Assembly: GCA_026984795.1 (NCBI GenBank)
Contig: JALSRK010000051.1
Location: 1-64,000 of the forward strand
Source: Solibacteraceae bacterium
GTDB taxonomy: Bacteria > Acidobacteriota > Terriglobia > Bryobacterales > Bryobacteraceae
Length of the DNA: 64,000 bases
Direction: 5' to 3'
The notes under the pieces are model-generated. The model was not told where the DNA came from, made no database searches, and saw only the letters and a list, made by a program, of their open reading frames with translations. Of this stretch, positions 1 to 64,000 are shown piece after piece. Made by a program: the position numbers and the translations under genes. How positions within the stretch are numbered: position 1 is the stretch's first letter; every line of letters starts with the position of its first letter.

Positions 1-383
1 TCCCATGAACAAGGCGAAGGGCGCCCCTAAGAGCCTGGCGGTCTCCGCCGCGCCGCAACACCGCCAGGGACGAAGCGACGTAACCCCGGAGCCTTCCCCG
101 CTGGCTGTTGACCGGCGGCAGAGACGATTCCGGAAGCGTCCGCCCCCTTAAAAAGATTCTCTGCTCGGGGACTCGCCAGGGAGAAAGCTCTGAGGCCACG
201 CCGAGGCCCACGTCGCCGGGGACCGCCACAGACCCCGGCGACCGAACGGCTCCGGCGGAAAGGCCCTCGGGGCCGCCCCGGAGCCACCCGGTGCGAACGT
301 CGGTCGGCTACCGGCCGGGCCTCACCGATTCGGGGACTGCGCGACGGTGGCTGGGCCACCCGAGGCGCCACCATTAGTCTGTT

Positions 384-593
384 TTGAGGCCGGCCGGTGG
401 ACCCAAACTCAATCTTTTGCGACGGCGTCCTTACCCGATGCCCGAGGCAACAAATGGATGTCTGGTCACCCCTCGGGGTGGACCCAATGCCCAGATCTAT
501 AAAGCCGCCGCGTTCGACGTGGAATTGAAACCGAGCCGTCCACCCCAGGGTGGACCAGGGGGACCTCCGTCTCCCCTTGACAATTACCTATCA
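384..593. repeat. GGTGGACC repeat field, possible end of an IS21-type element
   Basis: The 9-mer GGTGGACCC occurs at 396-404 and 477-485, and GGTGGACC at 549-556. Inverted copies (GTCCACC at 538-544 and GGTCACCCC at 464-472) face them. Clustered short repeats of this kind, followed by AT-richer spacers, are typical of the multiple transposase-binding sites at the ends of IS21-family elements. That assignment is from memory of the family and is an inference. No istA or istB gene is in the window, so if real it is a solo end or the edge of an element lying to the left. Bases 1-383 hold no ORF that I can support. Confidence 0.3.
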
Positions 594-620
594 TGAGCCG
601 CCCCGGGTTTCCTGGAGACT
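594..620. repeat. IS3 terminal inverted repeat (orfB side)
   Basis: Terminal 27 bp starting TGAGCCGCCCCGGG and ending in GGAGACT. It is the inverted partner of 1879-1905 with two mismatches. The ATCA target duplication lies just outside it at 590-593. Confidence 0.9.
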
Positions 621-623
621 GAA

Positions 624-1855
<1,232 letters not shown>

Positions 1856-1878
1856 TCGTCCATCCTCCCAATTCATGG

Positions 1879-1905
1879 AGTCTCCGGGAAACCCGGGGCG
1901 GTTCA
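1879..1905. repeat. IS3 terminal inverted repeat (orfA side)
   Basis: Reverse complement of the other end. Read inward it starts TGAACCGCCCCGGG. ATCA follows at 1906-1909. The orfA promoter must lie within or just inside this end. Confidence 0.9.
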
Positions 1906-1949
1906 ATCATGGATGTCCCCGTATTTGGTGGCTACGAATCGCCGGCGTC

Positions 1950-2198
1950 TTAGCGCCGCCGCGCCGAGGCCAATCTCATCGCCACGTGGATCGCCGCCCA
2001 CGGTACGGCGAATCCGATCGCCCCGTAGCCCGCCAGAATGACAGCGTACTGAGGCAACGAAAGCTGCTGGCGCACGAAGGTCGTCTCCCACATGCCGGCG
2101 GCGGCGAAGAGCACCGCTGCGATCGAGATCAGAAGCGGAACCAGAACAGCCCACCTGGGACGGCGGTTGCGCTCTCTTGCCAGAGGTTCCCCTCCCAT
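1950..2198 (-). CDS. Small two-helix membrane protein, unknown function
   Basis: 82 aa. A charged N-terminus (ERNRRPRW) is followed by two hydrophobic segments at about residues 16-37 (AVLVPLLISIAAVLFAAAGM) and 50-72 (YAVILAGYGAIGFAVPWAAI). A strong Shine-Dalgarno (AAGGAGG) sits 6 nt upstream of the ATG, which supports expression. I do not recognise the family. It lies between the IS3 element and hicBA. The insertion stops 41 bp beyond its stop codon, so the coding region itself is uninterrupted. Confidence 0.65.
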   Translation of the reverse strand: MGGEPLARERNRRPRWAVLVPLLISIAAVLFAAAGMWETTFVRQQLSLPQYAVILAGYGAIGFAVPWAAIHVAMRLASARRR

Positions 2199-2320
2199 GG
2201 CGGTCCTCCTTGTTGTTGGTGTACTACCAGTCTAATGGAGGTGGACCGCAGTCCCGCGGCGCGCGTTGCGGCGGGCGATCTGGATGGGAGGAGCGCTGCT
2301 GCGAGCGGGATGCGCGCCTG

Positions 2321-2509
2321 TTAACCGATCTGCGGGACCCCGAGGTGGCTGCAGATCTTCCGCGCCAGTCTGTTGTCGATCTCGGAGTGCCGCGGCACCG
2401 AATCCTTGCCGCCGCTTACAGGGTTGACGTAGAGAGAATGCCGCGTCCCCTCGCGGTCGAGGCGGCAGCCGTGGCGGCGGAGGTGCTCGATCAGGCGGCG
2501 CCGTTCCAC
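2321..2509 (-). CDS. hicA: HicA-type mRNA interferase toxin
   Basis: 62 aa with a GTG start. The whole protein matches the HicA/YcfA fold: an N-terminal helix (RRRLIEHLRRHGC), a central strand with the catalytic histidine in EGTRHSLY (His24), the PVPRH-like turn (SVPRHSEID), and a C-terminal helix (LARKICSHLGV). HicA is a double-stranded-RNA-binding-fold RNase that cleaves mRNA when not held by HicB. It overlaps the upstream hicB by 19 nt, in the antitoxin-first order. All expected elements are present, so the pair looks functional. Confidence 0.9.
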   Translation of the reverse strand: MERRRLIEHLRRHGCRLDREGTRHSLYVNPVSGGKDSVPRHSEIDNRLARKICSHLGVPQIG

Positions 2510-2781
2510 GGGCGCGGAACCCCAACCTCCACCGAGAGTGGTACCAGTTCGATGAGGTCCGCCTCGGGCGCCGAGGCGTCCGGATTCGGGCGGGGGAGGG
2601 GCTTGCCTTCTTCGACGAGCGCCTGAGCCAACTCCTGCAAGGCGCTGGCGATCATTACCCGGGCGTCGGCGAGGTCGAATCCCTGGCTCAGGGCGCCCGG
2701 GAAGTCGAGAGCCTCGGCCACGACCATCTTCCGGCCGTCTCGCGGCAAATAAAAGGCTACGTGATACCGCAACACACCCAT
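2491..2781 (-). CDS. hicB: HicB-type antitoxin
   Basis: 96 aa from the ATG at 2781. The N-terminal half is the partial RNase-H-like HicB fold: RYHVAFYLPRDGRKMVVAEALDF, then PGALSQGFDLADA and a helix (MIASALQEL). The C-terminal tail is a short strand-rich segment without an obvious ribbon-helix-helix or HTH, so autoregulation may depend on a separate determinant. It neutralises HicA by covering its active site. A longer form from TTG 2808 is possible. No strong ribosome-binding site is visible for either start. Confidence 0.85.
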   Translation of the reverse strand: MGVLRYHVAFYLPRDGRKMVVAEALDFPGALSQGFDLADARVMIASALQELAQALVEEGKPLPRPNPDASAPEADLIELVPLSVEVGVPRPWNGAA

Positions 2782-3000
2782 AGGGTAGTGCAATGGTCTC
2801 GAGTCCAATGCCCGACGGCCGCCCGAAGCGCTACTGCCATGGGTGGCGCGATCTCAGCCCGCCTGGGCGGACAGCCGGGACGCCCGGCGGTCGAGCCGTA
2901 CAGCCTGCGGCCCGGCAGGATGGCGTCGCACGGCGCCAAGCTAACGAACGGCGGGCCGCCGGCGTGAAACGCGGAACCGGCGTCTTTATCTCTACTTTCT

Positions 3001-4620
3001 CTACTTCACGTACAGCCTCAGCCGCGGCGAGGTGCGGTGCGGGCCCACGGTGATGGTGAGGGGGACGACGCCTGTTGGCGCGTCTTCGGGGACGCGGAAG
3101 TTGATCTGGAAGACGCCGGCGACGAGTTGCGGCGCGGCCCCGGCGTAGAGGATCTCGGCCGGGCGGCCGGCGACGTCCACGGAAACGGGTAGCCTCGGGT
3201 GGGGGAGGATGTCGATCGCCGGCTGGCCGTCGATGCCGGGCGGATCGGTCTGACCCTCGCCGGTGCCGAAGAGGACAGCGATGGAACCGCGCGCGGCGGG
3301 GCTGGCCGCTGAGTTCGGCGTGGCGTCCTGGTTGAGCACCGGCAGGAAGACGCCCGGCGCCGCATCCAGCACCCGCACGCTCTGCCGCATTACCGTCGCC
3401 CCTTGGTAGCGCACCTCGACTTCCGTAGACGGTCCGGCCACCGCGTACGGGGCGATGGCGTTGATCTGCGTGGCCGAGACGTAGAGCAGCGGGGCGGCAT
3501 GGGGGCCGAAGCGCACGGTGACGCCGCCGAGCTCCGTGCCGATGCGGCCGTCGGGGCCGAGCGTGAAGACGGCCGGTTCCTGGGGGCCGATTCCCTGGCC
3601 GAAGATGCTGACGATGAGGCCGGGCGAGACGGCCCCGGCGCGATAGTTGGCGGCGTTGACGACGGCCTGGGCGGCGGCGGGCGTAGCGGTGATGCCGGAA
3701 TCGGGGCGCACCATGAGCGAAGAGACGTCCACGGCCTCGAAGTCCGAGCCGCGCACGCGGCGCAGGTCGCGCAGGGCGTCGTTGTCCCAGCGCTCGTCGG
3801 GCGCGCCGGAGATGTACCACGCCGAGCCGTTGTCGGCGAGGATCATGCCGTACTTCTTGAGCGCCCGCAGGATCACCTGTGCCTCGCGCGAGAAGCCGGA
3901 GATGTCGAAGTCGGCCCGGAGGCGGAAGCGCTGGCCCATGGGCGGGTAGCGGGCTTCGGTGAGGCGGGAGGCGTAGTGGCGCGCCGGCCAGACGTAGGCC
4001 CGGCGGGTCTGGGGCACGGTGAAGCGGATGGCGTGGCGGATCTCGCCGGCGGCGACTTCTTCGTACCGCACTAAGCCAGGCAGGATGGGAAGGCCGGCGG
4101 CGTCGGCCGAGGTCCAGCCGGCGGGCCGCAGCCAGTGGGCGCGCAGGTCGAAGATCGCCCCGGAATCGGCGCGCCAGGAGCCGTCGGGCTGGGGGAAGGC
4201 GCGGTAGAGCTCGTAGAGGATGCAGTTGTCGCGGTCCAGCGCGATGGCGTGGCGGTCGCCGTCGCTATGGGAGCCGCCCTCGATAGGGGCGTCGAGCGGG
4301 ACGGCATAGCCGCCGGGGTCGCTCTCGTCGGCGTAGAGGAAGCTGGCCGGAAGCCGCGGCTGGCTGCCGTCCACTATGACGAAGGGAATGCCGATGGGGC
4401 CGCCTTGCCAGAGGCCGCTGCCGAAGTCCGGGTGGAGGTTCTTGTCCGGGCCGATGGTGGCGACGTAGGTGCCGGAGTTGGGATCCACCGGGAGCTGATC
4501 GACCGGCGCGCTCCAGATGTTTCCCGGCGGGAAGACGGGGCAGCCGGCGATCTCCGGCGGGGCCTGGGCGGCGAGGGGCGCCACCGCCAGGATCAATGCC
4601 GGCATGAGGAATGACCGCAC
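3001..4620 (-). CDS. Secreted protein with C-terminal TIGR03437 domain
   Basis: 539 aa with a Sec signal peptide at about residues 1-19 (LILAVAPLAAQA). The region of roughly residues 25-300 resembles an uncharacterised secreted module beginning CPVFPPGNIWSAPVDQLPVD, with WYISGAPDERWD near its end. Residues about 312-539 form the TIGR03437 domain (VVNAANYRAGAVSPGLIVSIFG, then INAIAPYAV, VLFGTGEGQTDPPG and FQINFRVP), known mainly from Solibacter and relatives, where it ends many secreted proteins. Function is unknown. The start is GTG 4620; ATG 4605 is an alternative. It is transcribed divergently from the secreted protein at 4801. This is the strongest taxonomic marker in the window. Confidence 0.85.
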   Translation of the reverse strand: MRSFLMPALILAVAPLAAQAPPEIAGCPVFPPGNIWSAPVDQLPVDPNSGTYVATIGPDKNLHPDFGSGLWQGGPIGIPFVIVDGSQPRLPASFLYADESDPGGYAVPLDAPIEGGSHSDGDRHAIALDRDNCILYELYRAFPQPDGSWRADSGAIFDLRAHWLRPAGWTSADAAGLPILPGLVRYEEVAAGEIRHAIRFTVPQTRRAYVWPARHYASRLTEARYPPMGQRFRLRADFDISGFSREAQVILRALKKYGMILADNGSAWYISGAPDERWDNDALRDLRRVRGSDFEAVDVSSLMVRPDSGITATPAAAQAVVNAANYRAGAVSPGLIVSIFGQGIGPQEPAVFTLGPDGRIGTELGGVTVRFGPHAAPLLYVSATQINAIAPYAVAGPSTEVEVRYQGATVMRQSVRVLDAAPGVFLPVLNQDATPNSAASPAARGSIAVLFGTGEGQTDPPGIDGQPAIDILPHPRLPVSVDVAGRPAEILYAGAAPQLVAGVFQINFRVPEDAPTGVVPLTITVGPHRTSPRLRLYVK

Positions 4621-4800
4621 AAGAGCATTTTACTGCCCGGGCGCCGGCGCTCTGCGCCTCGGTGTTTTCTCCGTTGTGGCCTCGATCACCTTTTCCATGT
4701 CCTTCAGGTGAATGGCGGTCGGTCTTTGGCATCCCACTCGATCCGGGGATGCTCCCGCGCGGCCGATATCTGTGGTCCGAAAGCACATGGAGGTGATAGC

Positions 4801-5742
4801 ATGCTGAACTCTCGCTTCCTTGTTCATGGGTTTCTTGGCGTTGTTACGCTGGCGGCCGGTGCGCGGTGGCCGGGCGCGCAAGCCGCAGCCCCTTCCGGCG
4901 CAATCTTCACTACGACCGTCGCGGGCGAAGTGGTGAACGAAAACCATTTCGAGTCGAAGTGCGCCGTGTATCTGGACGGCGGCCCCGGGCCGAACGCCCC
5001 GGCGAAGGCCGCAGGCCTCCCGGACGGCGAGTACTACTTTCAGGTGACCGATCCGAGCGGCCGGATGCTCTTGAGTACCGACATCGTCGCCAACCGGAAG
5101 TTCCGCGTCCAGGGTGGCGTGATCGTCGAGTACACGGGATTGGGCGGGCCGGCGCATCCTACGGGCTATGACCAGGATCACCCGGAGTTGGGCGCGATTA
5201 CCATCCGCCTGGCGAATGCGGAGTGCCCGGCAGACTTCGTGGACACGCCCAACAACGGTGGAGTCTACAAGGTCTGGGTGACGCCTGTCGAGGAGTTCCA
5301 GGGCGACCCGCTTCAGGTCGATAGCGAGTGCGGGGGAGGCTGCTATCACGGCTTCTTGCCCCGCAAGTCGAAGACAGACAATTTCAAAGTCACCGAACAG
5401 GCGCCGACCTTTTGCCTGACGGTGGAAAAGGCGCTTCATGATGACCAGGGCAACTACACCGGCCCCGGAGCAGGGTGGGAGTTCATGGTGACGGAACCGC
5501 TGAACGTCACCAACAGCTACTACACCGGCGACGACGGGCGGTTTCAGGTGTGCGGCCTGCCGGAGGGGACCTACACGGTGTTCGAAGTCGAGCAGATCGA
5601 GTACACGTTCCGTGGATTGACGGTCAACGGCGCTGATTACCCCGATTGGCCGGAAGCGTCCTACTCCTTCGATTGGAGTGCCGGCGAGCCGGAACCGGTG
5701 ATCGTGTTCCACAATTGGCAGGTTCCCATCGTTCCTCAGTAA
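4801..5742 (+). CDS. Secreted protein with prealbumin/SpaA-like repeat, unknown function
   Basis: 313 aa from ATG 4801, preceded by GGAGGTGATAGC. The signal peptide covers about residues 1-30 (FLGVVTLAAGARWPGAQAAA). The mature part is acidic and rich in Gly, Asp and aromatic residues. The segment FCLTVEKALHDDQGNYTGPG followed by FQVCGLPEGTYTVFEVEQ is typical of SpaA/Cna-B-like prealbumin folds (T-x-D-G-x-F/Y ... L-P-x-G-x-Y). No LPXTG or PEP-CTERM anchor is seen, so the product is probably released or loosely attached. A cysteine pair (CGGGC) may form a disulfide. Confidence 0.75.
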   Translation: MLNSRFLVHGFLGVVTLAAGARWPGAQAAAPSGAIFTTTVAGEVVNENHFESKCAVYLDGGPGPNAPAKAAGLPDGEYYFQVTDPSGRMLLSTDIVANRKFRVQGGVIVEYTGLGGPAHPTGYDQDHPELGAITIRLANAECPADFVDTPNNGGVYKVWVTPVEEFQGDPLQVDSECGGGCYHGFLPRKSKTDNFKVTEQAPTFCLTVEKALHDDQGNYTGPGAGWEFMVTEPLNVTNSYYTGDDGRFQVCGLPEGTYTVFEVEQIEYTFRGLTVNGADYPDWPEASYSFDWSAGEPEPVIVFHNWQVPIVPQ

Positions 5743-5908
5743 GCTGCCTGATTCGGCAAGGGGGTTCTGATGCGGGGCCTTCTTCCATGCGCCGCCAGCC
5801 GGAACCCCGAGCGTGGAATAGCAGCGCCCCTGCCCGCACGGGACGGTGTTTCGCCGGTGGGCCGGTCCAGAACGCGCACGCTGGTGCGCGGGCTTGGGCT
5901 TGCGGGCT

Positions 5909-5928
5909 ATATTCGCATTCTGTAATAT
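5909..5928. promoter_or_regulatory. Candidate ArsR-type operator before the arsenic operon
   Basis: ATATT-N10-AATAT is a perfect 5-bp inverted repeat ending 11 bp before the ATG of the first ArsR-type regulator. Placement and AT-rich half-sites in a GC-rich context suit an ArsR/SmtB operator, where the repressor blocks its own promoter. Inference only. Confidence 0.4.
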
Positions 5929-5939
5929 GGCTACAGGAC

Positions 5940-6269
5940 ATGCCTGTCCGTTCCAGGCAGCTCTACGAGGCCCGCGCCAAGATCGCCAAAGCGCTGGCTC
6001 ACCCGGTCCGGTTGCTGCTGCTCGACGCGCTCCGGGACAAAGACATGTGCGTCATGGAGATGACGAAGTTGGCGGGCCTGGACCAATCGACAGTGTCCAA
6101 GCACCTGGCCATCCTGAAGGAGGCCGGCCTCGTCGGTGTGCAGAAGGCGGGACCGATGAGTGTGTACTCGATCCGGTGTCAGTGTCTGGACGGCTTCTTC
6201 GCGTGTCTGGAGTCGGTGCTGCGGCAGAACCTAAAGGAGCAGCAGGCGCTGGTGGAGCTGGAAAGCTGA
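5940..6269 (+). CDS. ArsR/SmtB-family metalloregulator
   Basis: 109 aa from ATG 5940. Winged helix: an N-terminal helix (IAKALAHPVRLLLLDAL), then the recognition helix-turn-helix (LAGLDQSTVSKHLAILKEAGLVG) and a beta-wing. Candidate thiol ligands are the cysteine in DKDMCVMEM (the position of the classic ELCVCDL motif, but only one Cys) and the CQC plus a further Cys in YSIRCQCLDGFFACLE near the C-terminus. The arrangement differs from E. coli ArsR. It is the first gene of an apparent operon with an arsenical permease, a thioredoxin-like protein and ACR3, so As(III) or a related thiophilic ion is the likely inducer. Confidence 0.88.
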   Translation: MPVRSRQLYEARAKIAKALAHPVRLLLLDALRDKDMCVMEMTKLAGLDQSTVSKHLAILKEAGLVGVQKAGPMSVYSIRCQCLDGFFACLESVLRQNLKEQQALVELES

Positions 6270-6308
6270 GTTTTTTTGCGCGCCGCATGGCGATATGGCA
6301 ATAGAGCG

Positions 6309-7625
6309 ATGAGTCGCGAGTGGAAAACCTTCGGCGCCTTTCTGGCCGTCTTTCTCGTTGCCTACTACCTGCCCCTGTCGAATCCCAGTGTGCAGGCGGC
6401 CATCCTCGAGGCGTTCCGGATGCTGCAGTGGTATGCCCGGAACCACACGCTGGCCTGCGTCGTGCCGGCGCTGTTCATTGCGGGCGCCATCACGACGTTC
6501 CTGTCGAAGGAGGCGGTCCTGCGGCATCTGGGGCCGCGGGCCGGCAAGCTCGAGGCCTATTCGGTGGCCTCGGTGGCTGGCACCGTGCTGGCGGTCTGCT
6601 CTTGCAGTGTGTTGCCGATGTTCGCCGGCATCTACCGGGTGGGTGCGGGCCTGGGTCCGGCGGCGACGTTTCTCTATTCGGGGCCGGCGCTGAATGTGCT
6701 GGCGATCTTTCTCACCGCGCGGGTGCTGGGTTTCGATCTCGGCCTGTGGCGGGCCGTGGGAGCCATCGGATTCGGCATCCTCGCCGGTGTCCTGATGGCG
6801 GTGATCTTCCGCCGTGACGAGCAGGCGCGCACGGCCGCCATGATGCAACTGCCCGAGCCCCCGCCGGCTCGCCGCAAGATGTGGCAAACCGCCCTCTACT
6901 TTGGGGCGATGATGCTGTTTCTCGTTTTCAGCGACTGGTACCACCCGGGCGACGTCGTTCTCGAGCGCACCGACGGCCTGCGCATCCAGGCAGTGATGCT
7001 GCAAGAGACGAGGGACGACGTGGTGGTCCAGCTCCAGCAGCCGGCGGCGAACCTCGAGGCCGGAGACAGGATCCGGATCCCGAAGCGGGAGATTGCATCG
7101 ATCCGGGAGGTCCGGAGCTGGGTGATGGAGGTCTACGACAGGAAATGGCGGCTGGCCGGCCTGATGGGGCTGGCGGTGCTGTTGATGGTCTGGAAGTGGT
7201 TCGACCGCGCCGAGGTGGCCGAATGGATGCGGAACACTTGGGAGTTCACCAAGCTCCTGGTGCCGCTGCTGTTCGGCGGCGTCTTCGTGGTCGGGTTTCT
7301 CAGCAAGCTGCTGCCGGACGAACAGATCGCCGCGTGGGTGGGGACCAACGATTGGACTTCGACCCTGGTGGCGTCGGTAATCGGCTGCCTGTTCTATTTC
7401 GCCACGCTCACCGAGATTCCGATTCTACAGGCTCTCATCGAGCATGGCATGGCCCAAGGGCCGGCGCTGGCTTTGTTGCTGGCTGGTCCGGCGCTGTCGC
7501 TGCCGAGCATCCTGGTGATCCGCTCGGTGCTGGGCGTCAAGAAGACGGCGGTGTTCACTTGCCTCGTGGTCGTCATGGCCACGGTGGCCGGGTATCTTTA
7601 CGGGAATCTTGTGAAAGGAGCTTAG
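6309..7625 (+). CDS. arsP: ArsP-type (DUF318/UPF0718) permease
   Basis: 438 aa, about ten predicted membrane segments. The conserved family signature CSCSVLPMFAGIY (about residues 97-109) and the matching second-half motif (YFATLTEIPILQALIEHG) identify the DUF318 permease family, whose characterised members (ArsP) export trivalent organoarsenicals. Between the two halves, around residues 215-280, lies a hydrophilic insert (LERTDGLRIQAVML to IPKREIASIREV) that looks like a small beta domain flanked by membrane helices. The start ATG 6309 is chosen because the protein then begins just before the first hydrophobic segment. The next gene begins 3 nt after its stop. Confidence 0.85.
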   Translation: MSREWKTFGAFLAVFLVAYYLPLSNPSVQAAILEAFRMLQWYARNHTLACVVPALFIAGAITTFLSKEAVLRHLGPRAGKLEAYSVASVAGTVLAVCSCSVLPMFAGIYRVGAGLGPAATFLYSGPALNVLAIFLTARVLGFDLGLWRAVGAIGFGILAGVLMAVIFRRDEQARTAAMMQLPEPPPARRKMWQTALYFGAMMLFLVFSDWYHPGDVVLERTDGLRIQAVMLQETRDDVVVQLQQPAANLEAGDRIRIPKREIASIREVRSWVMEVYDRKWRLAGLMGLAVLLMVWKWFDRAEVAEWMRNTWEFTKLLVPLLFGGVFVVGFLSKLLPDEQIAAWVGTNDWTSTLVASVIGCLFYFATLTEIPILQALIEHGMAQGPALALLLAGPALSLPSILVIRSVLGVKKTAVFTCLVVVMATVAGYLYGNLVKGA

Positions 7626-7628
7626 AGG

Positions 7629-7877
7629 ATGAAGATCGAGATCCTCGGAACCGGATGCGCGAAGTGCAATGCGTTGCTCGAGAACACCCGGAAGGCCGTA
7701 GAGCGGCTGGGGTTGGAGGACTGCACGATCGTTAAGATCCAAGATTTCAACGAGATCGCCAGGCGCGGCGTGCTGGTGACTCCGGCGCTGCTGATCGACG
7801 GGGCTGCGAAAGTGGTCGGGCGGGCCGCCACGCCGGCCGAGATCGAAGGTCTTCTCGAAGAAGCGGCGGGCGGCTGA
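7629..7877 (+). CDS. Small CxxC thioredoxin-like protein
   Basis: 82 aa. It matches the short redox-active disulfide / thioredoxin_3 family: MKIEILGTGCAKCNALLEN with the CAKC motif at Cys10 and Cys13, a helix, then the cis-Pro region VLVTPALLIDG and a final helix. Members are commonly encoded beside DUF318 permeases and arsenic genes, where they may pass thiol equivalents or bind metalloid; that role is an inference. GAAAGGAG lies just upstream and the gene is 3 nt from arsP, so the two are surely co-transcribed. Confidence 0.88.
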   Translation: MKIEILGTGCAKCNALLENTRKAVERLGLEDCTIVKIQDFNEIARRGVLVTPALLIDGAAKVVGRAATPAEIEGLLEEAAGG

Positions 7878-7923
7878 GGCCCGCGGATCCGAATCCGGCG
7901 GACGCTGACGGAAAGGGGGACGT

Positions 7924-9045
7924 ATGAGCACACAAGGAAGCGGGAAAACGGCGAAGCGAATCAGTTTCTTCGAGCGCTACCTGACGCTATGGGTCGGGCT
8001 GTGCATGGGGGCCGGGGTCTTGATCGGCCGGGCGGCGCCCGGGCTGACCGGTTGGCTCCGCGGGATGGAATTCGCCGAAGGCAGCCAGGTCAACCTGCCG
8101 ATCGCGGTGCTGCTGTGGCTGATGATCATGCCGATGATGATGCGGGTGGACTTCACCTCGATCCGCAGCGTCGGCCGCAAGCCGCGGGGCCTGCTGATCA
8201 CCATCTTCGTGAACTGGATGGTCAAGCCCTTCTCGATGGCCTTGTTCGGCATCCTCTTTTTCCGGTACGTCTTCGCCGGTTGGATCGACGCCGCCACCGC
8301 CGACCAGTACATCGCCGGCGTGATCATCCTGGCGGCGGCCCCTTGTACGGCGATGGTCTTCGTCTGGAGCTACCTCGCCGACGGAGACCCCGCCTACACG
8401 CTCGTCCAGGTCTCGGTGAACGACCTGATCATGCTGGTGTTGTTCGCGCCGATCGTCAAGCTGCTGGTTACCGGGGCCTCGTCGCTGACCGTGCCGTTCC
8501 GGGTCCTGCTCTATGCGGTCCTGGTGTTCATCGTCATTCCCCTGGCGGTCGGGACGACGCTGCGCACCTTGTTGATCCGGCGCCGGGGCAAGGAGTGGTT
8601 CGAGCGGGAGCTGCTGCCCCGGTTCGCGCCCATCACGATCACGGCGCTGCTGCTGACCCTGATCTTCATCTTTGCCTTCCAGGCCGACAACATCGTCAAC
8701 AAGTTCTTCCACGTGGCGCTGATCGCCGTTCCGATCATCGTCCAGGTCTACTTCAACTCGTCGCTCGCCTACGGGCTGATGCGGCTGTTCAAGGTGGAGT
8801 ACGCGGTAGCGGCTCCCGGGGCCCTCATCGGGGCGAGCAACTTCTTCGAGCTGGCCGTAGCGACGGCGATCGCGCTGTACGGCCCTGAGTCCGGCGCGGC
8901 GCTGGCGACCGTGGTGGGCGTGCTGGTAGAGGTGCCGGTGATGCTCTCGGTCTGCAGGATCTGCAACCGTACCCGGCACTGGTTCGCCTATCCCCCGGCG
9001 GAGGTGGCCGCCGGTGGTAGAGCGCGGCCGATGGAGAGTCCCTGA
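7924..9045 (+). CDS. acr3: ACR3-family arsenite efflux transporter
   Basis: 373 aa with ten membrane segments. It begins FFERYLTLWVGLCMGAGVLIG, the standard opening of ACR3 proteins. The essential membrane cysteine is in ILAAAPCTAMVFVWSYL, and the second-half signature is APGALIGASNFFELAVATAIALYG. Length is as usual for the family. It extrudes As(OH)3 using the proton motive force from the inner membrane. The ribosome-binding site GAAAGGGGGA is 4 nt before the ATG. It follows the thioredoxin-like gene by 46 nt. No arsC reductase is encoded in the visible operon, so arsenate must be reduced elsewhere or arsenite is the main threat. Confidence 0.95.
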   Translation: MSTQGSGKTAKRISFFERYLTLWVGLCMGAGVLIGRAAPGLTGWLRGMEFAEGSQVNLPIAVLLWLMIMPMMMRVDFTSIRSVGRKPRGLLITIFVNWMVKPFSMALFGILFFRYVFAGWIDAATADQYIAGVIILAAAPCTAMVFVWSYLADGDPAYTLVQVSVNDLIMLVLFAPIVKLLVTGASSLTVPFRVLLYAVLVFIVIPLAVGTTLRTLLIRRRGKEWFERELLPRFAPITITALLLTLIFIFAFQADNIVNKFFHVALIAVPIIVQVYFNSSLAYGLMRLFKVEYAVAAPGALIGASNFFELAVATAIALYGPESGAALATVVGVLVEVPVMLSVCRICNRTRHWFAYPPAEVAAGGRARPMESP

Positions 9046-9244
9046 TCAGGTAAGGACCGCCGCTGAAGCCGCCATGAGTGAGAAGGGCGCGGGCCGGCTC
9101 CGGCGACAACAGCCTGATCCGGCAGATTCTCAAAGCGGCCACGGGGGCGGCCCGCCGGCCGAGCGGCGCGATGCTGCTGTGTGTGGCGGGGCTCACTCCG
9201 CCCGGCGCGGCCGGCGGCCGGCGGCTGTCACCCTGGGAAATATC

Positions 9245-9261
9245 TTGACATCCGCATATGC
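9245..9261 (+). promoter_or_regulatory. Promoter -35 box and palindrome before the second ArsR gene
   Basis: TTGACA (9245-9250), a consensus -35 box, is directly followed by the palindrome GCATATGC (9254-9261), 12 bp before the ATG at 9274. If the box is real, the palindrome would sit inside the promoter, as expected for an ArsR-type repressor site. The -10 would fall close to or within the start of the gene, so the message may be nearly leaderless. Inference. Confidence 0.35.
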
Positions 9262-9273
9262 AGGAAGGCTGAG

Positions 9274-9624
9274 ATGAGACGCCTGCACGAGACGTTCCAA
9301 GCCCAGTCGGACGTCAACCGGCTCCGCGTCCTCGGGCTCCTGCTGGCGGCTCCGTGCTGCGCCGGCGAGCTTGTGAACGGGCTTGGCTTGCCCCAGTCGC
9401 TCGTTTCCCACCGCCTGGCCCACCGGCGCCAGGCCGGGCTGGTGGAGCGGCGCCGCAAGCGCCCTTGGGTCGGGTACGGCATCGGCTGCGGTCCCGATCT
9501 TGTGCCGGGACTGTGGCCGTGGTTGCAGAGAGCTCTCCAACCCCGGCCGGCCTTTCAAAAGGACCCCGAGAGATGGGACCGGTTCCGGACCGCCACAGGG
9601 CGCCGCACGGCGGCGCCGGTCTGA
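9274..9624 (+). CDS. Second ArsR-family regulator, with a Cys-Cys motif
   Basis: 116 aa from ATG 9274. The winged helix is clear: SDVNRLRVLGLLLAAPCCAGEL, then the recognition helix in LGLPQSLVSHRLAHRRQAGLV, then a basic wing (RRRKRPWVGYGI). The adjacent Cys pair in APCCAGEL lies where the ELCVCDL thiols sit in ArsR, so metalloid or metal sensing is likely. It stands 20 nt before the RND adaptor and probably controls that efflux system rather than the acr3 operon, which has its own regulator. The C-terminal 30 residues are Arg/Pro-rich and of unclear role. Confidence 0.82.
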   Translation: MRRLHETFQAQSDVNRLRVLGLLLAAPCCAGELVNGLGLPQSLVSHRLAHRRQAGLVERRRKRPWVGYGIGCGPDLVPGLWPWLQRALQPRPAFQKDPERWDRFRTATGRRTAAPV

Positions 9625-9643
9625 GCCAGGGAAAGGAGGCTCT

Positions 9644-10729
9644 ATGGCTCGTCTATGGAAGTTGCTCATCCGCGGGATTCTTCCCGTCGCGCTGATCGTC
9701 TTCATGATGGCCTGGCTCGCAGGCGTCTTCCGCTCGGATCGCATCGAAGGACGTGAAGTCCCCGTCGCTCCCCGTAAAGCCGAAGGAGTTGCGGCGTACA
9801 CGGTTACCCCCGTACGCCGGCCCTTGATCTGGCAGGCGGCCGGAACCGTCCAGCCCGATGAGAAGACCGCCGTCTCGGCCAGGATCCTGGCGGCGGTCCT
9901 CCAGATCCCGGTGAGGGCCGGCCAGCAGGTGCGTAAGGGCGATCTTCTGGTCCGCCTGGACGACCGCGATCTCCGCTCGCGACTGGCCCAGGCCAAAGAC
10001 GCCCTCCGGCGCGCGCAAGTCACCCGCGACATCGCCCGGCGCGACTACGAGCGCGACAAGGACCTGGTCGAGAAGAAAGCGATTCCTCCCGTCGAGTTCG
10101 ATCACACGCGCTTGCGCCTGGAAACCGCCGAGGCGGACGTCGCCCGGCTGGAGAACGCCGTTAAGGAAGCCGAGGTGATGTTGAGCTACGCGGAGATCTA
10201 CAGTCCTTATGACGGCGTGGTGATCGACACCCTTGCCGACGTGGGAGACCTGGCCGCTCCCGGCCGCGTATTGCTCACCCTGTACGAACGGGGCCGGTTG
10301 ATGTTCGAGGCCGCCATTCCCGAGCAGTACACCCGCCTGGTCCGTCTGGGCAAGCGCTTTCGCGTACGGATCGACTCGATGGACCGTTCTCTGACCGGTG
10401 TCGTCAAAGAGTACATCCCCACGGCCGACCCCGCCAGCCGCACCATGCTCGCGCGCGTGTCGCTGCCCGACGTTCCGGGTCTTTATCCAGGGATGTTCGG
10501 CCGGATGGACATCGAGACCGGCGTCGCCGAACACCTGCTGATCCCGGAAACGGCCGTCATTCAGGTCGGGCAGATCACCATGGTGGACGTCATCGAGGAC
10601 GGGATTCTGCGCCGCCGCTCGGTGCAGTTGGGGCGCCGGGCTGCGGGGAAGGTGGAAGTGCTCAGCGGCCTGGCCCCGGGTGAGCGGATCGCCCTTCGGA
10701 AAGCGGAAGCCGAAGGAGGCGGCCAATGA
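9644..10729 (+). CDS. RND efflux periplasmic adaptor (membrane fusion protein)
   Basis: 361 aa from ATG 9644, with GAAAGGAGG in front. There is an N-terminal membrane anchor (about 10-27), then a lipoyl/barrel-sandwich half (AAVLQIPVRAGQQVRKGDLLVRL), an alpha-helical hairpin (about 105-160), and the returning half-motif (AEIYSPYDGVVIDTLADVGDLA). Beta-barrel and membrane-proximal domains follow, with VQLGRRAAGKVEVLSGLAPG at the end. It connects the inner-membrane RND pump to the outer-membrane channel. Its last codon overlaps the pump gene (ATGA), indicating tight coupling. Confidence 0.92.
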   Translation: MARLWKLLIRGILPVALIVFMMAWLAGVFRSDRIEGREVPVAPRKAEGVAAYTVTPVRRPLIWQAAGTVQPDEKTAVSARILAAVLQIPVRAGQQVRKGDLLVRLDDRDLRSRLAQAKDALRRAQVTRDIARRDYERDKDLVEKKAIPPVEFDHTRLRLETAEADVARLENAVKEAEVMLSYAEIYSPYDGVVIDTLADVGDLAAPGRVLLTLYERGRLMFEAAIPEQYTRLVRLGKRFRVRIDSMDRSLTGVVKEYIPTADPASRTMLARVSLPDVPGLYPGMFGRMDIETGVAEHLLIPETAVIQVGQITMVDVIEDGILRRRSVQLGRRAAGKVEVLSGLAPGERIALRKAEAEGGGQ

Positions 10730-13700
10730 ACGCGCAGCAGCACGGTTTCACCATCAGCGTCGTCCGCAAGTTCCTCGAATCGCACCTTTCCTTCGTCATC
10801 ATCCTCCTCGCGCTGGCCGCCGGCGCTGTGGCCTTGATGGTGACCCCGCGCGAAGAAGAGCCGCAGATCGTCATCCCGGCCGCCGACATTTTCGTTTCCT
10901 TCCCGGGCCATTCGGCCGAAGAAACCGAGCGGATCGTTTCCTCCCGCCTGGAACGAGTTCTGCACGAGATTGACGGCGTCGAGTACGTGTACTCCCGCTC
11001 GATGCCCGGCCAGAGCATCGTCACCGTCCGATTCTATGTCGGCGAAGACCGCGAGCGCAGCCTGGTGAGACTGTTCAAGTGGCTCGACCAGAACGAGGAC
11101 CGCATACCCGCCGGCGTCACGGGCTGGGTGATCAAGCCGATCGAGACCGACGACGTCCCCATCGTCACCTTCACGCTCACGAGCGCCCGCCGGGACGATT
11201 ACGAACTCCGGCGGATCGCCGAGGAAGTGGTCGAGCGGCTGAAGGACGTCAAGAACACGGGCTTGAGTCGGATCGTCGGAGGCCGGCCGCGGGAGGTGCT
11301 CGTCCGTCTGGATCCCGAGCGGATGGCGGGTTACGGGGTCACGCCCCTGGACATCGAGCGTGCGCTGCGCGGCGCCGACGCGAACGTCCACGCGGGCTCC
11401 TACAGCCGGCACGACCGTGACATCCGGGTCGAGGCGGGACGCTTCTTCGCCAATAAAGAAGAGGTCGAAAGCCTCGTCGTGGGCGTCTGGCGGCAGCGCC
11501 CGGTCTATCTCGCCGATGTCGCCGGGGTGAGCGACGGTCCGGGTGAAATTACCACCTACGTCCGCTTCACGCAGGGCCCCGCGTGGACCGCGGCCCAGCG
11601 CTTCGCCGATGAGGGCGGCGAAGGCAACTGGGTGGCGGAGACCGCCACGCCGGACGGGGCCCGTTGGGTTTCGATGCCGGCCGTCACCATCGCCGTCTCC
11701 AAACAGAAAGGCACAAACAACGTCTGGGTGGCCCGGGACGTCATCGATCGGATGAAGCAGATCAAGGCCCACTACCTGCCCGAAGACGTCCACGTGGCGA
11801 TCACCCGCAATTACGGGGTCACTGCCGATGACAAGGTGAACGAGCTGGTCGAAGGCCTGTGGGTCGGCATCGTCGTCGTCATCGCTCTTCTCACGATGGG
11901 GCTGGGGCTTACCGAGTCGCTTGTGGTGGCGGTGGCGGTACCCTGCGTGTTCGGTTTCACCCTCATCATCAACTACCTGTTCGGCTTTTCCATCAACCGG
12001 GTGACGTTGTTCGCCCTCACCGTATCGCTGGGCCTCTTGGTTGACGATCCCATCGTGGACGTCGAAAACATCCACCGGCACTTCGAGCTGCGCGGCCGCG
12101 CCACCAAGGACATCGTTCTGGAGGCCGTCAACGAAGTGCGGCCCCCGCTCATCGCCGCCACCATCGCGGTGATCATCTCCTTCCTGCCGCTGCTGTTCGT
12201 CACCGAGGAGATGCACGACTATCTCCGGCCGATGGCGGTCAACGTCCCGGTGACGATGCTGATGTCCATGTTCGTCTCCTTTACGGTGACGCCGTGGCTG
12301 GCCTACCACGCGCTGCGCCGTCGCTACCGCACGCCGAAGCCGCCGCAGGCGGTCGATGAAGCCAGCGAAGCGGAGGCCGTCCGCCGGACGTGGGCCTTCC
12401 AGGTCTTTCACCGGCTGCTCGAGCCGATCCTTGCGAGCCGGGTCCGGGGCGTCGCCTTTCTGTTCGCCGTCTTCGTGGTCTTTCTCGCCGCCGTCGCCCA
12501 GGTGGGCCTGCGTAATGTCGAGGTCAAGCAACTGCCTTACGACAACAAGGACGAGCTGTTGCTGGTTGTGGACATGCCCGCCGGCACGACGCTCGAGCGG
12601 ACCGACGCCGCCGTCCGGGAATTCGAGAACTACCTCCGCCGCGTGCCCGAGGTCACCGACATCGTCTCCTACGTCGGCGTCGGCGCGCCGGTCGATTTCA
12701 ACGGCCTGGCCCGCCACTACTTCTTGCGCCGCGGTCCCAACAAGGCCGATGTCCGTGTCAACCTCATCCACAAGACCGAACGGGTAAACGCCAGCCATGA
12801 GATCGCCTTGCGGCTGCGACCCGGCCTTACGGCGATCGCCCGCCGTTACGGGGTGAAGCTCAAGCTTGTCGAAGCGCCTCCGGGACCGCCCGTGATGTCC
12901 ACGGTCACCGCTTCGGTCTATGGGCCGGAAGACGCCAGTTATGAGGATCTGATCCGAGCAGCTCGCATCGTCAAGGAAAGGATGCGGAAGGAGCCCGGCA
13001 TCGTCGATATCGACGACACGGTGGACGAGGATCACGTGAAGTACGTCTTCACCGTGGACAAGGAGAAGGCCGCGCTGAACGGCGTCACGACCGCCGACGT
13101 GGCCCGGACCATCCGCATTGCGCTGTCCGGCGAAAGGGTCGGCGCGGTGGCCCTTCCCAGTGAAAAGAATCCCCTCCAGATCCGCCTTTGGATGCGGCGC
13201 CCGGAGCGCTCGAGTCCAGCGGACCTGTCGCGGATCTTCGTCCGCGGCCGCGCCGGCAATCTCGTCCCGATCGCCGAGCTGGGCCATTGGGAGCGGACGT
13301 TGGAAGACAAGACGATCTACCACCGCAACTTGAGGCGAGTGGTTTTCGTAACCGGGGAAATGGTCGGGCGACCGCCGGTGGAGACGATCATCGACATCCG
13401 CGCCGACTACCGCCCGCCCGAGCAGATGAACGGCCGCGGCTATCTCGATGAGTCGGCCAAAGCCCGCCCGCTCGCCGAGCGCACGATGCTTCACAAAGGC
13501 GGCGGCATCCCCTGGAGCCTGCCGAAAGGATTCTGGGTCCACTGGTGGCACGAGGGCGAGATGCGGCTGACGATCAACATCTTTCGTGATCTGGGCGTGG
13601 GCTTCGCCGCCGCTCTGGTCGGCATCTATATCCTGCTGCTGAACCAGACCGGCTCATTCCTGATGCCGCTGGTCATCATGCTCTCCATCCCGCTGATGGT

Positions 13701-14163
13701 CATCGGCGTGATGCCGGGCTTCCTGCTGCTCAACCATTTCGGCCCGCGGGTGGTGGCTGGGCAGCCGAATCCGTTCTTCTTCACCGCCCCCGCCATGATC
13801 GGCATGATCGCCCTCGCAGGTATTGTCACGCGGAACTCCATCATCATTGTGGACTTCATTCACCTCGCTCTGGCCAAAGGACGAAGCCTGCGCCAGGCGG
13901 TTGTCGAAAGCTGCGCGGTGCGGCTGCGGCCCATCCTGCTCACGTCGGGGGCGGCGATGTTGGGCGCCTGGCCCATTACGCTCGACCCGGTATTTGCGGG
14001 CATGGCCTGGGGCCTGATCTTCGGGCTGTTCGGCTCCATGCTGCTGAGCCTGTTCGTGATCCCCACCGCCTACTACCTGCTCTACGCCGGCAAGCCCGGC
14101 CACGGCCTGCCCCCGGAAATGCGGCCGGGCGGCTGGGAGAAAGGGGGAAGCGATGTTGAATAA
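10726..14163 (+). CDS. RND-family efflux pump permease
   Basis: 1145 aa, rather longer than the usual 1020-1050. It has the RND layout: TM1 (FVIILLALAAGAVALMV), a large periplasmic loop, TM2-6 with the proton-relay region GLLVDDPIVDVENIHRH, a second large loop and TM7-12 (AGIVTRNSIIIVDFIHLALAKG). An extra hydrophilic stretch before TM8 (about 905-950: DESAKARPLAERTMLHKGGG, then FWVHWWHEGEMR) accounts for some of the excess length. The substrate cannot be read from sequence. The neighbouring ArsR-type regulator suggests a metal, metalloid or toxic organic. Adaptor, pump and TolC genes all overlap. Confidence 0.92.
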   Translation: MNAQQHGFTISVVRKFLESHLSFVIILLALAAGAVALMVTPREEEPQIVIPAADIFVSFPGHSAEETERIVSSRLERVLHEIDGVEYVYSRSMPGQSIVTVRFYVGEDRERSLVRLFKWLDQNEDRIPAGVTGWVIKPIETDDVPIVTFTLTSARRDDYELRRIAEEVVERLKDVKNTGLSRIVGGRPREVLVRLDPERMAGYGVTPLDIERALRGADANVHAGSYSRHDRDIRVEAGRFFANKEEVESLVVGVWRQRPVYLADVAGVSDGPGEITTYVRFTQGPAWTAAQRFADEGGEGNWVAETATPDGARWVSMPAVTIAVSKQKGTNNVWVARDVIDRMKQIKAHYLPEDVHVAITRNYGVTADDKVNELVEGLWVGIVVVIALLTMGLGLTESLVVAVAVPCVFGFTLIINYLFGFSINRVTLFALTVSLGLLVDDPIVDVENIHRHFELRGRATKDIVLEAVNEVRPPLIAATIAVIISFLPLLFVTEEMHDYLRPMAVNVPVTMLMSMFVSFTVTPWLAYHALRRRYRTPKPPQAVDEASEAEAVRRTWAFQVFHRLLEPILASRVRGVAFLFAVFVVFLAAVAQVGLRNVEVKQLPYDNKDELLLVVDMPAGTTLERTDAAVREFENYLRRVPEVTDIVSYVGVGAPVDFNGLARHYFLRRGPNKADVRVNLIHKTERVNASHEIALRLRPGLTAIARRYGVKLKLVEAPPGPPVMSTVTASVYGPEDASYEDLIRAARIVKERMRKEPGIVDIDDTVDEDHVKYVFTVDKEKAALNGVTTADVARTIRIALSGERVGAVALPSEKNPLQIRLWMRRPERSSPADLSRIFVRGRAGNLVPIAELGHWERTLEDKTIYHRNLRRVVFVTGEMVGRPPVETIIDIRADYRPPEQMNGRGYLDESAKARPLAERTMLHKGGGIPWSLPKGFWVHWWHEGEMRLTINIFRDLGVGFAAALVGIYILLLNQTGSFLMPLVIMLSIPLMVIGVMPGFLLLNHFGPRVVAGQPNPFFFTAPAMIGMIALAGIVTRNSIIIVDFIHLALAKGRSLRQAVVESCAVRLRPILLTSGAAMLGAWPITLDPVFAGMAWGLIFGLFGSMLLSLFVIPTAYYLLYAGKPGHGLPPEMRPGGWEKGGSDVE

Positions 14164-15595
14164 CGCCCGCGGATCGATGATGCGAAGAGTGCTCTTGCTC
14201 GTTGCATCGCTGTCTCTTTGGGCCGTCCCGGCGGCCGCGCAGCAAGAGAAGTTCACGCTCCGGCAAGCTGTGGAATACGCCCTGGAACACAGCCCGGTCC
14301 TGCAGGCCGCCCAGGCCGAAGTCCAAGCCCGGGAGGGAGCGGCGACCACGGCCCGGTCGCCCATTTACCCGCAGGTGGACCTGTTCGCCGGCTTCAGCCA
14401 GAACCGGTTCCCGGTGGGCTATCCCCCGGCGACGCCGCCCACCGAATTGCGCTTCGACGAGTCGCTTTTTCGGGGCGGCGCCCGGTTGAACTACCTGGTC
14501 TGGGACTTCGGGACCACGAAGTTCGAGCTCGAGGCGGCACGGGAGCGCGTGGAGGCCGCCGCCTCGACGCTCGGCCGGCGGCGCCAGGAGGTGGTTTTCG
14601 ACGTTGCCCGCACCTACCTCGGGGCGCTCACCTTCGAGGACCTCATCCGGGCCGCCGAGGCGCGCCGCAAGAGCCTTCAAGCGCTGGTGGAGCGGACGCA
14701 CGCCCTCGTCGAGGGCGGCCGCGCCGTCCCGGCTGATGAACTCAAGGTACGCACCCAACTGGCCCGCGTCGATAGCGACCTGGCGGTGCTTCGCTCCGGC
14801 CGCCGGAGCGCCCTCAGCTCCTTGGCGGCGGCCATGGGCCTCGACGGGCGGCTGCCGCAGCTCGTCTATTCTCCACCGCAGACGGCGGCTCCACCACTGG
14901 AGGCTGAACCGGACCAGTTGCGCTTGGCGTATGCGTCGCGCTCGGATTTGGCGGCGGCATCGCACGCGCTGGCGGCGGCCGAAGACACGGAGCGCTCGGC
15001 CCAGCGCTCCCGTTTGCCCCGCTTCAACGCCTTCGCCTCGGTGGCGCAGTACGGCGCGGGCGATCCGGAATCATTCGTGGACTTGATCGCCAAGGTGCTC
15101 CCGGGCCTCAACCCCCCTCCCTTGTCGCTGGACAACGCCGTGGCCGACTGGAGCGTCGGGGCGACAGTGACTTTTCCGCTTTTCGACGGCGGTCGGCGAA
15201 AGGGCCGGATCGAGCAGGCCGTGGCGGAGCGCCAAAAGGCAGAGCGGGAGCGGGAACGCTTGCGGTTGAACATCGCCCGGGAGGTGCGGACGGCCCGGGC
15301 GGAGCTGCAGGCCGCGCTGGAGCGTGTCACGGCACTGGAAGAGTCGGTGGCCCAGGCGCAGGAGGTCCTGCGGACGGAACAACTCAAATACCAGGCCGGC
15401 AAGACCACGATCAATTTCGTACTGGACGCCGAGGCGGCCTTGCTCACCAACGAGTCATTGCTCAGCCAGGCACGCCGGTCGGTTTCGATCGCCGCCCTGG
15501 CCCTCGACTTGAGCCTGGGCCGAATCCAGCCAGAGACCTTAGCCGGCCACGGAGTTTCTGACGGTGGGCAACCCGCCGGAAAGCCTGACGATTGA
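14153..15595 (+). CDS. TolC-family outer-membrane efflux channel
   Basis: 480 aa. The signal peptide covers about residues 9-30 (RRVLLLVASLSLWAVPAAAQ), followed by two outer-membrane efflux protein repeats. Each starts with a FTLRQAVEYALEHSPVLQAA-like helix and contains long amphipathic helices; YQAGKTTINFVLDAEAALL is the typical last-repeat motif. It forms the trimeric exit duct for the RND pump encoded just upstream (11-nt overlap). The start at 14153 is supported by AAAGGGGGA upstream; ATG 14177 would still give a signal peptide. Confidence 0.92.
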   Translation: MLNNARGSMMRRVLLLVASLSLWAVPAAAQQEKFTLRQAVEYALEHSPVLQAAQAEVQAREGAATTARSPIYPQVDLFAGFSQNRFPVGYPPATPPTELRFDESLFRGGARLNYLVWDFGTTKFELEAARERVEAAASTLGRRRQEVVFDVARTYLGALTFEDLIRAAEARRKSLQALVERTHALVEGGRAVPADELKVRTQLARVDSDLAVLRSGRRSALSSLAAAMGLDGRLPQLVYSPPQTAAPPLEAEPDQLRLAYASRSDLAAASHALAAAEDTERSAQRSRLPRFNAFASVAQYGAGDPESFVDLIAKVLPGLNPPPLSLDNAVADWSVGATVTFPLFDGGRRKGRIEQAVAERQKAERERERLRLNIAREVRTARAELQAALERVTALEESVAQAQEVLRTEQLKYQAGKTTINFVLDAEAALLTNESLLSQARRSVSIAALALDLSLGRIQPETLAGHGVSDGGQPAGKPDD

Positions 15596-15814
15596 ATGCC
15601 GAGAGGGTTCTATCTCCGGTTTCCGACCGGCGGCACGGCGGCGAACACCGGCTGCTGCCTCAGCAGACGGAGGCCGCCCGCATAGAAGGTGCTCGTAGAG
15701 CGCCCTGGACTGCCGGCGGGGCGTGTCCGAGCTTCTCCATGCGCTCTGCCGTGTGACGCAGCCCGCCGGTGGGGATCCGGGCTGCGACTGGCAGTGGCAA
15801 TGCCGGACTTCTCG

Positions 15815-15900
15815 GAAAAGGCAGCCGGGACCCTGCCCGGCTCGATGGAGCGGCCGACCGTCAGTACATCGAAGCCGCGGGATTTCTCGTAGTTGGAGGG
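15815..15900 (-). pseudogene. Possible remnant of a PfkB/IolC-type sugar kinase N-terminus
   Basis: The 558-bp gap 15596-16154 holds no convincing intact gene. On the minus strand, near 15873, the translation reads YEKSRGFDVLTVGRS, which resembles the first strand of IolC-like PfkB kinases, but the rest of the fold (GGA, GAGD motifs) is missing. If real it is a small fragment. The similarity is short and could be chance. Confidence 0.2.
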
Positions 15901-16043
15901 GAGACGGTCGTCAAACTGCAGGTCCCGATCCGCACCAGAGCTGCGTGCGCGGCCGTAATAGCAGCCGGGCAGGAGCCGGCGCACAACGGACGGCGGGCGG
16001 TGGCGAAACACAAATCTGTGGACGCCCGGCGATTTGGTTTTAG

Positions 16044-16058
16044 TGGGTACTATACCCA
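16044..16058. promoter_or_regulatory. Palindrome TGGGTA-CTA-TACCCA before the PEP-CTERM gene
   Basis: A perfect 6-bp inverted repeat with a 3-bp centre, 96 bp upstream of the ATG at 16155. GTACTATAC-like cores are found in operators of BlaI and PadR-type repressors, which are abundant in acidobacteria. No such regulator gene is nearby, so this is only a candidate. Confidence 0.35.
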
Positions 16059-16154
16059 AAACTCAACCGACGGGATGAGTTTTCCATTGCGTGTTCTGCA
16101 AGGGATCGGTTATGCTGGCAGCATGGAGGAGCCCGGAGGATCCCGGGGAATCAG

Positions 16155-16841
16155 ATGGAGACAAAGACAATATCCAGCAGCGCTGTCGTAGCGCTGGCAG
16201 CCTTCCTGTTCGCATTACCGGCCGAGCTCCCAGCGGGGAGCATCTTTTTCGACGATTTCAACTCCGAGAACGGGGGCGTTCCCACGATCAATTACACAGG
16301 GTTCGCCAACTGGGACGTCACCCGCGGCAGGGTGGATCTGATCGGCCCCGGGCTGTTCGACGCCTACCCGGGCAACGGCCTTTACGTAGACCTGGACGGG
16401 TCGACGGTGGGCGGGGACCAGGCGATCGCGGGCCGGCTCGAGTCCAAGACCGTCTTTCCACTCGCGGCTCCGGTCTACGTGCTGGAGTTCGATCTGGGAG
16501 GGACGACGCAAACCGAAGACAACATCGTCACGGTGAGTCTCGGCAGCGTCTTTTCGGAGACCTTTACTCTTCCGAACATCCCGGGCCTGGGGACCACTCC
16601 GTTCACTCACATTACGCGTACGATTTCGATCGCCTCGCCGACATCCGGCCGGCTCGTCTTCGACCATGCCGGCGGCGACAACTACGGCCTGATCCTCGAC
16701 AATGTCCGCCTGTCGGCGGTGCCCGAACCGGGCAGCGCGATCCTGGTGGGCTCTTGTCTCTTGCTCCTGGGGTTGTGGAAGCTGCGGTCGCGCCGCCGTC
16801 TTGCCTTGCAGCGCGCGGACGCCTCGCGGAAATCAGGCTGA
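16155..16841 (+). CDS. PEP-CTERM sorted exported protein
   Basis: 228 aa. Signal peptide at about 1-28 (ALAAFLFALPAELPAGS). The mature domain is beta-rich and begins IFFDDFNSENGG, reminiscent of jelly-roll/LamG-like exported proteins. The C-terminus carries the sorting signal VPEPGSAILVGS, a hydrophobic helix and then basic residues (KLRSRRR). This is the PEP-CTERM tripartite tail recognised and cleaved by an exosortase of the EpsH type. No exosortase is encoded in this window. Function of the mature protein is unknown. Confidence 0.88.
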   Translation: METKTISSSAVVALAAFLFALPAELPAGSIFFDDFNSENGGVPTINYTGFANWDVTRGRVDLIGPGLFDAYPGNGLYVDLDGSTVGGDQAIAGRLESKTVFPLAAPVYVLEFDLGGTTQTEDNIVTVSLGSVFSETFTLPNIPGLGTTPFTHITRTISIASPTSGRLVFDHAGGDNYGLILDNVRLSAVPEPGSAILVGSCLLLLGLWKLRSRRRLALQRADASRKSG

Positions 16842-16965
16842 ACTTCTCGGCTGTTTCGCCGAAGCGGCTGCTCCGCTGCAGCGCTGACAGGACCGACCTC
16901 TTGTTGCGGTTGGGGGCTGCATTCTATCCTTTTTTGTCCGGTACCGCTCGAGAGCGTGGCCGGAG

Positions 16966-18042
16966 CTACTTCCGCCAGAGGTCGATCGGGCGCCGGGCGC
17001 CGGCCCGGAACGGCAGGTTGACTTTGCTGCCCGTGGCGGCCGACTCATAGGCGGCGAAGATCATCTCGAGGACGGCGCGGCCGTCTTCGCCGGTCTCGAG
17101 CGGCTCCTTGCCGTCGCGGACGCATCCGACGAAGTGGGCGAACTCTTGCGGGAAGCCGTAGTTCCAGATCTCTTCGTAGATGGCGAAGGACCAGCCCCTG
17201 GTGGAGCCGGCCTTCTCGACGGCATAGCCGTAGCCGGTCTCGCTGTAGACGCGGATCGAGTTGCCGTAGAGCAGGTCGGCGTAGGCGACGCCGGCTGAGC
17301 CGTAGACCTCGGCGCGGTCGTCCATGCCGCCCTTCTTGGTCCAGCTCTCCTCGGCGAGGCCGATGGCGCCGCCCTCGAAGTTGACGATGATGAGGGCGTT
17401 GTCATCGCCGTTGGTCTTGCCGCCGTGCGCCTGGGTGGACATCTCGGCGTAGACCGAGAGGGTCTTCGGCTTGCCGAGCATCCAGCGGAAGAACTCCAGC
17501 GCGTGGCAACCCATGTCCATGGTGACGCCGCCGCCCGAGCGGGCGGTGTCCCAGAACCAGCCGGAATGCGGCCCGTCGTGCTTCTCGCTCTGTTTGACGA
17601 GGTGGACGGCGCCGAAGGCGCCTTCATCGACGAGCTGTTTGAGGCGGACGTATTTCGGCGCGAAGCAGAGCTCCTCGGCGTACATGAGCTTGACGCCGGC
17701 GCGACGGCAGGCCTCGATCATGCGGTCCGCTTCGTCCAGGTTCAGGCAGAGAGGCTTTTCGCAGACGACGTGCTTGCCCGCCGAGGCGGCATCGACGGTG
17801 ATCTGGCAGTGCAGGTCGTTCGGGCAGCCGAGGACGATCATGTCGATCTCGTCCATCTCGAGGAGCTTGCGGTAGTCGGTGACGGCGTGGGGAATGCCGT
17901 ATCGGGCGGCGAAGCTCTTGACGTGTTCCTCGGTAGGGGAGGCGGCGGCAAACAACTCCGCGTCCGGGACCGTCTTCAGCGCCTCGGCGTGGATCGAAGA
18001 AACGAACTGGGAACCGATCAGGCCGACTCGTACGGGTTTCAT
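16966..18042 (-). CDS. Gfo/Idh/MocA-family oxidoreductase
   Basis: 358 aa. The N-terminal Rossmann fold (VRVGLIGSQFVSSIHAEAL, in place of the usual GxGxxG) and the family's EKPL motif (HVVCEKPLCLNLDEADRM, about 95-112) are present. The C-terminal alpha/beta domain includes GGGVTMDMGCHALEFFRWM with the catalytic-region Asp and His. These enzymes oxidise or reduce sugars and inositols with NAD(P). Substrate cannot be told. It converges with the PEP-CTERM gene, and the 124-bp gap between them contains an imperfect hairpin (CTTCTCGGC/GCCGAAG) that could end both transcripts. Confidence 0.9.
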   Translation of the reverse strand: MKPVRVGLIGSQFVSSIHAEALKTVPDAELFAAASPTEEHVKSFAARYGIPHAVTDYRKLLEMDEIDMIVLGCPNDLHCQITVDAASAGKHVVCEKPLCLNLDEADRMIEACRRAGVKLMYAEELCFAPKYVRLKQLVDEGAFGAVHLVKQSEKHDGPHSGWFWDTARSGGGVTMDMGCHALEFFRWMLGKPKTLSVYAEMSTQAHGGKTNGDDNALIIVNFEGGAIGLAEESWTKKGGMDDRAEVYGSAGVAYADLLYGNSIRVYSETGYGYAVEKAGSTRGWSFAIYEEIWNYGFPQEFAHFVGCVRDGKEPLETGEDGRAVLEMIFAAYESAATGSKVNLPFRAGARRPIDLWRK

Positions 18043-18188
18043 CTGGCGTGCACCTATTACTTTATTAGGACTGTATCAGGCCATGATAGCCGATCGCCGC
18101 CGGCCGGGTGCGGGCGGCGCCTGGCGGTGATATCCTCACGGTGGCCGGCGCCGGATGGAGGGCGGTCCGGCTGGTTTCGAGGTGTGCT

Positions 18189-20831
18189 ATGAAGGTCTCT
18201 CGCAGAAGATTCCTGAGTTCGGCGGCCGCCGCGGCCGCGGCGGGGGCGGCCGCGGGAGGTGCATCGATGAAAGACGGGCCGGCGACCGGGCAGTTCACGC
18301 CCATCCCTTTGAAGGGCAACGTGGATTTCGACGGGCTCGCAGGGGCCGGGCTGAGCGAGGAGCTGAAGCGCTCGCTGCCGCATGCGCCTCGCGGCGAGAC
18401 CATCTCGTGGGGCATTCCGTTCCGGATCGGGCGGCCGGTGCTGCTGATTGGCGAGGCGGTGACGGAGAAGACGCCCGGACTGAAGGCCGAGTGGCTGGTT
18501 TTCATCCACACGACCGATATCGAGCCGCTCGAGTGGGACGAGCACGGCTTCATCCATCCGATGAAGGGTGAGGGCCGGCTGGGCGAGCACGTGGCCGACT
18601 ACGTGATCGTCTATGCCGACGGCTCCGAGGCCCGCGAGCAGATCCGGCGGCGGCATCAGATCGGCATGTTCCGCAAGCGGTGGGGAGAGAACTGCTTCCA
18701 GGCAGTACCCCACGTGAAGCCGTACCCGGTGCGCCCGGTCCATGAGCAGCCATCCATGCTGGTGGACGCCGGCGGCGGACTGAGCTGGGGCGAAGCCGAG
18801 ACGCGCAACCGGCCCGGCGATCTCGGGCCGTGGCTCAACTGGCTCTGGGCGTGGCGGAATCCGCATCCGGAAAAAGAGATCGCCGCGTTGCGCTTCGAGC
18901 CGAAGGCGGGAAAGGTGATCGTGGCGGCGGTTTCCGGCGGCCGCGCCTCCTCGCATCCGCTACGCTGGCAGACGCGCCGGAAGGCCGTGCTGAAACTGCC
19001 CGAGGGCGAGGAGTTCGACTTCAAGGTGGACGGCCGGGGCCTGTGGAAGCAGATCCAGCTCGACATGGGCCAGATCATCTCGGTGGAGGCGCGGAGGATC
19101 TACCCGAACGAGACCTGGCCGCAGACCGACAACAACCAGCTTCCCGAGGTCCGCAAGAACGAGGTGCTCGTTGAGTATTCCGCGCATCCGGACGCGACGT
19201 TTCACCTTGCCGGCGGGCGGACGGTGGCGGCGGCCGAGCTGGCGCGGGGCAGGGCAGGCGGCGGTCTGGAGCCGGTGGCGCCGGCCGAGCGGCTGGTGAC
19301 GCTCCGGGTGGTCGAAGCCGGGTCGCGGAAGCCCGTGCCGGTGAAGCTGCACCTGCACGGGGAAGCCGGCGAGTACCTGGCGCCGGTGGACCGCCACCGC
19401 CAGCCGAACGGCGCCTGGTTCGAGGACTATGCGCCGGAATTCCTGCACCGCGGCCGGCACTATTGCACTTACATCCCCGGCGAGACGCTCGTCAGGCTGC
19501 CGCTCGGCAAGGTCTACGTCGAGGTCAGCAAAGGCTTCGAGATCCGGCCGGTACGGAAGGTCGTCGAGGTGGACGGTGGGACGGAGACGATCGAGATCGA
19601 GCTGGAGAAGGTCCTGCCGTGGCGCGAGCGCGGTTGGGTGACGGCCGATACCCACGTGCACTTCCTCTCGCCCTCCACGGCGCGGCTCGAGGGGGCGGCC
19701 GAAGGGGTCAACGTGATCAACCTGCTGGCCAGCCAGTGGGGCGAGCTGATGACCAACGTGGGCGACTTCGACGGCCGGACGGTCTTCGGCTCCAATGAAG
19801 CCGGCGGCGACGGCGAGTGGCTGGTGCGCGTGGGTACCGAGAACCGCCAGCACGTGATGGGGCACATCTCGCTGCTGGGCTACAAGGGGAACATCATCGC
19901 CCAGATGTGCGCGGGCGGGCCGGACGAGGCGGCGATCGGCGATCCGGTGGACGTGCTGCTGATGGAATGGGCCGAGCGTTGCCGGGCGCAGGGCGGGCTG
20001 GTGGTGCTGCCGCATTTCCCGAATCCCCGGTGCGAGAACGCGGCGGACCTGATCATGGGCGCGATCGACGCGGTGGAGATGACCTCTTGGGGCGACCTCT
20101 ACGGCGGCATCGACCCCTATTCGCTGTCGGACTACTACCGCTATCTGAACTGCGGCTATTTCGTCCCTGCCGTGGGCGGGACCGACAAGATGGCGGCGAC
20201 CACGGCGGTGGGTACGGTGCGGACCTACGCCCGCATCCCGCCGGACGAAGCGTTCACCTACGAGAGCTGGATGGAGGCCGTCCGGCGCGGCAACACGTTC
20301 GTGACTTACGGACCGCTGATGGAGTTCACCGTCGAGGGACGCGAACCCGGCGGATGGATCGAGATGAACGCGGGCGGCGGAACGGTGGACGTAGAGTGGC
20401 GGGTGGCGAGCGTGACGCTGCCGATGACGCGCGTGGAGCTGGTGGTCAACGGCGAGATCCGGGAGAGCCGAACGGTGAGGCCTGACGGCGATTCCGGCTC
20501 CTGGAAGTTGAAGGTGGAGCGCAGCTCGTGGCTGGCGCTGCTGGTGCGCGGCCATTACAAAGGCAAGCCGGAGATCATCGCGGCGCACTCCTCGCCGGTG
20601 ATGGTGCGTGTGAAAGGATCGGAGTTCTTTTCGGCGGTGGATGCGGTGACGATGCTCGAGCAGATCGAGGGGGCGCTGGCCTACATCGACACGGTCGGGA
20701 CCCGGGCCGAGGACGCCATCTATAAAAGGTTGCGGATGAAGCTGACGTCGGCCTACCGGAAGCTGCACAACGAGCTGCACCGGCGGGGCCATTTCCATGA
20801 GCACACGGCGGTGACGCGGCACGAGCGCTGA
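18189..20831 (+). CDS. Tat-exported CehA/McbA-family metallohydrolase
   Basis: 880 aa from ATG 18189. The Tat signal is KVSRRRFLSSAAAAAAAG. The first two thirds hold beta-sandwich regions. From about residue 480 a PHP-like metal-binding domain begins with WVTADTHVHFLSPSTARL (His-x-His ligands) and continues with NEAGGDGEWLVRVGTENRQH, VVLPHFPNPRCENAADL and AVGGTDKM. CehA and McbA are the named hydrolases of this family, acting on carbamate-type substrates, but most environmental members have unknown substrates. Given the Tat signal it works in the periplasm or outside. It is transcribed divergently from the oxidoreductase at 16966-18042. Confidence 0.82.
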   Translation: MKVSRRRFLSSAAAAAAAGAAAGGASMKDGPATGQFTPIPLKGNVDFDGLAGAGLSEELKRSLPHAPRGETISWGIPFRIGRPVLLIGEAVTEKTPGLKAEWLVFIHTTDIEPLEWDEHGFIHPMKGEGRLGEHVADYVIVYADGSEAREQIRRRHQIGMFRKRWGENCFQAVPHVKPYPVRPVHEQPSMLVDAGGGLSWGEAETRNRPGDLGPWLNWLWAWRNPHPEKEIAALRFEPKAGKVIVAAVSGGRASSHPLRWQTRRKAVLKLPEGEEFDFKVDGRGLWKQIQLDMGQIISVEARRIYPNETWPQTDNNQLPEVRKNEVLVEYSAHPDATFHLAGGRTVAAAELARGRAGGGLEPVAPAERLVTLRVVEAGSRKPVPVKLHLHGEAGEYLAPVDRHRQPNGAWFEDYAPEFLHRGRHYCTYIPGETLVRLPLGKVYVEVSKGFEIRPVRKVVEVDGGTETIEIELEKVLPWRERGWVTADTHVHFLSPSTARLEGAAEGVNVINLLASQWGELMTNVGDFDGRTVFGSNEAGGDGEWLVRVGTENRQHVMGHISLLGYKGNIIAQMCAGGPDEAAIGDPVDVLLMEWAERCRAQGGLVVLPHFPNPRCENAADLIMGAIDAVEMTSWGDLYGGIDPYSLSDYYRYLNCGYFVPAVGGTDKMAATTAVGTVRTYARIPPDEAFTYESWMEAVRRGNTFVTYGPLMEFTVEGREPGGWIEMNAGGGTVDVEWRVASVTLPMTRVELVVNGEIRESRTVRPDGDSGSWKLKVERSSWLALLVRGHYKGKPEIIAAHSSPVMVRVKGSEFFSAVDAVTMLEQIEGALAYIDTVGTRAEDAIYKRLRMKLTSAYRKLHNELHRRGHFHEHTAVTRHER

Positions 20832-21010
20832 AGTTCCGCGGACCGTGCGAGTCCTCCGGCAGGGGCGCCTCTGGAGGAGGAACACCCTGGTGAGGGGATT
20901 TTCCCGACGTTTTCAGGGATTCCCCGTATGCACTTTCCCGGCCTGTTCTAAAGAGAAGCGCCGAAGCCGTCGAAAGAAGAGTGAATCGCTACGTTCGGCG
21001 GAGGCCAGCA

Positions 21011-22168
21011 ATGTTGGTTGCCATCGTCATCAGCCCGGACCGAGGATTGGTCCGCGAGTTGCAAGTTCTGGCCTATCCGTCTGAGCACCTGCTCATCTAT
21101 AAGATCATCGAGGCCTACCCCGCTCCCCCGGAGCTGATCCGCATTCTGAACGCGTGCGATCCCGACCTGGTGTTGCTGGACGTCACCGACTGGAAAGGCG
21201 CCGGGCCGGCGGCGGCGGTGATCTCGATGAGGTTCCCTGACGTAGTGGTGGTCGGCGTCGGGCGGTGTCGGGACGCGCCGGTGGCCGAGTTGTACGACGC
21301 CGGGGTGACACGGATTCTCGCCCTTCCGCTGGGGGTGGAGGACTTCCAGGAGACGGTCAAGGCGGCCGTGCGGGCCAAGCTGGTGCGAGTGCTCCCGGGT
21401 CTGGTGGCGATGCTGCCGGCAAAAGCGGGAAACGGGGCCTCACTCACAGCGCTGAACCTGGCGGGCGCACTGGCGAACCAGTTCGGCAAGAAGACGCTGC
21501 TGATGGACTGGGACCTGAATTCCAGCGTACTGGCAAGCCGGATCCCGGGGCCGATCGCCAGGGGTTTCGAGTCGGTGTTGGCGAGTACGTCGGCGGCCAG
21601 CCGGACGGAATGGCTATACCACGTCCATCAGTGGGAGTTGCTGGACATCCTCGCCGGGGGCAACGCCCCCTATCGCCGGGTCCTGGAGTGGGCGGAGTAT
21701 TTCCACCTGTTACCGTTCGTAGCGGGCCGCTACGATTGGGTAATCGCCGACCTGCCGGAGCCCCCTTTCGAGCCGCTCCTGGACATCGCCCAGCAGGCAA
21801 GCCACATCTTTATCGTGAGCGAGGCCGACCGCCCGTCACTAGAGCTGGCGCGGCAGCGGTTCGCCTTTCTCCAAGGGGAAGGCGTGAGCGGGTTGCGGGT
21901 GCGCCTGGTGTTGAACCGCCGGAGGTCGGATGACATCCCGCTGGAAGAGATCGAAAGCTTCACCGGGTTGGATGTCGCCACGATCCTGCCAGCCGATGAA
22001 CGGGCGGTGGGCGAGGCCACTTGGGATCGGCGGCTGGTGACTGAAGAGACCGGGTTGGGGCGGGCGTACGCGCAGTTCGCCCGCCGGCTCCTGGGGCTCG
22101 AAGAAGAGCCGCAAGAACACGAGTCGTGGAAGACCCGCTTGCGGCTGCCCACCTTGTTCAGCCGCTGA
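21011..22168 (+). CDS. cpaE: CpaE/TadZ-like pilus assembly ATPase
   Basis: 385 aa from ATG 21011 (GCGGAGGCC upstream). Residues about 1-115 form a receiver-like domain (LVLLDVTDWKGAGPAAAVIS). Residues 135-350 form a MinD/ParA-type ATPase. Its Walker A is degenerate (AKAGNGASLTALNLAGAL instead of KGGxGKT); later motifs are LMDWDLN and YDWVIADLPEP. CpaE/TadZ places the Tad pilus machine at the cell pole. Two unrelated genes plus an MFS gene separate it from cpaB-tadB-tadC at 25130. The Tad motor ATPase (tadA/cpaF) is not in the window. Confidence 0.78.
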   Translation: MLVAIVISPDRGLVRELQVLAYPSEHLLIYKIIEAYPAPPELIRILNACDPDLVLLDVTDWKGAGPAAAVISMRFPDVVVVGVGRCRDAPVAELYDAGVTRILALPLGVEDFQETVKAAVRAKLVRVLPGLVAMLPAKAGNGASLTALNLAGALANQFGKKTLLMDWDLNSSVLASRIPGPIARGFESVLASTSAASRTEWLYHVHQWELLDILAGGNAPYRRVLEWAEYFHLLPFVAGRYDWVIADLPEPPFEPLLDIAQQASHIFIVSEADRPSLELARQRFAFLQGEGVSGLRVRLVLNRRRSDDIPLEEIESFTGLDVATILPADERAVGEATWDRRLVTEETGLGRAYAQFARRLLGLEEEPQEHESWKTRLRLPTLFSR

Positions 22169-22418
22169 GGACTCCGACGGTCCCGTTGCCAGCAGGCAAA
22201 CGGTACACTATTCAGGTAGCTGCCGTTGGGCGGCCGGGTGGACGGTGATTCATCCGCGCGGCGGCCGGGGGTGAGGCCGGCGCCGAATTCCGGCCCCCCA
22301 GAATCCGGCCTCTCGTAACAGAGATCATTCTTCTTTTGTGTGACCCAGGAAATAAGCTGAGCTTCGTGTGTGACATGAGTGACAGGAATGGGTTCGGCCC
22401 GATCCGGATCAGGGGGCG

Positions 22419-23621
22419 GTGGTGAGCGGGCCGGCGAGGGCGGCGGCGCCGGCAATGGAGGTGAGTGGGGCGCCGGTGCGGGCAGGCGCGGCACTGCTCC
22501 TGTTGCTCTCACTGGGCCACTTCTTCGTGGACGTCTACTCGGGGGCGGTAGGGGCGCTGCAACCCCTGTTGGTAGAACGCCTGAACCTTTCCCTGGCGGA
22601 GGCCGGCGTAGTAGGGGGCGTGTTCGTTTTCGCCTCCTCGGTGCTGCAATTGGCGTTCGGGATCCTGTCCGACCGGCTCCGTACGCGGCTGTTCGCGGCG
22701 TTGGCGCCGCTGGTAGCCGGGGTCTCGATCTCGCTGTTGGGACTGGTCCCGGCCTATTGGGTTCTGTTGTTGCTGGTGTCGCTGGGCGGCTTCGGGATCG
22801 CGGCGTTCCATCCGCAAGCGTCGGCAACAGTGGCTTTCGGCACGGCGACGCGCCGGGGCGGTTGGATGGCCGTGTTCATCAGTGCTGGAACGCTGGGCTT
22901 CTCGCTTGGACCGGCGTACTTTTCCGCATTGCTGGAACTGGGTGGAGCGGAGCACCTGTACTGGGCGGCGGCGCCGGGGATCCTCGTGAGCGCCCTGCTG
23001 TTGGCGAAACTCCCGTCTCCGGGAACCGCCGGGCCGAAGCGGCGCCTGGATCTTGCCCCTTTGCGCCGGGTGTGGAGGCCGCTGGCGGTCTTGTACGCGC
23101 TGGTCTTCATCCGGTCGATCCTGCAGATCGTCTTCGCCCAGTTCTTGCCGTTATACTTGACGCGGGAGCGCGGCTTTGCGTACGCCGACGCGAACTACGT
23201 TCTGACGTTCTACCTGGCGGCTGGGGCGTTGGGCGGTTTTTTCGGCGGACACCTGGCGGACCGCGTCGGGGGGCGGGCCGTGATCCTGCTCTCGATGGCG
23301 GGGTGCATCCCGTTTCTGCTGCTGTTCTTCCTTGGCCGGGGATGGGTCGCGGTGGCGGGCCTGGTGGTGGGCGGCCTGGTGCTCTTCTTTACGATTCCGG
23401 TGAACGTGGTGATGGCGCAGGAGTTGGTCCCATCGCAGGCGGGGACGGTATCGGCGTTGATGATGGGTTTTGCGTGGGGCATGGCGGGCGTGATCTTCAT
23501 TCCCCTCACGGGTCGCGCCTCGGACGCCTTTTCGATGCACCCGGTGCTGTTGTCGCTGCTGCTGTTTCCTGTCATTGGGTTCCTGCTGGCGCTGAAACTG
23601 GAAAGGAGGTCTGAGCAGTGA
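22419..23621 (+). CDS. MFS transporter, fosmidomycin-resistance-like
   Basis: 400 aa, twelve membrane segments. The opening [23 protein letters not shown] closely resembles the Fsr subfamily of MFS antiporters. The A-motif-like loop is [11 protein letters not shown], repeated in the second half as [12 protein letters not shown]. The start is GTG 22419 with AGGGGG upstream; ATG 22455 is possible. Its stop overlaps the queC start by 4 nt, so it is translated with the queuosine genes. That context suggests a role linked to a 7-deazaguanine compound, but an ordinary drug-exporter function is equally possible. Confidence 0.85.
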
Positions 23622-24313
23622 GTGGATGGCGGAGAGCCGTATGCCTGCTCAGCGGAGGCCTGGACTCCTCTGTGAGCCTGGCCTGTGCCCGCGAGGATGG
23701 ATTCCAATGTTATGCGCTGACAGTGGATTACGGCCAGAGACATAAGCTGGAACTTGAAGCCGCGCGGCGGGTAGCCGAAGCGCTCGGAGCGAAGAAGCAC
23801 GTCATCGTCCAGACAGATCTGAGGGTGTTCGGAGGATCGGCGCTCACGGCCGGGCTCGAAGTGCCGAAGCACCGGGACGAAGCAGAGATCGGCTCCGGCA
23901 TCCCGGTGACCTACGTGCCGGCTCGGAACACAATCTTCCTCGCCTACGCACTGGCGTGGGCCGAGGTCCTGGAGAGCTCCGACATCTTCATCGGGGTGAA
24001 TGCCATCGATTATTCGGGCTACCCGGATTGCCGGCCGGAGTACCTGGAAGCGTTCGAGCGGTTGGCGAACCTGGCGACGCGCGCAGGGGTGGAACGGGGG
24101 GTGAAGTTCCGGATCCATGCTCCACTGCTACGGCTCAGCAAGGCGGAGATCATCGGCCTGGGGCGCCGGCTGGGGGTCGATTTCCGGCTGACGCACAGTT
24201 GCTACGATCCCGATCCGCACGGCCGGGCCTGCGGGGCTTGCGACGCATGTCTGCTGCGGCGTAAGGGCTTTGCCGAGGCGGGGTTAGAGGACCCAATCGA
24301 ATACGCCAAATGA
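23618..24313 (+). CDS. queC: 7-cyano-7-deazaguanine (preQ0) synthase QueC
   Basis: 231 aa, GTG start. PP-loop ATP pyrophosphatase motif [13 protein letters not shown] at about 10-22, family motif [10 protein letters not shown], and the C-terminal zinc-binding cysteines in [11 protein letters not shown] followed by [14 protein letters not shown]. It converts 7-carboxy-7-deazaguanine to preQ0 with ATP and ammonia, a step of queuosine biosynthesis. It overlaps the MFS gene before it and queE after it by 4 nt each. queD, queF and tgt are not in the window. Confidence 0.97.
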
Positions 24314-24993
24314 AGATCGCCGAGCTATTCTATTCGATCCAGGGCGAGGGGATACTGGCGGGCACGCCCGCAGTGTTCGTCCGGACTTCGGGGTGCAATC
24401 TCCGCTGTGTCTGGTGCGACGCCGACTATACGTCTTGGGCGCCGGAGGGCCGCGACGTAGAGGTGAAGGAGATCGTCCGATATGTCCGGGAGCACAGCCG
24501 GGGCTACACAGTGGTGACCGGAGGCGAGCCAATGATCCTGCCGGAGATCGTTGCCTTGGGCCGGGAACTTCGTGGGATTGGCCAGCACATCACGATCGAA
24601 ACGGCAGGGACGGTCTACCGGGAACTGGAGTGCGATCTGATGAGCATCAGCCCGAAGCTGCGCAATTCGGTTCCGTGGGAGCGGGAAGGCGGCCGGTGGG
24701 CGGAGCGGCATAACAGGCTGCGACTTCAATACGATGTGCTTCAGAAGCTGATGGAACGCTACAACTATCAGTTGAAGTTCGTGGTCACCCAGCCGGAGGA
24801 CGTGACGGAGGTGCTGGAGATCGTGAAGCGGCTCCGGGCGAAACGGGACCGGGTGCTGCTGATGCCGGAGGGTGTGCAGGCAAGGGTGTTGGCGGAGCGG
24901 GGCCGCTGGATCGTGGAGGTTTGCAAGCGGGAGGGGTTCCGTTACAGCCCGCGGCTACAGGTGGAGTTGTGGGGGGCGGCGCGGGGTTACTGA
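24310..24993 (+). CDS. queE: 7-carboxy-7-deazaguanine synthase QueE
   Basis: 227 aa. Radical-SAM enzyme with the cluster motif Cys29, Cys33 and Cys36 in [14 protein letters not shown], preceded by the family-specific [18 protein letters not shown] is the SAM-binding GGE motif. It rearranges 6-carboxy-tetrahydropterin to 7-carboxy-7-deazaguanine, the substrate of QueC. Start ATG overlaps the queC stop. The pair is complete and of normal length, so the product is presumably made from pterin supplied by QueD encoded elsewhere. Confidence 0.96.
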
Positions 24994-25129
24994 CCCGGAT
25001 GGGTTTTTCGGTACGTTTCGGGCCTCCGTACTGTGTCGGAATCCTGCTGGTCTGCCGATAAACAAGTGAAAATGCGGATGTTCGTGTGACTCGCCCGGCG
25101 GTGTTGGGGGCGAGACCAGCGGGATAGGT

Positions 25130-25939
25130 ATGGCGGACAAGAAGAATCTGTTGATGCTGCTCGGCGTGGCGTTCGCGGTAGCGATTCTCGCCACGGGGCT
25201 GTTCTACGGACTGGTGGCCACCCAGTTCAGCAAAGCGATGGTGGCCCGCTCGGAGGTCGTGGTGGTGGCCAAACGGGACCTGGCGCCGGGCGAGGTGGTG
25301 AGTGCGGAGGATATCGGGACGACGCCCCGGAGCGAGGCGGATCCACTTGTGGAGGGTTTCCGTGACCCCAAAGACGTAATCGGGTTAGTCGTGGTGACGC
25401 CGGTTGCCCAAGGAGAGGTGCTGGAGCGGCGGAAGCTGGCCTCGAAGGAATCGGCGCACGGAGCGGCCCTGGGGATCCCGGCCGGCCTGCGGGCGGTTTC
25501 GGTGCACGCGGCCGACTCGACCGGGGTGGTGAAGCTGCTTCAACCGGGCCACCGGGTAGACGTCCAGATCGTCTCTCGGGCGCGCAACCGCCAAGTGAAG
25601 CTACGGACCGTGTTGCAGGACCTGGAAGTGCTCCGGGTAGAGCCGGAACCGGAAGCGTCCGAAGGGCGGCCGGTACTGCCGGTGGTCACACTCCTGGCGT
25701 CGCCTGAGGAAGCAGACGTGCTGGCGGTTGCGGACGCGGCGGCGCGGGTGCGGCTGCTGCTGCGGCATCCGTTGGACGACGAGATCACTGACCGGGGCGA
25801 AGTGCAGCTCACCAGCGTCTTCCGCCGGCCTCCGCCTCCGCGGGTGCGGGAGCAGGCCCGGCGTGGAGCGGGACGGACGGGAGCAGCGGGGGCGCCGGGG
25901 AAGGTGATGACCGCCGCCCGCCGGCCGGCCGGTGAATGA
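25130..25939 (+). CDS. cpaB: Flp/Tad pilus assembly protein CpaB/RcpC
   Basis: 269 aa. An N-terminal membrane anchor (LLMLLGVAFAVAILATGLFYGL) is followed by an SAF domain (VVVVAKRDLAPGEVVSAEDIG) and the RcpC/CpaB region (GLRAVSVHAADSTGVVKLLQPGHRVDV). The C-terminal 40 residues are Arg/Pro/Gly-rich and look disordered. CpaB works in the periplasm with the secretin of Tad pili. It overlaps tadB by 4 nt. A 136-bp gap separates it from queE. Confidence 0.88.
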   Translation: MADKKNLLMLLGVAFAVAILATGLFYGLVATQFSKAMVARSEVVVVAKRDLAPGEVVSAEDIGTTPRSEADPLVEGFRDPKDVIGLVVVTPVAQGEVLERRKLASKESAHGAALGIPAGLRAVSVHAADSTGVVKLLQPGHRVDVQIVSRARNRQVKLRTVLQDLEVLRVEPEPEASEGRPVLPVVTLLASPEEADVLAVADAAARVRLLLRHPLDDEITDRGEVQLTSVFRRPPPPRVREQARRGAGRTGAAGAPGKVMTAARRPAGE

Positions 25940-26922
25940 ATTCCGGAGGGAGCGCCGGCATGTGGCTGACGGTGGCACTCTTTTTTTTGGCGACATTTTC
26001 TCTGGTTGGAGCTTCCCTCATCGCCTACTGGTTCGTGGCGGAGCGCCGGGCCCTGATCGAGGGCTCCGGGTCCGCGGATCCGGCGGCGGCGGCATGGCTC
26101 GATTCGACGCGCCTGCTGAGAGAAGACAGCCTGAGCACGATCTCGTTCTGGAACAAACTGCTGGCGCGGGTCGATTACGTGGCGATCATGAAGAGGCGGC
26201 TGGCGGAGGCGGGCCTGAATTGGAGGGTCGGCCGTCTGACGCTGCTGATGCTGCTGGTGGGGGCAGTGGTCTACGGCGGGTTGTCGAGCTGGCTGGGGGC
26301 GCCGTGGTGGCTGTCGGTGGGCGCCGCCGCCGGGGCTTCCACGCTGCCTTATTTGTGGGTGCTGAGACGCCGCGAGAAGCGCCTAGGCGCCTTTGAGGCG
26401 CAGTTTCCGGAAGCGCTCGATTCCCTTGCGCGGGCGCTTCGGGCGGGACAGCCGCTGACGGCCGCCATGCGGCTGGTGGCGTCGGAAGCGCCGCAACCGG
26501 TGGCTGAAGAATTGGCGGCGGCCGTGGAAGAACGAGAGCTGGGCTCGTCGTGGGAGGAAGCGCTGGAGCATCTGGCGCAGCGGGTTCCGGTGGCCGAAGT
26601 CAGCATCTTCGCGGCTTCCATCAAGCTGCAGCACCGCATGGGCGGCGACCTGACCGAGGTGTTGGCGCGGCTGTCCGAGTCCTTGCGGGAGGCGGCGGCG
26701 CTGCGGGGCGAGGTGCGGGCCATCGCCGCGCACGGGCGGATGACGGGGCTGGTGCTGACGCTGCTGCCGGTGGGCATCGCGGTGGTGATGGCGGTGGTGA
26801 ACCCGACCTATATCGTCCTGTTGTGGGTGCGGCCGGCGGGGCGGGCGATGGTGGCTGGAGCCCTGATGTGCCTGGTGGCGGCCCACTTCGTGATCAAGAG
26901 AATGGTGAACATCCGGGTATGA
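25936..26922 (+). CDS. tadB: Tad pilus inner-membrane platform protein TadB
   Basis: 328 aa. An N-terminal membrane segment (about 9-31), two further helices (about 90-135), then the T2SSF cytoplasmic domain: FPEALDSLARALRAGQPLTAAM and VSIFAASIKLQHRMGGDLTEVL are standard family motifs. Two C-terminal membrane helices follow. With TadC it makes the inner-membrane platform on which the TadA motor acts. Both ends overlap neighbours (ATGA). Confidence 0.92.
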   Translation: MNSGGSAGMWLTVALFFLATFSLVGASLIAYWFVAERRALIEGSGSADPAAAAWLDSTRLLREDSLSTISFWNKLLARVDYVAIMKRRLAEAGLNWRVGRLTLLMLLVGAVVYGGLSSWLGAPWWLSVGAAAGASTLPYLWVLRRREKRLGAFEAQFPEALDSLARALRAGQPLTAAMRLVASEAPQPVAEELAAAVEERELGSSWEEALEHLAQRVPVAEVSIFAASIKLQHRMGGDLTEVLARLSESLREAAALRGEVRAIAAHGRMTGLVLTLLPVGIAVVMAVVNPTYIVLLWVRPAGRAMVAGALMCLVAAHFVIKRMVNIRV

Positions 26923-27851
26923 ATCCGATCTGGTGGTTACTGGCGATGGTCTTCGTCGTCGTGCTGGGCTCGGTGACGGCGGTGGGCGCGGTGATGCTAC
27001 GGCGGTGGGCGCGGCCTGCGGATGGCGGTCCGGCCGCCGGCGGAGGGGTCCTTTTCGGCGCCGGGCCTGAGGGTGGACTCAAGGCGAGGCTGGCGCGGAC
27101 CCTTCACGCCGTGGGTGAAATGCTCCCGGTCTCCCGGAAACGGCACGAGCCGTTACGGCGGCGGCTGCTGATGGCGGGGTATCGATGGCCGTCGGCGGTG
27201 AGTGTGTTCCACGGCATCAAGATGGCGTCGGCTCTGGGAATGGCCGGGGCCACGGGCTGGACGATTCTGTTCATGAGCGGAGCGCCGAGCAACGCTCTGG
27301 CGCCGTGTCTGGCGGCGGCCGGATTCGGGTTCCTGCTGCCGGAGCGGTGGCTCGACCGGTCGATCCGCGCTCGGGCGCGCCGGCTGCGGTTGGCGCTACC
27401 CCCGGCTGTCGATCTGATGGTGCTGGCGGTGGAGGCGGGCCAGGGGATGGACCAGGCTATGCTCGACGTGGCACAGGCCCTGGCTCCCCTGTACCCGGAT
27501 CTGAGCGACGAGTTTGCTTTTGTGCATCTCGAGGTGCGAGCCGGGAAGAACCGGCAGGAAGCGTTGCGGAACCTGGCAGAGCGAAGCCCGGAACCGGAAC
27601 TGAAGAGACTGGTGACCGTGCTGCTAGACGGCGATCGGTTCGGAACCAGTCTCGGGCCCGCGCTCCGGACACACGGCCACTACCTGCGCACACGGCTCCG
27701 GCAGAACGCCCAGGAGCAGGCGCGGAAGCTCGGTGTGAAACTTACCATCCCCACGTTCTTCCTGATCTTTCCAGCCGTGCTGGCGGTGACCCTTGGGCCG
27801 GCGTACTTGCTGCTCCGGGACAGCCTGGGGCGGCTTCTCAACAGCTTTTAA
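26919..27851 (+). CDS. tadC: Tad pilus inner-membrane platform protein TadC
   Basis: 310 aa from ATG 26919, which overlaps the tadB stop. N-terminal membrane segment, two central helices (about 100-145), then the T2SSF domain: LPPAVDLMVLAVEAGQGMDQAM and FVHLEVRAGKNRQEALRNLAERS are TadC-type. A final pair of membrane segments (FFLIFPAVLAVTLGPAYLLL) follows. The locus stops here: no pilin (flp), prepilin peptidase, secretin (rcpA/cpaC) or TadE/F genes follow, so the rest of the Tad machine must be elsewhere or lost. Confidence 0.9.
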   Translation: MNPIWWLLAMVFVVVLGSVTAVGAVMLRRWARPADGGPAAGGGVLFGAGPEGGLKARLARTLHAVGEMLPVSRKRHEPLRRRLLMAGYRWPSAVSVFHGIKMASALGMAGATGWTILFMSGAPSNALAPCLAAAGFGFLLPERWLDRSIRARARRLRLALPPAVDLMVLAVEAGQGMDQAMLDVAQALAPLYPDLSDEFAFVHLEVRAGKNRQEALRNLAERSPEPELKRLVTVLLDGDRFGTSLGPALRTHGHYLRTRLRQNAQEQARKLGVKLTIPTFFLIFPAVLAVTLGPAYLLLRDSLGRLLNSF

Positions 27852-28083
27852 GAGGATCGGACCCGGGCTGGGGCCGCGACAGGGAGACCTTCGAAGTCGG
27901 ATTTCCCGCACCGGGCCCGGACAGCCGTTCCAGCCGGCAGGCGAGGCGGGGCTCCGCTCCTGCACGTGGGGCGGTCCACGTTGCTCCCGCAGGCGACAGT
28001 CTGCGAGAATAGGACGACGTTGGTGAAGGGTTGCGCGGGCTGAATCCGGGCCCGGCGGTCGCCCTCCGAGGAGATGTGACGCA

Positions 28084-28287
28084 GTGAGAGAAAAAGGTGT
28101 TGTGAAGTGGTTCAATCCCGCCAAAGGCTATGGGTTCATCCAGCGCGCCAGCGGTGAAGACGTGTTCGTGCATTATTCGGCCATCCAGATGGAGGGCTAC
28201 CGGACCCTGGACGAAGGCACGGAGGTCGAATACGATCTCAAGCAGGGGCCCAAGGGCTGGCAGGCCGAGAACGTGATGCGCGTGTAG
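28084..28287 (+). CDS. Cold-shock-domain protein (CspA family)
   Basis: 67 aa, GTG start with GAGGAGATG upstream. A single OB-fold cold-shock domain with RNP1 (KGYGFIQ) and RNP2 (VFVHYSAI). It begins GVVKWFNPAKGYGF as in nearly all CspA proteins. It binds single-stranded RNA and DNA as a chaperone. The 232-bp region upstream (27852-28083) has no gene and may contain a long leader, as in other csp genes. I see no clear terminator after tadC. Confidence 0.96.
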   Translation: MREKGVVKWFNPAKGYGFIQRASGEDVFVHYSAIQMEGYRTLDEGTEVEYDLKQGPKGWQAENVMRV

Positions 28288-28386
28288 CCGCCCGGTGAGA
28301 TGCGGGGCCGGCGGGTGTCAGCGGGCCGAAAGATCCGATCCTGAGGCGCCCGGGCTCCCAGCGGACTCGGCGATTGGAGAACAGCG

Positions 28387-28977
28387 ATGCGAGCGACAGT
28401 AGCAGCGGTTTTTCTGATGTCGGCTCTATGGCTCGGCGCTCTTCCGGCAGCCGCGGGGGAGGCCGGGTGGATCAATATGTTCGACGGCAAGACCCTGGAC
28501 GGCTGGAAGGCGAACGAACACCCGGAAAGCTGGACCGTCAAAGACGGCTGCATCGTCGGCCACGGCGAGCGGAGCCATCTGTTCTGGATGAAGCGCAAAT
28601 GCCGCGACTGCGAGTTCCAGGCCGAAGTGAAGATCAGCGACGGCGGCAATTCGGGCATGTACTTTCGGGCGCAGTTCATGCCGGGCTGGCCGAAAGGCTA
28701 CGAGGCGCAAGTCAATTCGACCCACAAGGACTGGAAGCGCACCGGCAGCCTGTACAACTTCGTCAACATCAAGGAACAGCTCGTACCGCCGAACACGTGG
28801 TTCACCCAGCACATCATCGTCAAGGGCAATCACATCGTCATCAAGGTGAACGGCAAGAAGGTGGTGGACTACGTGGATGGGAAGAACACTTACACCGAGG
28901 GCTACCTGGCGCTACAGCAGCACGACCCGGGCAGCACGGTCTGGTACCGCAATCTGAAGATGCGCCCCCTGGATTGA
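28387..28977 (+). CDS. Secreted DUF1080 / 3-keto-disaccharide hydrolase family protein
   Basis: 196 aa with a Sec signal peptide (about 1-24). The DUF1080 jelly-roll fold is recognised by FNMFDGKTLDGW-like WINMFDGKTLDGWKA, the GGNSGMYFRAQ motif and the final RNLKMRPLD strand (compare IRIREL in the family). These proteins are abundant in Acidobacteria, Planctomycetes and Bacteroidetes, and some hydrolyse 3-keto-glycosides. The protein is single-domain and probably periplasmic. Confidence 0.88.
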   Translation: MRATVAAVFLMSALWLGALPAAAGEAGWINMFDGKTLDGWKANEHPESWTVKDGCIVGHGERSHLFWMKRKCRDCEFQAEVKISDGGNSGMYFRAQFMPGWPKGYEAQVNSTHKDWKRTGSLYNFVNIKEQLVPPNTWFTQHIIVKGNHIVIKVNGKKVVDYVDGKNTYTEGYLALQQHDPGSTVWYRNLKMRPLD

Positions 28978-29017
28978 CGGTTCGGGGCGGCGCGGCTTTT
29001 CCACCAGCGAAACGTCC

Positions 29018-30025
29018 TCAGAGCACCCGGGTGATCTCATCGGCGGCGAAGGCCGGGAGTTCTTCCAGGTTGCCCGCGCCCGGGGCGACAACCTCTCCGA
29101 TCACTGCCGCCTGAACCCCTGAGGCGGCGAGCATTTGTTCCACAGATTCCACCGCGTCCGGGCCGGCGGCGATGAGCAGCGACCCGGAGGCAAGCAGGCC
29201 CCAGGGATTCAAGCCTAAGGCGCTGCAGATCGTCCGGCATTCCGGCCGCACTTGGATCGCGCCGGGGTCGATTCTGAAGTCAGCTTCTCCGGCCTCGGCG
29301 AATTCCCGCAGGGCGGTGGCGATGCCGCCTTCGGTGGGATCGTGCATCGCCCGGACGCCGGGGATGCCGCGGACCAGCCGGGCGCAGGGGAGGATGGAGA
29401 TGCCGGGATCCTCGAGCCAGCGGGCGGCGGCGTCGATGACGGCTCGCGATACGCCGGCTTCGAGAAGGCGTTGGGCGTGCTCCCGGGCCAGGACGGCGCT
29501 GCCTTCGAGAGCTACCGGGCCGGCCTGCAAGAGAAGATCTCCCGGGCGCATGTGGCGGCTGAGCTTCAAACCCTGTCTGGGCGCCGTACCCAGCAAGGTG
29601 GCGCAGAGCAGCGGGCGGCCGAGACCGGCGGTGATTTCCGTATGGCCGCCGATGAGGCAGATCGACGCGCGGCGGCAGGCCCCGGCCAGTTCGTCGAGTA
29701 GAGAGAGGGCGTCGGTTTCCGGCACGCCCTCCGGGAGCAGGACAGTGGTCAGGAGCCAGCGGGGCTCGGCGCCCATGACGGCGATGTCGTTGCTGTTGAC
29801 CGCGATCAGGGAGTCAGCGGCGCCGCTGGAGGCCAAGGTGATGGGATCGGCCGCCGCCACCAGCAGCTCGGGGCCGCCGAGATCCAGCACGGCGGCGTCT
29901 TCGCCGGGCCGGGGACCGACGACAATCTCGTCTCCGGCCGCCGGCAATGAGGAAAGGAACCTGGTTAGCAGGGCCGCGGGAAGCTTACCCGTGGGCAGGC
30001 GCACCGTGCTATTCCTTATCTCCAT
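29018..30025 (-). CDS. AIR-synthase-related protein, HypE/ThiL-like
   Basis: 335 aa from ATG 30025. The N-terminal AIR-synthase ATP-binding half has GEDAAVLDLGGPELLVAAADP, then NSNDIAVMGAEPRWLLTTVLLP and LIGGHTEIT. The C-terminal half has PGDLLLQAGPVALEGSAVLARE and AMHDPTEGGIATALREFAEAG, as in HypE. HypE dehydrates a carboxamide to make the hydrogenase CN ligand, but no hyp or hydrogenase genes are nearby and HypE's C-terminal cysteine tail is absent. The true substrate is unknown. It is the last gene of the sigma/anti-sigma operon and overlaps the preceding gene by 10 nt. Confidence 0.8.
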   Translation of the reverse strand: MEIRNSTVRLPTGKLPAALLTRFLSSLPAAGDEIVVGPRPGEDAAVLDLGGPELLVAAADPITLASSGAADSLIAVNSNDIAVMGAEPRWLLTTVLLPEGVPETDALSLLDELAGACRRASICLIGGHTEITAGLGRPLLCATLLGTAPRQGLKLSRHMRPGDLLLQAGPVALEGSAVLAREHAQRLLEAGVSRAVIDAAARWLEDPGISILPCARLVRGIPGVRAMHDPTEGGIATALREFAEAGEADFRIDPGAIQVRPECRTICSALGLNPWGLLASGSLLIAAGPDAVESVEQMLAASGVQAAVIGEVVAPGAGNLEELPAFAADEITRVL

Positions 30026-30453
30026 CCGCGCCGGGGCGGGTGGGGCTTCTTGCCGCCCTCGCGGACTTTCTTGCGGCGCTGGGCCCGTTCCCGGCGGAGC
30101 TTTTCGTAGTCGGCGCGCTGTTCTTCGGTGAGCATCGCCATGATGGCTTCGCGCTGTGCCTTGATGATCTCGGACTTGCGGGGTTTGATCGTCTCTTCTT
30201 CGAGGGTCTGGAACTTTTCCCTGGTTTCGTCGAGGATCTGGTTGAGGCGCGCGACCTGGTCGGGGGTGAGGTGAAGGCGGGAGCGCATCGTCTCCACGTA
30301 GCGGGCCCGCCATTCCTCCGGCGACAAGTGCCGGCGCGCGGAGGCTTCGGCGGATCTGGTGCGGAACAGATGGTAGCCGAGCCCGCCGACGGCCACTCCG
30401 CTGAGGAAGACCAGGCTGAGCCAAAAGGCGAGAGTACGCGTAGAGCGGTTCAT
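30016..30453 (-). CDS. Membrane-anchored Spy/CpxP-like (LTxxQ) periplasmic protein
   Basis: 145 aa from ATG 30453. One N-terminal membrane anchor (LAFWLSLVFLSGVAVGGLGYHL), then a helical, strongly charged domain with LHLTPDQVARLNQILDETR and AMLTEEQRADYEKLRRER, the two LTxxQ-type motifs seen in Spy, CpxP and CnrX-like proteins. The C-terminus is Lys/Arg-rich. In ECF operons such proteins can sense periplasmic stress or metals. It overlaps the anti-sigma gene by 4 nt and the AIR-synthase-like gene by 10 nt. Confidence 0.75.
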   Translation of the reverse strand: MNRSTRTLAFWLSLVFLSGVAVGGLGYHLFRTRSAEASARRHLSPEEWRARYVETMRSRLHLTPDQVARLNQILDETREKFQTLEEETIKPRKSEIIKAQREAIMAMLTEEQRADYEKLRRERAQRRKKVREGGKKPHPPRRGWR

Positions 30454-30782
30454 TGCGATTCGGGAGGTTCGAACGAGACGACTTCCATGTACGCCATCGT
30501 TTCCAGCGCCGGACTGCCTTCGAGCGTCTCGAGGTAAGTGGCGGTGTCGACCGGCGGTTCCGGGGCGCGGGGCAGCAACAGGTACACGCCCATCAAGAGG
30601 CAAAGGGTTGCCGCAGCGGCCACGAACCCGGCGGCCCATCGCGGGACCAGAGCGGGCAGGCGGCGGCGGGCCTCGATGCGCCGCCAAATCCCAGGCATGA
30701 ATTCAGGACTGGGCGCCGGCGCCGGACACGCCTCCCGGTAGGCGGCGAACAGCCGGTCCAAGTCCTTTTGTTCGTCAGTCAT
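30450..30782 (-). CDS. Putative anti-sigma factor, single membrane span
   Basis: 110 aa. A cytoplasmic N-terminal helical part (TDEQKDLDRLFAAYREACP, then PGIWRRIEARRR), one membrane helix (about 48-68: AAGFVAAAATLCLLMGVYLL) and a short periplasmic tail. There is no classic zinc-binding HxxxCxxC motif. Position (21 nt after the ECF sigma gene) and topology suggest it holds the sigma factor at the membrane. Assignment is from context more than sequence. Confidence 0.65.
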   Translation of the reverse strand: MTDEQKDLDRLFAAYREACPAPAPSPEFMPGIWRRIEARRRLPALVPRWAAGFVAAAATLCLLMGVYLLLPRAPEPPVDTATYLETLEGSPALETMAYMEVVSFEPPESQ

Positions 30783-30803
30783 TTCCGATGCCCTCGTTTC
30801 GAT

Positions 30804-31403
30804 TCATCGGCTTCCCACTTGGTTGTGCGCGGCCGCCTGTGAGCGCCGGTAGGCGCGGAGCACACGCCGGCGGGCGCGAAACAGCCGGACTTTGAGAGCG
30901 TTTTCGCTGGCCCCGTAGATCTGCTGGAGTTCCTTCAGCGAAAGCCCTTCGATCTCCTTCAAGGTCAGCAGGATACGGTCTTCCTCGGAAACCTCGGCAA
31001 GCAAGGACCGCACGAAGTCCCGGAGGCGCCCCTTCCGCTCCTGCTCGTCACAGATGCGAGTGCCCTCGGCCGCATCGGCCAACAACATCTGCTGGTCGGA
31101 GAGATCCGCCATTCTCGTCTCCGGCCGCCTCCTTTGCCGCCGCAAGTAATCGTAGGCCGCGTTGACGGTCAGACGGTACAGCCACGGTTCGAAGACGTCG
31201 GGTGAGCGCAGCTGCTGTAAAGAGAAATAGAGGCGGACGAAGACCTCCTGCGCGACGTCCTCGACGTCTTCGGGGCGGCCGATGAGGCGGGCGATCGTCC
31301 CGAGGATTCGTTTCCGGTACGCCTGTACCAGCTCGTTGAAAGCCTCATCGTCACCCTTCCGGGCGCGCCGGACTAGCGAATCAGCAGGGTGCACACCGTC
31401 CAT
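30804..31403 (-). CDS. ECF-type RNA polymerase sigma factor
   Basis: 199 aa from ATG 31403 (GTG 31415 is possible). Region 2: FNELVQAYRKRILGTIARLI, then DVEDVAQEVFVRLYFSLQQL and PWLYRLTVNAAYDYLRR. Region 4 helix-turn-helix: EEDRILLTLKEIEGLSLKEL and YGASENALKVRLFRARRRVL. It would direct transcription of an envelope-stress-type regulon and probably its own operon (sigma, anti-sigma, Spy-like, AIR-synthase-like). Confidence 0.93.
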   Translation of the reverse strand: MDGVHPADSLVRRARKGDDEAFNELVQAYRKRILGTIARLIGRPEDVEDVAQEVFVRLYFSLQQLRSPDVFEPWLYRLTVNAAYDYLRRQRRRPETRMADLSDQQMLLADAAEGTRICDEQERKGRLRDFVRSLLAEVSEEDRILLTLKEIEGLSLKELQQIYGASENALKVRLFRARRRVLRAYRRSQAAAHNQVGSR

Positions 31404-31530
31404 CCCACCCGGCACGCAGTCGGCGCGTTTCTTGCCGCACCCAAAACGAAAGGCGTGCCGCTCAACCGTCAGGTTACTAGTGGTCTGGGGCGGTTTTCAA
31501 TGCCCGGCGCGTCCGGAAGGGCTGGACGCC

Positions 31531-31743
31531 TCATCGGGCAGGGCTTGCCACGCGGTCGCCGCAAGCCAAGACACCCGGGGAACTCGACGGTCCCAATCGT
31601 GCGGGGAGATCTGCCGGAGCAGACCGCGAGTATTCCTGAAGCAACGCAATGAGGTTCTCCACTACCAGGCGGCGCTGGTAGAGCCGTTGCAACATCTGAT
31701 CGATATTCCGGGTTCCGGGGGAGGTGTACTGCTGTTTCCTCAT
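31531..31743 (-). CDS. Short helical protein, unknown
   Basis: 70 aa from ATG 31743. The first half is a predicted amphipathic helix (RNIDQMLQRLYQRRLVVENLIALLQEY); the second half is Pro/Ala/Gly-rich. Short proteins with a comparable helix followed by a variable tail are common in acidobacteria, but I cannot name a family. No good ribosome-binding site is seen. It is divergent from the helicase gene and preceded by the AGTACT palindrome. It may not be real; the stretch 31404-31530 holds nothing else I can identify. Confidence 0.4.
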   Translation of the reverse strand: MRKQQYTSPGTRNIDQMLQRLYQRRLVVENLIALLQEYSRSAPADLPARLGPSSSPGVLACGDRVASPAR

Positions 31744-31758
31744 GGTAGAAACTATACC

Positions 31759-31773
31759 AGTACTAGGAGTACT
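31759..31773. promoter_or_regulatory. Palindrome AGTACT-AGG-AGTACT
   Basis: A 6-3-6 inverted repeat in the AT-rich divergent region between 31743 and 31890. Further on, GTGGG/CCCAC half-sites with a TATACCCA core (around 31806-31815) recall the TATACCCA half-site at 16051-16058. It looks like an operator for a repressor of the BlaI/PadR kind. Inference. Confidence 0.35.
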
Positions 31774-31889
31774 ATGCAAGAAAAATTTGAGGTATTTGTG
31801 GGGATTTCTATACCCACATTTGAGGGTGTCGGCAGTGCCGTGCGGCGAGTCCGGGCCATGTTAAGATTGACAGTGCCCCGCTCAGTCGA

Positions 31890-34220
31890 ATGAACTTCCT
31901 GGACGATTTGAACCCCGCGCAACGGGAAGCTGTGCGTCATTACGAAGGCCCGCTGCTGGTGCTGGCCGGCGCCGGGAGCGGGAAGACGCGTGTGATCACC
32001 TACCGCATTGGCTATCTGATCGAGGCGCATGAGGTTCCGGGACGCTCGATCCTGGCGGTGACCTTCACCAACAAGGCCGCCGAGGAGATGCGGGAGCGGG
32101 TACAGGCTTTACTGGCCGGCCATGGCCGTTTCGATCTGCCGCTGGTCTCGACTTTCCATTCGTTTTGTGTCCGGTTGCTGCGCCGGGACGGCGCCGGTCT
32201 GACGCAGTGGCGTCCGGGTTTCACGCCGGAGTTCGTGATTTATGACGAAGACGACCAATTGGCCACGGTGAAGGCGGTGTACCGGCATCTGGGACTGGAC
32301 GAGAAGCTCCTTCCCTACCGGACGGCGCTCGCGCGGATCAGTCAGGCGAAGACCCGGGGGGTGACGGCGGTGGAGATGCACGCCCAGGCGACGGATCCGA
32401 ACACGGCGCGGCTGGCGGTGATCTACGAGGAGTACGAGGCCAGGCTGCGGCGGGCCAACGCGCTGGATTTCGATGATTTGTTGCTGGAAGCGGTGCGGCT
32501 GCTGCGGCATGATGACCGGGTCCGGCGGGCATACAACGAACGTTTCCGGTTTCTGCTGGTGGACGAGTACCAGGACACGAACCGCACGCAATACGAACTG
32601 ATGCGGCTGCTCACCGAGGCGCACCACAACGTGTGCGTCGTCGGGGATGAAGACCAGGCGATCTACAGTTGGCGCGGAGCCGACATCCGGAACATCCTGG
32701 AGTTCGAACGGGACTTTCCGGAGGCGGTGATCATCCGGCTGGAGGAGAACTACCGGTCCACGAAGAACATCCTCGAGGCGGCTGGAGCGGTGGTGGCGCA
32801 CAACACCCAGCGCAAGGGCAAGACCTTGTGGACGCGGGCGCCGGCCGGGGAGAAACTCCGGCTCTATGAAGCTGCGGATGCGGAGAACGAGGCGCTCTAC
32901 ATCGCCGACACGATCCATGGCCTGCTCGAAAGGGAGCCGGAGGTCCGGGTGGCGGTGCTCTACCGGACGAACGCCCAGTCGCGGCAGCTCGAAGAGGCGC
33001 TGCGGCGTTACGGAATCGAGTACATGGTCGTTGGCGGGCTGAGCTTCTATCAGCGAGCGGAAGTCAAAGACGTCCTGGCGTACTTGAAGCTTACGCTGAA
33101 TCCCCACGACGATGTCAGCCTGTTGCGGATCATCAACCGGCCGGCGCGGGGCATCGGGCGGGTTACGGTGGACCAGCTCCTGGCGCACGGCCGCGGCCGC
33201 CGTCTCTCGGCGTGGGAAGCGGTGGGATCGCTGCTCGAGGCGGGGGGCCTGCCGGCCCGGAGCCAGGCGGCCCTGGCGGCTTTCCGCTCGCTGTTGAGCG
33301 GTTTGATCGAAGCCGCACGGACCGAAGCCGTTGATCGACTCCTCAGCCGCATTGTGGAGGAGACCGGTTACGCCCGGATGCTGGAGGCAGCGGGCACTCC
33401 CGAAGCGGAGTCGCGGCTCGAGAACCTCAACGAGTTGATCAACGCGGCCGCCGACGCCGCCGCGCGGGGCGAATCCGTGGCCGAATTCCTCGACCACACG
33501 GCGCTGGTTTCCGATGCCGATCAGGTGGACCCGGCGGCGCGGGTGTCGCTGCTGACGATGCACAATGCCAAGGGGCTCGAATGGCCGGTGGTTTTCATCG
33601 CCGGGATGGAGGAGGGCCTTTTTCCACATATCCGGTCGCTCGAATCGGCCGATGGGATGGAGGAAGAGCGCCGACTGTGCTACGTGGCGATGACGCGGGC
33701 CCAGAAGCGGCTGTTGTTGAGCTGGGCGCGGGAGCGGCGGCGTTTCGGCGGCGGGTCGAACGAGCCGCGCCAGCCGTCGCGGTTTCTTGCCGAGATTCCC
33801 GAGAAGTACACGGTGAGGTTCGGCGAGTCGGCAGCTGCGGCAGCCGAAAGCCTGGATCTGTTCGCGGAGCGGCACGCCGTGCGGCGGGCGGTGGAGAGGA
33901 ACACCTACACGGGAAAGACTTATAATTCACTAGAGAACATCGCCCAGTTTTTCCGGGAGCGAGGTCTCGAACCGCCCCGGGCAGCCGCCGAAGCGGAGGG
34001 GCGCCGGCAACGGACGAAGACTCCGCCGGCGGAGCAGCGTGAAAGGAAGCCCCGGAAGCGGTTCCGCTCAGGGGTCATGGTAGAGCACCCCCGTTTCGGG
34101 CGGGGGATGGTGCTCCGGCAGGAAGGCGAGGGCGATGAGGCGAAACTCACCATCAACTTTCAGGATTACGGCCTGAGGAAGATGGTGGTGAAATATGCAT
34201 CGTTGAAGATAGCCGAATGA
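31890..34220 (+). CDS. pcrA: UvrD/PcrA-family ATP-dependent 3'-5' DNA helicase
   Basis: 776 aa. Superfamily 1 motifs are in order: Q-motif LNPAQREAV, Walker A LAGAGSGKTRVI, Ia AVTFTNKAAEEM, II VDEYQDTN, III GDEDQAIYSWRGAD, IV LEENYRSTKNIL, V SLLTMHNAKGLEWPVVF and VI EERRLCYVAMTRAQKRL. The basic C-terminal tail ends in a Tudor-like PcrA domain (VEHPRFGRGMVL, then INFQDYGLRKM) that binds RNA polymerase in PcrA/UvrD. It acts in repair and in clearing replication-transcription conflicts. Full length. It overlaps the next small ORF by 4 nt. Confidence 0.96.
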   Translation: MNFLDDLNPAQREAVRHYEGPLLVLAGAGSGKTRVITYRIGYLIEAHEVPGRSILAVTFTNKAAEEMRERVQALLAGHGRFDLPLVSTFHSFCVRLLRRDGAGLTQWRPGFTPEFVIYDEDDQLATVKAVYRHLGLDEKLLPYRTALARISQAKTRGVTAVEMHAQATDPNTARLAVIYEEYEARLRRANALDFDDLLLEAVRLLRHDDRVRRAYNERFRFLLVDEYQDTNRTQYELMRLLTEAHHNVCVVGDEDQAIYSWRGADIRNILEFERDFPEAVIIRLEENYRSTKNILEAAGAVVAHNTQRKGKTLWTRAPAGEKLRLYEAADAENEALYIADTIHGLLEREPEVRVAVLYRTNAQSRQLEEALRRYGIEYMVVGGLSFYQRAEVKDVLAYLKLTLNPHDDVSLLRIINRPARGIGRVTVDQLLAHGRGRRLSAWEAVGSLLEAGGLPARSQAALAAFRSLLSGLIEAARTEAVDRLLSRIVEETGYARMLEAAGTPEAESRLENLNELINAAADAAARGESVAEFLDHTALVSDADQVDPAARVSLLTMHNAKGLEWPVVFIAGMEEGLFPHIRSLESADGMEEERRLCYVAMTRAQKRLLLSWARERRRFGGGSNEPRQPSRFLAEIPEKYTVRFGESAAAAAESLDLFAERHAVRRAVERNTYTGKTYNSLENIAQFFRERGLEPPRAAAEAEGRRQRTKTPPAEQRERKPRKRFRSGVMVEHPRFGRGMVLRQEGEGDEAKLTINFQDYGLRKMVVKYASLKIAE

Positions 34221-34375
34221 ATACCAAGCACATCACCGACAGAGCCGAGCGCAAGAGGTTGAAACGGGAGGCGCGAAAGAAGGCGCCGGCGAAGCAGAAG
34301 AGGCCCCCCGACGTGCCCCGGGGCGCTCACAAGAAGAAGGTTCCGAAGATGGCCAAGGGGCAGAGCCGGCGGTAG
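34217..34375 (+). CDS. Small, very basic protein coupled to pcrA
   Basis: 52 aa, starting MNTKHITDRAERKRLKRE. Its ATG overlaps the pcrA stop (ATGA). About 40% of residues are Lys or Arg with no hydrophobic core, so it is probably disordered and nucleic-acid binding. I know no family. Tight overlap with pcrA and an unbroken basic composition argue that it is real; the next start (34409) follows after 33 bp. Confidence 0.55.
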   Translation: MNTKHITDRAERKRLKREARKKAPAKQKRPPDVPRGAHKKKVPKMAKGQSRR

Positions 34376-34408
34376 AGGGCCGCTATTGCCTGGCAGCGGG
34401 CGCCGCCG

Positions 34409-35905
34409 ATGTCATCGCAACTGTTCCGGACCAAGTCCATCGAGGCGCTGGTCGCTTCCGCGGAACGGGAAGACCGACGCCTGAAGCGCACTCTGGGGCC
34501 GCTGAGCTTGACCGCGCTCGGGCTCGGGGCGGTGATCGGGTCGGGAATCTTCGTTCTCACCGGGACCGCCGCCGCCGGTGAAACGCTGAGCTATCACTCG
34601 GTCTTGCACGCGCCGGTTCTGGACCTCTTCTTGCACGGATCGGCGACGGGGTCCACGATCGGACGGCCGGGCGCCGGTCCGGCGATTGCCCTCTCGTTCC
34701 TGCTGGTAGCGGTGGCCTGCGGCTTCGCGGCCCTGTGTTTCGCCGAACTGGCTTCGATGATCCCGGTGGCTGGCAGCACCTACACGTATGCCTACGCCAC
34801 CCTGGGAGAGATTTTCGCCTGGATCATCGGCTGGGATCTGATTCTCGAGTACGCTGTGTCCAACATGGCCGTGGCGGTGGGATTCTCCGCCTATTTCAAC
34901 GACATACTGGACAATGTCTTCGGCTTGCAGATCCCCCCTCAGCTTGCCCAACCGATGATCGTCGGCGGTGAGTTCTCGGGCGCCTGGTTCAACCTGCCGG
35001 CGACGCTGATCCTGGTGATCCTGACGGTGATCCTGGTGCATGGGGTGCGCGAGAGCGCCCGGACGAACAACGCGATGGTGATGGTGAAGATCACGGCCAT
35101 CCTTATTTTCGTCATCGCCGCCGCCAGAGCCGTGGATCCGGGCAATTGGCATCCCTTCATGCCGAACGGCTGGCAGGGGGTGCTGACGGGCGGGGCGATC
35201 GTGTTCTTCACCTACATCGGCTTCGATTCGGTCTCCACGGCGGCCGAGGAATGCCGGAAGCCGCAGCGGGACCTGCCTATCGGGATCATCGCCACACTGG
35301 TGCTGTGCGCCATCCTGTACACGTCGGTGGCGCTGGTGCTGACGGGAATCGCGGACTGGCGCACCCTGAACAATGCGGCGCCGGTGGCCAACGCGCTCAA
35401 GGCGATCGGAATGGACGGCGTGCGCCGCTGGGTGAGCATTGGAGCGGTGGTGGGCATGGTCTCGTCGCTGCTGGTGTACCAGTACGGGCAGGCGCGGATT
35501 TGGTTTGCCATGTCCCGGGACAAGCTCTTGCCTGACGTCTTCTCGAAGGTGCACCGGAAGTACCGCACACCGCATGTCAGCACCTGGGTGGCCGGGCTGG
35601 CGGTGGGGATTCCGGCCGGGATTTGGGACATTGGGACGTTCGCCGACCTTTCCAACATCGGCACCCTGTTTGCGTTCATCGTAGTATCAGCGGGGGTGAT
35701 CCTGCTGCGCAGGCGGCAGCCGGAAAGACCCCGCGGGTTCCGCGTTCCGCTGGTGCCATGGCTGCCGCTGCTCTCGATCGGCTGCTGTTTGCTGCTGATG
35801 CTGAGCCTGCCGCTCGAGACCTGGCTGCGCTTTGGCGTCTGGCTGGTGATCGGAATGGGAATCTATTTTGGATTCAGTAAGAAACGGAGCGAACTCGCAC
35901 AATGA
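34409..35905 (+). CDS. APC-family amino-acid permease (cationic amino-acid transporter type)
   Basis: 498 aa, about twelve to thirteen membrane segments. The family opening LGLGAVIGSGIFVLTGTAA carries the Gly-rich unwound TM1. TM2-3 read IALSFLLVAVACGFAALCFAEL, and TM6 is FTYIGFDSVSTAAEECRKPQRD. This matches the CAT/YfnA group that imports amino acids by proton symport. The specific amino acid cannot be read. The stop overlaps the methyltransferase start by 4 nt. Confidence 0.9.
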   Translation: MSSQLFRTKSIEALVASAEREDRRLKRTLGPLSLTALGLGAVIGSGIFVLTGTAAAGETLSYHSVLHAPVLDLFLHGSATGSTIGRPGAGPAIALSFLLVAVACGFAALCFAELASMIPVAGSTYTYAYATLGEIFAWIIGWDLILEYAVSNMAVAVGFSAYFNDILDNVFGLQIPPQLAQPMIVGGEFSGAWFNLPATLILVILTVILVHGVRESARTNNAMVMVKITAILIFVIAAARAVDPGNWHPFMPNGWQGVLTGGAIVFFTYIGFDSVSTAAEECRKPQRDLPIGIIATLVLCAILYTSVALVLTGIADWRTLNNAAPVANALKAIGMDGVRRWVSIGAVVGMVSSLLVYQYGQARIWFAMSRDKLLPDVFSKVHRKYRTPHVSTWVAGLAVGIPAGIWDIGTFADLSNIGTLFAFIVVSAGVILLRRRQPERPRGFRVPLVPWLPLLSIGCCLLLMLSLPLETWLRFGVWLVIGMGIYFGFSKKRSELAQ

Positions 35906-36525
35906 GACCACTGATCTTCCTGCTGGCGGCCGGCGCTCTGGCGTGGCCGCAAACGGGCCATGAACGCCACCATCCACCGCGGCACGAGGGCGCCTATGAG
36001 CGGGCGCTCGAGGCTCCCTCGCGCGCCGAATGGCAGCAGCCGGACAAGGTGGTGGCCGCGCTGCGACTGCGTCGAGACGAGGTGGTAGCCGACATCGGAG
36101 CGGGGACGGGCTACTTCACGCGGCGCTTCGCACCGCTGGTGGCCCGGGTGTATGCCGTGGACATCAGCGCGAAGCGGCTGGAGCGCGTGGCAGAGGCGGG
36201 CTTGCCGAACGTGAAGATCGTTCACGCCGATCCCGACGATCCGAAACTGCCGCCCCAATCGGTAGACACGATCTTCTTCTGCAACGTGCTGCACCACATC
36301 GCGGAACGCCCGGCCTATTTCGAGAAACTGGCTCGGGCGCTGAAGCCGGACGGGCGGGTAGTGAACATAGACTTCTACAAGCGGGAGCTGCCGGTGGGGC
36401 CGCCGGTCTCGATGAAGCTGACCGCAGAAGAGGTGACCAAAGAGTTCGAGAAGGCCGGCTTCCGGCTGGCCGAGCAGTTCGACTTCCTGCCTTACCAGTA
36501 CTTCCTGATCTTCGAAAAGAAGTGA
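35902..36525 (+). CDS. Class I SAM-dependent methyltransferase with a signal-like N-terminus
   Basis: 207 aa. The SAM-binding fold is clear: motif I VVADIGAGTGYFTRRFA, acidic loop VYAVDISAKRLE, motif II/III SVDTIFFCNVLHH and a family-typical end (LPYQYFLIFEKK). Unusually the protein begins MRPLIFLLAAGALAWPQTG, which reads like a Sec signal peptide, followed by a His-rich segment (HERHHPPRHEG). SAM is not available in the periplasm, so either the N-terminus stays as a membrane anchor or the start is wrong; no good downstream start exists before the SAM motif. Overlaps the permease by 4 nt. Confidence 0.82.
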   Translation: MRPLIFLLAAGALAWPQTGHERHHPPRHEGAYERALEAPSRAEWQQPDKVVAALRLRRDEVVADIGAGTGYFTRRFAPLVARVYAVDISAKRLERVAEAGLPNVKIVHADPDDPKLPPQSVDTIFFCNVLHHIAERPAYFEKLARALKPDGRVVNIDFYKRELPVGPPVSMKLTAEEVTKEFEKAGFRLAEQFDFLPYQYFLIFEKK

Positions 36526-36526
36526 T

Positions 36527-36566
36527 CCGGCGCCCCGCGCTTGCGGGGGCGCCGGCGGTTTGGTTT
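36527..36566 (+). terminator. Rho-independent terminator after the methyltransferase
   Basis: Perfect 10-bp stem CCGGCGCCCC / GGGGCGCCGG (36527-36536 and 36546-36555) with a 9-nt loop, starting 1 nt after the stop codon and followed by the T-rich tract GGTTTGGTTT. Ends the permease-methyltransferase operon. Confidence 0.75.
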
Positions 36567-36631
36567 CGTTCTCCTGCAACTTGACAAGGGTCCCTGCCGG
36601 GCGAATAATCGGGCAAGTCCGGGAGGGACTC

Positions 36632-37900
36632 ATGGACCGCAGAGCCTTTCTATCCGCAGGCGTGGCGCTGGCGGCCGGTGGGCAGCAGGCCCGGCCGCAG
36701 ACGGCGGCTCCTCGAACGCCGATTCCCCTCGAAAAGCAATCTGACTTGAAGATCACCGGCGTGCGGCTGGTGCGGGTGCGCCCGCGGCGGCCGCTGCCGA
36801 AGTACGAGCCGGCGCCGGGGGCGTGGTCCACGGGTGGGGTGGAGGTGGCCAGCCCGATGTCGGTCTATCCGAAGTACAAGGCGCGGCGGTCGCTGTTCAT
36901 GCCGGAGCCCGGGGCGCTGGGCGGTTTCTGGGTGGAGATCTCGACGAATCAGGGGATCAGAGGCTACGGTCAGGGTGGAACGGCAGGCGGCCGGATCGTC
37001 GAGGGGCATCTGAGGAAGCTGCTGGTGGGCGAGAACCCATTCAACGTCGAGCGGATCTGGGACATCCTGTGGCGCTCGACGATGTACTACGGCCGCAAGG
37101 GGGCGGTGATCCACGCCATCAGCGGCGTGGATCTGGCCCTGTGGGACGTCATCGGGAAGGCGACGGGGATGCCGGTCTACCGGCTGCTGGGCGGGGAGAC
37201 GAAGGAGAGGATCCCGGCTTACTGCACGGGCAACGACATCGAGCAGCACGTCGAGTTCGGCTTCAAGAGGCTGAAGCTGGCGATGCCGCACGGACCGGCC
37301 GACGGCCGCGAGAGCCAGCGGAAGAACGTAGAGCTGGTGAAGCGGGCGCGGGCGGCGCTGGGTCCGGACGGCGACATCATGCTGGATTGCTGGATGGCCT
37401 GGACCGAGCGGTACACGCTGGAGATGGCCGAGCTCCTCGAGCCGTACCGGGTCTACTGGATGGAGGAGTGCCTGCCGCCGCACGACTACGCCGGGTTCGG
37501 GCGGCTGCGGAAGAAGATCACCTGGACGCGGATCGCGACCGGCGAGCACGAATACACGCGCTACGGCTTCCGGCAGTTGCTCGAGCGCGAGGCGGCCGAG
37601 ATCTGGCAGCCGGACATCCACTGGTGCGGGGGGCTGACGGAGCTGCGGCGCATCGGGGCGCTGGCGGCGGCCTACGACATCCCGGTGATCCCGCACGGGG
37701 GCGGCAGCCGGGACAGCGTCCACTGGATCATGGCGGCGGTGAACAGCCCTTGGGCGGAGCTATTCATGCCGCCGCCGGGCGGTCCGCCGGAGGTCTACCG
37801 GCAGTACGAGGAAGACAACTTGCTCACGCGGGGGCCGGAAGGGATCTACACGCGGCCTTCCGAGAAGCCGGGCTTCGGCTGGGACATCGTGGTTAGTTGA
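36632..37900 (+). CDS. Enolase-superfamily sugar-acid dehydratase, L-rhamnonate dehydratase-like
   Basis: 422 aa from ATG 36632 (GGGAGGGACTC upstream). The Tat/Sec-type start MDRRAFLSAGVALAAGG is odd for this enzyme class but common for acidobacterial sugar enzymes. The capping domain is followed by the TIM barrel: metal ligands in IMLDCWMAW (Asp), WMEECLPP (Glu) and ATGEHEYTRYG (Glu), and a catalytic His in IPHGGG, as in the MR/RhmD group. The ending RPSEKPGFGWDIVV fits RhmD-like proteins. Substrate assignment is provisional. Confidence 0.75.
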   Translation: MDRRAFLSAGVALAAGGQQARPQTAAPRTPIPLEKQSDLKITGVRLVRVRPRRPLPKYEPAPGAWSTGGVEVASPMSVYPKYKARRSLFMPEPGALGGFWVEISTNQGIRGYGQGGTAGGRIVEGHLRKLLVGENPFNVERIWDILWRSTMYYGRKGAVIHAISGVDLALWDVIGKATGMPVYRLLGGETKERIPAYCTGNDIEQHVEFGFKRLKLAMPHGPADGRESQRKNVELVKRARAALGPDGDIMLDCWMAWTERYTLEMAELLEPYRVYWMEECLPPHDYAGFGRLRKKITWTRIATGEHEYTRYGFRQLLEREAAEIWQPDIHWCGGLTELRRIGALAAAYDIPVIPHGGGSRDSVHWIMAAVNSPWAELFMPPPGGPPEVYRQYEEDNLLTRGPEGIYTRPSEKPGFGWDIVVS

Positions 37901-38184
37901 TCCGGGGCCTCGTTGCAGCGCCGCCGGGCTGCCGAGCGGTCTTGTTGAGCGACCGTCTCAGGTGCTCTGGTTTGAAAGTGCCGGCGATGCGGCCGGCGGC
38001 CCGGGAACGTGCAAAGGGCGGGGGCGTAGTGGGCAAGCCGATGTTCCCCTGAGGCCGGGGCCGTTCTTCTTCTTAGATCCGGGGCTCGAAAGCCATCAGG
38101 CCGGTTCCGGTACGGGCGGAACGATCGAACTATTGCCGTCAACCCAGGGGAGGATTAAGGTGGGGGAGGTCACACGGAGGTCAA

Positions 38185-38505
38185 ATGAATTCGAAGAAAG
38201 AGAAGATACTCCAGACCGTGGCGGAAAGGATCCGGAGGCGGGCGCCTGATCTGGAAGTGGAGGAGCTGGTCCGGATCGGGGCGGAGGCATTGCGGAAGGC
38301 GCCGAGACGTCCGCGGCGGGTGCCGCAAAGCGTGTACTTGTGCCACGTGATCCGGGCGGCGCTGTTGAGCCATTTGTTGGAGCGGTCGACGTTCGCGAGC
38401 GATCTTCTCCGGCTCCAGCGGGCGCTGTGTTCTTCGGTGACGCCCTTGCGGGACCGCGCCGGGCGGGTAGTGGCGTTGCCACAGGCCGAGCGGCGGCCGG
38501 CGTGA
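38185..38505 (+). CDS. Small basic helical protein, faint sigma-70 region 2 resemblance
   Basis: 106 aa, good ribosome-binding site (GGAGGTCAA-ATG). Helical and basic. The middle (LEVEELVRIGAEALRKAP, then VYLCHVIRAALLSHLLER) resembles the DDLxQxGxxGL ... IRxxxxDxLR pattern of sigma-70 region 2, but there is no region 4 and the similarity is weak. I do not recognise a named family. The 284-bp stretch before it (37901-38184) contains no gene. It ends 115 bp before the convergent gene at 38620. Confidence 0.6.
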   Translation: MNSKKEKILQTVAERIRRRAPDLEVEELVRIGAEALRKAPRRPRRVPQSVYLCHVIRAALLSHLLERSTFASDLLRLQRALCSSVTPLRDRAGRVVALPQAERRPA

Positions 38506-38619
38506 ATCCGCATTGCGGCTTCGGTTTGCCAGGGAGAGCGCCGGATTCGCGAGGGCCGTGGGGCGGGTTGCCCTGCGTGGGAAATCAAAGGGACGGGATG
38601 AAGCGGCGGTCGGTCCGCT

Positions 38620-39291
38620 TCATCCCCGCGGTGCGCCGGCGACTGCCCGCCGGTTGGAGTCGGCCGGCGCGCCAAGTCCGTCCTGGTCGTCCCAAACGCT
38701 GGCGATCGAGGTGGCCGACTGAAACGCCGTGTGGATCCGTGGGAAGCTCCAGCCGGCCATCCTCAGAGCGATCACGTGGTCCGGCGCGACGCCATAGCAG
38801 GCGCTGGCCAGCATCACGTTGACGAGGTTTACGACGTCGTCATCGCCAAACATTTGGGATTTCCAGGCCCCGCAGATCCCGCGGCGGTAATCGCGGTAGG
38901 GCCGGGTCCGTGAGGCGCGGTTGCCGGCGCCCAGAGCGACGTGAAATGTCTCCGGCTGGACGTGGTGCTCCAGTAAGAGCTCGCTCCACGGCCGGCCTGC
39001 CAGGTGCTCCCTCGCCACCTCCTCCGACGTAATTCCGGCATGACGGGAGATGTGGAACACCACCGGAGTTTCTATCGTCTCGCGGCACAGGAGCCGCACC
39101 TCATCGATTTCGACCTGCGGGGCCTGGAAAAAATTTCCGACCGCCCGGAAGAAATTTCGCGCGTCGCCGCCGCTGCACGTGCTCTCCACCGGCGGCCGGG
39201 AGTGCCGCAGGAGGAGAGCCGTGAAGGCTATCTCAGCGTTGACAAACGAGTTGTCTCCACGGCGGCGGAGGGGCGGCAACGGAGATTCCAT
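38620..39291 (-). CDS. Hypothetical protein of an acidobacteria-type family
   Basis: 223 aa. No signal peptide. The central part (TPVVFHISRHAGITSEEVAREH, then LLEHHVQPETFHVAL) and the end (DDDVVNLVNVMLASACYGVA, then DHVIALRMAGWSF) look like a conserved two-part helical protein. I have seen the pattern PVVFxIS ... LTDxDIVNLVxxxxxSxYYGxxP in proteins of Acidobacteria, without a known function. Start ATG 39291 is uncertain because the first 50 residues match nothing I know. Flanked by convergent and same-strand genes with modest gaps. Confidence 0.55.
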   Translation of the reverse strand: MESPLPPLRRRGDNSFVNAEIAFTALLLRHSRPPVESTCSGGDARNFFRAVGNFFQAPQVEIDEVRLLCRETIETPVVFHISRHAGITSEEVAREHLAGRPWSELLLEHHVQPETFHVALGAGNRASRTRPYRDYRRGICGAWKSQMFGDDDVVNLVNVMLASACYGVAPDHVIALRMAGWSFPRIHTAFQSATSIASVWDDQDGLGAPADSNRRAVAGAPRG

Positions 39292-39435
39292 AGGTTTTCC
39301 CTTCGAAGCCTTGCACCTCTGGTGCCAACTCCAGGTCCGGCTAGGGGATTCCCGGCCGGTGTGGCTGAAGAGGGGCCTTCAGGCGGGGTCCGGGGCTCGG
39401 CGCGTTCGAAAGAACGGGACCGCGGTGGAATCGAC

Positions 39436-40698
39436 TTATTCTTGATCGAGAACCGCCTCTACGATCAACTGGAGCGTAGCCTCGTAAGGATTGCCGGGCG
39501 GCGCCGAGTACTGCCAGTCGTCCCGTGATCCGTCGTACACGAACCCCGGCTCATCCGGTTCTGCGACTCCTGTGTTCTTGGGGTCGAACTGGCCGTCGCG
39601 ACCGCCCATCTTGAAGGCGGCGAGATCGAGCGACGGCACGACGTAGATGCAGTGTCCGCCAGAGCCGGCCTTCCAGACGGCGTCCGGGGGGACGCGGGGG
39701 ATGCGGCCCCGGGCGTTCACGCGGAACTGGAGGCTGTAATCGGTGTGGGGGTTGTAGGGCGACGGACGGCCGCAGTGGCGGACGTAGGACGCGGGGACGA
39801 GTTGCCGGCTGCCCCAGCGGCCTTCGCGCAGGAGAAGATAAGCGAAACGGAGCATGTCCCTGGGGCGGGGCGCGATGCCGCCTCCTCCGGGCGTGTGGCC
39901 GAGGTTGTACTGGCGGTAACCCCAGCCCCAGCGCCCCCAGCCTAGGGGGCGGGCGAGGCGTTCGCGGACGAAATCCTCCAGCTCCATACCGGCGACGTGG
40001 CGGAGGACGACGCTCACCAGGTGGGCCGAAGAAGTGGCGTAGGACCAACCGCCGCCGGGTTCGCACCACAAGGTGATCGTGTTCCGCTCGCCGTCCATCT
40101 TGCCGAAGGCCATACGGTCGAGCATGGCGATCCAGCCGTCGGGGCCGGGGGGATCGAGCGTCACTTCGCGGCCGTGAACGATGCCGGGGTTGTTGCCCCG
40201 GATACCGCCGGTCATGGCGAGTAACTGGCCGAGCTTGATCTCGGCTTTGCGGGGGTCGCTCAACGGGAAGGCCTCGGCGGGGAGATAATCCGGGTGGAAG
40301 ACCTTCTGGTCGAGACCTTGGGGGAAGCGTTCGGCTTGCTCGGCCAGCAAGATGCCCATAGCGATGCTGGTAAACGACTTGCCGATGGAGCCGGTGTTGG
40401 GAGTGGCCTCGGGATGCGCGCGGCCGAAGTAGCGCTCGTAGACGAGCCAGCCGTGGCGGGCCACCAGAAGGCCGCCGTGTTTGGTCGTCTTCTGGATGTA
40501 GTCGAAGGCGCGGTCGAGGGCGACGGGGTCGAGGCCGGTGAGGCGGCGGGCGGCGGACAGGCTGGACGGGCGGCGCCAGCCACCGGCGCTGTCGGGTTCG
40601 GGGAAGTAGTCTTCAGCGGGGGACGCCGCGGCGGCGACGCCGATCAGGGCCGGGGCGGCGAGCAGGCGTCTCCGGGTAATCCCGCGGGGCGATGCCAT
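39436..40698 (-). CDS. Tat-exported serine hydrolase (class C beta-lactamase / DD-peptidase fold)
   Basis: 420 aa. Twin-arginine signal TRRRLLAAPALIGVAAAA. The serine nucleophile motif SxxK is SIGKSFTS (Ser104, Lys107), preceded by ATPNTG. The second motif Y-x-T/S is WSYATSSAH, and the C-terminal KTG-like element is in SGGHCIYVVPSLDL, where the usual Lys/His is replaced by SGGH. Members include esterases, D-aminopeptidases and beta-lactamase-related proteins. Function is periplasmic; substrate unknown. It lies 7 bp downstream of the nitrate-cluster DUF1858 gene, so may be read through from it. Confidence 0.85.
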   Translation of the reverse strand: MASPRGITRRRLLAAPALIGVAAAASPAEDYFPEPDSAGGWRRPSSLSAARRLTGLDPVALDRAFDYIQKTTKHGGLLVARHGWLVYERYFGRAHPEATPNTGSIGKSFTSIAMGILLAEQAERFPQGLDQKVFHPDYLPAEAFPLSDPRKAEIKLGQLLAMTGGIRGNNPGIVHGREVTLDPPGPDGWIAMLDRMAFGKMDGERNTITLWCEPGGGWSYATSSAHLVSVVLRHVAGMELEDFVRERLARPLGWGRWGWGYRQYNLGHTPGGGGIAPRPRDMLRFAYLLLREGRWGSRQLVPASYVRHCGRPSPYNPHTDYSLQFRVNARGRIPRVPPDAVWKAGSGGHCIYVVPSLDLAAFKMGGRDGQFDPKNTGVAEPDEPGFVYDGSRDDWQYSAPPGNPYEATLQLIVEAVLDQE

Positions 40699-40705
40699 GC
40701 GCCCA

Positions 40706-41242
40706 TTACATCACGCGGGGCGGTATGCGGCAGAACCAGGTGGTGTAGCGGCCGGGGCCGTCCTGGCGGCAGTAGACGGCGACGCCGCTGTTGGTCATCA
40801 GCTCGATGAGGGGCTCGGGACGGAAGGAACTGGTGAGCTGGATGAGCTCGCCTTCTTCGAGCGTAGCCAGGTACTGGCGGATCGGGCCGGCGGGGTGCTG
40901 GCCGGTTTCGAGCATCTTGTCGGCGTCGAGCGAATAGCGCACGCGGGAGGGATCCAGCCAGGGCGGGGCGGAGGAATCCGCGGGGCCGGATGTTTCCGCA
41001 GCCTCTATTGGACCTGCCGGCTGGCCGGTGGCCTCGCGCACCTTGAGGACCAGATCCCGAACGCTGACGCCGCCGATGCGGGCGGCCTGCTCCAGGGTGG
41101 CGACCTTGGCGACGGTCCGCCGGAGGACCGGATTCTTCAGTTTTCGAAACGCCGGCACCCACTCGGCCAGCGTGTCGTCGAGGCCGGGGAAGGCATCCAG
41201 TAATTCGCCGACCTTGGTTTGCGGGGTAATGACGATGCTCAT
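40706..41242 (-). CDS. DUF1858-DUF2249 protein of the nitrate cluster
   Basis: 178 aa. Residues 1-70 form DUF1858 (ITPQTKVGELLDAFPGLDDTL, then TLEQAARIGGVSVRDLV), a small domain often found with hybrid-cluster or NO-related proteins. Residues about 100-175 form DUF2249 (SLDADKMLETGQHPAGPIRQ, then FRPEPLIELM, ending TTWFCRIP), a SirA-like fold frequent beside denitrification genes. The product is cytoplasmic. Its start overlaps the DUF438 gene stop by 4 nt, so both are made together. Likely role: response to NO or repair of iron centres during nitrate respiration (inference). Confidence 0.85.
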   Translation of the reverse strand: MSIVITPQTKVGELLDAFPGLDDTLAEWVPAFRKLKNPVLRRTVAKVATLEQAARIGGVSVRDLVLKVREATGQPAGPIEAAETSGPADSSAPPWLDPSRVRYSLDADKMLETGQHPAGPIRQYLATLEEGELIQLTSSFRPEPLIELMTNSGVAVYCRQDGPGRYTTWFCRIPPRVM

Positions 41243-42498
41243 TGGATCTCTCCTTGCGCCTGCGGCTGCTCGTCGTATTGAAGCAAGCGGCGTTCGCCTT
41301 CGAGTTTCCGGATGCGGGTGACGTCCTGGGTGACCTCGAGCGTGCCCATGTACTCGCCCTTTTCGTCGCGCACGGCGAAGTAGCGGATATGGACGAAGCG
41401 GCCGCGGAAGTCGATCCAGAACTCGGCGACGCTCTGGCGGCCGGCGCGGAAGTCGTCGAGGATCTGATCGACGATGGAGACGCTGCGGGGCGGGTGGCAG
41501 TGCTGGACTTTGCGCCCGATGATGGCCTTGCTGCGGGGGAAGATGCGGTCAGGGCCTTCCGAGAAAAAGGCGACGCGGTCCTCGGCGTCCACGAAGGTCA
41601 AATCCACCGGCAGGGTCGAGAAGATGTGGATGAGCTGTTTCAGGCTCAGGGTGCCGGTGGGCAGCCGGATCGCCTCGGAGGTGGGGATCTTCAGCGCCTC
41701 GGGGATGATGGCCTCGGGCGGCTGGTAGCCCTCGCGGGGCTCCACCAGGCACCAGCCGTAGCGCGGCGAGGAGGCCCAGATCTCGGCCCACTCGTCGTCG
41801 GTGAAGGTATCCAGGCACATGGGCAGGAGGATGTTCTCCTCCTTGTAGATCATCTCCTCGACGGCCTGGAGGGCGGCTTCGGCGACGGTCTCGGCGACGA
41901 TCTTCCACTCGGCGGCGGTGGCGCCCTGCTGGGAGAGGGCCTCGCCGAGGGTCTCGAGCAGGTCGCGCACCTCGTCGTCCTTGCCCCACATGACCTTGGA
42001 GGGGCCGGTGATGCCGTGGCGCTCCAGGCAAGGGAACAAGGTGTGCTCCTTGCGCTGGTAGTGCTTTTCGATGTCCATCAGGTCGTTGTAAGCCTGGCGC
42101 CACTCGAGCAGCAGCGGGCCGGGGTCGGCGTCGTCGCGCAGCTTCTTGATCTTCGCCATCGCCTCGCGCATCCGGAGGATGACGCCCTGCAGCGCCTCGT
42201 TCTCGCGGCGGAAGGTATCGACCGGATGGCCCGGGGGGACGGTCTTCGGGGGAGGCTGGACGAGGACTTCCCGGGTGACCTGGGAGTGCAGGTCGCACAT
42301 GGACTGGATCTCTTCGGCGGGCATGCCTTCGGCCATGAGCTCCTGCTCCATGGCGACGATTTCGGAATAGTCCGTCTGCCGGACGAGCTCTTTGAGGCGG
42401 TCCTTGACGGTTTCCGGCGGCTCGCCGGCGTGCAGTTTCTTGATGATGTCTTTCAAGGTGCGGACCCGGTGGGCCCGGTTGTCGATGAGTTCGCTCAT
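41239..42498 (-). CDS. DUF438 - hemerythrin-like - PAS protein
   Basis: 419 aa. DUF438 at about 10-80 (IIKKLHAGEPPETVKDRLKE), a hemerythrin-like four-helix domain at about 92-235 with His/Glu ligands (HPVDTFRREN, DIEKHYQRKEHTLFPCLERH, MIYKEENILLP), and a C-terminal PAS domain at about 300-405 (PVDLTFVDAEDRVAFFSEG, then QHCHPPRS). The combination is typical of cytoplasmic sensors or iron-cluster repair proteins linked to O2/NO. AGGGAG precedes the ATG. A TGACCAAAGTCA palindrome lies 76 bp upstream, separating it from napB as its own transcription unit. Confidence 0.9.
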   Translation of the reverse strand: MSELIDNRAHRVRTLKDIIKKLHAGEPPETVKDRLKELVRQTDYSEIVAMEQELMAEGMPAEEIQSMCDLHSQVTREVLVQPPPKTVPPGHPVDTFRRENEALQGVILRMREAMAKIKKLRDDADPGPLLLEWRQAYNDLMDIEKHYQRKEHTLFPCLERHGITGPSKVMWGKDDEVRDLLETLGEALSQQGATAAEWKIVAETVAEAALQAVEEMIYKEENILLPMCLDTFTDDEWAEIWASSPRYGWCLVEPREGYQPPEAIIPEALKIPTSEAIRLPTGTLSLKQLIHIFSTLPVDLTFVDAEDRVAFFSEGPDRIFPRSKAIIGRKVQHCHPPRSVSIVDQILDDFRAGRQSVAEFWIDFRGRFVHIRYFAVRDEKGEYMGTLEVTQDVTRIRKLEGERRLLQYDEQPQAQGEIQ

Positions 42499-42573
42499 CC
42501 GCTGCTCCCTCTGTGGATGCCCAGTCGGCTGGTGATCTGGTTCCAGGATAGGGGCCGGGGGCGGGTTTATCGA

Positions 42574-42585
42574 TGACTTTGGTCA
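42574..42585 (-). promoter_or_regulatory. Candidate CRP/FNR/DNR-type operator before DUF438
   Basis: Read on the minus strand, TGACCAAAGTCA; the half-sites TGAC and GTCA flank a 4-bp centre. It is 11/12 identical to the site at 48963-48974. The TGAC-N4-GTCA form is close to the TTGAC-N4-GTCAA sites of DNR/NnrR regulators. Centre is about 81 bp before the DUF438 ATG. Confidence 0.55.
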
Positions 42586-42653
42586 CACGGCGGGCGGCAA
42601 ATGCGGGGCCACCGCGGCGGCGCTGTATCCCAGAAGAAAGAAGCGGCGGGCCC

Positions 42654-43199
42654 TCAATCCAGGGCGGCGGGCGTACGCTGCATGGCGGCGTGGCACTGGC
42701 GGCACTCGGGCCGGTAGCCGTGGGCGGCGCGCAAGGCGGCGGGGGCCTGGGCGCCGATGTGGCAGAGGGCGCAGTTCTCGCGGTTCTGGATGTGATGCGG
42801 GATGAGGGGCGGCGAGATCGGCGTCTGCCGGAGACCCCGGGCCGGCCACCAGAGCGGGGTGACCTCGTTCTCGACGAACACCTCGGTGGTCTTGCGCTCG
42901 ACGTGGCACTGGCGGCAGTCGCCCCAGGCCGGGTGCGTCCGCGGCGGGGCGATGCGGTCGGGGTTGTCGAGAGCGCCGGGCTCGTGGCAGTTGGCGCAGT
43001 TCTCGCGGCCGAGGGATTCGACGCCGTGGGGGATCACCGGGGGCGCCCCGTCGTAGAGGCGGAGCGCCCGGCGGGCGGCGAGCAGCTCGGCGCGGCTGGG
43101 TTCGGTTTCCGTTGCCTGCTGCTGATCCTGGGCCGGGGCCGAGCAGCCGGCGAGGAGGCCGGCGAGCAGAGCGGCGAAGATGGCGATGGCGCGGGACAT
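42654..43199 (-). CDS. napB: Four-heme NapB-like lipoprotein cytochrome c
   Basis: 181 aa from ATG 43199, which overlaps the napA stop. Lipobox LLAGC (Cys19) predicts a lipid anchor. Residues 53-115 match NapB: PPVIPHGVESLGRENCANCH, then CRQCHVERKTTEVFVENEV. A second, related module follows at 130-170 (PPLIPHHIQNRENCALCH, then CRQCH), so the protein has four CxxCH sites (Cys68, 95, 143, 166) instead of the usual two. It should deliver electrons to NapA in the periplasm. The duplication and the lipid anchor are both unusual for NapB. Confidence 0.85.
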   Translation of the reverse strand: MSRAIAIFAALLAGLLAGCSAPAQDQQQATETEPSRAELLAARRALRLYDGAPPVIPHGVESLGRENCANCHEPGALDNPDRIAPPRTHPAWGDCRQCHVERKTTEVFVENEVTPLWWPARGLRQTPISPPLIPHHIQNRENCALCHIGAQAPAALRAAHGYRPECRQCHAAMQRTPAALD

Positions 43200-45532
43200 C
43201 AGACTTTCTCCAGGCGCACGGCGCATTTCTTGTAGTCGGGCTGCTTCGAGATGGGGCAGTGGGCGTCGAGGGTCAGCAGATTGGGCAGTTTGGACTCGTC
43301 GAAGAAGGGGATGAAGACCAGGCCCCGCTGCGGGACGCCGCGGCCCCGGACGGAGGCCTTCAAGGTGAGCTCGCCGCGGCGGCTGACGACCTTCACCAGG
43401 GCGCCGTCGCTGACGCCGAGCTCGCGGGCGTCCTCGGGGTGGATCTCGACGAAGGGTTCCGGCATGGCCTGGTAGAGCTGCTTGACGCGGCGGGTCATGG
43501 TGCCGGTGTGCCAGTGCTCGAGGACGCGCCCGGTGGTGAGCCAAAATGGGTACTCGTCGTCGGGCGATTCCGGCGGCGGCTGGTAGGGCCGCTGCCAGAT
43601 GACGGCGCGGTTGCCGAGCTTCTTGTTGCCGTAGAAGGAAATGCCCTCGCCGGGCTTGACGTAGGGGTCGTAGCCTTCGCGGTAGCGCCAGCGCGTCTCG
43701 CGGCCGTTCACCACGGGCCACCGGAGGCCGCGGTTGCGCCGGAGGTCGTCGTAGGAGGCGACGTCCTTGCCGGCGCCTAGGGTCCACTGGCGGTACTCCT
43801 CGTAGAGGCCGCGGGCTTGTTCCTCTTCGGTCTTCCAGGGGAAGAGCTTGCCGTAGCCCATGCGGCGGGCGATCTCGATGGTGATCCAGGAATCGGGCCT
43901 GGCTTCGCCGGGCGGATCGACGAGCTTGTCCCACTGCTGGGTGCGGCGCTCGGAGTTGCCGAAGCAGGCCTCGCGCTCCACCCACATGGCGGCAGGCAGG
44001 ATGACGTCGGCGATCTCGGTAGTGGCGGTGGGGTAGACGTCGCAGACGACGATGAACGGCTTGTGCTCGGCGATGCCCTTCTTGAACCAGTTGAGGTCCG
44101 GCAGGGTGACCATCGGGTTGGTCACCTGGATGATGATGCCCTTGAGCTTGCCGGTGGCCAGGTTCCGGAACATGGCGATGGTGTGCATCGAAGGCTTGGC
44201 CGGAAGCGACTCGACGGGGACGTCCCACATCTTGGCGGCGAAGGCGCGGTGCTCGGGGTTGTCCACGCGGCGGCCGCCGGGCAGGGCGTGGGTGAGGGTG
44301 CCGACCTCGCGGACGGTGCCGCAGGCCGAGGGCTGGCCGGTGAGCGAGAACGGGCCGTTGCCCGGCTCGGAGATCTTGCCGGTAAGCAGGTGGATGTTGT
44401 AGACGAGGTTGTTGATCCAGGTGCCGCGGGTGTGCTGGTTCATGCCCATGCACCAGAGCGAGACGACCTTCTTGTTGGGGTCGCCGTAGAGAGCGGCCAC
44501 CTGTCGGATCTTGGCGGCGGGCACGCCGGAAACGTTTTCGGCGTATTCGGGGGTGTATTTCTCGAGGAAACGGCGGTAGGCGGCGAAGCTGGTGATCTCG
44601 TTGCGCATCGGGTTGGGGGCCGAGGTGCCGCGGAGGCCGTAGCCGATGTTCTCCTCGCCGCGCTTGAAGACGCAGTGGCGGCGGACGAACTCCTCGTCCA
44701 CCCAGCCGTTGTTGACGATCTCGTGGGCGATGGCGTTGGCGATGGCCAGGTCGGTGTGGGGCTTGAATTCGAGGAAGAGGTCGGAGCCCTCGGTGGTGCG
44801 GGTCCGGCGGGTGGCGATGTCGACGAGGACGACCTGGGGGACCTTCTGTTTGCGGGCGCGGATGCGGCTGAAGAGCACCGGGTGCATCTCGGCCATGTTG
44901 TTGCCCCAGAAGACGAAGACGTCGGCCAGGTCGAAGTCGTCGTAGCAGCCCATCGGCTCGTCCTTGCCGAAGGTGGTGAGGAAGCCGGTGACGGCGCTGG
45001 CCATGCAGAGGCGGGCGTTGGCCTCGATGTTGTTGTTGCCGACGCCGGCGCGGATCCACTTGGAAGCGGCGTAGCCGTCCTGGATGGTCCACTGGCCGGA
45101 GCCGTAGACGGCGATGGCGCCCTTGCCGTGCTCGTCGATGAGCTGTTTGAACTTCGAGGCGACCAGATCGAGGGCCTCGTCCATGGAGACCTCTTCGAGC
45201 TTGCCGTTGCGGCGCACGAGGGGCCTGGTGAGGCGGTCCTTGGCGTACAAGATCCCCGGCAGATGGTAACCCTTGACGCACAGCAGGCCAAGGTTGACCG
45301 GGTTCTGGCGGTCGCCGGCCACGGCGACGACCTTGCCGTCGCGGACGCCGACCATGACGCCGCAGCCCGTGCCGCAGAAGCGGCAGGGAGCCTTGCTCCA
45401 GGCGACGCCGTCGTCGTCGAGGATCGCCCCGGCCTCCGTGCTGCAAGAGGAGGCGAGGCCGCCCAGGACGGCGGCGCTCCAGGCGGCGGCCGTCCGTTTC
45501 AGGAATTCGCGGCGGGATTCGGTGCTTGCCAT
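43199..45532 (-). CDS. napA: Periplasmic nitrate reductase catalytic subunit NapA
   Basis: 777 aa from ATG 45532 (AGGGAG upstream). Tat signal [15 protein letters not shown]. The [4Fe-4S] ligands are Cys50, Cys53, Cys57 and Cys85 (CRFCGTGCG and LLCVKG). The Mo-bis-MGD ligand is Cys176 in [10 protein letters not shown]. Further NapA hallmarks are [24 protein letters not shown] and [18 protein letters not shown]. It reduces nitrate to nitrite in the periplasm. Directly downstream of napD and overlapping napB. No napF, napG, napH or napC is nearby. Length is normal (E. coli NapA is about 830 aa). Confidence 0.95.
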
Positions 45533-45563
45533 GATGACTCTGCTCCCTTGCCTTCGCTCCATG

Positions 45564-45824
45564 TCACGTTCGCGCGGCCGCTCCAGGCGCGGTGGCCACG
45601 TCTTCGATGTTGGTGAACGTCACCCAGGCCGACAGCACGCCGGGCAGGGCGGCGAGCCAGTCGACGCAGGCGCGGTCCTCTTCGAGGGTCGCCGTATCGG
45701 TGACGACGATCAGGTGGTTTCCTTGACGGCCGCGCACCTCGGCTTCCGGGCGCCCGGCCACGCGGCGGCGGACGGCGTCCACCGCCGCTTCTTGACACAT
45801 CAGGACGAGTCCGGATACCGGCAT
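45564..45824 (-). CDS. napD: NapD-like chaperone for NapA maturation
   Basis: 86 aa from ATG 45824, whose A is shared with the TAA stop of the octaheme gene. Ferredoxin-like NapD fold: [20 protein letters not shown], then [13 protein letters not shown] and [16 protein letters not shown]. NapD binds the Tat signal of NapA and delays export until the cofactor is inserted. It sits 31 bp before napA, where it is needed. Confidence 0.88.
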
Positions 45825-47299
45825 TACTGTGCGTACCTCTTCTTGAACTCTTCGGCCGCCTTCTTGCGGGCCGCACGTTCGGCGGGGCTCATGCGGCCGA
45901 GGAACCACTTGTGCATGTCCGAGTCGAGGATCTGGTTGAGGCGCGCCTCGATGCGGGCGGCGGCGGCCGCCTTGCCGTGGCGCCGGCCCTCGGCGAGCAC
46001 CTCGCGAAGCTGCGGGACGAACTCCATGTAGAAGCGCTCGGCAACCTCGTAGAAGCCGTGCCACTGGGTGTAGTCGGGCCCCATCATGGCGGCGCCGTGG
46101 CGGGCGCGCCGGCCCTCGTGGTGCCAGAGGTAGAAGTAGGTGAACTCGAGCTCCTCGTCGAACTGGATTTCGGTGAGCAGCCCCTCCTTGCGGGCCATCT
46201 GGAACAGCTCGGTGGCCGGCTTGCCGAACTTCTCGTTGTAGAGGTTCACGGCGTTGTCGAACTGCACGTACCAGTTCTTCACCCACTCGGTGGCGTGGCA
46301 GGAAGAGCAGACCTCCTGCATGTCCTTGCGGCGCTGCTGCCAGCTCTTGACGCGCTTGCCGGCCTTGATGGCGGCGGCGTCGATCTTCTCGGAGACCGGC
46401 GGCCGGAGGGTCCAGGAGATGCGCTCGCCGACGTCGTGGGTGACGGGCAGGTTCTTGGTGGCGCCCATGTGGCAGACGCTGCAGGTGGGGCCCTGCTCGA
46501 AGTCCTTGCCTGGGATCCACTCCTTGGCTTCCATCAACGGTTCGAAACGGGCCCGGTTGGCCTCGAACGCGATGCCGTGTTTGGACTCTTGGTAGATCTC
46601 CTTCTGGGGGTGGTCCGGCCCGAGGTGGCACCGTCCGCAGTTCTCCGGCGCCCGGGCCTGGGCCCGTGAGAAGTTGTGCCGGAGGTGGCAGGCCGAACAG
46701 GAGCCGCGGGAACCGTCAGGGTTGAGGCGGCCGATGCCGGTGTTCGGCCAGGTGGCCGGATCGAGCTTGCCGTTGTCGAGCACTTTGATCTCGGCGCCAT
46801 GGCACTGCAGGCAGCCGCTGACGGCGGCCGGCGACGGCTTTACCTTGTTGCCCTGGGCATCGAACTCGACGAAGCCCTCGACTACCTCGGCCAGCACGTT
46901 ATCGAGCGAGCCAAGGATCTGGCCGGCTGAGGCGTGGTGGGAAGCCTGGAACTCGGCGGCCTCGCGCTCGTGGCACTGGGCGCAGTCCTTGGGGCTGACC
47001 ACGGTGGCGATCAGACGACCCTCATGCTGGTAGGCGTCGACGTCGCCTTTCTCCGCCTGGTGGCATTGCAGGCAGCCGATGCCCGACTTGGCGTGGGTGG
47101 AGATCTCCCACTGGCCGACGATGCCGGGGCTCTTGACGCGGTGGCAATCGACGCAGTCCTTGTTTTCACTGGTGACCACGGCGTCGGGCGCTTTCACCAC
47201 GCGCCGGCGGCCTCCTTCGACCCAGGCCACGATGGTCAGGGCGGCGAGGAAGAAGAATGCAAGTGCAATGATGATTTTTTGCTTCTGATCGAGAGACAT
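45824..47299 (-). CDS. Octaheme cytochrome c, hydroxylamine-oxidoreductase (HAO) family
   Basis: 491 aa. An uncleaved N-terminal anchor (about 8-27), then eight CxxCH motifs in order: CVDCH, CLQCH, CAQCH, CLQCH, CSACH, CGRCH, CSVCH and CSSCH. The region MMGPDYTQWHGFYEVAERFY near residue 410 is characteristic of the HAO family. There is no CxxCK, so it is not NrfA. In campylobacterota lacking NrfA, HAO-type proteins beside nap genes reduce nitrite, whereas true HAO oxidises hydroxylamine using a Tyr cross-linked to the active heme; which case holds needs alignment. Encoded between cytochrome b and napD. Confidence 0.85.
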   Translation of the reverse strand: MSLDQKQKIIIALAFFFLAALTIVAWVEGGRRRVVKAPDAVVTSENKDCVDCHRVKSPGIVGQWEISTHAKSGIGCLQCHQAEKGDVDAYQHEGRLIATVVSPKDCAQCHEREAAEFQASHHASAGQILGSLDNVLAEVVEGFVEFDAQGNKVKPSPAAVSGCLQCHGAEIKVLDNGKLDPATWPNTGIGRLNPDGSRGSCSACHLRHNFSRAQARAPENCGRCHLGPDHPQKEIYQESKHGIAFEANRARFEPLMEAKEWIPGKDFEQGPTCSVCHMGATKNLPVTHDVGERISWTLRPPVSEKIDAAAIKAGKRVKSWQQRRKDMQEVCSSCHATEWVKNWYVQFDNAVNLYNEKFGKPATELFQMARKEGLLTEIQFDEELEFTYFYLWHHEGRRARHGAAMMGPDYTQWHGFYEVAERFYMEFVPQLREVLAEGRRHGKAAAAARIEARLNQILDSDMHKWFLGRMSPAERAARKKAAEEFKKRYAQ

Positions 47300-47307
47300 G
47301 GTTTTTC

Positions 47308-48375
47308 TCAGTGCAGCAGGTGCAGGGACTCCCAGACGGTCAGCGTCAGGAGAGAGATTACGGCGCCGGCGCCGATCCAGATCGAGAGTTCACTGTCGGG
47401 CCGGCGTTTGCGGATGCGGGCGTCGATGAGCGGCCAGAAGAAGATCAGGGCGATGAAGAGGCCTTGGGTGGCGACGGCCGCCTGTTCCGGCATCAGCTTG
47501 AGCCAGCGGAAGGCCCAGAAGAAGTACCATTCCGGCTTGATATGCTCCGGCGTGACCAGCGGGTTGGCCTTGGGCCCGAGGCCGGCCGGGAAGACGATGG
47601 CCAGGAAGGTGAGGATGAACATCAGGAACAAGGCCACCGCGATCTCGGTGAACAGATGGTCGGGAATGAACGGGAACCGCTTGGCATCCGGGCCGGCCGG
47701 GGATCCTAGAGGGGAGACGCCGTGGGTGCGCATCAGCAGCAAGTGGCCGAGAAGAACCACCACCATCAGGGTCGGTAAGGCGCCGATGTGGAAAACGAAC
47801 AAGCGCGTGAGCATATTGGACCCGACGTGGGATCCGCCGCGGAGGAACCCGGCCAGATCAGGGCCAATCAGGGGAATCGACTGGAGGATGTTGGCGGCCA
47901 CGGTGGCGCCCCAGAAAGAGAGCTGCTCGTAGACGAGCGAGTAGCCGGTGAAGCCGAAGCCGAGCGTCAACAGCAGCAGCAGGACGCCCAGCATCCAGTT
48001 GCCTTCCCGCGGGCGGCGGTAAGCGCCGGTGAAGAAGACGCGCATCATGTGCAGCAAGACGGCCACGATCATGAGGTTCGCCGACCACTTGTGCAGGCTG
48101 CGGATGTACCAGCCGAAGCGGACTTGGTTGGTAATAGCGGCGACGCTCTCATAGGCCTGGTCCGGCGTGGGCACGTAATAGAACGTGAGCAGCACGCCGG
48201 TGACGGCCTGAATGATGAACAGGTAGGCGGGAGTGCCGCCGAGGCACCACCACCAGCGCTTGAGGTGTCCGGGGACGGGCTCGGAGCCCATCGAGATCAA
48301 GACCTGCTGGTCGACCGGGAAGCGCTCGCGGAGCCAGTCGTTGGCCCGCACCAGCGCGGAAGCAACGCGGCTCAT
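47308..48375 (-). CDS. Cytochrome b (fused b6/subunit IV type) of a quinol-oxidising complex
   Basis: 355 aa from ATG 48375. About eight membrane helices. The two heme-b His pairs are visible in SLHKWSANLMIVAVLLHMMRVF and FHIGALPTLMVVVLLGHLLLM. The quinol-site PEWY motif is EHIKPEWYFFWAFRWLK. N- and C-terminal parts are in one chain, as in bc1 cytochrome b. No cytochrome c1 or f follows; the next gene is the octaheme cytochrome. Overlaps the Rieske gene by 4 nt. Confidence 0.93.
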   Translation of the reverse strand: MSRVASALVRANDWLRERFPVDQQVLISMGSEPVPGHLKRWWWCLGGTPAYLFIIQAVTGVLLTFYYVPTPDQAYESVAAITNQVRFGWYIRSLHKWSANLMIVAVLLHMMRVFFTGAYRRPREGNWMLGVLLLLLTLGFGFTGYSLVYEQLSFWGATVAANILQSIPLIGPDLAGFLRGGSHVGSNMLTRLFVFHIGALPTLMVVVLLGHLLLMRTHGVSPLGSPAGPDAKRFPFIPDHLFTEIAVALFLMFILTFLAIVFPAGLGPKANPLVTPEHIKPEWYFFWAFRWLKLMPEQAAVATQGLFIALIFFWPLIDARIRKRRPDSELSIWIGAGAVISLLTLTVWESLHLLH

Positions 48376-48890
48376 ACCTCCTCCACGACGGCATAGATCG
48401 AGTTGCCCTCGACGAGGATTTCGTAAGGCTTCAGGTTGCTGCCCGACTGAGCCGGCGGGCCGGCGACGGCGACGCCGCCGGCGGTGAAGACTCCGCCGTG
48501 GCACGGGCAGACGAACTCTTCCCGGCGCGCCTCCCAATGGACCTTGCAGCCCAGGTGCGGGCAGCTATTGGAGAAGGCGATGAAAGTATTGCCGGTGACC
48601 GGGTTGATCTTGCCGGTGTTCGAGATCAGCAACTGATCGCCGGTGGGCAGGTTCACGGCCTTGCTGGCGCCGGGACGGATCTGGTCAGAGAAGCCAAGGA
48701 AAACGCGGATGCGACGCGGCGGCTTCGGGGCGGGAAAGACGAACTTCAGTGCATAAGATGCGAATACCCCGTATGCGGCCCCAACAGTAGCGAGGAAACC
48801 GCCGAAGAGGAACTTACGCCGCGCCACCCAGCCGACGATGTCGTTTGCATTGAATGACTTCTGGTTCAACACGCCCCCTTGTGCCGGCAC
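48372..48890 (-). CDS. Rieske [2Fe-2S] protein
   Basis: 172 aa (GTG 48890; GTG 48872 with GGGGG upstream is also plausible). One N-terminal membrane anchor (FLFGGFLATVGAAYGVFAS), then the Rieske fold with both cluster-binding boxes: CPHLGCKVHW and CPCHGGVF. It would take one electron from quinol bound at cytochrome b and pass it to a periplasmic cytochrome. First gene of the minus-strand nitrate unit. The shared TGACTAAAGTCA site is 73 bp upstream. Confidence 0.93.
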   Translation of the reverse strand: MPAQGGVLNQKSFNANDIVGWVARRKFLFGGFLATVGAAYGVFASYALKFVFPAPKPPRRIRVFLGFSDQIRPGASKAVNLPTGDQLLISNTGKINPVTGNTFIAFSNSCPHLGCKVHWEARREEFVCPCHGGVFTAGGVAVAGPPAQSGSNLKPYEILVEGNSIYAVVEEV

Positions 48891-48960
48891 TTGCCCGGCC
48901 GGCGTTTGCTTTGCTCTGTGATCTCATCCCTGATTTTTCCAGCCGTTCCGGGGGTGCTCA

Positions 48961-48974
48961 GTGACTAAAGTCAC
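48961..48974. promoter_or_regulatory. Candidate CRP/FNR/DNR-type operator between Rieske and porin genes
   Basis: Perfect palindrome GTGACT-AA-AGTCAC in the 175-bp divergent region, containing TGACTAAAGTCA, the same element as at 42574-42585. A possible -10 box (TATTTA, 49003-49008) lies downstream toward the outer-membrane protein gene. It would co-regulate both directions in response to low O2, nitrate or NO. Confidence 0.6.
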
Positions 48975-49065
48975 AGAAAGAGAGAAAAATATCTGGTTGA
49001 TCTATTTAGTGTATGATGCATCTCACTGTCTCTCCATCGAGCGCCCTGATCCGCGGGGGGCGCCC

Positions 49066-50499
49066 ATGATTCGACGTTCGATTTGGACTGCACTGGCATG
49101 CGTGCTGCTCTCACCCGGCCTCCTGTCGGCCGGCGACCCGGCCTTCACCGCGAGCTTCCGCAGCCGCCTGGAGCTGTGGGACTGGTTCCAGGCCGACGCG
49201 AACAACGGCTACGCCTTCTCGGGCAACATCTTCCGCTTCGGCGCCGAACAGAAGCGGGAGAAACTGGACTGGAGAATCGAGTTCGCGGCCCCGGTGCTGC
49301 TCGGGCTGCCCGATGACGCGGTCGCCCCGGCGCCGCAAGGGGCGCTCGGGCTGGGCCCGGTCTATTTCGGGTCGAACAAACGGAACCGGAACACGGCCAT
49401 GGTGTTTCCCAAACAGGCCTATCTGCGGTTTCACTCAGGGGGGAGCGGCGGGCATTCGCTCCGTCTCGGCCGGTTCGAGTTCCTGGACGGGGCCGAACGG
49501 AATCCCACGAGCAAGACTCTGGCCGTGCTCAAGAACACCCGGATCAAGCAGCGGCTGATCGGGCCGTTCGGGTTCACGCACGTGGGCCGCAGCTTCGACG
49601 GCTTTCACTATTCCTGGAGCCGTGGTGCGGCCAATGTGACCGCCGTGGGCGCCCTGTCTACCCGAGGCGTTTTCCAGGTGGATGGCTGGGGCTGGACGAA
49701 CACCGGTTTCGGCTACCTGGCCTACTCCCGGGGCTTGGGCTCGGGGCCGAGCGAAGGGGAGCTGCGGGTCTTCGGTATCTACTACCATGACTGGCGGCCG
49801 ATCGGCAAGACCGACAACCGCCCCCTGCCGGTGCGGAAGGCGGACCACGCCAACGTGGCGATCTGGACGTTCGGCGGCCATTACATTCATGCGCTCGAGA
49901 CCGGCGCGGGTACCTTCGACGTGCTGGCCTGGGGGACGGGTCAGACCGGCCGGTGGGGGGTGCAGGACCAGGCCGCCTGGGCGGCCGCCCTGGAAGGCGG
50001 CTGGCAGCCCGGGGGGCCGGCGGCGCTGAAGCCGTGGCTGCGGGGCGGGTGGTTCCGCTCGAGCGGCGACGGAGATCCCACCGACGGGAAGCATAAGACG
50101 TTCTTCCAGATCCTGCCGACGCCGCGGGTCTACGCGCGCTTTCCCTTCTACAATTTGATGAACCTCGAGGACCGGTTTGCCGAGCTGGTTCTCCGGCCGC
50201 ACCCCAAGGTGTTGGTGCGCAGCGATGTCCACTGGCTGCGCCTGAGCGAGACGAATGACCTGTGGTACCTGGGCGGCGGCGCGTTCAATCCGTGGGTGTT
50301 CGGCTACGTGGGACGGCCGAGCTTCGGGGGACGCGGGCTGGCGACGCTCTATGACGTGAGCGTAGACCTCCAGGTGACGAAGAAGTTGAAGCTGGCCGGC
50401 TACTACAGCTTCGCCAACGGCAAGAGCGTCATGCGGGCGATCTATCCGGACGGCAAGAACGCGCAGTACGGGTACCTGGAACTCTCTTACCGGTTCTAA
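49066..50499 (+). CDS. Outer-membrane beta-barrel protein, alginate-export (AlgE-like) family
   Basis: 477 aa from ATG 49066. Signal peptide about 1-22 (ALACVLLSPGLLSAG). The rest alternates polar and aromatic residues in barrel strands: FRSRLELWDWFQ, LRLGRFEFLDGAERNP, and a C-terminal strand ending YLELSYRF with the terminal Phe typical of outer-membrane proteins. Similar AlgE-like barrels are seen next to nitrate/nitrite genes in several phyla, where they may be anion channels; that role here is an inference from the shared divergent promoter. Confidence 0.8.
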   Translation: MIRRSIWTALACVLLSPGLLSAGDPAFTASFRSRLELWDWFQADANNGYAFSGNIFRFGAEQKREKLDWRIEFAAPVLLGLPDDAVAPAPQGALGLGPVYFGSNKRNRNTAMVFPKQAYLRFHSGGSGGHSLRLGRFEFLDGAERNPTSKTLAVLKNTRIKQRLIGPFGFTHVGRSFDGFHYSWSRGAANVTAVGALSTRGVFQVDGWGWTNTGFGYLAYSRGLGSGPSEGELRVFGIYYHDWRPIGKTDNRPLPVRKADHANVAIWTFGGHYIHALETGAGTFDVLAWGTGQTGRWGVQDQAAWAAALEGGWQPGGPAALKPWLRGGWFRSSGDGDPTDGKHKTFFQILPTPRVYARFPFYNLMNLEDRFAELVLRPHPKVLVRSDVHWLRLSETNDLWYLGGGAFNPWVFGYVGRPSFGGRGLATLYDVSVDLQVTKKLKLAGYYSFANGKSVMRAIYPDGKNAQYGYLELSYRF

Positions 50500-50517
50500 A
50501 GCGAGGCCCGGGCGTTC

Positions 50518-51065
50518 TCAGAAGCGGAACTCGCACCCGAACCGGAGAAAACGCGGGGGCTGGATGGCGACCGGCAGCCGTTCCTTGAAGCCGCGTCCGG
50601 TGAGGTCGTGCTCCCGCAGGTGGAGGCCGAGGTTGGGCAGGTTGAAGATGTCGGCGACGAGGCGGAGTGTCCCCGGGCCGATTTCGAAATCCCGGGACGC
50701 GCGGAGACCGACGGCCAGATTGAACTCGGGCCGGTGACCGCCTTCGGGGCTGCCGCGGGGCGTCGCCAGGATCACGACGGGGCCTTGGGCCAAACCCTCG
50801 ACAAGTAGTTTGCGGGCAAACGGGAGACCGTCCCAGTAGGCGGCGGCGAGGCCGAACTGGAGACATCCGAGGCGCCTGGGCGACCGCCAGACGGCCAGCA
50901 GCCGGCCGACGGGAGAGCAATCTGATAAACGGCCCAGAAATCGAACGGGGCCGGTAAGGAACCCAGGGCGCCGGAATCCAGGCCGGATTGGACGCCGGGG
51001 GCCTGGGCGAGGGCCACCAGGACGGGTCCGGCGATGGCTGCCAACCAGCGCGGTGCCACCAGCAT
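50518..51065 (-). pseudogene. Decayed TonB-dependent receptor (signal peptide plus C-terminal barrel end)
   Basis: On the minus strand a signal-peptide-like start (MLVAPRWLAAIAGPVLVALA, 51065) runs to FDFWAVYQIALPSAG, then the frame is lost. In a shifted frame, from about 50905, the text continues LLAVWRSPRRLGCLQFGLA and ends in a receptor-like final strand RFLRFGCEFRF, including LVADIFNLPN. Full receptors have about 700-1100 aa, so the plug and most of the barrel are deleted and a frameshift has occurred. It is not a functional gene. Confidence 0.5.
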
Positions 51066-51113
51066 ACGGGCATTCCCAGATTAGCAGTGCGGCCGGGTGA
51101 CGCCGCCGTTAGA

Positions 51114-52052
51114 ATGAAAGGTTTGATCGTTACTGTCACCGCCAACCCGGCTATCGACCAGATTTTCATCACGGACCGGCTGGCCTTCGATGACCGGAGC
51201 TATCTGCGGGAGCGGGCCGAAGCGCCCGGGGGGCGCGGGATCAACGCTTCCCGGGTTCTCCACCGGCTCGGGTCCAAGACGCTGGCCATCGCTCCGTGCG
51301 GCGGTCCGACGGGGAAACGGTTCGAGGCGTACCTGAAAGGTCTCGGCTTTGCCTTCGAACTGGTGCGGATCCGGAACCCGATCCGGACGAACCGGGCGAT
51401 CACCGACGCCCACGGCTTGACGGTGAAGCTAGACGAGCCGGGGCCGGTGCTCGAGCGCGAGGAGGTGAAACGGCTGGAGGAGGCGGTGCTGCGGCGGTTG
51501 CCGGAGGCAGAGTGGCTGCTGCTCTGCGGGAGCTTGCCGCCGGGGGTCCCGGAGGACTTCTACGCCCGGCTGATCGGGAAGGCGGCGGCGGCCGGTGTTG
51601 AGACGCTTCTGGACGCGGATGGGGCGCCACTGATCGAAGGTCTGGAAGCGCATCCCAGCGTGGCGGCTCCCAACCAGATGGAGGCGGAGCGGCTGTTGAA
51701 CCGGTCACTGATCCTCCGGAGCCATTTTTATGAAGCCGCCGACCAGATCCGGCAGATGGGAGCCGGCACGGTGATCCTGTCGCTGGGCAGCCGCGGGTGC
51801 GTAGTGGCCTCGGCAGATGTGGTGGCCGAGGTTGTGCCGCCGCGCGTCGAGGCGGTCTGTCCGATCGGGGCCGGCGACGCGTTGAACGCCGCATTCGTTT
51901 GGGCGATGACGAACGGCGGCAGCGTGCTGGACGCGGCGCGGTGGGGAGTGGCGGCGGGCACTGCCTCGGCCAAGACGCCAGGGCTGGATTTCGCCGGCCT
52001 CGATCTGATTCGGGAGGTCTACGCTGAGGTCGAGGTTCGCCGGGTGAGCTGA
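51114..52052 (+). CDS. PfkB-family sugar-phosphate kinase (1-phosphofructokinase/tagatose-6-phosphate kinase type)
   Basis: 312 aa from ATG 51114. It begins IVTVTANPAIDQIF, as in FruK/LacC/PfkB. The second family signature is APGGRGINASRVLHRLG. The C-terminal signature PIGAGDALNAAFVWAMTNGG contains the catalytic Asp (GAGD). It phosphorylates a sugar phosphate with ATP. No phosphotransferase-system genes are nearby, so a PfkB (fructose-6-phosphate) or tagatose-type role is more likely than FruK. It begins 48 bp from the start of the decayed receptor on the other strand. Confidence 0.88.
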   Translation: MKGLIVTVTANPAIDQIFITDRLAFDDRSYLRERAEAPGGRGINASRVLHRLGSKTLAIAPCGGPTGKRFEAYLKGLGFAFELVRIRNPIRTNRAITDAHGLTVKLDEPGPVLEREEVKRLEEAVLRRLPEAEWLLLCGSLPPGVPEDFYARLIGKAAAAGVETLLDADGAPLIEGLEAHPSVAAPNQMEAERLLNRSLILRSHFYEAADQIRQMGAGTVILSLGSRGCVVASADVVAEVVPPRVEAVCPIGAGDALNAAFVWAMTNGGSVLDAARWGVAAGTASAKTPGLDFAGLDLIREVYAEVEVRRVS

Positions 52053-52110
52053 TCCCGGAGGCCGCCATGGTTCCCGGCGGCGGTTCCGCCGGTGCGTTCC
52101 GCGTGGGAGA

Positions 52111-52467
52111 ATGGCAGCGATGGAACATTACGACTGGGACAAGGTGGAGCGCGAAGAGCTCGGACCGGGGCTGGCGCGCCAGGTGATTCACACGGAGCGG
52201 ATGACGGTGGCGCGGATCTTTCTCGACCGCGGGGCGGTGGTCCGGCGGCACCAGCACGAGAACGAGCAAGTGACGATGATCCAGAGAGGGCGGCTGCGTT
52301 TCGAGATCGACGGCGCAGTGCGCGAAGCGGCGGCCGGGGAGGTAATACGGATCCCGCCCGACGCACCTCATTCGGTGGAGGCTTTGGAGGACGGACTGGC
52401 GATCGACGTCTTCTGTCCGCGGCGCGAGGACTGGATTCGCGGCGACGATGCGTATCTGAGGGGCTGA
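52111..52467 (+). CDS. Cupin-domain protein
   Basis: 118 aa (ATG 52111; ATG 52120 possible). Single conserved cupin barrel with metal-binding motif 1 in VVRRHQHENEQVTMIQRG (His-x-His ... Glu) and motif 2 in RIPPDAPHSVEAL (His). Substrate unknown; such proteins are isomerases, dioxygenases or sugar-binding regulators. It lies 58 bp after the sugar kinase and 50 bp before a conserved small protein. Confidence 0.8.
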   Translation: MAAMEHYDWDKVEREELGPGLARQVIHTERMTVARIFLDRGAVVRRHQHENEQVTMIQRGRLRFEIDGAVREAAAGEVIRIPPDAPHSVEALEDGLAIDVFCPRREDWIRGDDAYLRG

Positions 52468-52517
52468 GTGCGCGCGGACGGGGTTTCCGGCGGTGTGCCG
52501 CCCCGGGGGGAGGCGCA

Positions 52518-52748
52518 ATGCGGATCGAGGTGGAATGCTACTCCGGTTACAAGCGGGACGAGCGGCCCCTCTGGTTCCGGCTCGAAGGGCGCTGCTTCGA
52601 AGTAGAGGAAGTTCTGGACCGCTGGTATGGGCCCGAGGAGGCGTACTTCAAGGTGCGGGCCGATGACGGCAACCTGTATATCCTGCGCCACACGCCGGGC
52701 GAGCACGGCGACCTTTGGACCCTCCAGGCCTTTTCGGCACGGGCATAG
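52518..52748 (+). CDS. Conserved small protein (RLEGRCFEVEEVLDRWYGPE type)
   Basis: 76 aa from ATG 52518 (GGGGGAGGC upstream). A beta-rich mini-domain with the pattern Y-x-x-D-E-R-P-x-x-F/W-x-L-x-G-R, then VEEVLDRWYGP, YFKVRADDGNLYILRH and a Trp-containing last strand. Short proteins with this arrangement occur widely in acidobacteria and other phyla, with no known role (probably DUF6504-like, from memory). In a run with the cupin and MBL genes. Confidence 0.75.
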   Translation: MRIEVECYSGYKRDERPLWFRLEGRCFEVEEVLDRWYGPEEAYFKVRADDGNLYILRHTPGEHGDLWTLQAFSARA

Positions 52749-52784
52749 CGAACGGGGCGCTGCAACCGTGGACTGAGGAGCGCA

Positions 52785-53570
52785 ATGGAACTGATCCCTC
52801 TGGGCACGAACGGTTATTTCCCCTCTTATGGGCGGCAGACGATGAGCTTCCTGGCGCTCGCCGGCGGGCGGGCGATGCTGCTGGATGCGGGCACGGGGGT
52901 GTCGCGGCTGCTCGAACCCCGGCTGGCGTCGCGGCTGGAAGGCTTCGACACGCTGGACGTGATCCTCTCGCACTACCATCTGGACCACGTCGTGGGGCTG
53001 TCGTATCTACCCGCAGTCTGGAAGGGGAGCAAGGTGCGGATCTTCGGTCCCGCGCCCCCGGTCGCCGAGGCGGATCCGCGAAGCGCTTTGGAGGCGCTCT
53101 TCCGGCCGCCGTTCTTCGTCAAGACGATGGAGGCGTGGTCTTGCGAGGTCGAGATCGTGCCGGTGGAGGGCGAGGAGATGGACCTGGGCGGCCTGCCGGT
53201 GCAGGTGCGGGGCCAAAGCCACCCGGGCGGCTCCATGGGGGTGCGGCTCGGGGATGGAATCGCCTATCTGACGGACACCAGCGTGGATTTCTCCGGCCTG
53301 CCGCTGGCGATGGGGGTGAAGGTTCTGTTGCATGAGGTGTGGTGGACCGATGAGGAGGCGGAGGCAGAGGGGAGGACCGCGGGCCACTCCGCACTGAGTG
53401 CCGTTGCGACGTTCGCCCGAGACGCCCGGGCGGGCCGGCTGCTGGTCGTGCACCATCACCCGAAACGGACGCAGGAGGAGATCGAAGCGATCGCCGAAAG
53501 GGCGGCGGCGATCGCCGGAATTCCGGTGTCGGCCCCGGAGGAGGGCGTTCCTCTGACGGTGGACGGCTGA
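52785..53570 (+). CDS. MBL-fold metallohydrolase
   Basis: 261 aa. Metal site motifs: SHYHLDHVVGL (HxHxDH type), QSHPGGSMGVRL, YLTDTSVDF (bridging Asp) and VVHHHP at the end. Similar to the small RNase Z-like/PhnP-like branch of the metallo-beta-lactamase fold. It probably hydrolyses a phosphodiester or a related ester in the cytoplasm, with no signal peptide seen. Substrate cannot be specified. Confidence 0.85.
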   Translation: MELIPLGTNGYFPSYGRQTMSFLALAGGRAMLLDAGTGVSRLLEPRLASRLEGFDTLDVILSHYHLDHVVGLSYLPAVWKGSKVRIFGPAPPVAEADPRSALEALFRPPFFVKTMEAWSCEVEIVPVEGEEMDLGGLPVQVRGQSHPGGSMGVRLGDGIAYLTDTSVDFSGLPLAMGVKVLLHEVWWTDEEAEAEGRTAGHSALSAVATFARDARAGRLLVVHHHPKRTQEEIEAIAERAAAIAGIPVSAPEEGVPLTVDG

Positions 53571-53659
53571 GGGGCGCAGCCCGCCAGGGCGGCCGGGGCG
53601 GCGCCGGGAGTCTTGCCGGAAAGGGTTCAGGCCGGCAGCCGCACACTACAATAGGGGTG

Positions 53660-54676
53660 ATGCCCGGCATCGTCGAAGTCGATGACCTCATCAAGGAATT
53701 CCGGACCTTCGACCGCCGGGAAGGGCTGATCGGAGCCATCGCCGACCTGTTCCACCGCCGTTACCAGACTCTGAGGGCCGTCAACCGCATCACCTTCGAG
53801 ATCCGCCCGGGGGAGATGGTCGGCTACATCGGTCCGAACGGGGCGGGCAAGTCCACGACCATCAAGATGCTGACGGGCATTCTGGTGCCGACGGCGGGCG
53901 CCGTTTTCGCCAACGGTTTCATTCCCTGGAAGCATCGCACGGCGTACACAAGAACGATCGGAGTCGTCTTCGGGCAGCGGACCCAGTTGTGGTGGGACAT
54001 CGCGGTGGTGGAGAGCTTCCGCCTGTTGAAGCGCATCTACGACGTCTCCGACGCCGACTACCGGGCCAGGATGAAGCAGTTCGATGACATTCTGGAGCTG
54101 GGCCGGTATCTGCACACGCCGGTGCGGAAGCTCTCGTTGGGAGAGCGGATGCGGTGCGACGTGGCGGCGGCGATGATCCACAATCCCCCGCTGGTGTTTC
54201 TCGACGAGCCGACGATCGGGCTGGATATCGTCGCCAAGGAGAACATCCGCACGTTCTTGCACGAGGTGAACCGGCGATACGGCACGACGATGCTGCTCAC
54301 CACCCACGACCTGTCGGACATCGAGGAGTTGTGTCGGCGGCTGATGATCATCGATCACGGTTCGCTGTTGTTCGACGGCGGTTTGCAGGAGCTGAAAGAC
54401 CGGCTGTGGCAGGAGTCGGCGCTGCGGGTGGAGCTGAGAGATCAGGACCAGGCGCTAAGGCTGGAGGCGCTGCATATTCCGGACGTGGTCTGCGACCGGA
54501 TCGACAAGCTTACCTACCGATTGCATTTTCCGCGGGAGAGCTGGTCCACTGCGGAAGTCGTCCGCCAGATCGTGAACGCCGTCGAGGTGCGGGATATCGC
54601 CATCGAGGAGCAGTCGATCGAGGAAGTCGTGCGGAGGATCTATCTCGGCGAGGAGTTGAAAGAGTGGAGCCGGTGA
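53660..54676 (+). CDS. ABC transporter ATP-binding protein (ABC-2 exporter type)
   Basis: 338 aa from ATG 53660. Walker A YIGPNGAGKSTTIKMLTG, Q-loop VFGQRTQLWWDI, signature LSLGERMRCDVA, Walker B PLVFLDEPTIGLD and H-loop LLTTHDLSD. The long C-terminal extension (about 245-338) and the FGQRTQLWWD text are typical of the DUF990-type ABC-2 exporter ATPases (ViologenR/EpeA-like). The permease follows after a 71-bp gap. Confidence 0.93.
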   Translation: MPGIVEVDDLIKEFRTFDRREGLIGAIADLFHRRYQTLRAVNRITFEIRPGEMVGYIGPNGAGKSTTIKMLTGILVPTAGAVFANGFIPWKHRTAYTRTIGVVFGQRTQLWWDIAVVESFRLLKRIYDVSDADYRARMKQFDDILELGRYLHTPVRKLSLGERMRCDVAAAMIHNPPLVFLDEPTIGLDIVAKENIRTFLHEVNRRYGTTMLLTTHDLSDIEELCRRLMIIDHGSLLFDGGLQELKDRLWQESALRVELRDQDQALRLEALHIPDVVCDRIDKLTYRLHFPRESWSTAEVVRQIVNAVEVRDIAIEEQSIEEVVRRIYLGEELKEWSR

Positions 54677-54747
54677 AAGGGCGCGCGGGGGTTTTCGCCG
54701 CCGGCCGGCCCGGCTTGGTGGGTGTTGCGGGGCGGAGGAGCCCGGGC

Positions 54748-55548
54748 ATGGGCACGGCAGCCGTCTACGCGGAGTTCGCCCGCATGGGTTTTATGAACAT
54801 GCTGGCATTTCGGTTGCGCTACTACACCGGCATCATCACGTACTTCATCAATGTGAGCGTCTACTACTTCATCTGGCGGGCCATCTATACGTACGACCCG
54901 AACTTCGCCGGGATGAGCTTCCCGCAAATCATCACCTACGTGGCGGTGGGGTGGGTGATCCGATCGCTCTACTTCAACAATATCGATTCCCAGATGGCCA
55001 CCGACATTCTGGAAGGCAAGATCTCGATGATCATGTTGAAGCCGGTGAGCGTGCAAGGAAGCTACGTGTCGCGGGTGCTGGGGGAATCGGCGTTCCGCCT
55101 GGTGATGCTGACGGCGCCGACGGCGCTGGTGATTGCTTTTCTGTTCCCAGTCGTCCCGCCGGCCTCGGCGTTGCATTTCGGGGCGTTCGTGGCGGCGGTG
55201 GGTTTCAGCGTGCTGATCGTGGCGGGACTGAATTTCATCGTGGGAACGTGTGCGATCAGTCTGAAGTCGATCCTGGGGTTGTTGCGGGCCAAGTTCTGGA
55301 TGCAGGAGCTGCTGAGCGGCTTGCTGGTGCCGGTGACGCTGTTCCCGTCGCCATTCCGTGAGATTTCGGGTCTGCTGCCGTTCCAGCACATCGGTTTCAC
55401 GCCGATGATGATCTACCTGGGCAAGCTCAATGGGGCAGAGATCATGCGCGTGTTCGCCCTGGAAGCGTTCTGGGTGATCTTCCTGCTCGCCTTCGGAGCC
55501 TGGTTCTGGGGGAGGCTGAGCCGCCGTCTCACAATCCACGGCGGCTGA
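54748..55548 (+). CDS. ABC-2 family exporter permease
   Basis: 266 aa from ATG 54748 (GGAGGAGCCC upstream). About six membrane segments. MGFMNMLAFRLRYYTGIITY and VSVYYFIWRAIYTYDPN at the front, and LFPSPFREISGLLPFQH near the end, match the DUF990/ABC-2 permease family. These systems often carry two permease genes; only one is present here before cstA, so it would have to act as a homodimer or with a partner encoded elsewhere. Substrate unknown. Confidence 0.88.
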   Translation: MGTAAVYAEFARMGFMNMLAFRLRYYTGIITYFINVSVYYFIWRAIYTYDPNFAGMSFPQIITYVAVGWVIRSLYFNNIDSQMATDILEGKISMIMLKPVSVQGSYVSRVLGESAFRLVMLTAPTALVIAFLFPVVPPASALHFGAFVAAVGFSVLIVAGLNFIVGTCAISLKSILGLLRAKFWMQELLSGLLVPVTLFPSPFREISGLLPFQHIGFTPMMIYLGKLNGAEIMRVFALEAFWVIFLLAFGAWFWGRLSRRLTIHGG

Positions 55549-55621
55549 CGGCGGGCCGAGGCGAGGTGCGGTAAGATGGCAAAAACCGGCGATTCATCGC
55601 CGCGGTGAGGGCTGGAAAGCG

Positions 55622-57700
55622 ATGCTGCAGCGGCTACTGAAGATGATTTTTTGGGCCGCCATCGCCCTGCTGGGGGCCGGGGCGCTGGGCGGGATTGCCA
55701 TCAGCCGGGGTGAACGGATCAACAGCGTGTGGCTGGTGATCGCCGCCGTCTGCACATTTGTGGTGGCCTACCGTTTCTACCACGCCTGGATTGCGGCCAA
55801 GGTACTGGCGCTCGACGACCGGCGCGCGACCCCGGCCGAGCGGCTCAACGACGGGCACGACTACGAACCGACGCACAAGTGGATCGTCTTCGGACACCAT
55901 TTCGCGGCCATTGCGGGTCCCGGACCGCTCGTAGGCCCGGTGCTGGCGGCTCAGTTCGGCTACTTGCCGGGTGCTCTGTGGATCATTGTCGGGGCCGCTC
56001 TCGGGGGCGCGGTGCACGACCTGATCGTGCTGGGCTTTTCGATCCGGCGCAACGGGCGTTCCATTGGTGAGATGGCGCGGGAAGAGATCGGCAAGGTCGG
56101 CGGCTACGTGGCGATGGTGACGGTGCTGCTGATCATGATCATCCTGCTGGCGGTAATCGCCCTGGTGGTGGTGAACGCGTTGCGGGACAGCCCGTGGGGG
56201 ACGTTCACGATCGCCATGACGATACCGATCGCGGTCTTCATGGGCCTCTACCTGCGCTTCTGGCGGAAGGGGAAGGTGCTGGAGGTCTCCGTGCTCGGCT
56301 TCGCCATGGTGATTCTGGCGATCTTCGGGGGCGAGTGGGTTTCCAAGACGCCGGGCGTGGCCGAGTGGTTCACCCTGTCGGGCGTGGCGCTGGCGTTCGC
56401 GATCATCATCTACGGATTCTTTGCCAGTGCGCTGCCGATCTGGTTACTGCTGGCGCCGCGGGACTACCTGAGCACGTTCGTCAAACTGGGGGTGGTGTTT
56501 CTGCTGGCGTTGGGGATTCTGGCGGTGCGGCCGTCGCTGGAGATGCCGGCGGTGACCGGGTTCATCGACGGGACGGGGCCGGTGTTTGCGGGAGCGCTGT
56601 TCCCGTTCTGCTTCATTACGATCGGCTGCGGGGCGTTCAGCGGATTCCATTCGCTGATCTCCTCGGGGACGACGCCGAAAATGCTGGCCAAGGAGTGGCA
56701 CGCCCTGCCGGTGGGCGCCGGCGGGATGTTGGCCGAGGGTGTGGTGGCGATTCTGGCGCTGATTTCGGCGAGCGTGCTGCAGCCGGGCGTCTATTTCGCG
56801 GTGAACTCTCCGGCGGCGCTGACGGGGCCGAATCCGGCGGCGGCCACGGCCGCGATTTCGTCCTGGGGTTACCCGGTTACAGCGGGCGAGATGGAATCGT
56901 TGGCCGAGGAGGTGGGCGAAGAAACGCTGTTCCATCGCACGGGCGGGGCGCCGTCGCTGGCCCTGGGCATGGCGCACGTGTTCGCCTCTTCGGGGATGGG
57001 CAAGGACGTGCTGGGTTTCTGGTATCACTTTGCCATCATGTTCGAAGCCCTGTTCATCCTCACCATCATCGACGCGGGCACGCGCGTCGGGCGCTTCATG
57101 TTGCAGGACCTGCTGGGGAACTTCTACAAGCCCTTGGGCCGGACCGGCTGGATGCCGGGAGTGATCGGCGCCAGCGCCGCCATTGTGCTCGCGTGGGGGT
57201 ATTTCCTGTACCAGGGGGTTCTGGATCCATACGGGGGCGTCAATTCGCTGTGGCCCATGTTCGGGATCGCCAACCAGTTGCTCGGCGTGGTGGCGCTGGC
57301 GGTGGGAACGACCATCATTCTGAAGAAGCACGGCCCGAAATACATGTGGATCACGCTACTGCCGATGGCGTGGATCGTCTCGGTTACCTATACGGCGGCT
57401 TACGAAAAGGTCTTCTCGCCGGATCCGCGGCTGGGTTTCCTGGCCCAGGCAGCAGACTTGAAGGCGTCCCTGGCGGCAGGGGCGATGTCGGCCCAGCAAG
57501 CCGCCGAAGTGCAAAGGCTGATCTTCAATGCGAACCTCAATGCTGTGCTCTGCAGCATTTTCATCCTTATGGTGAGCATTGTTCTGGTCGATTCCGCGCG
57601 CGTTTGGGTCGGCCTGATGCGTGGCACCCGGCCGGCGGCTCTCAACGAGACCCCGTTCGTGCCTTCGCGGTTGCAGCCTGACGAGGCGCTGGGCGACTGA
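55622..57700 (+). CDS. cstA: Carbon starvation protein CstA
   Basis: 692 aa, about sixteen to eighteen membrane segments. Family motifs include HFAAIAGPGPLVGPVLAAQFG, HDLIVLGFSIRRNGRSIGEM, GCGAFSGFHSLISSGTTPKM and the C-terminal NSLWPMFGIANQLLG. CstA proteins import pyruvate or peptides during carbon limitation. Length matches E. coli CstA (701 aa). Start ATG 55622 has GAAAG upstream. 73 bp after the ABC permease. A TACAAT -10-like box for the next gene follows it. Confidence 0.95.
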   Translation: MLQRLLKMIFWAAIALLGAGALGGIAISRGERINSVWLVIAAVCTFVVAYRFYHAWIAAKVLALDDRRATPAERLNDGHDYEPTHKWIVFGHHFAAIAGPGPLVGPVLAAQFGYLPGALWIIVGAALGGAVHDLIVLGFSIRRNGRSIGEMAREEIGKVGGYVAMVTVLLIMIILLAVIALVVVNALRDSPWGTFTIAMTIPIAVFMGLYLRFWRKGKVLEVSVLGFAMVILAIFGGEWVSKTPGVAEWFTLSGVALAFAIIIYGFFASALPIWLLLAPRDYLSTFVKLGVVFLLALGILAVRPSLEMPAVTGFIDGTGPVFAGALFPFCFITIGCGAFSGFHSLISSGTTPKMLAKEWHALPVGAGGMLAEGVVAILALISASVLQPGVYFAVNSPAALTGPNPAAATAAISSWGYPVTAGEMESLAEEVGEETLFHRTGGAPSLALGMAHVFASSGMGKDVLGFWYHFAIMFEALFILTIIDAGTRVGRFMLQDLLGNFYKPLGRTGWMPGVIGASAAIVLAWGYFLYQGVLDPYGGVNSLWPMFGIANQLLGVVALAVGTTIILKKHGPKYMWITLLPMAWIVSVTYTAAYEKVFSPDPRLGFLAQAADLKASLAAGAMSAQQAAEVQRLIFNANLNAVLCSIFILMVSIVLVDSARVWVGLMRGTRPAALNETPFVPSRLQPDEALGD

Positions 57701-57767
57701 GGGGCGGCGGGGCGGCCGGCGGCGCCGTGATACAATCGGACTAGACCCCAGTAAGGCCTTTGAATTC

Positions 57768-59027
57768 ATGAAGATCCGACAGCTTTTCGCTTTGCTCGCG
57801 GTGTGGCCTCTCACGGGAGCTGTGACGCCGGACACGGTGGTCGCCACGGTGAACGGCAAGAAAATGACAGCCGGCGAGATCGACCAGATCTTGACGGGTG
57901 CGCCGCCACAGATGCAGGAGCATTTGCGCCGCGACCGCCGGGAGTTTCTCCGCCAGTACGCGCTCGTGCGGCTGCTCGCCGACCAGGCCGAACAGGACGG
58001 TCTGGCGGAGCGGTCGCCTTACAAGGAGCAACTGGCGTGGAACCGGATTCAGGTGCTTCTGCAGGCCGCCATCACCGAGACCAACCGGCGCTTCCGGGAA
58101 GAAGATCCCGCGACGGCGGAGGAGAAGACGAAGCGGTGGCTGGAGGGGATCCGCGAGAGTGCGACCGTGGAGCTGCTCAATGAAGACTACTTCTCCGGCG
58201 ACGCCGCCAGGGCGGCGCGGGTGCCGGCCGATGCCGTGGTGGCAAAGCTGAACGGCCGGGAAGTGACGGCGGGCGAGATCAAATTCTCCTTGCTGGGTGC
58301 GACCAACCGGGTTCGCGAGAATTTCTTGAAGGACCGCAAGGAGTTTCTGAAACAATACGCGATGTCGCTGCGGCTGGTGGAGATCGCCGAAGAACAGGGC
58401 CTCGACAAGAAGACGCCGTATCGGGAGCAGCTCGAATGGGTGCGCACGAACATTCTCTCGCAGGCCCGGATGAACGAGTATTCCGACGGGATCAACATCG
58501 GGACCAAAGAGGAGCGGGAATACTACGCGGCGCACAAAGACGAGTACACGCGCGCCAAAGTAAAAGTGATCTACATACCGTTCGGCGACGAGAAATCGGC
58601 GGGCCAGGTGGTGGACGGCAAGAAGGTGCTCAGCGAGGAGGAAGCGCGGGAACTGATCGAGAAGATCCGGGCGGAGATCCTGGCGGGGGCGGATTTCGTC
58701 GAGATGGTGAAGCGGTACTCCCAGGACGAGACGTCGAAGGCGAAGGACGGAGATTTCGGCGCCATCCGCAAGAGCGACAAGGTCCCGGAGCATATCAAAG
58801 AGGCGATCTTCCGGCTCAAGGCGGGGCAGGTGACCGAGCCGCTGCGACAGCCCAACGGCTATTACCTCTTCCGGGTGGAGGAAATCGGCGTGCAGGCACT
58901 CGATGAGGTGCGTCAGACGCTGAACCGCGAGGCCAAAGCAGCGAAGTTCCGGGAGTGGTTCGATTCGGTCCGGCAGGCCGTGCAGGTTGAGTTTGCCAAC
59001 GAGGAGTATTTCGACCAGACACAGTGA
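57768..59027 (+). CDS. Parvulin-type peptidyl-prolyl isomerase/chaperone (SurA/PrsA-like) with duplicated N-module
   Basis: 419 aa from ATG 57768. Signal peptide about 1-18. Two tandem copies of a SurA-N-like module follow: VVATVNGKKMTAGEIDQIL (about 24) and VVAKLNGREVTAGEIKFSLL (about 163), each with FLRQYA/FLKQYA and a PYKEQL/PYREQL motif. The parvulin domain is at about 265-380 (VKVIYIPFGDE, then DFVEMVKRYSQDE, DGDFGAIRKSDKVPE, VTEPLRQPNGYYLFRV). It should act in the periplasm on folding outer-membrane or exported proteins. Confidence 0.88.
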   Translation: MKIRQLFALLAVWPLTGAVTPDTVVATVNGKKMTAGEIDQILTGAPPQMQEHLRRDRREFLRQYALVRLLADQAEQDGLAERSPYKEQLAWNRIQVLLQAAITETNRRFREEDPATAEEKTKRWLEGIRESATVELLNEDYFSGDAARAARVPADAVVAKLNGREVTAGEIKFSLLGATNRVRENFLKDRKEFLKQYAMSLRLVEIAEEQGLDKKTPYREQLEWVRTNILSQARMNEYSDGINIGTKEEREYYAAHKDEYTRAKVKVIYIPFGDEKSAGQVVDGKKVLSEEEARELIEKIRAEILAGADFVEMVKRYSQDETSKAKDGDFGAIRKSDKVPEHIKEAIFRLKAGQVTEPLRQPNGYYLFRVEEIGVQALDEVRQTLNREAKAAKFREWFDSVRQAVQVEFANEEYFDQTQ

Positions 59028-59595
59028 AGCGTTCCGTTTGCTCGGAGGGCCGGCGGCGGCGCGGGAGGTCCTGAGCAAGCTGCCGGAGTTCTACGGCCGT
59101 CCAATCCGGATCGCTTTCCGGCCGGCGCTTTCGGTCTACCGGGGGCGACTGGTGCAGTCCGCCGGGCAGGGCATGCCGGTCCATGCCGCTTCCGACATCC
59201 GGGGGCGGCGGATCCTGCTCGAAGAAGAATTGCGCCGCGAGGCCGAACAGCTGGCGCGCGTGCTGACGCACGAACTGTTCCATTTCGTCTGGGCCCGGAT
59301 GAGCAACACCGATCGCTGGAGCTATGAAGCCGTCTTGCGCCGGGAGATCCGCAGCGGTGCGAAGGGGGAATTGGGGTGGCCGGCGAAGCAGAAGAAGGAC
59401 CGGCTGGAGCCGGACGACGCAGAGCGGCGGACGCGCCGGTGGCGCGAGTACGTCTGCGAAAGCTTTTGCGATACCGCGGCATGGTATTTCACCGGTCACG
59501 AGCACGCGGAACACATGCTCAGGCCGCGTTTCCGCGGCCGGCGGGCTGAGTGGTTCCGTAACTTTGGCCCGGCGGGGCGGCGAATCCCCATATAG
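58987..59595 (+). CDS. HExxH metallopeptidase-like protein
   Basis: About 202 aa; the start is unsure. A TTG at 58987 overlaps the preceding gene by 41 nt, and the next in-frame ATG (59172) would leave only 141 aa. The metal site LTHELFHFVW (HExxH at about residues 94-98) is followed by CESFCDTAAWYFTGHEH, which provides the third-ligand glutamate of gluzincin-like enzymes. No signal peptide at the chosen start. The family is not one I can name. The gene lies close behind the chaperone gene. Confidence 0.7.
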   Translation: MSLPTRSISTRHSEAFRLLGGPAAAREVLSKLPEFYGRPIRIAFRPALSVYRGRLVQSAGQGMPVHAASDIRGRRILLEEELRREAEQLARVLTHELFHFVWARMSNTDRWSYEAVLRREIRSGAKGELGWPAKQKKDRLEPDDAERRTRRWREYVCESFCDTAAWYFTGHEHAEHMLRPRFRGRRAEWFRNFGPAGRRIPI

Positions 59596-59620
59596 TAGAA
59601 TGACATCGAGGAGCTATTCG

Positions 59621-60232
<612 letters not shown>

Positions 60233-60624
60233 AGCGCCGGCCCGGGTGACGCTCGAAAAGGGCGGCGAGACACAAGTCACCATTCGGGTGAAGGTATCGC
60301 CCGGATACCACGTGAACAGCGACCGGCCGTCCGACGAGTTTCTCATCCCGCTCCGGTTGCACTGGGAAGGTCCGTTGAAGCCCGTGGAAACACGCTTCCC
60401 GGAACCAAAGCAGGAACGGTACGGATTCGCGGAGAAGCCGTTGTCCGTGTTCACCGGAGATTTCGAGATCGAGGTCCGCTTCCGTGCCCCGGTCGGGGCG
60501 GCCGCCGGCGAAGCGCCCATGACGGGGAAGTTGCGGTATCAGGCGTGCACGGACAAGCTTTGCCTGCCGCCGAGGACGGCTACGGTGCAGTTTACGGCGG
60601 AGATCCGGTGATCCCATTACTGCG

Positions 60625-61464
60625 GTGCGCCGCTTGATCATACGGCCGGGGGCGATCGGCGACTGCATCCTCTCTCTTCCCGCCCTCGAGTCCCTGCGCG
60701 TGGAGTACACCGAAGTCTGGGTGGCCCGGCAGAACACCTCCCTGGTACGGTTTGCTGACCGGGTGCGCGCGATCGCCGACACCGGGCTGGACTGGTTGGA
60801 AATCGAGCCGGAGTCTCCCCCGCCGAAGCTGCTCGAAAGCCTCCGGAGTTTCGACTCGATCGTTTCCTGGTACGGCTGGGGCAGGGAAGCTTTCCGTGCG
60901 GCGGTGGAGCGGTGGAAGCTGCCGGTGGCGCTGTTTCCGCCGCTGCCGCGGGAGCCGGGCAAACACGCGAGCGACTTCTTCCTGGAACAGGTGCGGGGGC
61001 TGGCCAGCCGAGACGCGCCGCCGGTCCCGAAGATCCCATGCCCGCCGGCGCCCGGCGCGCCGGACGTGGTGATTCACCCTTTCGCCAGCAGCGAGACGAA
61101 GCGGTGGCCGCTGGACAGGTTCCGAGAGTTGGCGGCCCGGATGGAGGCCCGATGGAGCGTCGAGTGGGTGGCGGGGCCGGAAGAAGAACTGCCCGAGGCG
61201 CGGCGGTTCGAGGATCTTTACGAACTGGCTTGCTGGCTGGCCGGGACACGCCTTTTCGTCGGCAACGACAGCGGCATTGCGCATCTGGCCGCAGCCGCCG
61301 GCACGGCGGTGGCGGCGATTTTCGGGCCGACCGATGACCGCATTTGGGCCCCGCGGGGAAGCCGTATCCGAATCGTTCGGCCCACGCTACGGCCAGGGCC
61401 CGTCTCCGGCGTCACAGTAGAAGCGGTTTGGCGGGCGGCCGCCGATTTGCTGTCGAGCAGCTAG
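60625..61464 (+). CDS. GT9-family glycosyltransferase (heptosyltransferase-like)
   Basis: 279 aa, GTG start. The N-terminal half begins RLIIRPGAIGDCILSLPALE, the standard ADP-heptose:LPS heptosyltransferase start. The C-terminal nucleotide-sugar site has IHPFASSETKRWPLDRF and FVGNDSGIAHLAAAAGTAVAAIFGPTDD. At 279 aa it is shorter than WaaC/WaaF (about 320-350), with a reduced middle. Likely acts in lipopolysaccharide core or glycan assembly on the cytoplasmic face. Confidence 0.88.
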   Translation: MRRLIIRPGAIGDCILSLPALESLRVEYTEVWVARQNTSLVRFADRVRAIADTGLDWLEIEPESPPPKLLESLRSFDSIVSWYGWGREAFRAAVERWKLPVALFPPLPREPGKHASDFFLEQVRGLASRDAPPVPKIPCPPAPGAPDVVIHPFASSETKRWPLDRFRELAARMEARWSVEWVAGPEEELPEARRFEDLYELACWLAGTRLFVGNDSGIAHLAAAAGTAVAAIFGPTDDRIWAPRGSRIRIVRPTLRPGPVSGVTVEAVWRAAADLLSSS

Positions 61465-61477
61465 CGCAAGCAAGACG

Positions 61478-62260
61478 CTATCTGACGACGATGCGGCGGC
61501 CCGCTCCGCAAGCCAGGTAGCCGGGTCCCCAGGCGCGGCGGAACAGGCGCTTTGCCCGTTCGCCGGTGCAATGGGCGGGGGCCACCTGCTCGACGCCGAG
61601 GGCTTTGAGCCGTTCGATCTCGGCCTGGATCTGTTCTTCGCTCCAGCGCATCATGTGGAAGCCCCCGAGCAGGAGGCGGATTCTCTCCGAAGGATGTTGC
61701 CGCGCGGCTGCCTCGACCATCTTCGCGACGCCGGGGTGGCCGCAGCCGATCAGGATCACCATGCCGGAAGACGATTTCACCACTAGCGCCTGTTCGGGAA
61801 TCCGCCCCGGGATCTCGCCCGTAGTGAAAATCCCGGGGGCGATCTCTTGCGGCGCCTTTACGCGCTGGACCCGCATGGCCACCGCCCGGGCCAGGTCGAA
61901 GACTTCCCCGGGGAAGCTGTCGAGAAAGTAGACCGGGGCCGAACGGTTTTTCAACGTGAACCGGAATATGCCCCCGCGATGATCAGCGTGGTGATGCGAG
62001 ATGACGGCGGCGGTGATCGAGGCCGGGTCGATGTCGAGCCTCCTCAGATTGCGCATAAAAACGTCCGGGTCCGCCCCGGAATCGAACAGGATCTTCGAGC
62101 CGCCGGAGGAAACGACCGCTGAGAAGCCCCAATCTTCGATGAATCCCGGCTCGGCGGCGGTATTGTCGTATACGATGAAGATCTCAATCTGAGCAGCAGC
62201 GCCGATGGCCACCGCCGCAAACGTGGCGAGGATGCGCGTCAACCGCGCCATTGCCTGCAT
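61478..62260 (-). CDS. Exported MBL-fold hydrolase
   Basis: 260 aa from ATG 62260 (GGGGAATTAGA upstream). A signal peptide covers about 1-20 (ILATFAAVAIGAAAQ). The metal motifs are AVISHHHADHRGGIF (HxHxDH), IGCGHPGV and GGFHM. It resembles the beta-ribofuranosylaminobenzene 5'-phosphate synthase-like branch of MBL proteins, but export to the periplasm argues for a different substrate. It converges with the glycosyltransferase gene (14 bp apart). Confidence 0.82.
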   Translation of the reverse strand: MQAMARLTRILATFAAVAIGAAAQIEIFIVYDNTAAEPGFIEDWGFSAVVSSGGSKILFDSGADPDVFMRNLRRLDIDPASITAAVISHHHADHRGGIFRFTLKNRSAPVYFLDSFPGEVFDLARAVAMRVQRVKAPQEIAPGIFTTGEIPGRIPEQALVVKSSSGMVILIGCGHPGVAKMVEAAARQHPSERIRLLLGGFHMMRWSEEQIQAEIERLKALGVEQVAPAHCTGERAKRLFRRAWGPGYLACGAGRRIVVR

Positions 62261-62353
62261 TCTAATTCCCCGCCGGGGCCGCAGGCCAGCGGAAAGGTTG
62301 GGGCCGGCTGGTTCGTAGTACACTTGGAGCCGCTCTTAGTGGAGGGAAGAGTC

Positions 62354-63100
62354 ATGAGTACATCAAACGGCGTTGCCGAAGCCGAACAGCCGCACGCAAT
62401 GAGCGAATGGGGGCGCTTGTTTGGAATCTTTTGGGAGCCGGGCGCGGTATTCAAAGATCTGGCCGTACGGCCGCGGTGGCTGGCGCCTTTCGCGCTACTG
62501 ATCGCGATGGGACTGATCTACACGTATGCATTCTCTCAGATCGTCGGCTGGCAAGCCTTCCTCGAGCGGGAGTTCGCCCGGAATCCGCGACTGCAACAAA
62601 TGTCGACTGAGATGCAGCGGCAGATCATCCAGCAGCAGAAGGGCATCGTTGAAGTGATGAGCTATGTCGGGACGCTGGCGGGTACGGCGGTGGCGCTGCT
62701 GGCGGTGGCCGGCGTCATGCTGCTGGCGTTCCGGATGGCGGGCTCGACCGAGACGACTTTCCGGCAGTTCTTCGGCGCCACGTGTTACGCATGGCTGCCG
62801 TTTGCTCTCTATCAGGGGCTTTCGCTGGTCGTGATGACGTACGGGCGCCCGGAGGATTTCGACCTGAAGAATCCACTGCCATTCAACCCTGGGTGGTTTC
62901 TCGACACCACCTCTCCGGCATGGCTGGTGAGCCTGGCGAGTTCGCTGGACCTGTTCAGCTTCTGGGTGATCGGACTGCTGGCTCTCGGCTACTCGACGGT
63001 GGCTGCAAAGGTCAAGTTCGGCAGGGCGGTGGCGGTAGTGGCCGGAACCTGGGCGTTGTTCGTGCTGGCGAAGACGGGCTGGGCGGCGATCTTCGGCTGA
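62354..63100 (+). CDS. YIP1-family membrane protein
   Basis: 248 aa from ATG 62354 (GGAGGGAAGAG upstream). Five membrane segments: residues about 42-60 (WLAPFALLIAMGLIYTYAF), 100-125, 140-160, 190-215 and 225-245. YIP1-like, with the start SEWGRLFGIFWEPGAVFKDL. Function in bacteria is unknown. Its stop is 13 bp from the convergent gene's stop. Confidence 0.78.
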   Translation: MSTSNGVAEAEQPHAMSEWGRLFGIFWEPGAVFKDLAVRPRWLAPFALLIAMGLIYTYAFSQIVGWQAFLEREFARNPRLQQMSTEMQRQIIQQQKGIVEVMSYVGTLAGTAVALLAVAGVMLLAFRMAGSTETTFRQFFGATCYAWLPFALYQGLSLVVMTYGRPEDFDLKNPLPFNPGWFLDTTSPAWLVSLASSLDLFSFWVIGLLALGYSTVAAKVKFGRAVAVVAGTWALFVLAKTGWAAIFG

Positions 63101-63113
63101 TGCCGGGGCGGTG

Positions 63114-64000
63114 TCAGGGTTCGCGAAAGCCCACGCGGGAGAGGATGACCCCGAGTTCCCGGTCGTCGCCCCGGGGCAGGAAAGTGTGGTCCACGAGGAT
63201 TTCCACCGTGACTGGATCGGCCTGTGGGGCCAACGGCTTGGGCGTACGGAGCGTGTAACTGCCGGGGCCGGGCAGGTCGATTCGGGCGGCGGGGCGCCCG
63301 TTGACGAGCAGCGTGACACGCCGGGCGGGAGCGGCGTCAGGCACATAGAGAGAGGCCTCCAGAAAGGCCGCGGTGGGGGGAGCCTTCAGCAGCAGGACCG
63401 CTCGGCCGCTGGTCCATCGCCAGGCGTTCTTTTCCAGTTGATAAATCCCGCTGACGATCTGGGTAGCCGCTTCCGGAGCATTCATCGGCAGATCCGAGAG
63501 GGAGGGCTTCCGCTCGAGAACTGCTTCGGCTTGGACGCGATCAAGAGGCCCGAAGACGATGTCGAACGGGCGGTAGCCGAGAGTGACGGTAGAGTACGCC
63601 GAGTGCGCCCCAAGGCCGATAATGCGGAGCGGCAGCGCCGGGCGGACTTCCGTCTTGGCGACGGGCGTCGCCACGCCGCCGCCGGTAGTGAACTCGATCG
63701 GATATGAGATCTCGCTGGTGAGCACCATATCGCCCGGCCGCACGGGCTGGCCTTGTTCAAGAGGCAAGCCCCCTTCGGCCTCGGCGTAGAAACGCAGGCC
63801 CCATTCGGCGTTGACCCAGACCCGGTGCTGGGCGAATTCGTCGTGGAGACTGGCGACGAACCGACGGTAGGCGTCCCAATGCTGGTAGTTCATCCAGGCG
63901 AGTCCCAGCGCCAGGCCAGCCTGGAAGACCACGCCGGTGGCGAGCCACCGGGGCCGTTCCGCGAGGGAACGCGTCACCAGCAGGCACAGTGGCGCGGCCA
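63114..64000 (-). CDS. C-terminal part of a multi-pass membrane protein, likely a PMT/ArnT-like glycosyltransferase (cut by window edge)
   Basis: At least 295 aa; the frame is open to base 64000 so the N-terminus is missing. It opens with the end of a hydrophobic region and RSLAERPRWLATGVVFQAGLALG, then a soluble domain with a beta-rich, jelly-roll-like end (AFLEASLYVPDAAPARRVTL). A last membrane helix followed by a C-terminal soluble domain is common in dolichyl-phosphate-mannose mannosyltransferase-like proteins of acidobacteria. The catalytic N-terminal half would lie beyond the window, so this call is tentative. Confidence 0.45.
   Translation of the reverse strand, partial: AAPLCLLVTRSLAERPRWLATGVVFQAGLALGLAWMNYQHWDAYRRFVASLHDEFAQHRVWVNAEWGLRFYAEAEGGLPLEQGQPVRPGDMVLTSEISYPIEFTTGGGVATPVAKTEVRPALPLRIIGLGAHSAYSTVTLGYRPFDIVFGPLDRVQAEAVLERKPSLSDLPMNAPEAATQIVSGIYQLEKNAWRWTSGRAVLLLKAPPTAAFLEASLYVPDAAPARRVTLLVNGRPAARIDLPGPGSYTLRTPKPLAPQADPVTVEILVDHTFLPRGDDRELGVILSRVGFREP

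Follow-up and report, generated by a model that had tools for sequence, protein, structure and literature searches.

A widespread four-heme form of NapB, with two predicted NapB modules, encoded beside a short-form NapA in a Solibacteraceae bacterium

The window, meaning the whole stretch of DNA analyzed here, comprises 64,000 nucleotides (positions 1 to 64,000 of contig JALSRK010000051.1, assembly GCA_026984795.1) from a Solibacteraceae bacterium of the phylum Acidobacteriota. Its minus strand carries, in order, genes for a Rieske protein, a cytochrome b, an octaheme cytochrome, NapD, NapA, and a four-heme NapB-like subunit that we call NapB4 (Table 1). The joints between NapA stop and NapB4 ATG (TGATG), Rieske and cytochrome b (ATGA), and octaheme cytochrome and NapD (TAATG) overlap, which suggests that all six genes are transcribed together. 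Between 36 and 52 kb the window showed neither NapG nor NapH. Downstream on the same strand (41239-42498) lies a gene for a DUF438-hemerythrin-PAS protein, a possible oxygen or NO sensor.

Table 1. Coordinates of the operon genes and of the features of NapB4 in the window
Feature	Position	Strand	Basis
napB4, four-heme NapB-like subunit (NapB4), 181 aa	42654..43199 (including stop)	minus	ORF, Pfam, alignment of halves, profile comparison
Lipoprotein signal, residues 1-19, lipobox LLAGC, predicted lipidated Cys19	43143..43199	minus	sequence; Cys19 after hydrophobic stretch
N-module, residues 45-116: PPVIPH, two CxxCH, FVEN tail	42852..43067	minus	Pfam NapB 25-112; hhalign vs canonical NapB 107.7
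C-module, residues 127-178: PPLIPH, two CxxCH	42666..42821	minus	hhalign vs N-module 112, vs canonical NapB 77 to 82
Heme site 1, CANCH, residues 68-72	42984..42998	minus	CxxCH
Heme site 2, CRQCH, residues 95-99	42903..42917	minus	CxxCH
Heme site 3, CALCH, residues 143-147	42759..42773	minus	CxxCH
Heme site 4, CRQCH, residues 166-170	42690..42704	minus	CxxCH
His58, candidate distal heme ligand	43026..43028	minus	H in 62/62 members; putative role
His89, candidate distal heme ligand	42933..42935	minus	H in 62/62 members; putative role
His135, candidate distal heme ligand	42795..42797	minus	H in 62/62 members; putative role
His160, candidate distal heme ligand	42720..42722	minus	H in 62/62 members; putative role
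NapA, short form, periplasmic nitrate reductase catalytic subunit	43199..45562	minus	NCBIfam NapA 1008.8 bits vs cut-off 904; Tyr58 equivalent kept
NapD, NapA signal-peptide chaperone	45564..45824	minus	Pfam NapD 49.1 bits
Octaheme cytochrome, HAO family, hydrophobic N-terminus	45824..47299	minus	eight CxxCH; best PDB match 4qo5, E 2e-45
Cytochrome b, 355 aa	47308..48375	minus	Pfam Cytochrome_B and Cytochrom_B_C; start set by ATGA overlap
Rieske [2Fe-2S] protein	48372..48890	minus	Pfam Rieske; CPHLG and CPCHG motifs

NapB is known from textbooks as a two-heme subunit of nitrate respiration. With its four CxxCH sites NapB4 falls outside the diheme definition of NapB, and it was filed as a four-heme variant rather than as a classical NapB. 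A sequence-only reading of this DNA had described four CxxCH sites, paired PP-x-I-P-H motifs (PPVIPH at residues 53-58 and PPLIPH at residues 130-135), RENCA.CH and CRQCH pairs, and an LLAGC lipobox, all of which are present as it described them. Eight His residues (four proximal, four candidate distal) are invariant in all 62 NapB4 members compared. Diheme NapB (E. coli, Cereibacter, Cupriavidus; PF03892) shares with NapB4 the PPxIPH motif, the CxxCH pair, the inter-heme His, a nearby napA and NapA Tyr58, but NapB4 has four hemes by duplication and, in most members, a predicted tether; heme sites 1 and 2 are spaced 22-34 apart in the 62 NapB4 members (one has 48) versus 35-48 in 21 canonical proteins.

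The closest solved chain to NapB4 is the diheme NapB 1jni (E 0.0023). Pfam NapB matches NapB4 at 29.8 bits (cut-off 25.1), covering residues 25-112 only, and the first half alone at 34.1, while the second half alone has no Pfam NapB match at E <=1; its kinship to NapB is visible only by profile comparison. All 43 NapB4 members scanned match Pfam NapB at E <=0.01. The NCBIfam NapB equivalog NF008609 gives NapB4 10.7 bits, below its cut-off of 230, and matches five of the 43 members at E <=0.001 (best 1e-4). NapC/NirT (PF03264) is absent from the 14 Pfam families that match NapB4 at E <=10, and 14 of the 43 members match it weakly.

Aligned with each other, the two halves of the window protein score 96, a value reached by none of 1000 full shuffles of the second half (maximum 54) and by one of 1000 shuffles in which its heme-binding C, C and H were fixed (maximum 99). 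Family profiles of the N-module and C-module, built from 99 loci with the window included and the divergent locus L145 left out, match with an hhalign score of 112 (E 1e-23), and a profile of the 21 canonical diheme NapBs scores 107.7 against the N-module and 77.3 against the C-module. Ten null profiles of unrelated diheme segments, seven from the octaheme family (14 sequences) and three from a small four-heme cytochrome (75 sequences), reach at most 38.6 against the N-module, C-module or canonical NapB profile. A profile spanning hemes 2 and 3, which overlaps both modules and is thus no null, scores 62.9 against canonical NapB, above all ten nulls and below both modules. Because the profile scores exceed the ten nulls, both halves are predicted to be NapB modules and the subunit to have arisen by internal duplication. 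This is the kinship and origin that the sequence-only reading had proposed; the comparison of the halves that it had suggested as a check bears it out, both by hhalign and by the pair alignment set against shuffles, and the profile comparison led us to reject an unrelated tetraheme cytochrome.

A quick module tree separates the C-modules from the N-modules plus canonical NapB (support 98); it is an unrooted tree of short sequences (73 columns, 29 of 60 inner branches open) from which the order of the four- and two-heme forms is not readable. Exceptions on the C side are the long-branched L144 N-module and both L145 modules. Locus L145 (6779-9719, genome G378) encodes a tetraheme protein with two closely similar diheme repeats, beside divergent NapA, NapG and NapH; its modules group together (100), and it looks like a separate duplication.

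The four-heme NapB form is real and widespread. A species-level scan (one genome per species) found 108 relatives, which ruled out a rare or unique protein; the best 80 of the 108 were kept and are mostly from Flavobacteriaceae, with others from Planctomycetota, Kiritimatiellales, Desulfobacterales, Halobacteriovorax and Acidobacteria. The named NapB4 members span Bacteroidota, Acidobacteriota, Planctomycetota, Kiritimatiellota, Bdellovibrionota and Thermodesulfobacteriota. A search of 396 genomes of the window's phylum gave 20 that match, its own genome included, one of them (G368) through a diheme NapB (L146). The gene is patchy, since two of 60 near relatives of the window genome match and only one strongly. 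The locus sample holds 100 loci with four CxxCH, namely the window and 99 others (80 plus 19); it was fetched by a four-heme query and is weighted to Flavobacteriaceae, and its counts are of loci, not of independent events. Among 38 genomes searched, a classical diheme NapB coexists with NapB4 in G414 and G392 (two copies) and is decayed in G250, where about 2.5 kb past the end of napB4 there is a NapD/NapB-like remnant that has no CxxCH (L135:12220-13044).

In 99 of the 100 loci the gene immediately upstream, in the same orientation, is napA. Three NapC queries detected no NapC-like gene on the NapB4 strand of any locus (one weak four-heme match lies on the other strand of L088); the sequence-only reading had suggested looking for the same form in other Nap clusters lacking NapC, and there it is. 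The exception to the napA link is a locus of Haloflavibacter putidus (L091:7551-8471), with a four-heme NapB, a small cytochrome, HybA and NrfD and with no NapA in 16 kb; a search of the whole genome, run with no positive control, found no NapA. Elsewhere in the window genome there is one NapC/NirT-domain match, to a 476-residue multiheme protein that is not a classical NapC. Lack of NapC is not special to four-heme clusters, because only two of 14 diheme NapB stretches of the window's phylum show NapC/NrfH-type matches.

Rieske, cytochrome b and octaheme genes accompany NapB4 in 14 of the 100 loci: the window, 11 others of its phylum (L129, L130, L132, L134-L140, L143), a Planctomycetota MAG (L025) and a further MAG (L065). 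HybA-like and NrfD genes lie downstream in 78, and eight loci, several on short contigs, have neither type. No Rieske or cytochrome b gene (>60 bits) was found on the same strand in any of the 78 HybA/NrfD stretches. The figure of 78 requires both NrfD and HybA downstream in the same orientation; counting every stretch with an NrfD anywhere gives 79 (L145 included), the number used for the N-terminus counts below. A small four-heme cytochrome adjoins NapB4 in 75 of the 78 NrfD-type clusters (e.g. L031:8458-9099) and may be the donor to NapB4 there. Zhouia genes (identified with Pfam) and an annotated Flammeovirga record serve as examples of cluster types. In a Desulfobacterales MAG (L099:5400-16400), NapA and a four-heme NapB are followed by NapF, an E. 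coli-type NapA, NapG and NapH, making two adjoining Nap systems.

Tethering to the membrane is predicted in most four-heme members and appears to be made in two ways, by a lipid or by a hydrophobic N-terminus. N-termini were classed by regular expression, hydropathy window and rule-chosen start codons, with cleaved and uncleaved signals pooled. A lipobox-like site occurs in 12 of the 14 Rieske-type loci (two are without) and in none of the 79 loci with NrfD. In every one of these 79 the N-terminus is hydrophobic (mean hydropathy of the best 13 residues at least 1.85), the stretch being placed 63-93 residues ahead of heme 1. The lipoprotein signal described earlier for NapB4 is present in the window, but the lipobox is a trait of the Rieske-type subset and not of the four-heme form. 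Clear lipobox-like ends are visible by eye in three (L209, L210, L216) of the 13 canonical NapBs from the window's phylum whose N-terminus could be read. Lipoprotein sorting in E. coli turns on an Asp after the lipidated Cys; because no Asp directly follows any of the 12 Rieske-type lipoboxes, the NapB4 lipid could, by this rule, lie in the outer membrane.

The AlphaFold2 model of window NapB4 is poor (pLDDT 67, pTM 0.39), and Foldseek gave no significant match with it (best NapB 3ml1_B, E 6.5). The model of the Zhouia relative (pLDDT 79, pTM 0.61) has a helix at residues 2-30, modeled with confidence and in keeping with an anchor that is not cleaved. With this model Foldseek gave no matches at E <=10; among its four top-ranked chains, the three with Z of at least 2 are all NapB, with weak scores (Z 2.4-3.8) over the N-module only.

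The partner NapAs form a distinct branch. In a quick tree of 50 NapAs, 28 four-heme-linked and 20 diheme-linked rows are separated by one change on a single branch (SH-aLRT 100). In this tree the window's family member G032 has named Acidobacteriota and Bryobacterales loci as close neighbors. With outgroups added (Desulfovibrio NapA, Polaribacter NapA-like reductase, E. coli FdhF) and without L142 and L145, two rows on long branches, the split is kept (99), and the test neither rejects nor establishes monophyly of the four-heme-linked NapAs (p-AU 0.66). Unlike the NapA of diheme NapB, the four-heme-linked proteins lack most of E. coli 579-625 (about 43 columns) as well as short loops at 105-110 and 312-319, and the distance from the first cluster cysteine to the end is 721-744 versus 753-882. 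Tyr58 is kept in 27 of 28 four-heme-linked and 20 of 20 diheme-linked rows, while Desulfovibrio NapA, which has no NapB, carries Ser at this position by the printed alignment. Tyr58, conserved in heterodimeric Nap, is about 7.5 A away from NapB heme II (PMC13223375, in the parts covered). Two further contact residues from the covered parts of that review, E47 and S772, are found in none and 13 of the 28 four-heme-linked rows, respectively, and in four and six of the 20 diheme-linked rows, 11 of which are gapped at S772. The residue before the presumed Mo-ligand Cys (E. coli 178) is Leu in all 28 four-heme-linked rows and in Desulfovibrio NapA, and His in all 20 diheme-linked rows.

We consider it likely that NapB4 is a tethered four-heme NapB-type relay into short-form NapA, fed by the adjoining quinol-oxidizing module. 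Its two tandem diheme NapB modules would hold four bis-His hemes, and it would be held at the membrane by its N-terminal lipid, as NrfD relatives would be by the hydrophobic N-terminus (a helix in the Zhouia model). Docked to NapA, NapB4 would pass electrons from the neighboring quinol-oxidizing module to the NapA [4Fe-4S] cluster. In the window this module would consist of the Rieske protein, cytochrome b and octaheme cytochrome, with energy presumably conserved by a Q cycle.

Within this module the prospects are even that the octaheme cytochrome is an electron bridge from the Rieske protein to NapB4, either in place of a nitrite reductase or as both. A bridge is favored by the six window operon genes, none of which is c1-like, and by the presence of Rieske and octaheme genes in all 14 cytochrome b loci (the octaheme gene of L132 is cut by the contig end). 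However, the nearest solved relative of the window protein, the archaeal 4qo5 (presumably from Ignicoccus hospitalis), is an octaheme cytochrome of the HAO family, and the octaheme protein beside the Caldithrix nap genes with Rieske and cytochrome b is proposed to be a nitrite reductase (PMC5317091, in the parts covered). As described in those parts, the Caldithrix abyssi cluster resembles the window in having Rieske, cytochrome b and octaheme (eHao) genes beside NapA and no NapC, but it has NapM and NapGH and no NapB, whereas the window has NapB4.

For the path through NapB4 itself, an orientation in which the C-module docks NapA and electrons run through hemes 1-2-3-4, away from the anchor, is a serious candidate that we place just short of an even chance. 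Comparing 14 Rieske-type with 42 NrfD-type rows, the C-module is better conserved across cluster types than the N-module (identity 0.433 versus 0.291 at non-motif positions), as would be expected if this module faces NapA, the partner common to both types, and the anchor sits at the N-terminus. Against this orientation, the N-module is nearest to canonical NapB by profile (108 versus 77), groups with it in the module tree (98), and is the part aligned to NapB chains in the Zhouia model. Electrons are presumed to enter NapB at heme I (PMC13223375, in the parts covered).

The earlier proposal that the duplication was selected to bridge the Rieske/cytochrome b complex to NapA, so that the four-heme form is what lets the two couple, is very unlikely: the four-heme subunit is clustered with Rieske, cytochrome b and octaheme genes in the window and 13 other loci, but HybA/NrfD take their place in 78 of 100, the C-module is conserved in both cluster types, and in Campylobacter jejuni the NapB that is coupled to a bc complex has only two hemes (PMC6195509, in the parts covered). 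There, by the same parts, QcrABC feeds NapAB in a route that is like the window's in its Rieske/cytochrome b donor and proposed electrogenic character, and unlike it in having a diheme NapB and in encoding the complex, whose c subunit is diheme, in an operon of its own (qcrABC). Very unlikely too is replacement of NapB by a c3/c7- or NapM-type tetraheme cytochrome with likeness by heme-motif convergence, which would accord with Pfam Cytochrome_C7 and Cytochrom_c3_2 matches in 43 and 38 of 43 members (E <=0.01), the annotation of a Flammeovirga member as 'cytochrome c3 family protein', and a C-module that alone falls below Pfam NapB, but is opposed by scores of both modules against canonical NapB two to three times those of the best unrelated diheme profile and by the PPxIPH motif, the V.N.F-like element after the N-module hemes, and NapA Tyr58, all common to NapB systems. 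NapB4 itself stays below the curated cut-offs of Cytochrome_C7 (23.3 vs 24.8), Cytochrom_c3_2 (20.6 vs 25) and TmcA (20.2 vs 114). NapM (Desulfovibrio, Caldithrix) is like NapB4 in having four hemes and in being considered the NapA donor where NapB is absent, but it is described as belonging to NapB-less systems (PMC5317091, in the parts covered).

We found no description of a four-heme NapB in the open-access PMC literature, and a 2026 review of Nap, in the parts covered, gives four operon types without a four-heme NapB, Rieske/cytochrome b or NrfD (PMC13223375). This lack of comment may be explained by the failure of the NCBI NapB model together with differing record names: in the one annotated record, from Flammeovirga, NapA is a 'molybdopterin-dependent oxidoreductase' and NapB4 bears the c3 label given above. 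It is conceivable, though we think it unlikely, that short NapA and four-heme NapB form a separate Nap class, at least as old as the textbook one, and that diheme NapB was then reduced, its C-module lost while NapA gained an insertion. That reading is compatible with the data because canonical NapB groups with N-modules, four-heme-linked NapAs are short, and their monophyly is not rejected, and because short NapA is held to be probably ancestral (PMC13223375, in the parts covered).

For the biology of nitrate reduction, the pairing of short NapA with NapB4 bears on energy conservation and on surveys. Nap driven by NapC or NapGH is thought not to conserve energy at the quinol step, and an electrogenic Nap was argued for Campylobacter from deletion of qcrABC (PMC6195509, in the parts covered). 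By analogy with that case, the pairing with Rieske and cytochrome b in the window could allow nitrate respiration to conserve energy at the quinol step. Nitrate reducers of this class, many Flavobacteriaceae among them, may be overlooked where surveys depend on NapB or NapC as markers.
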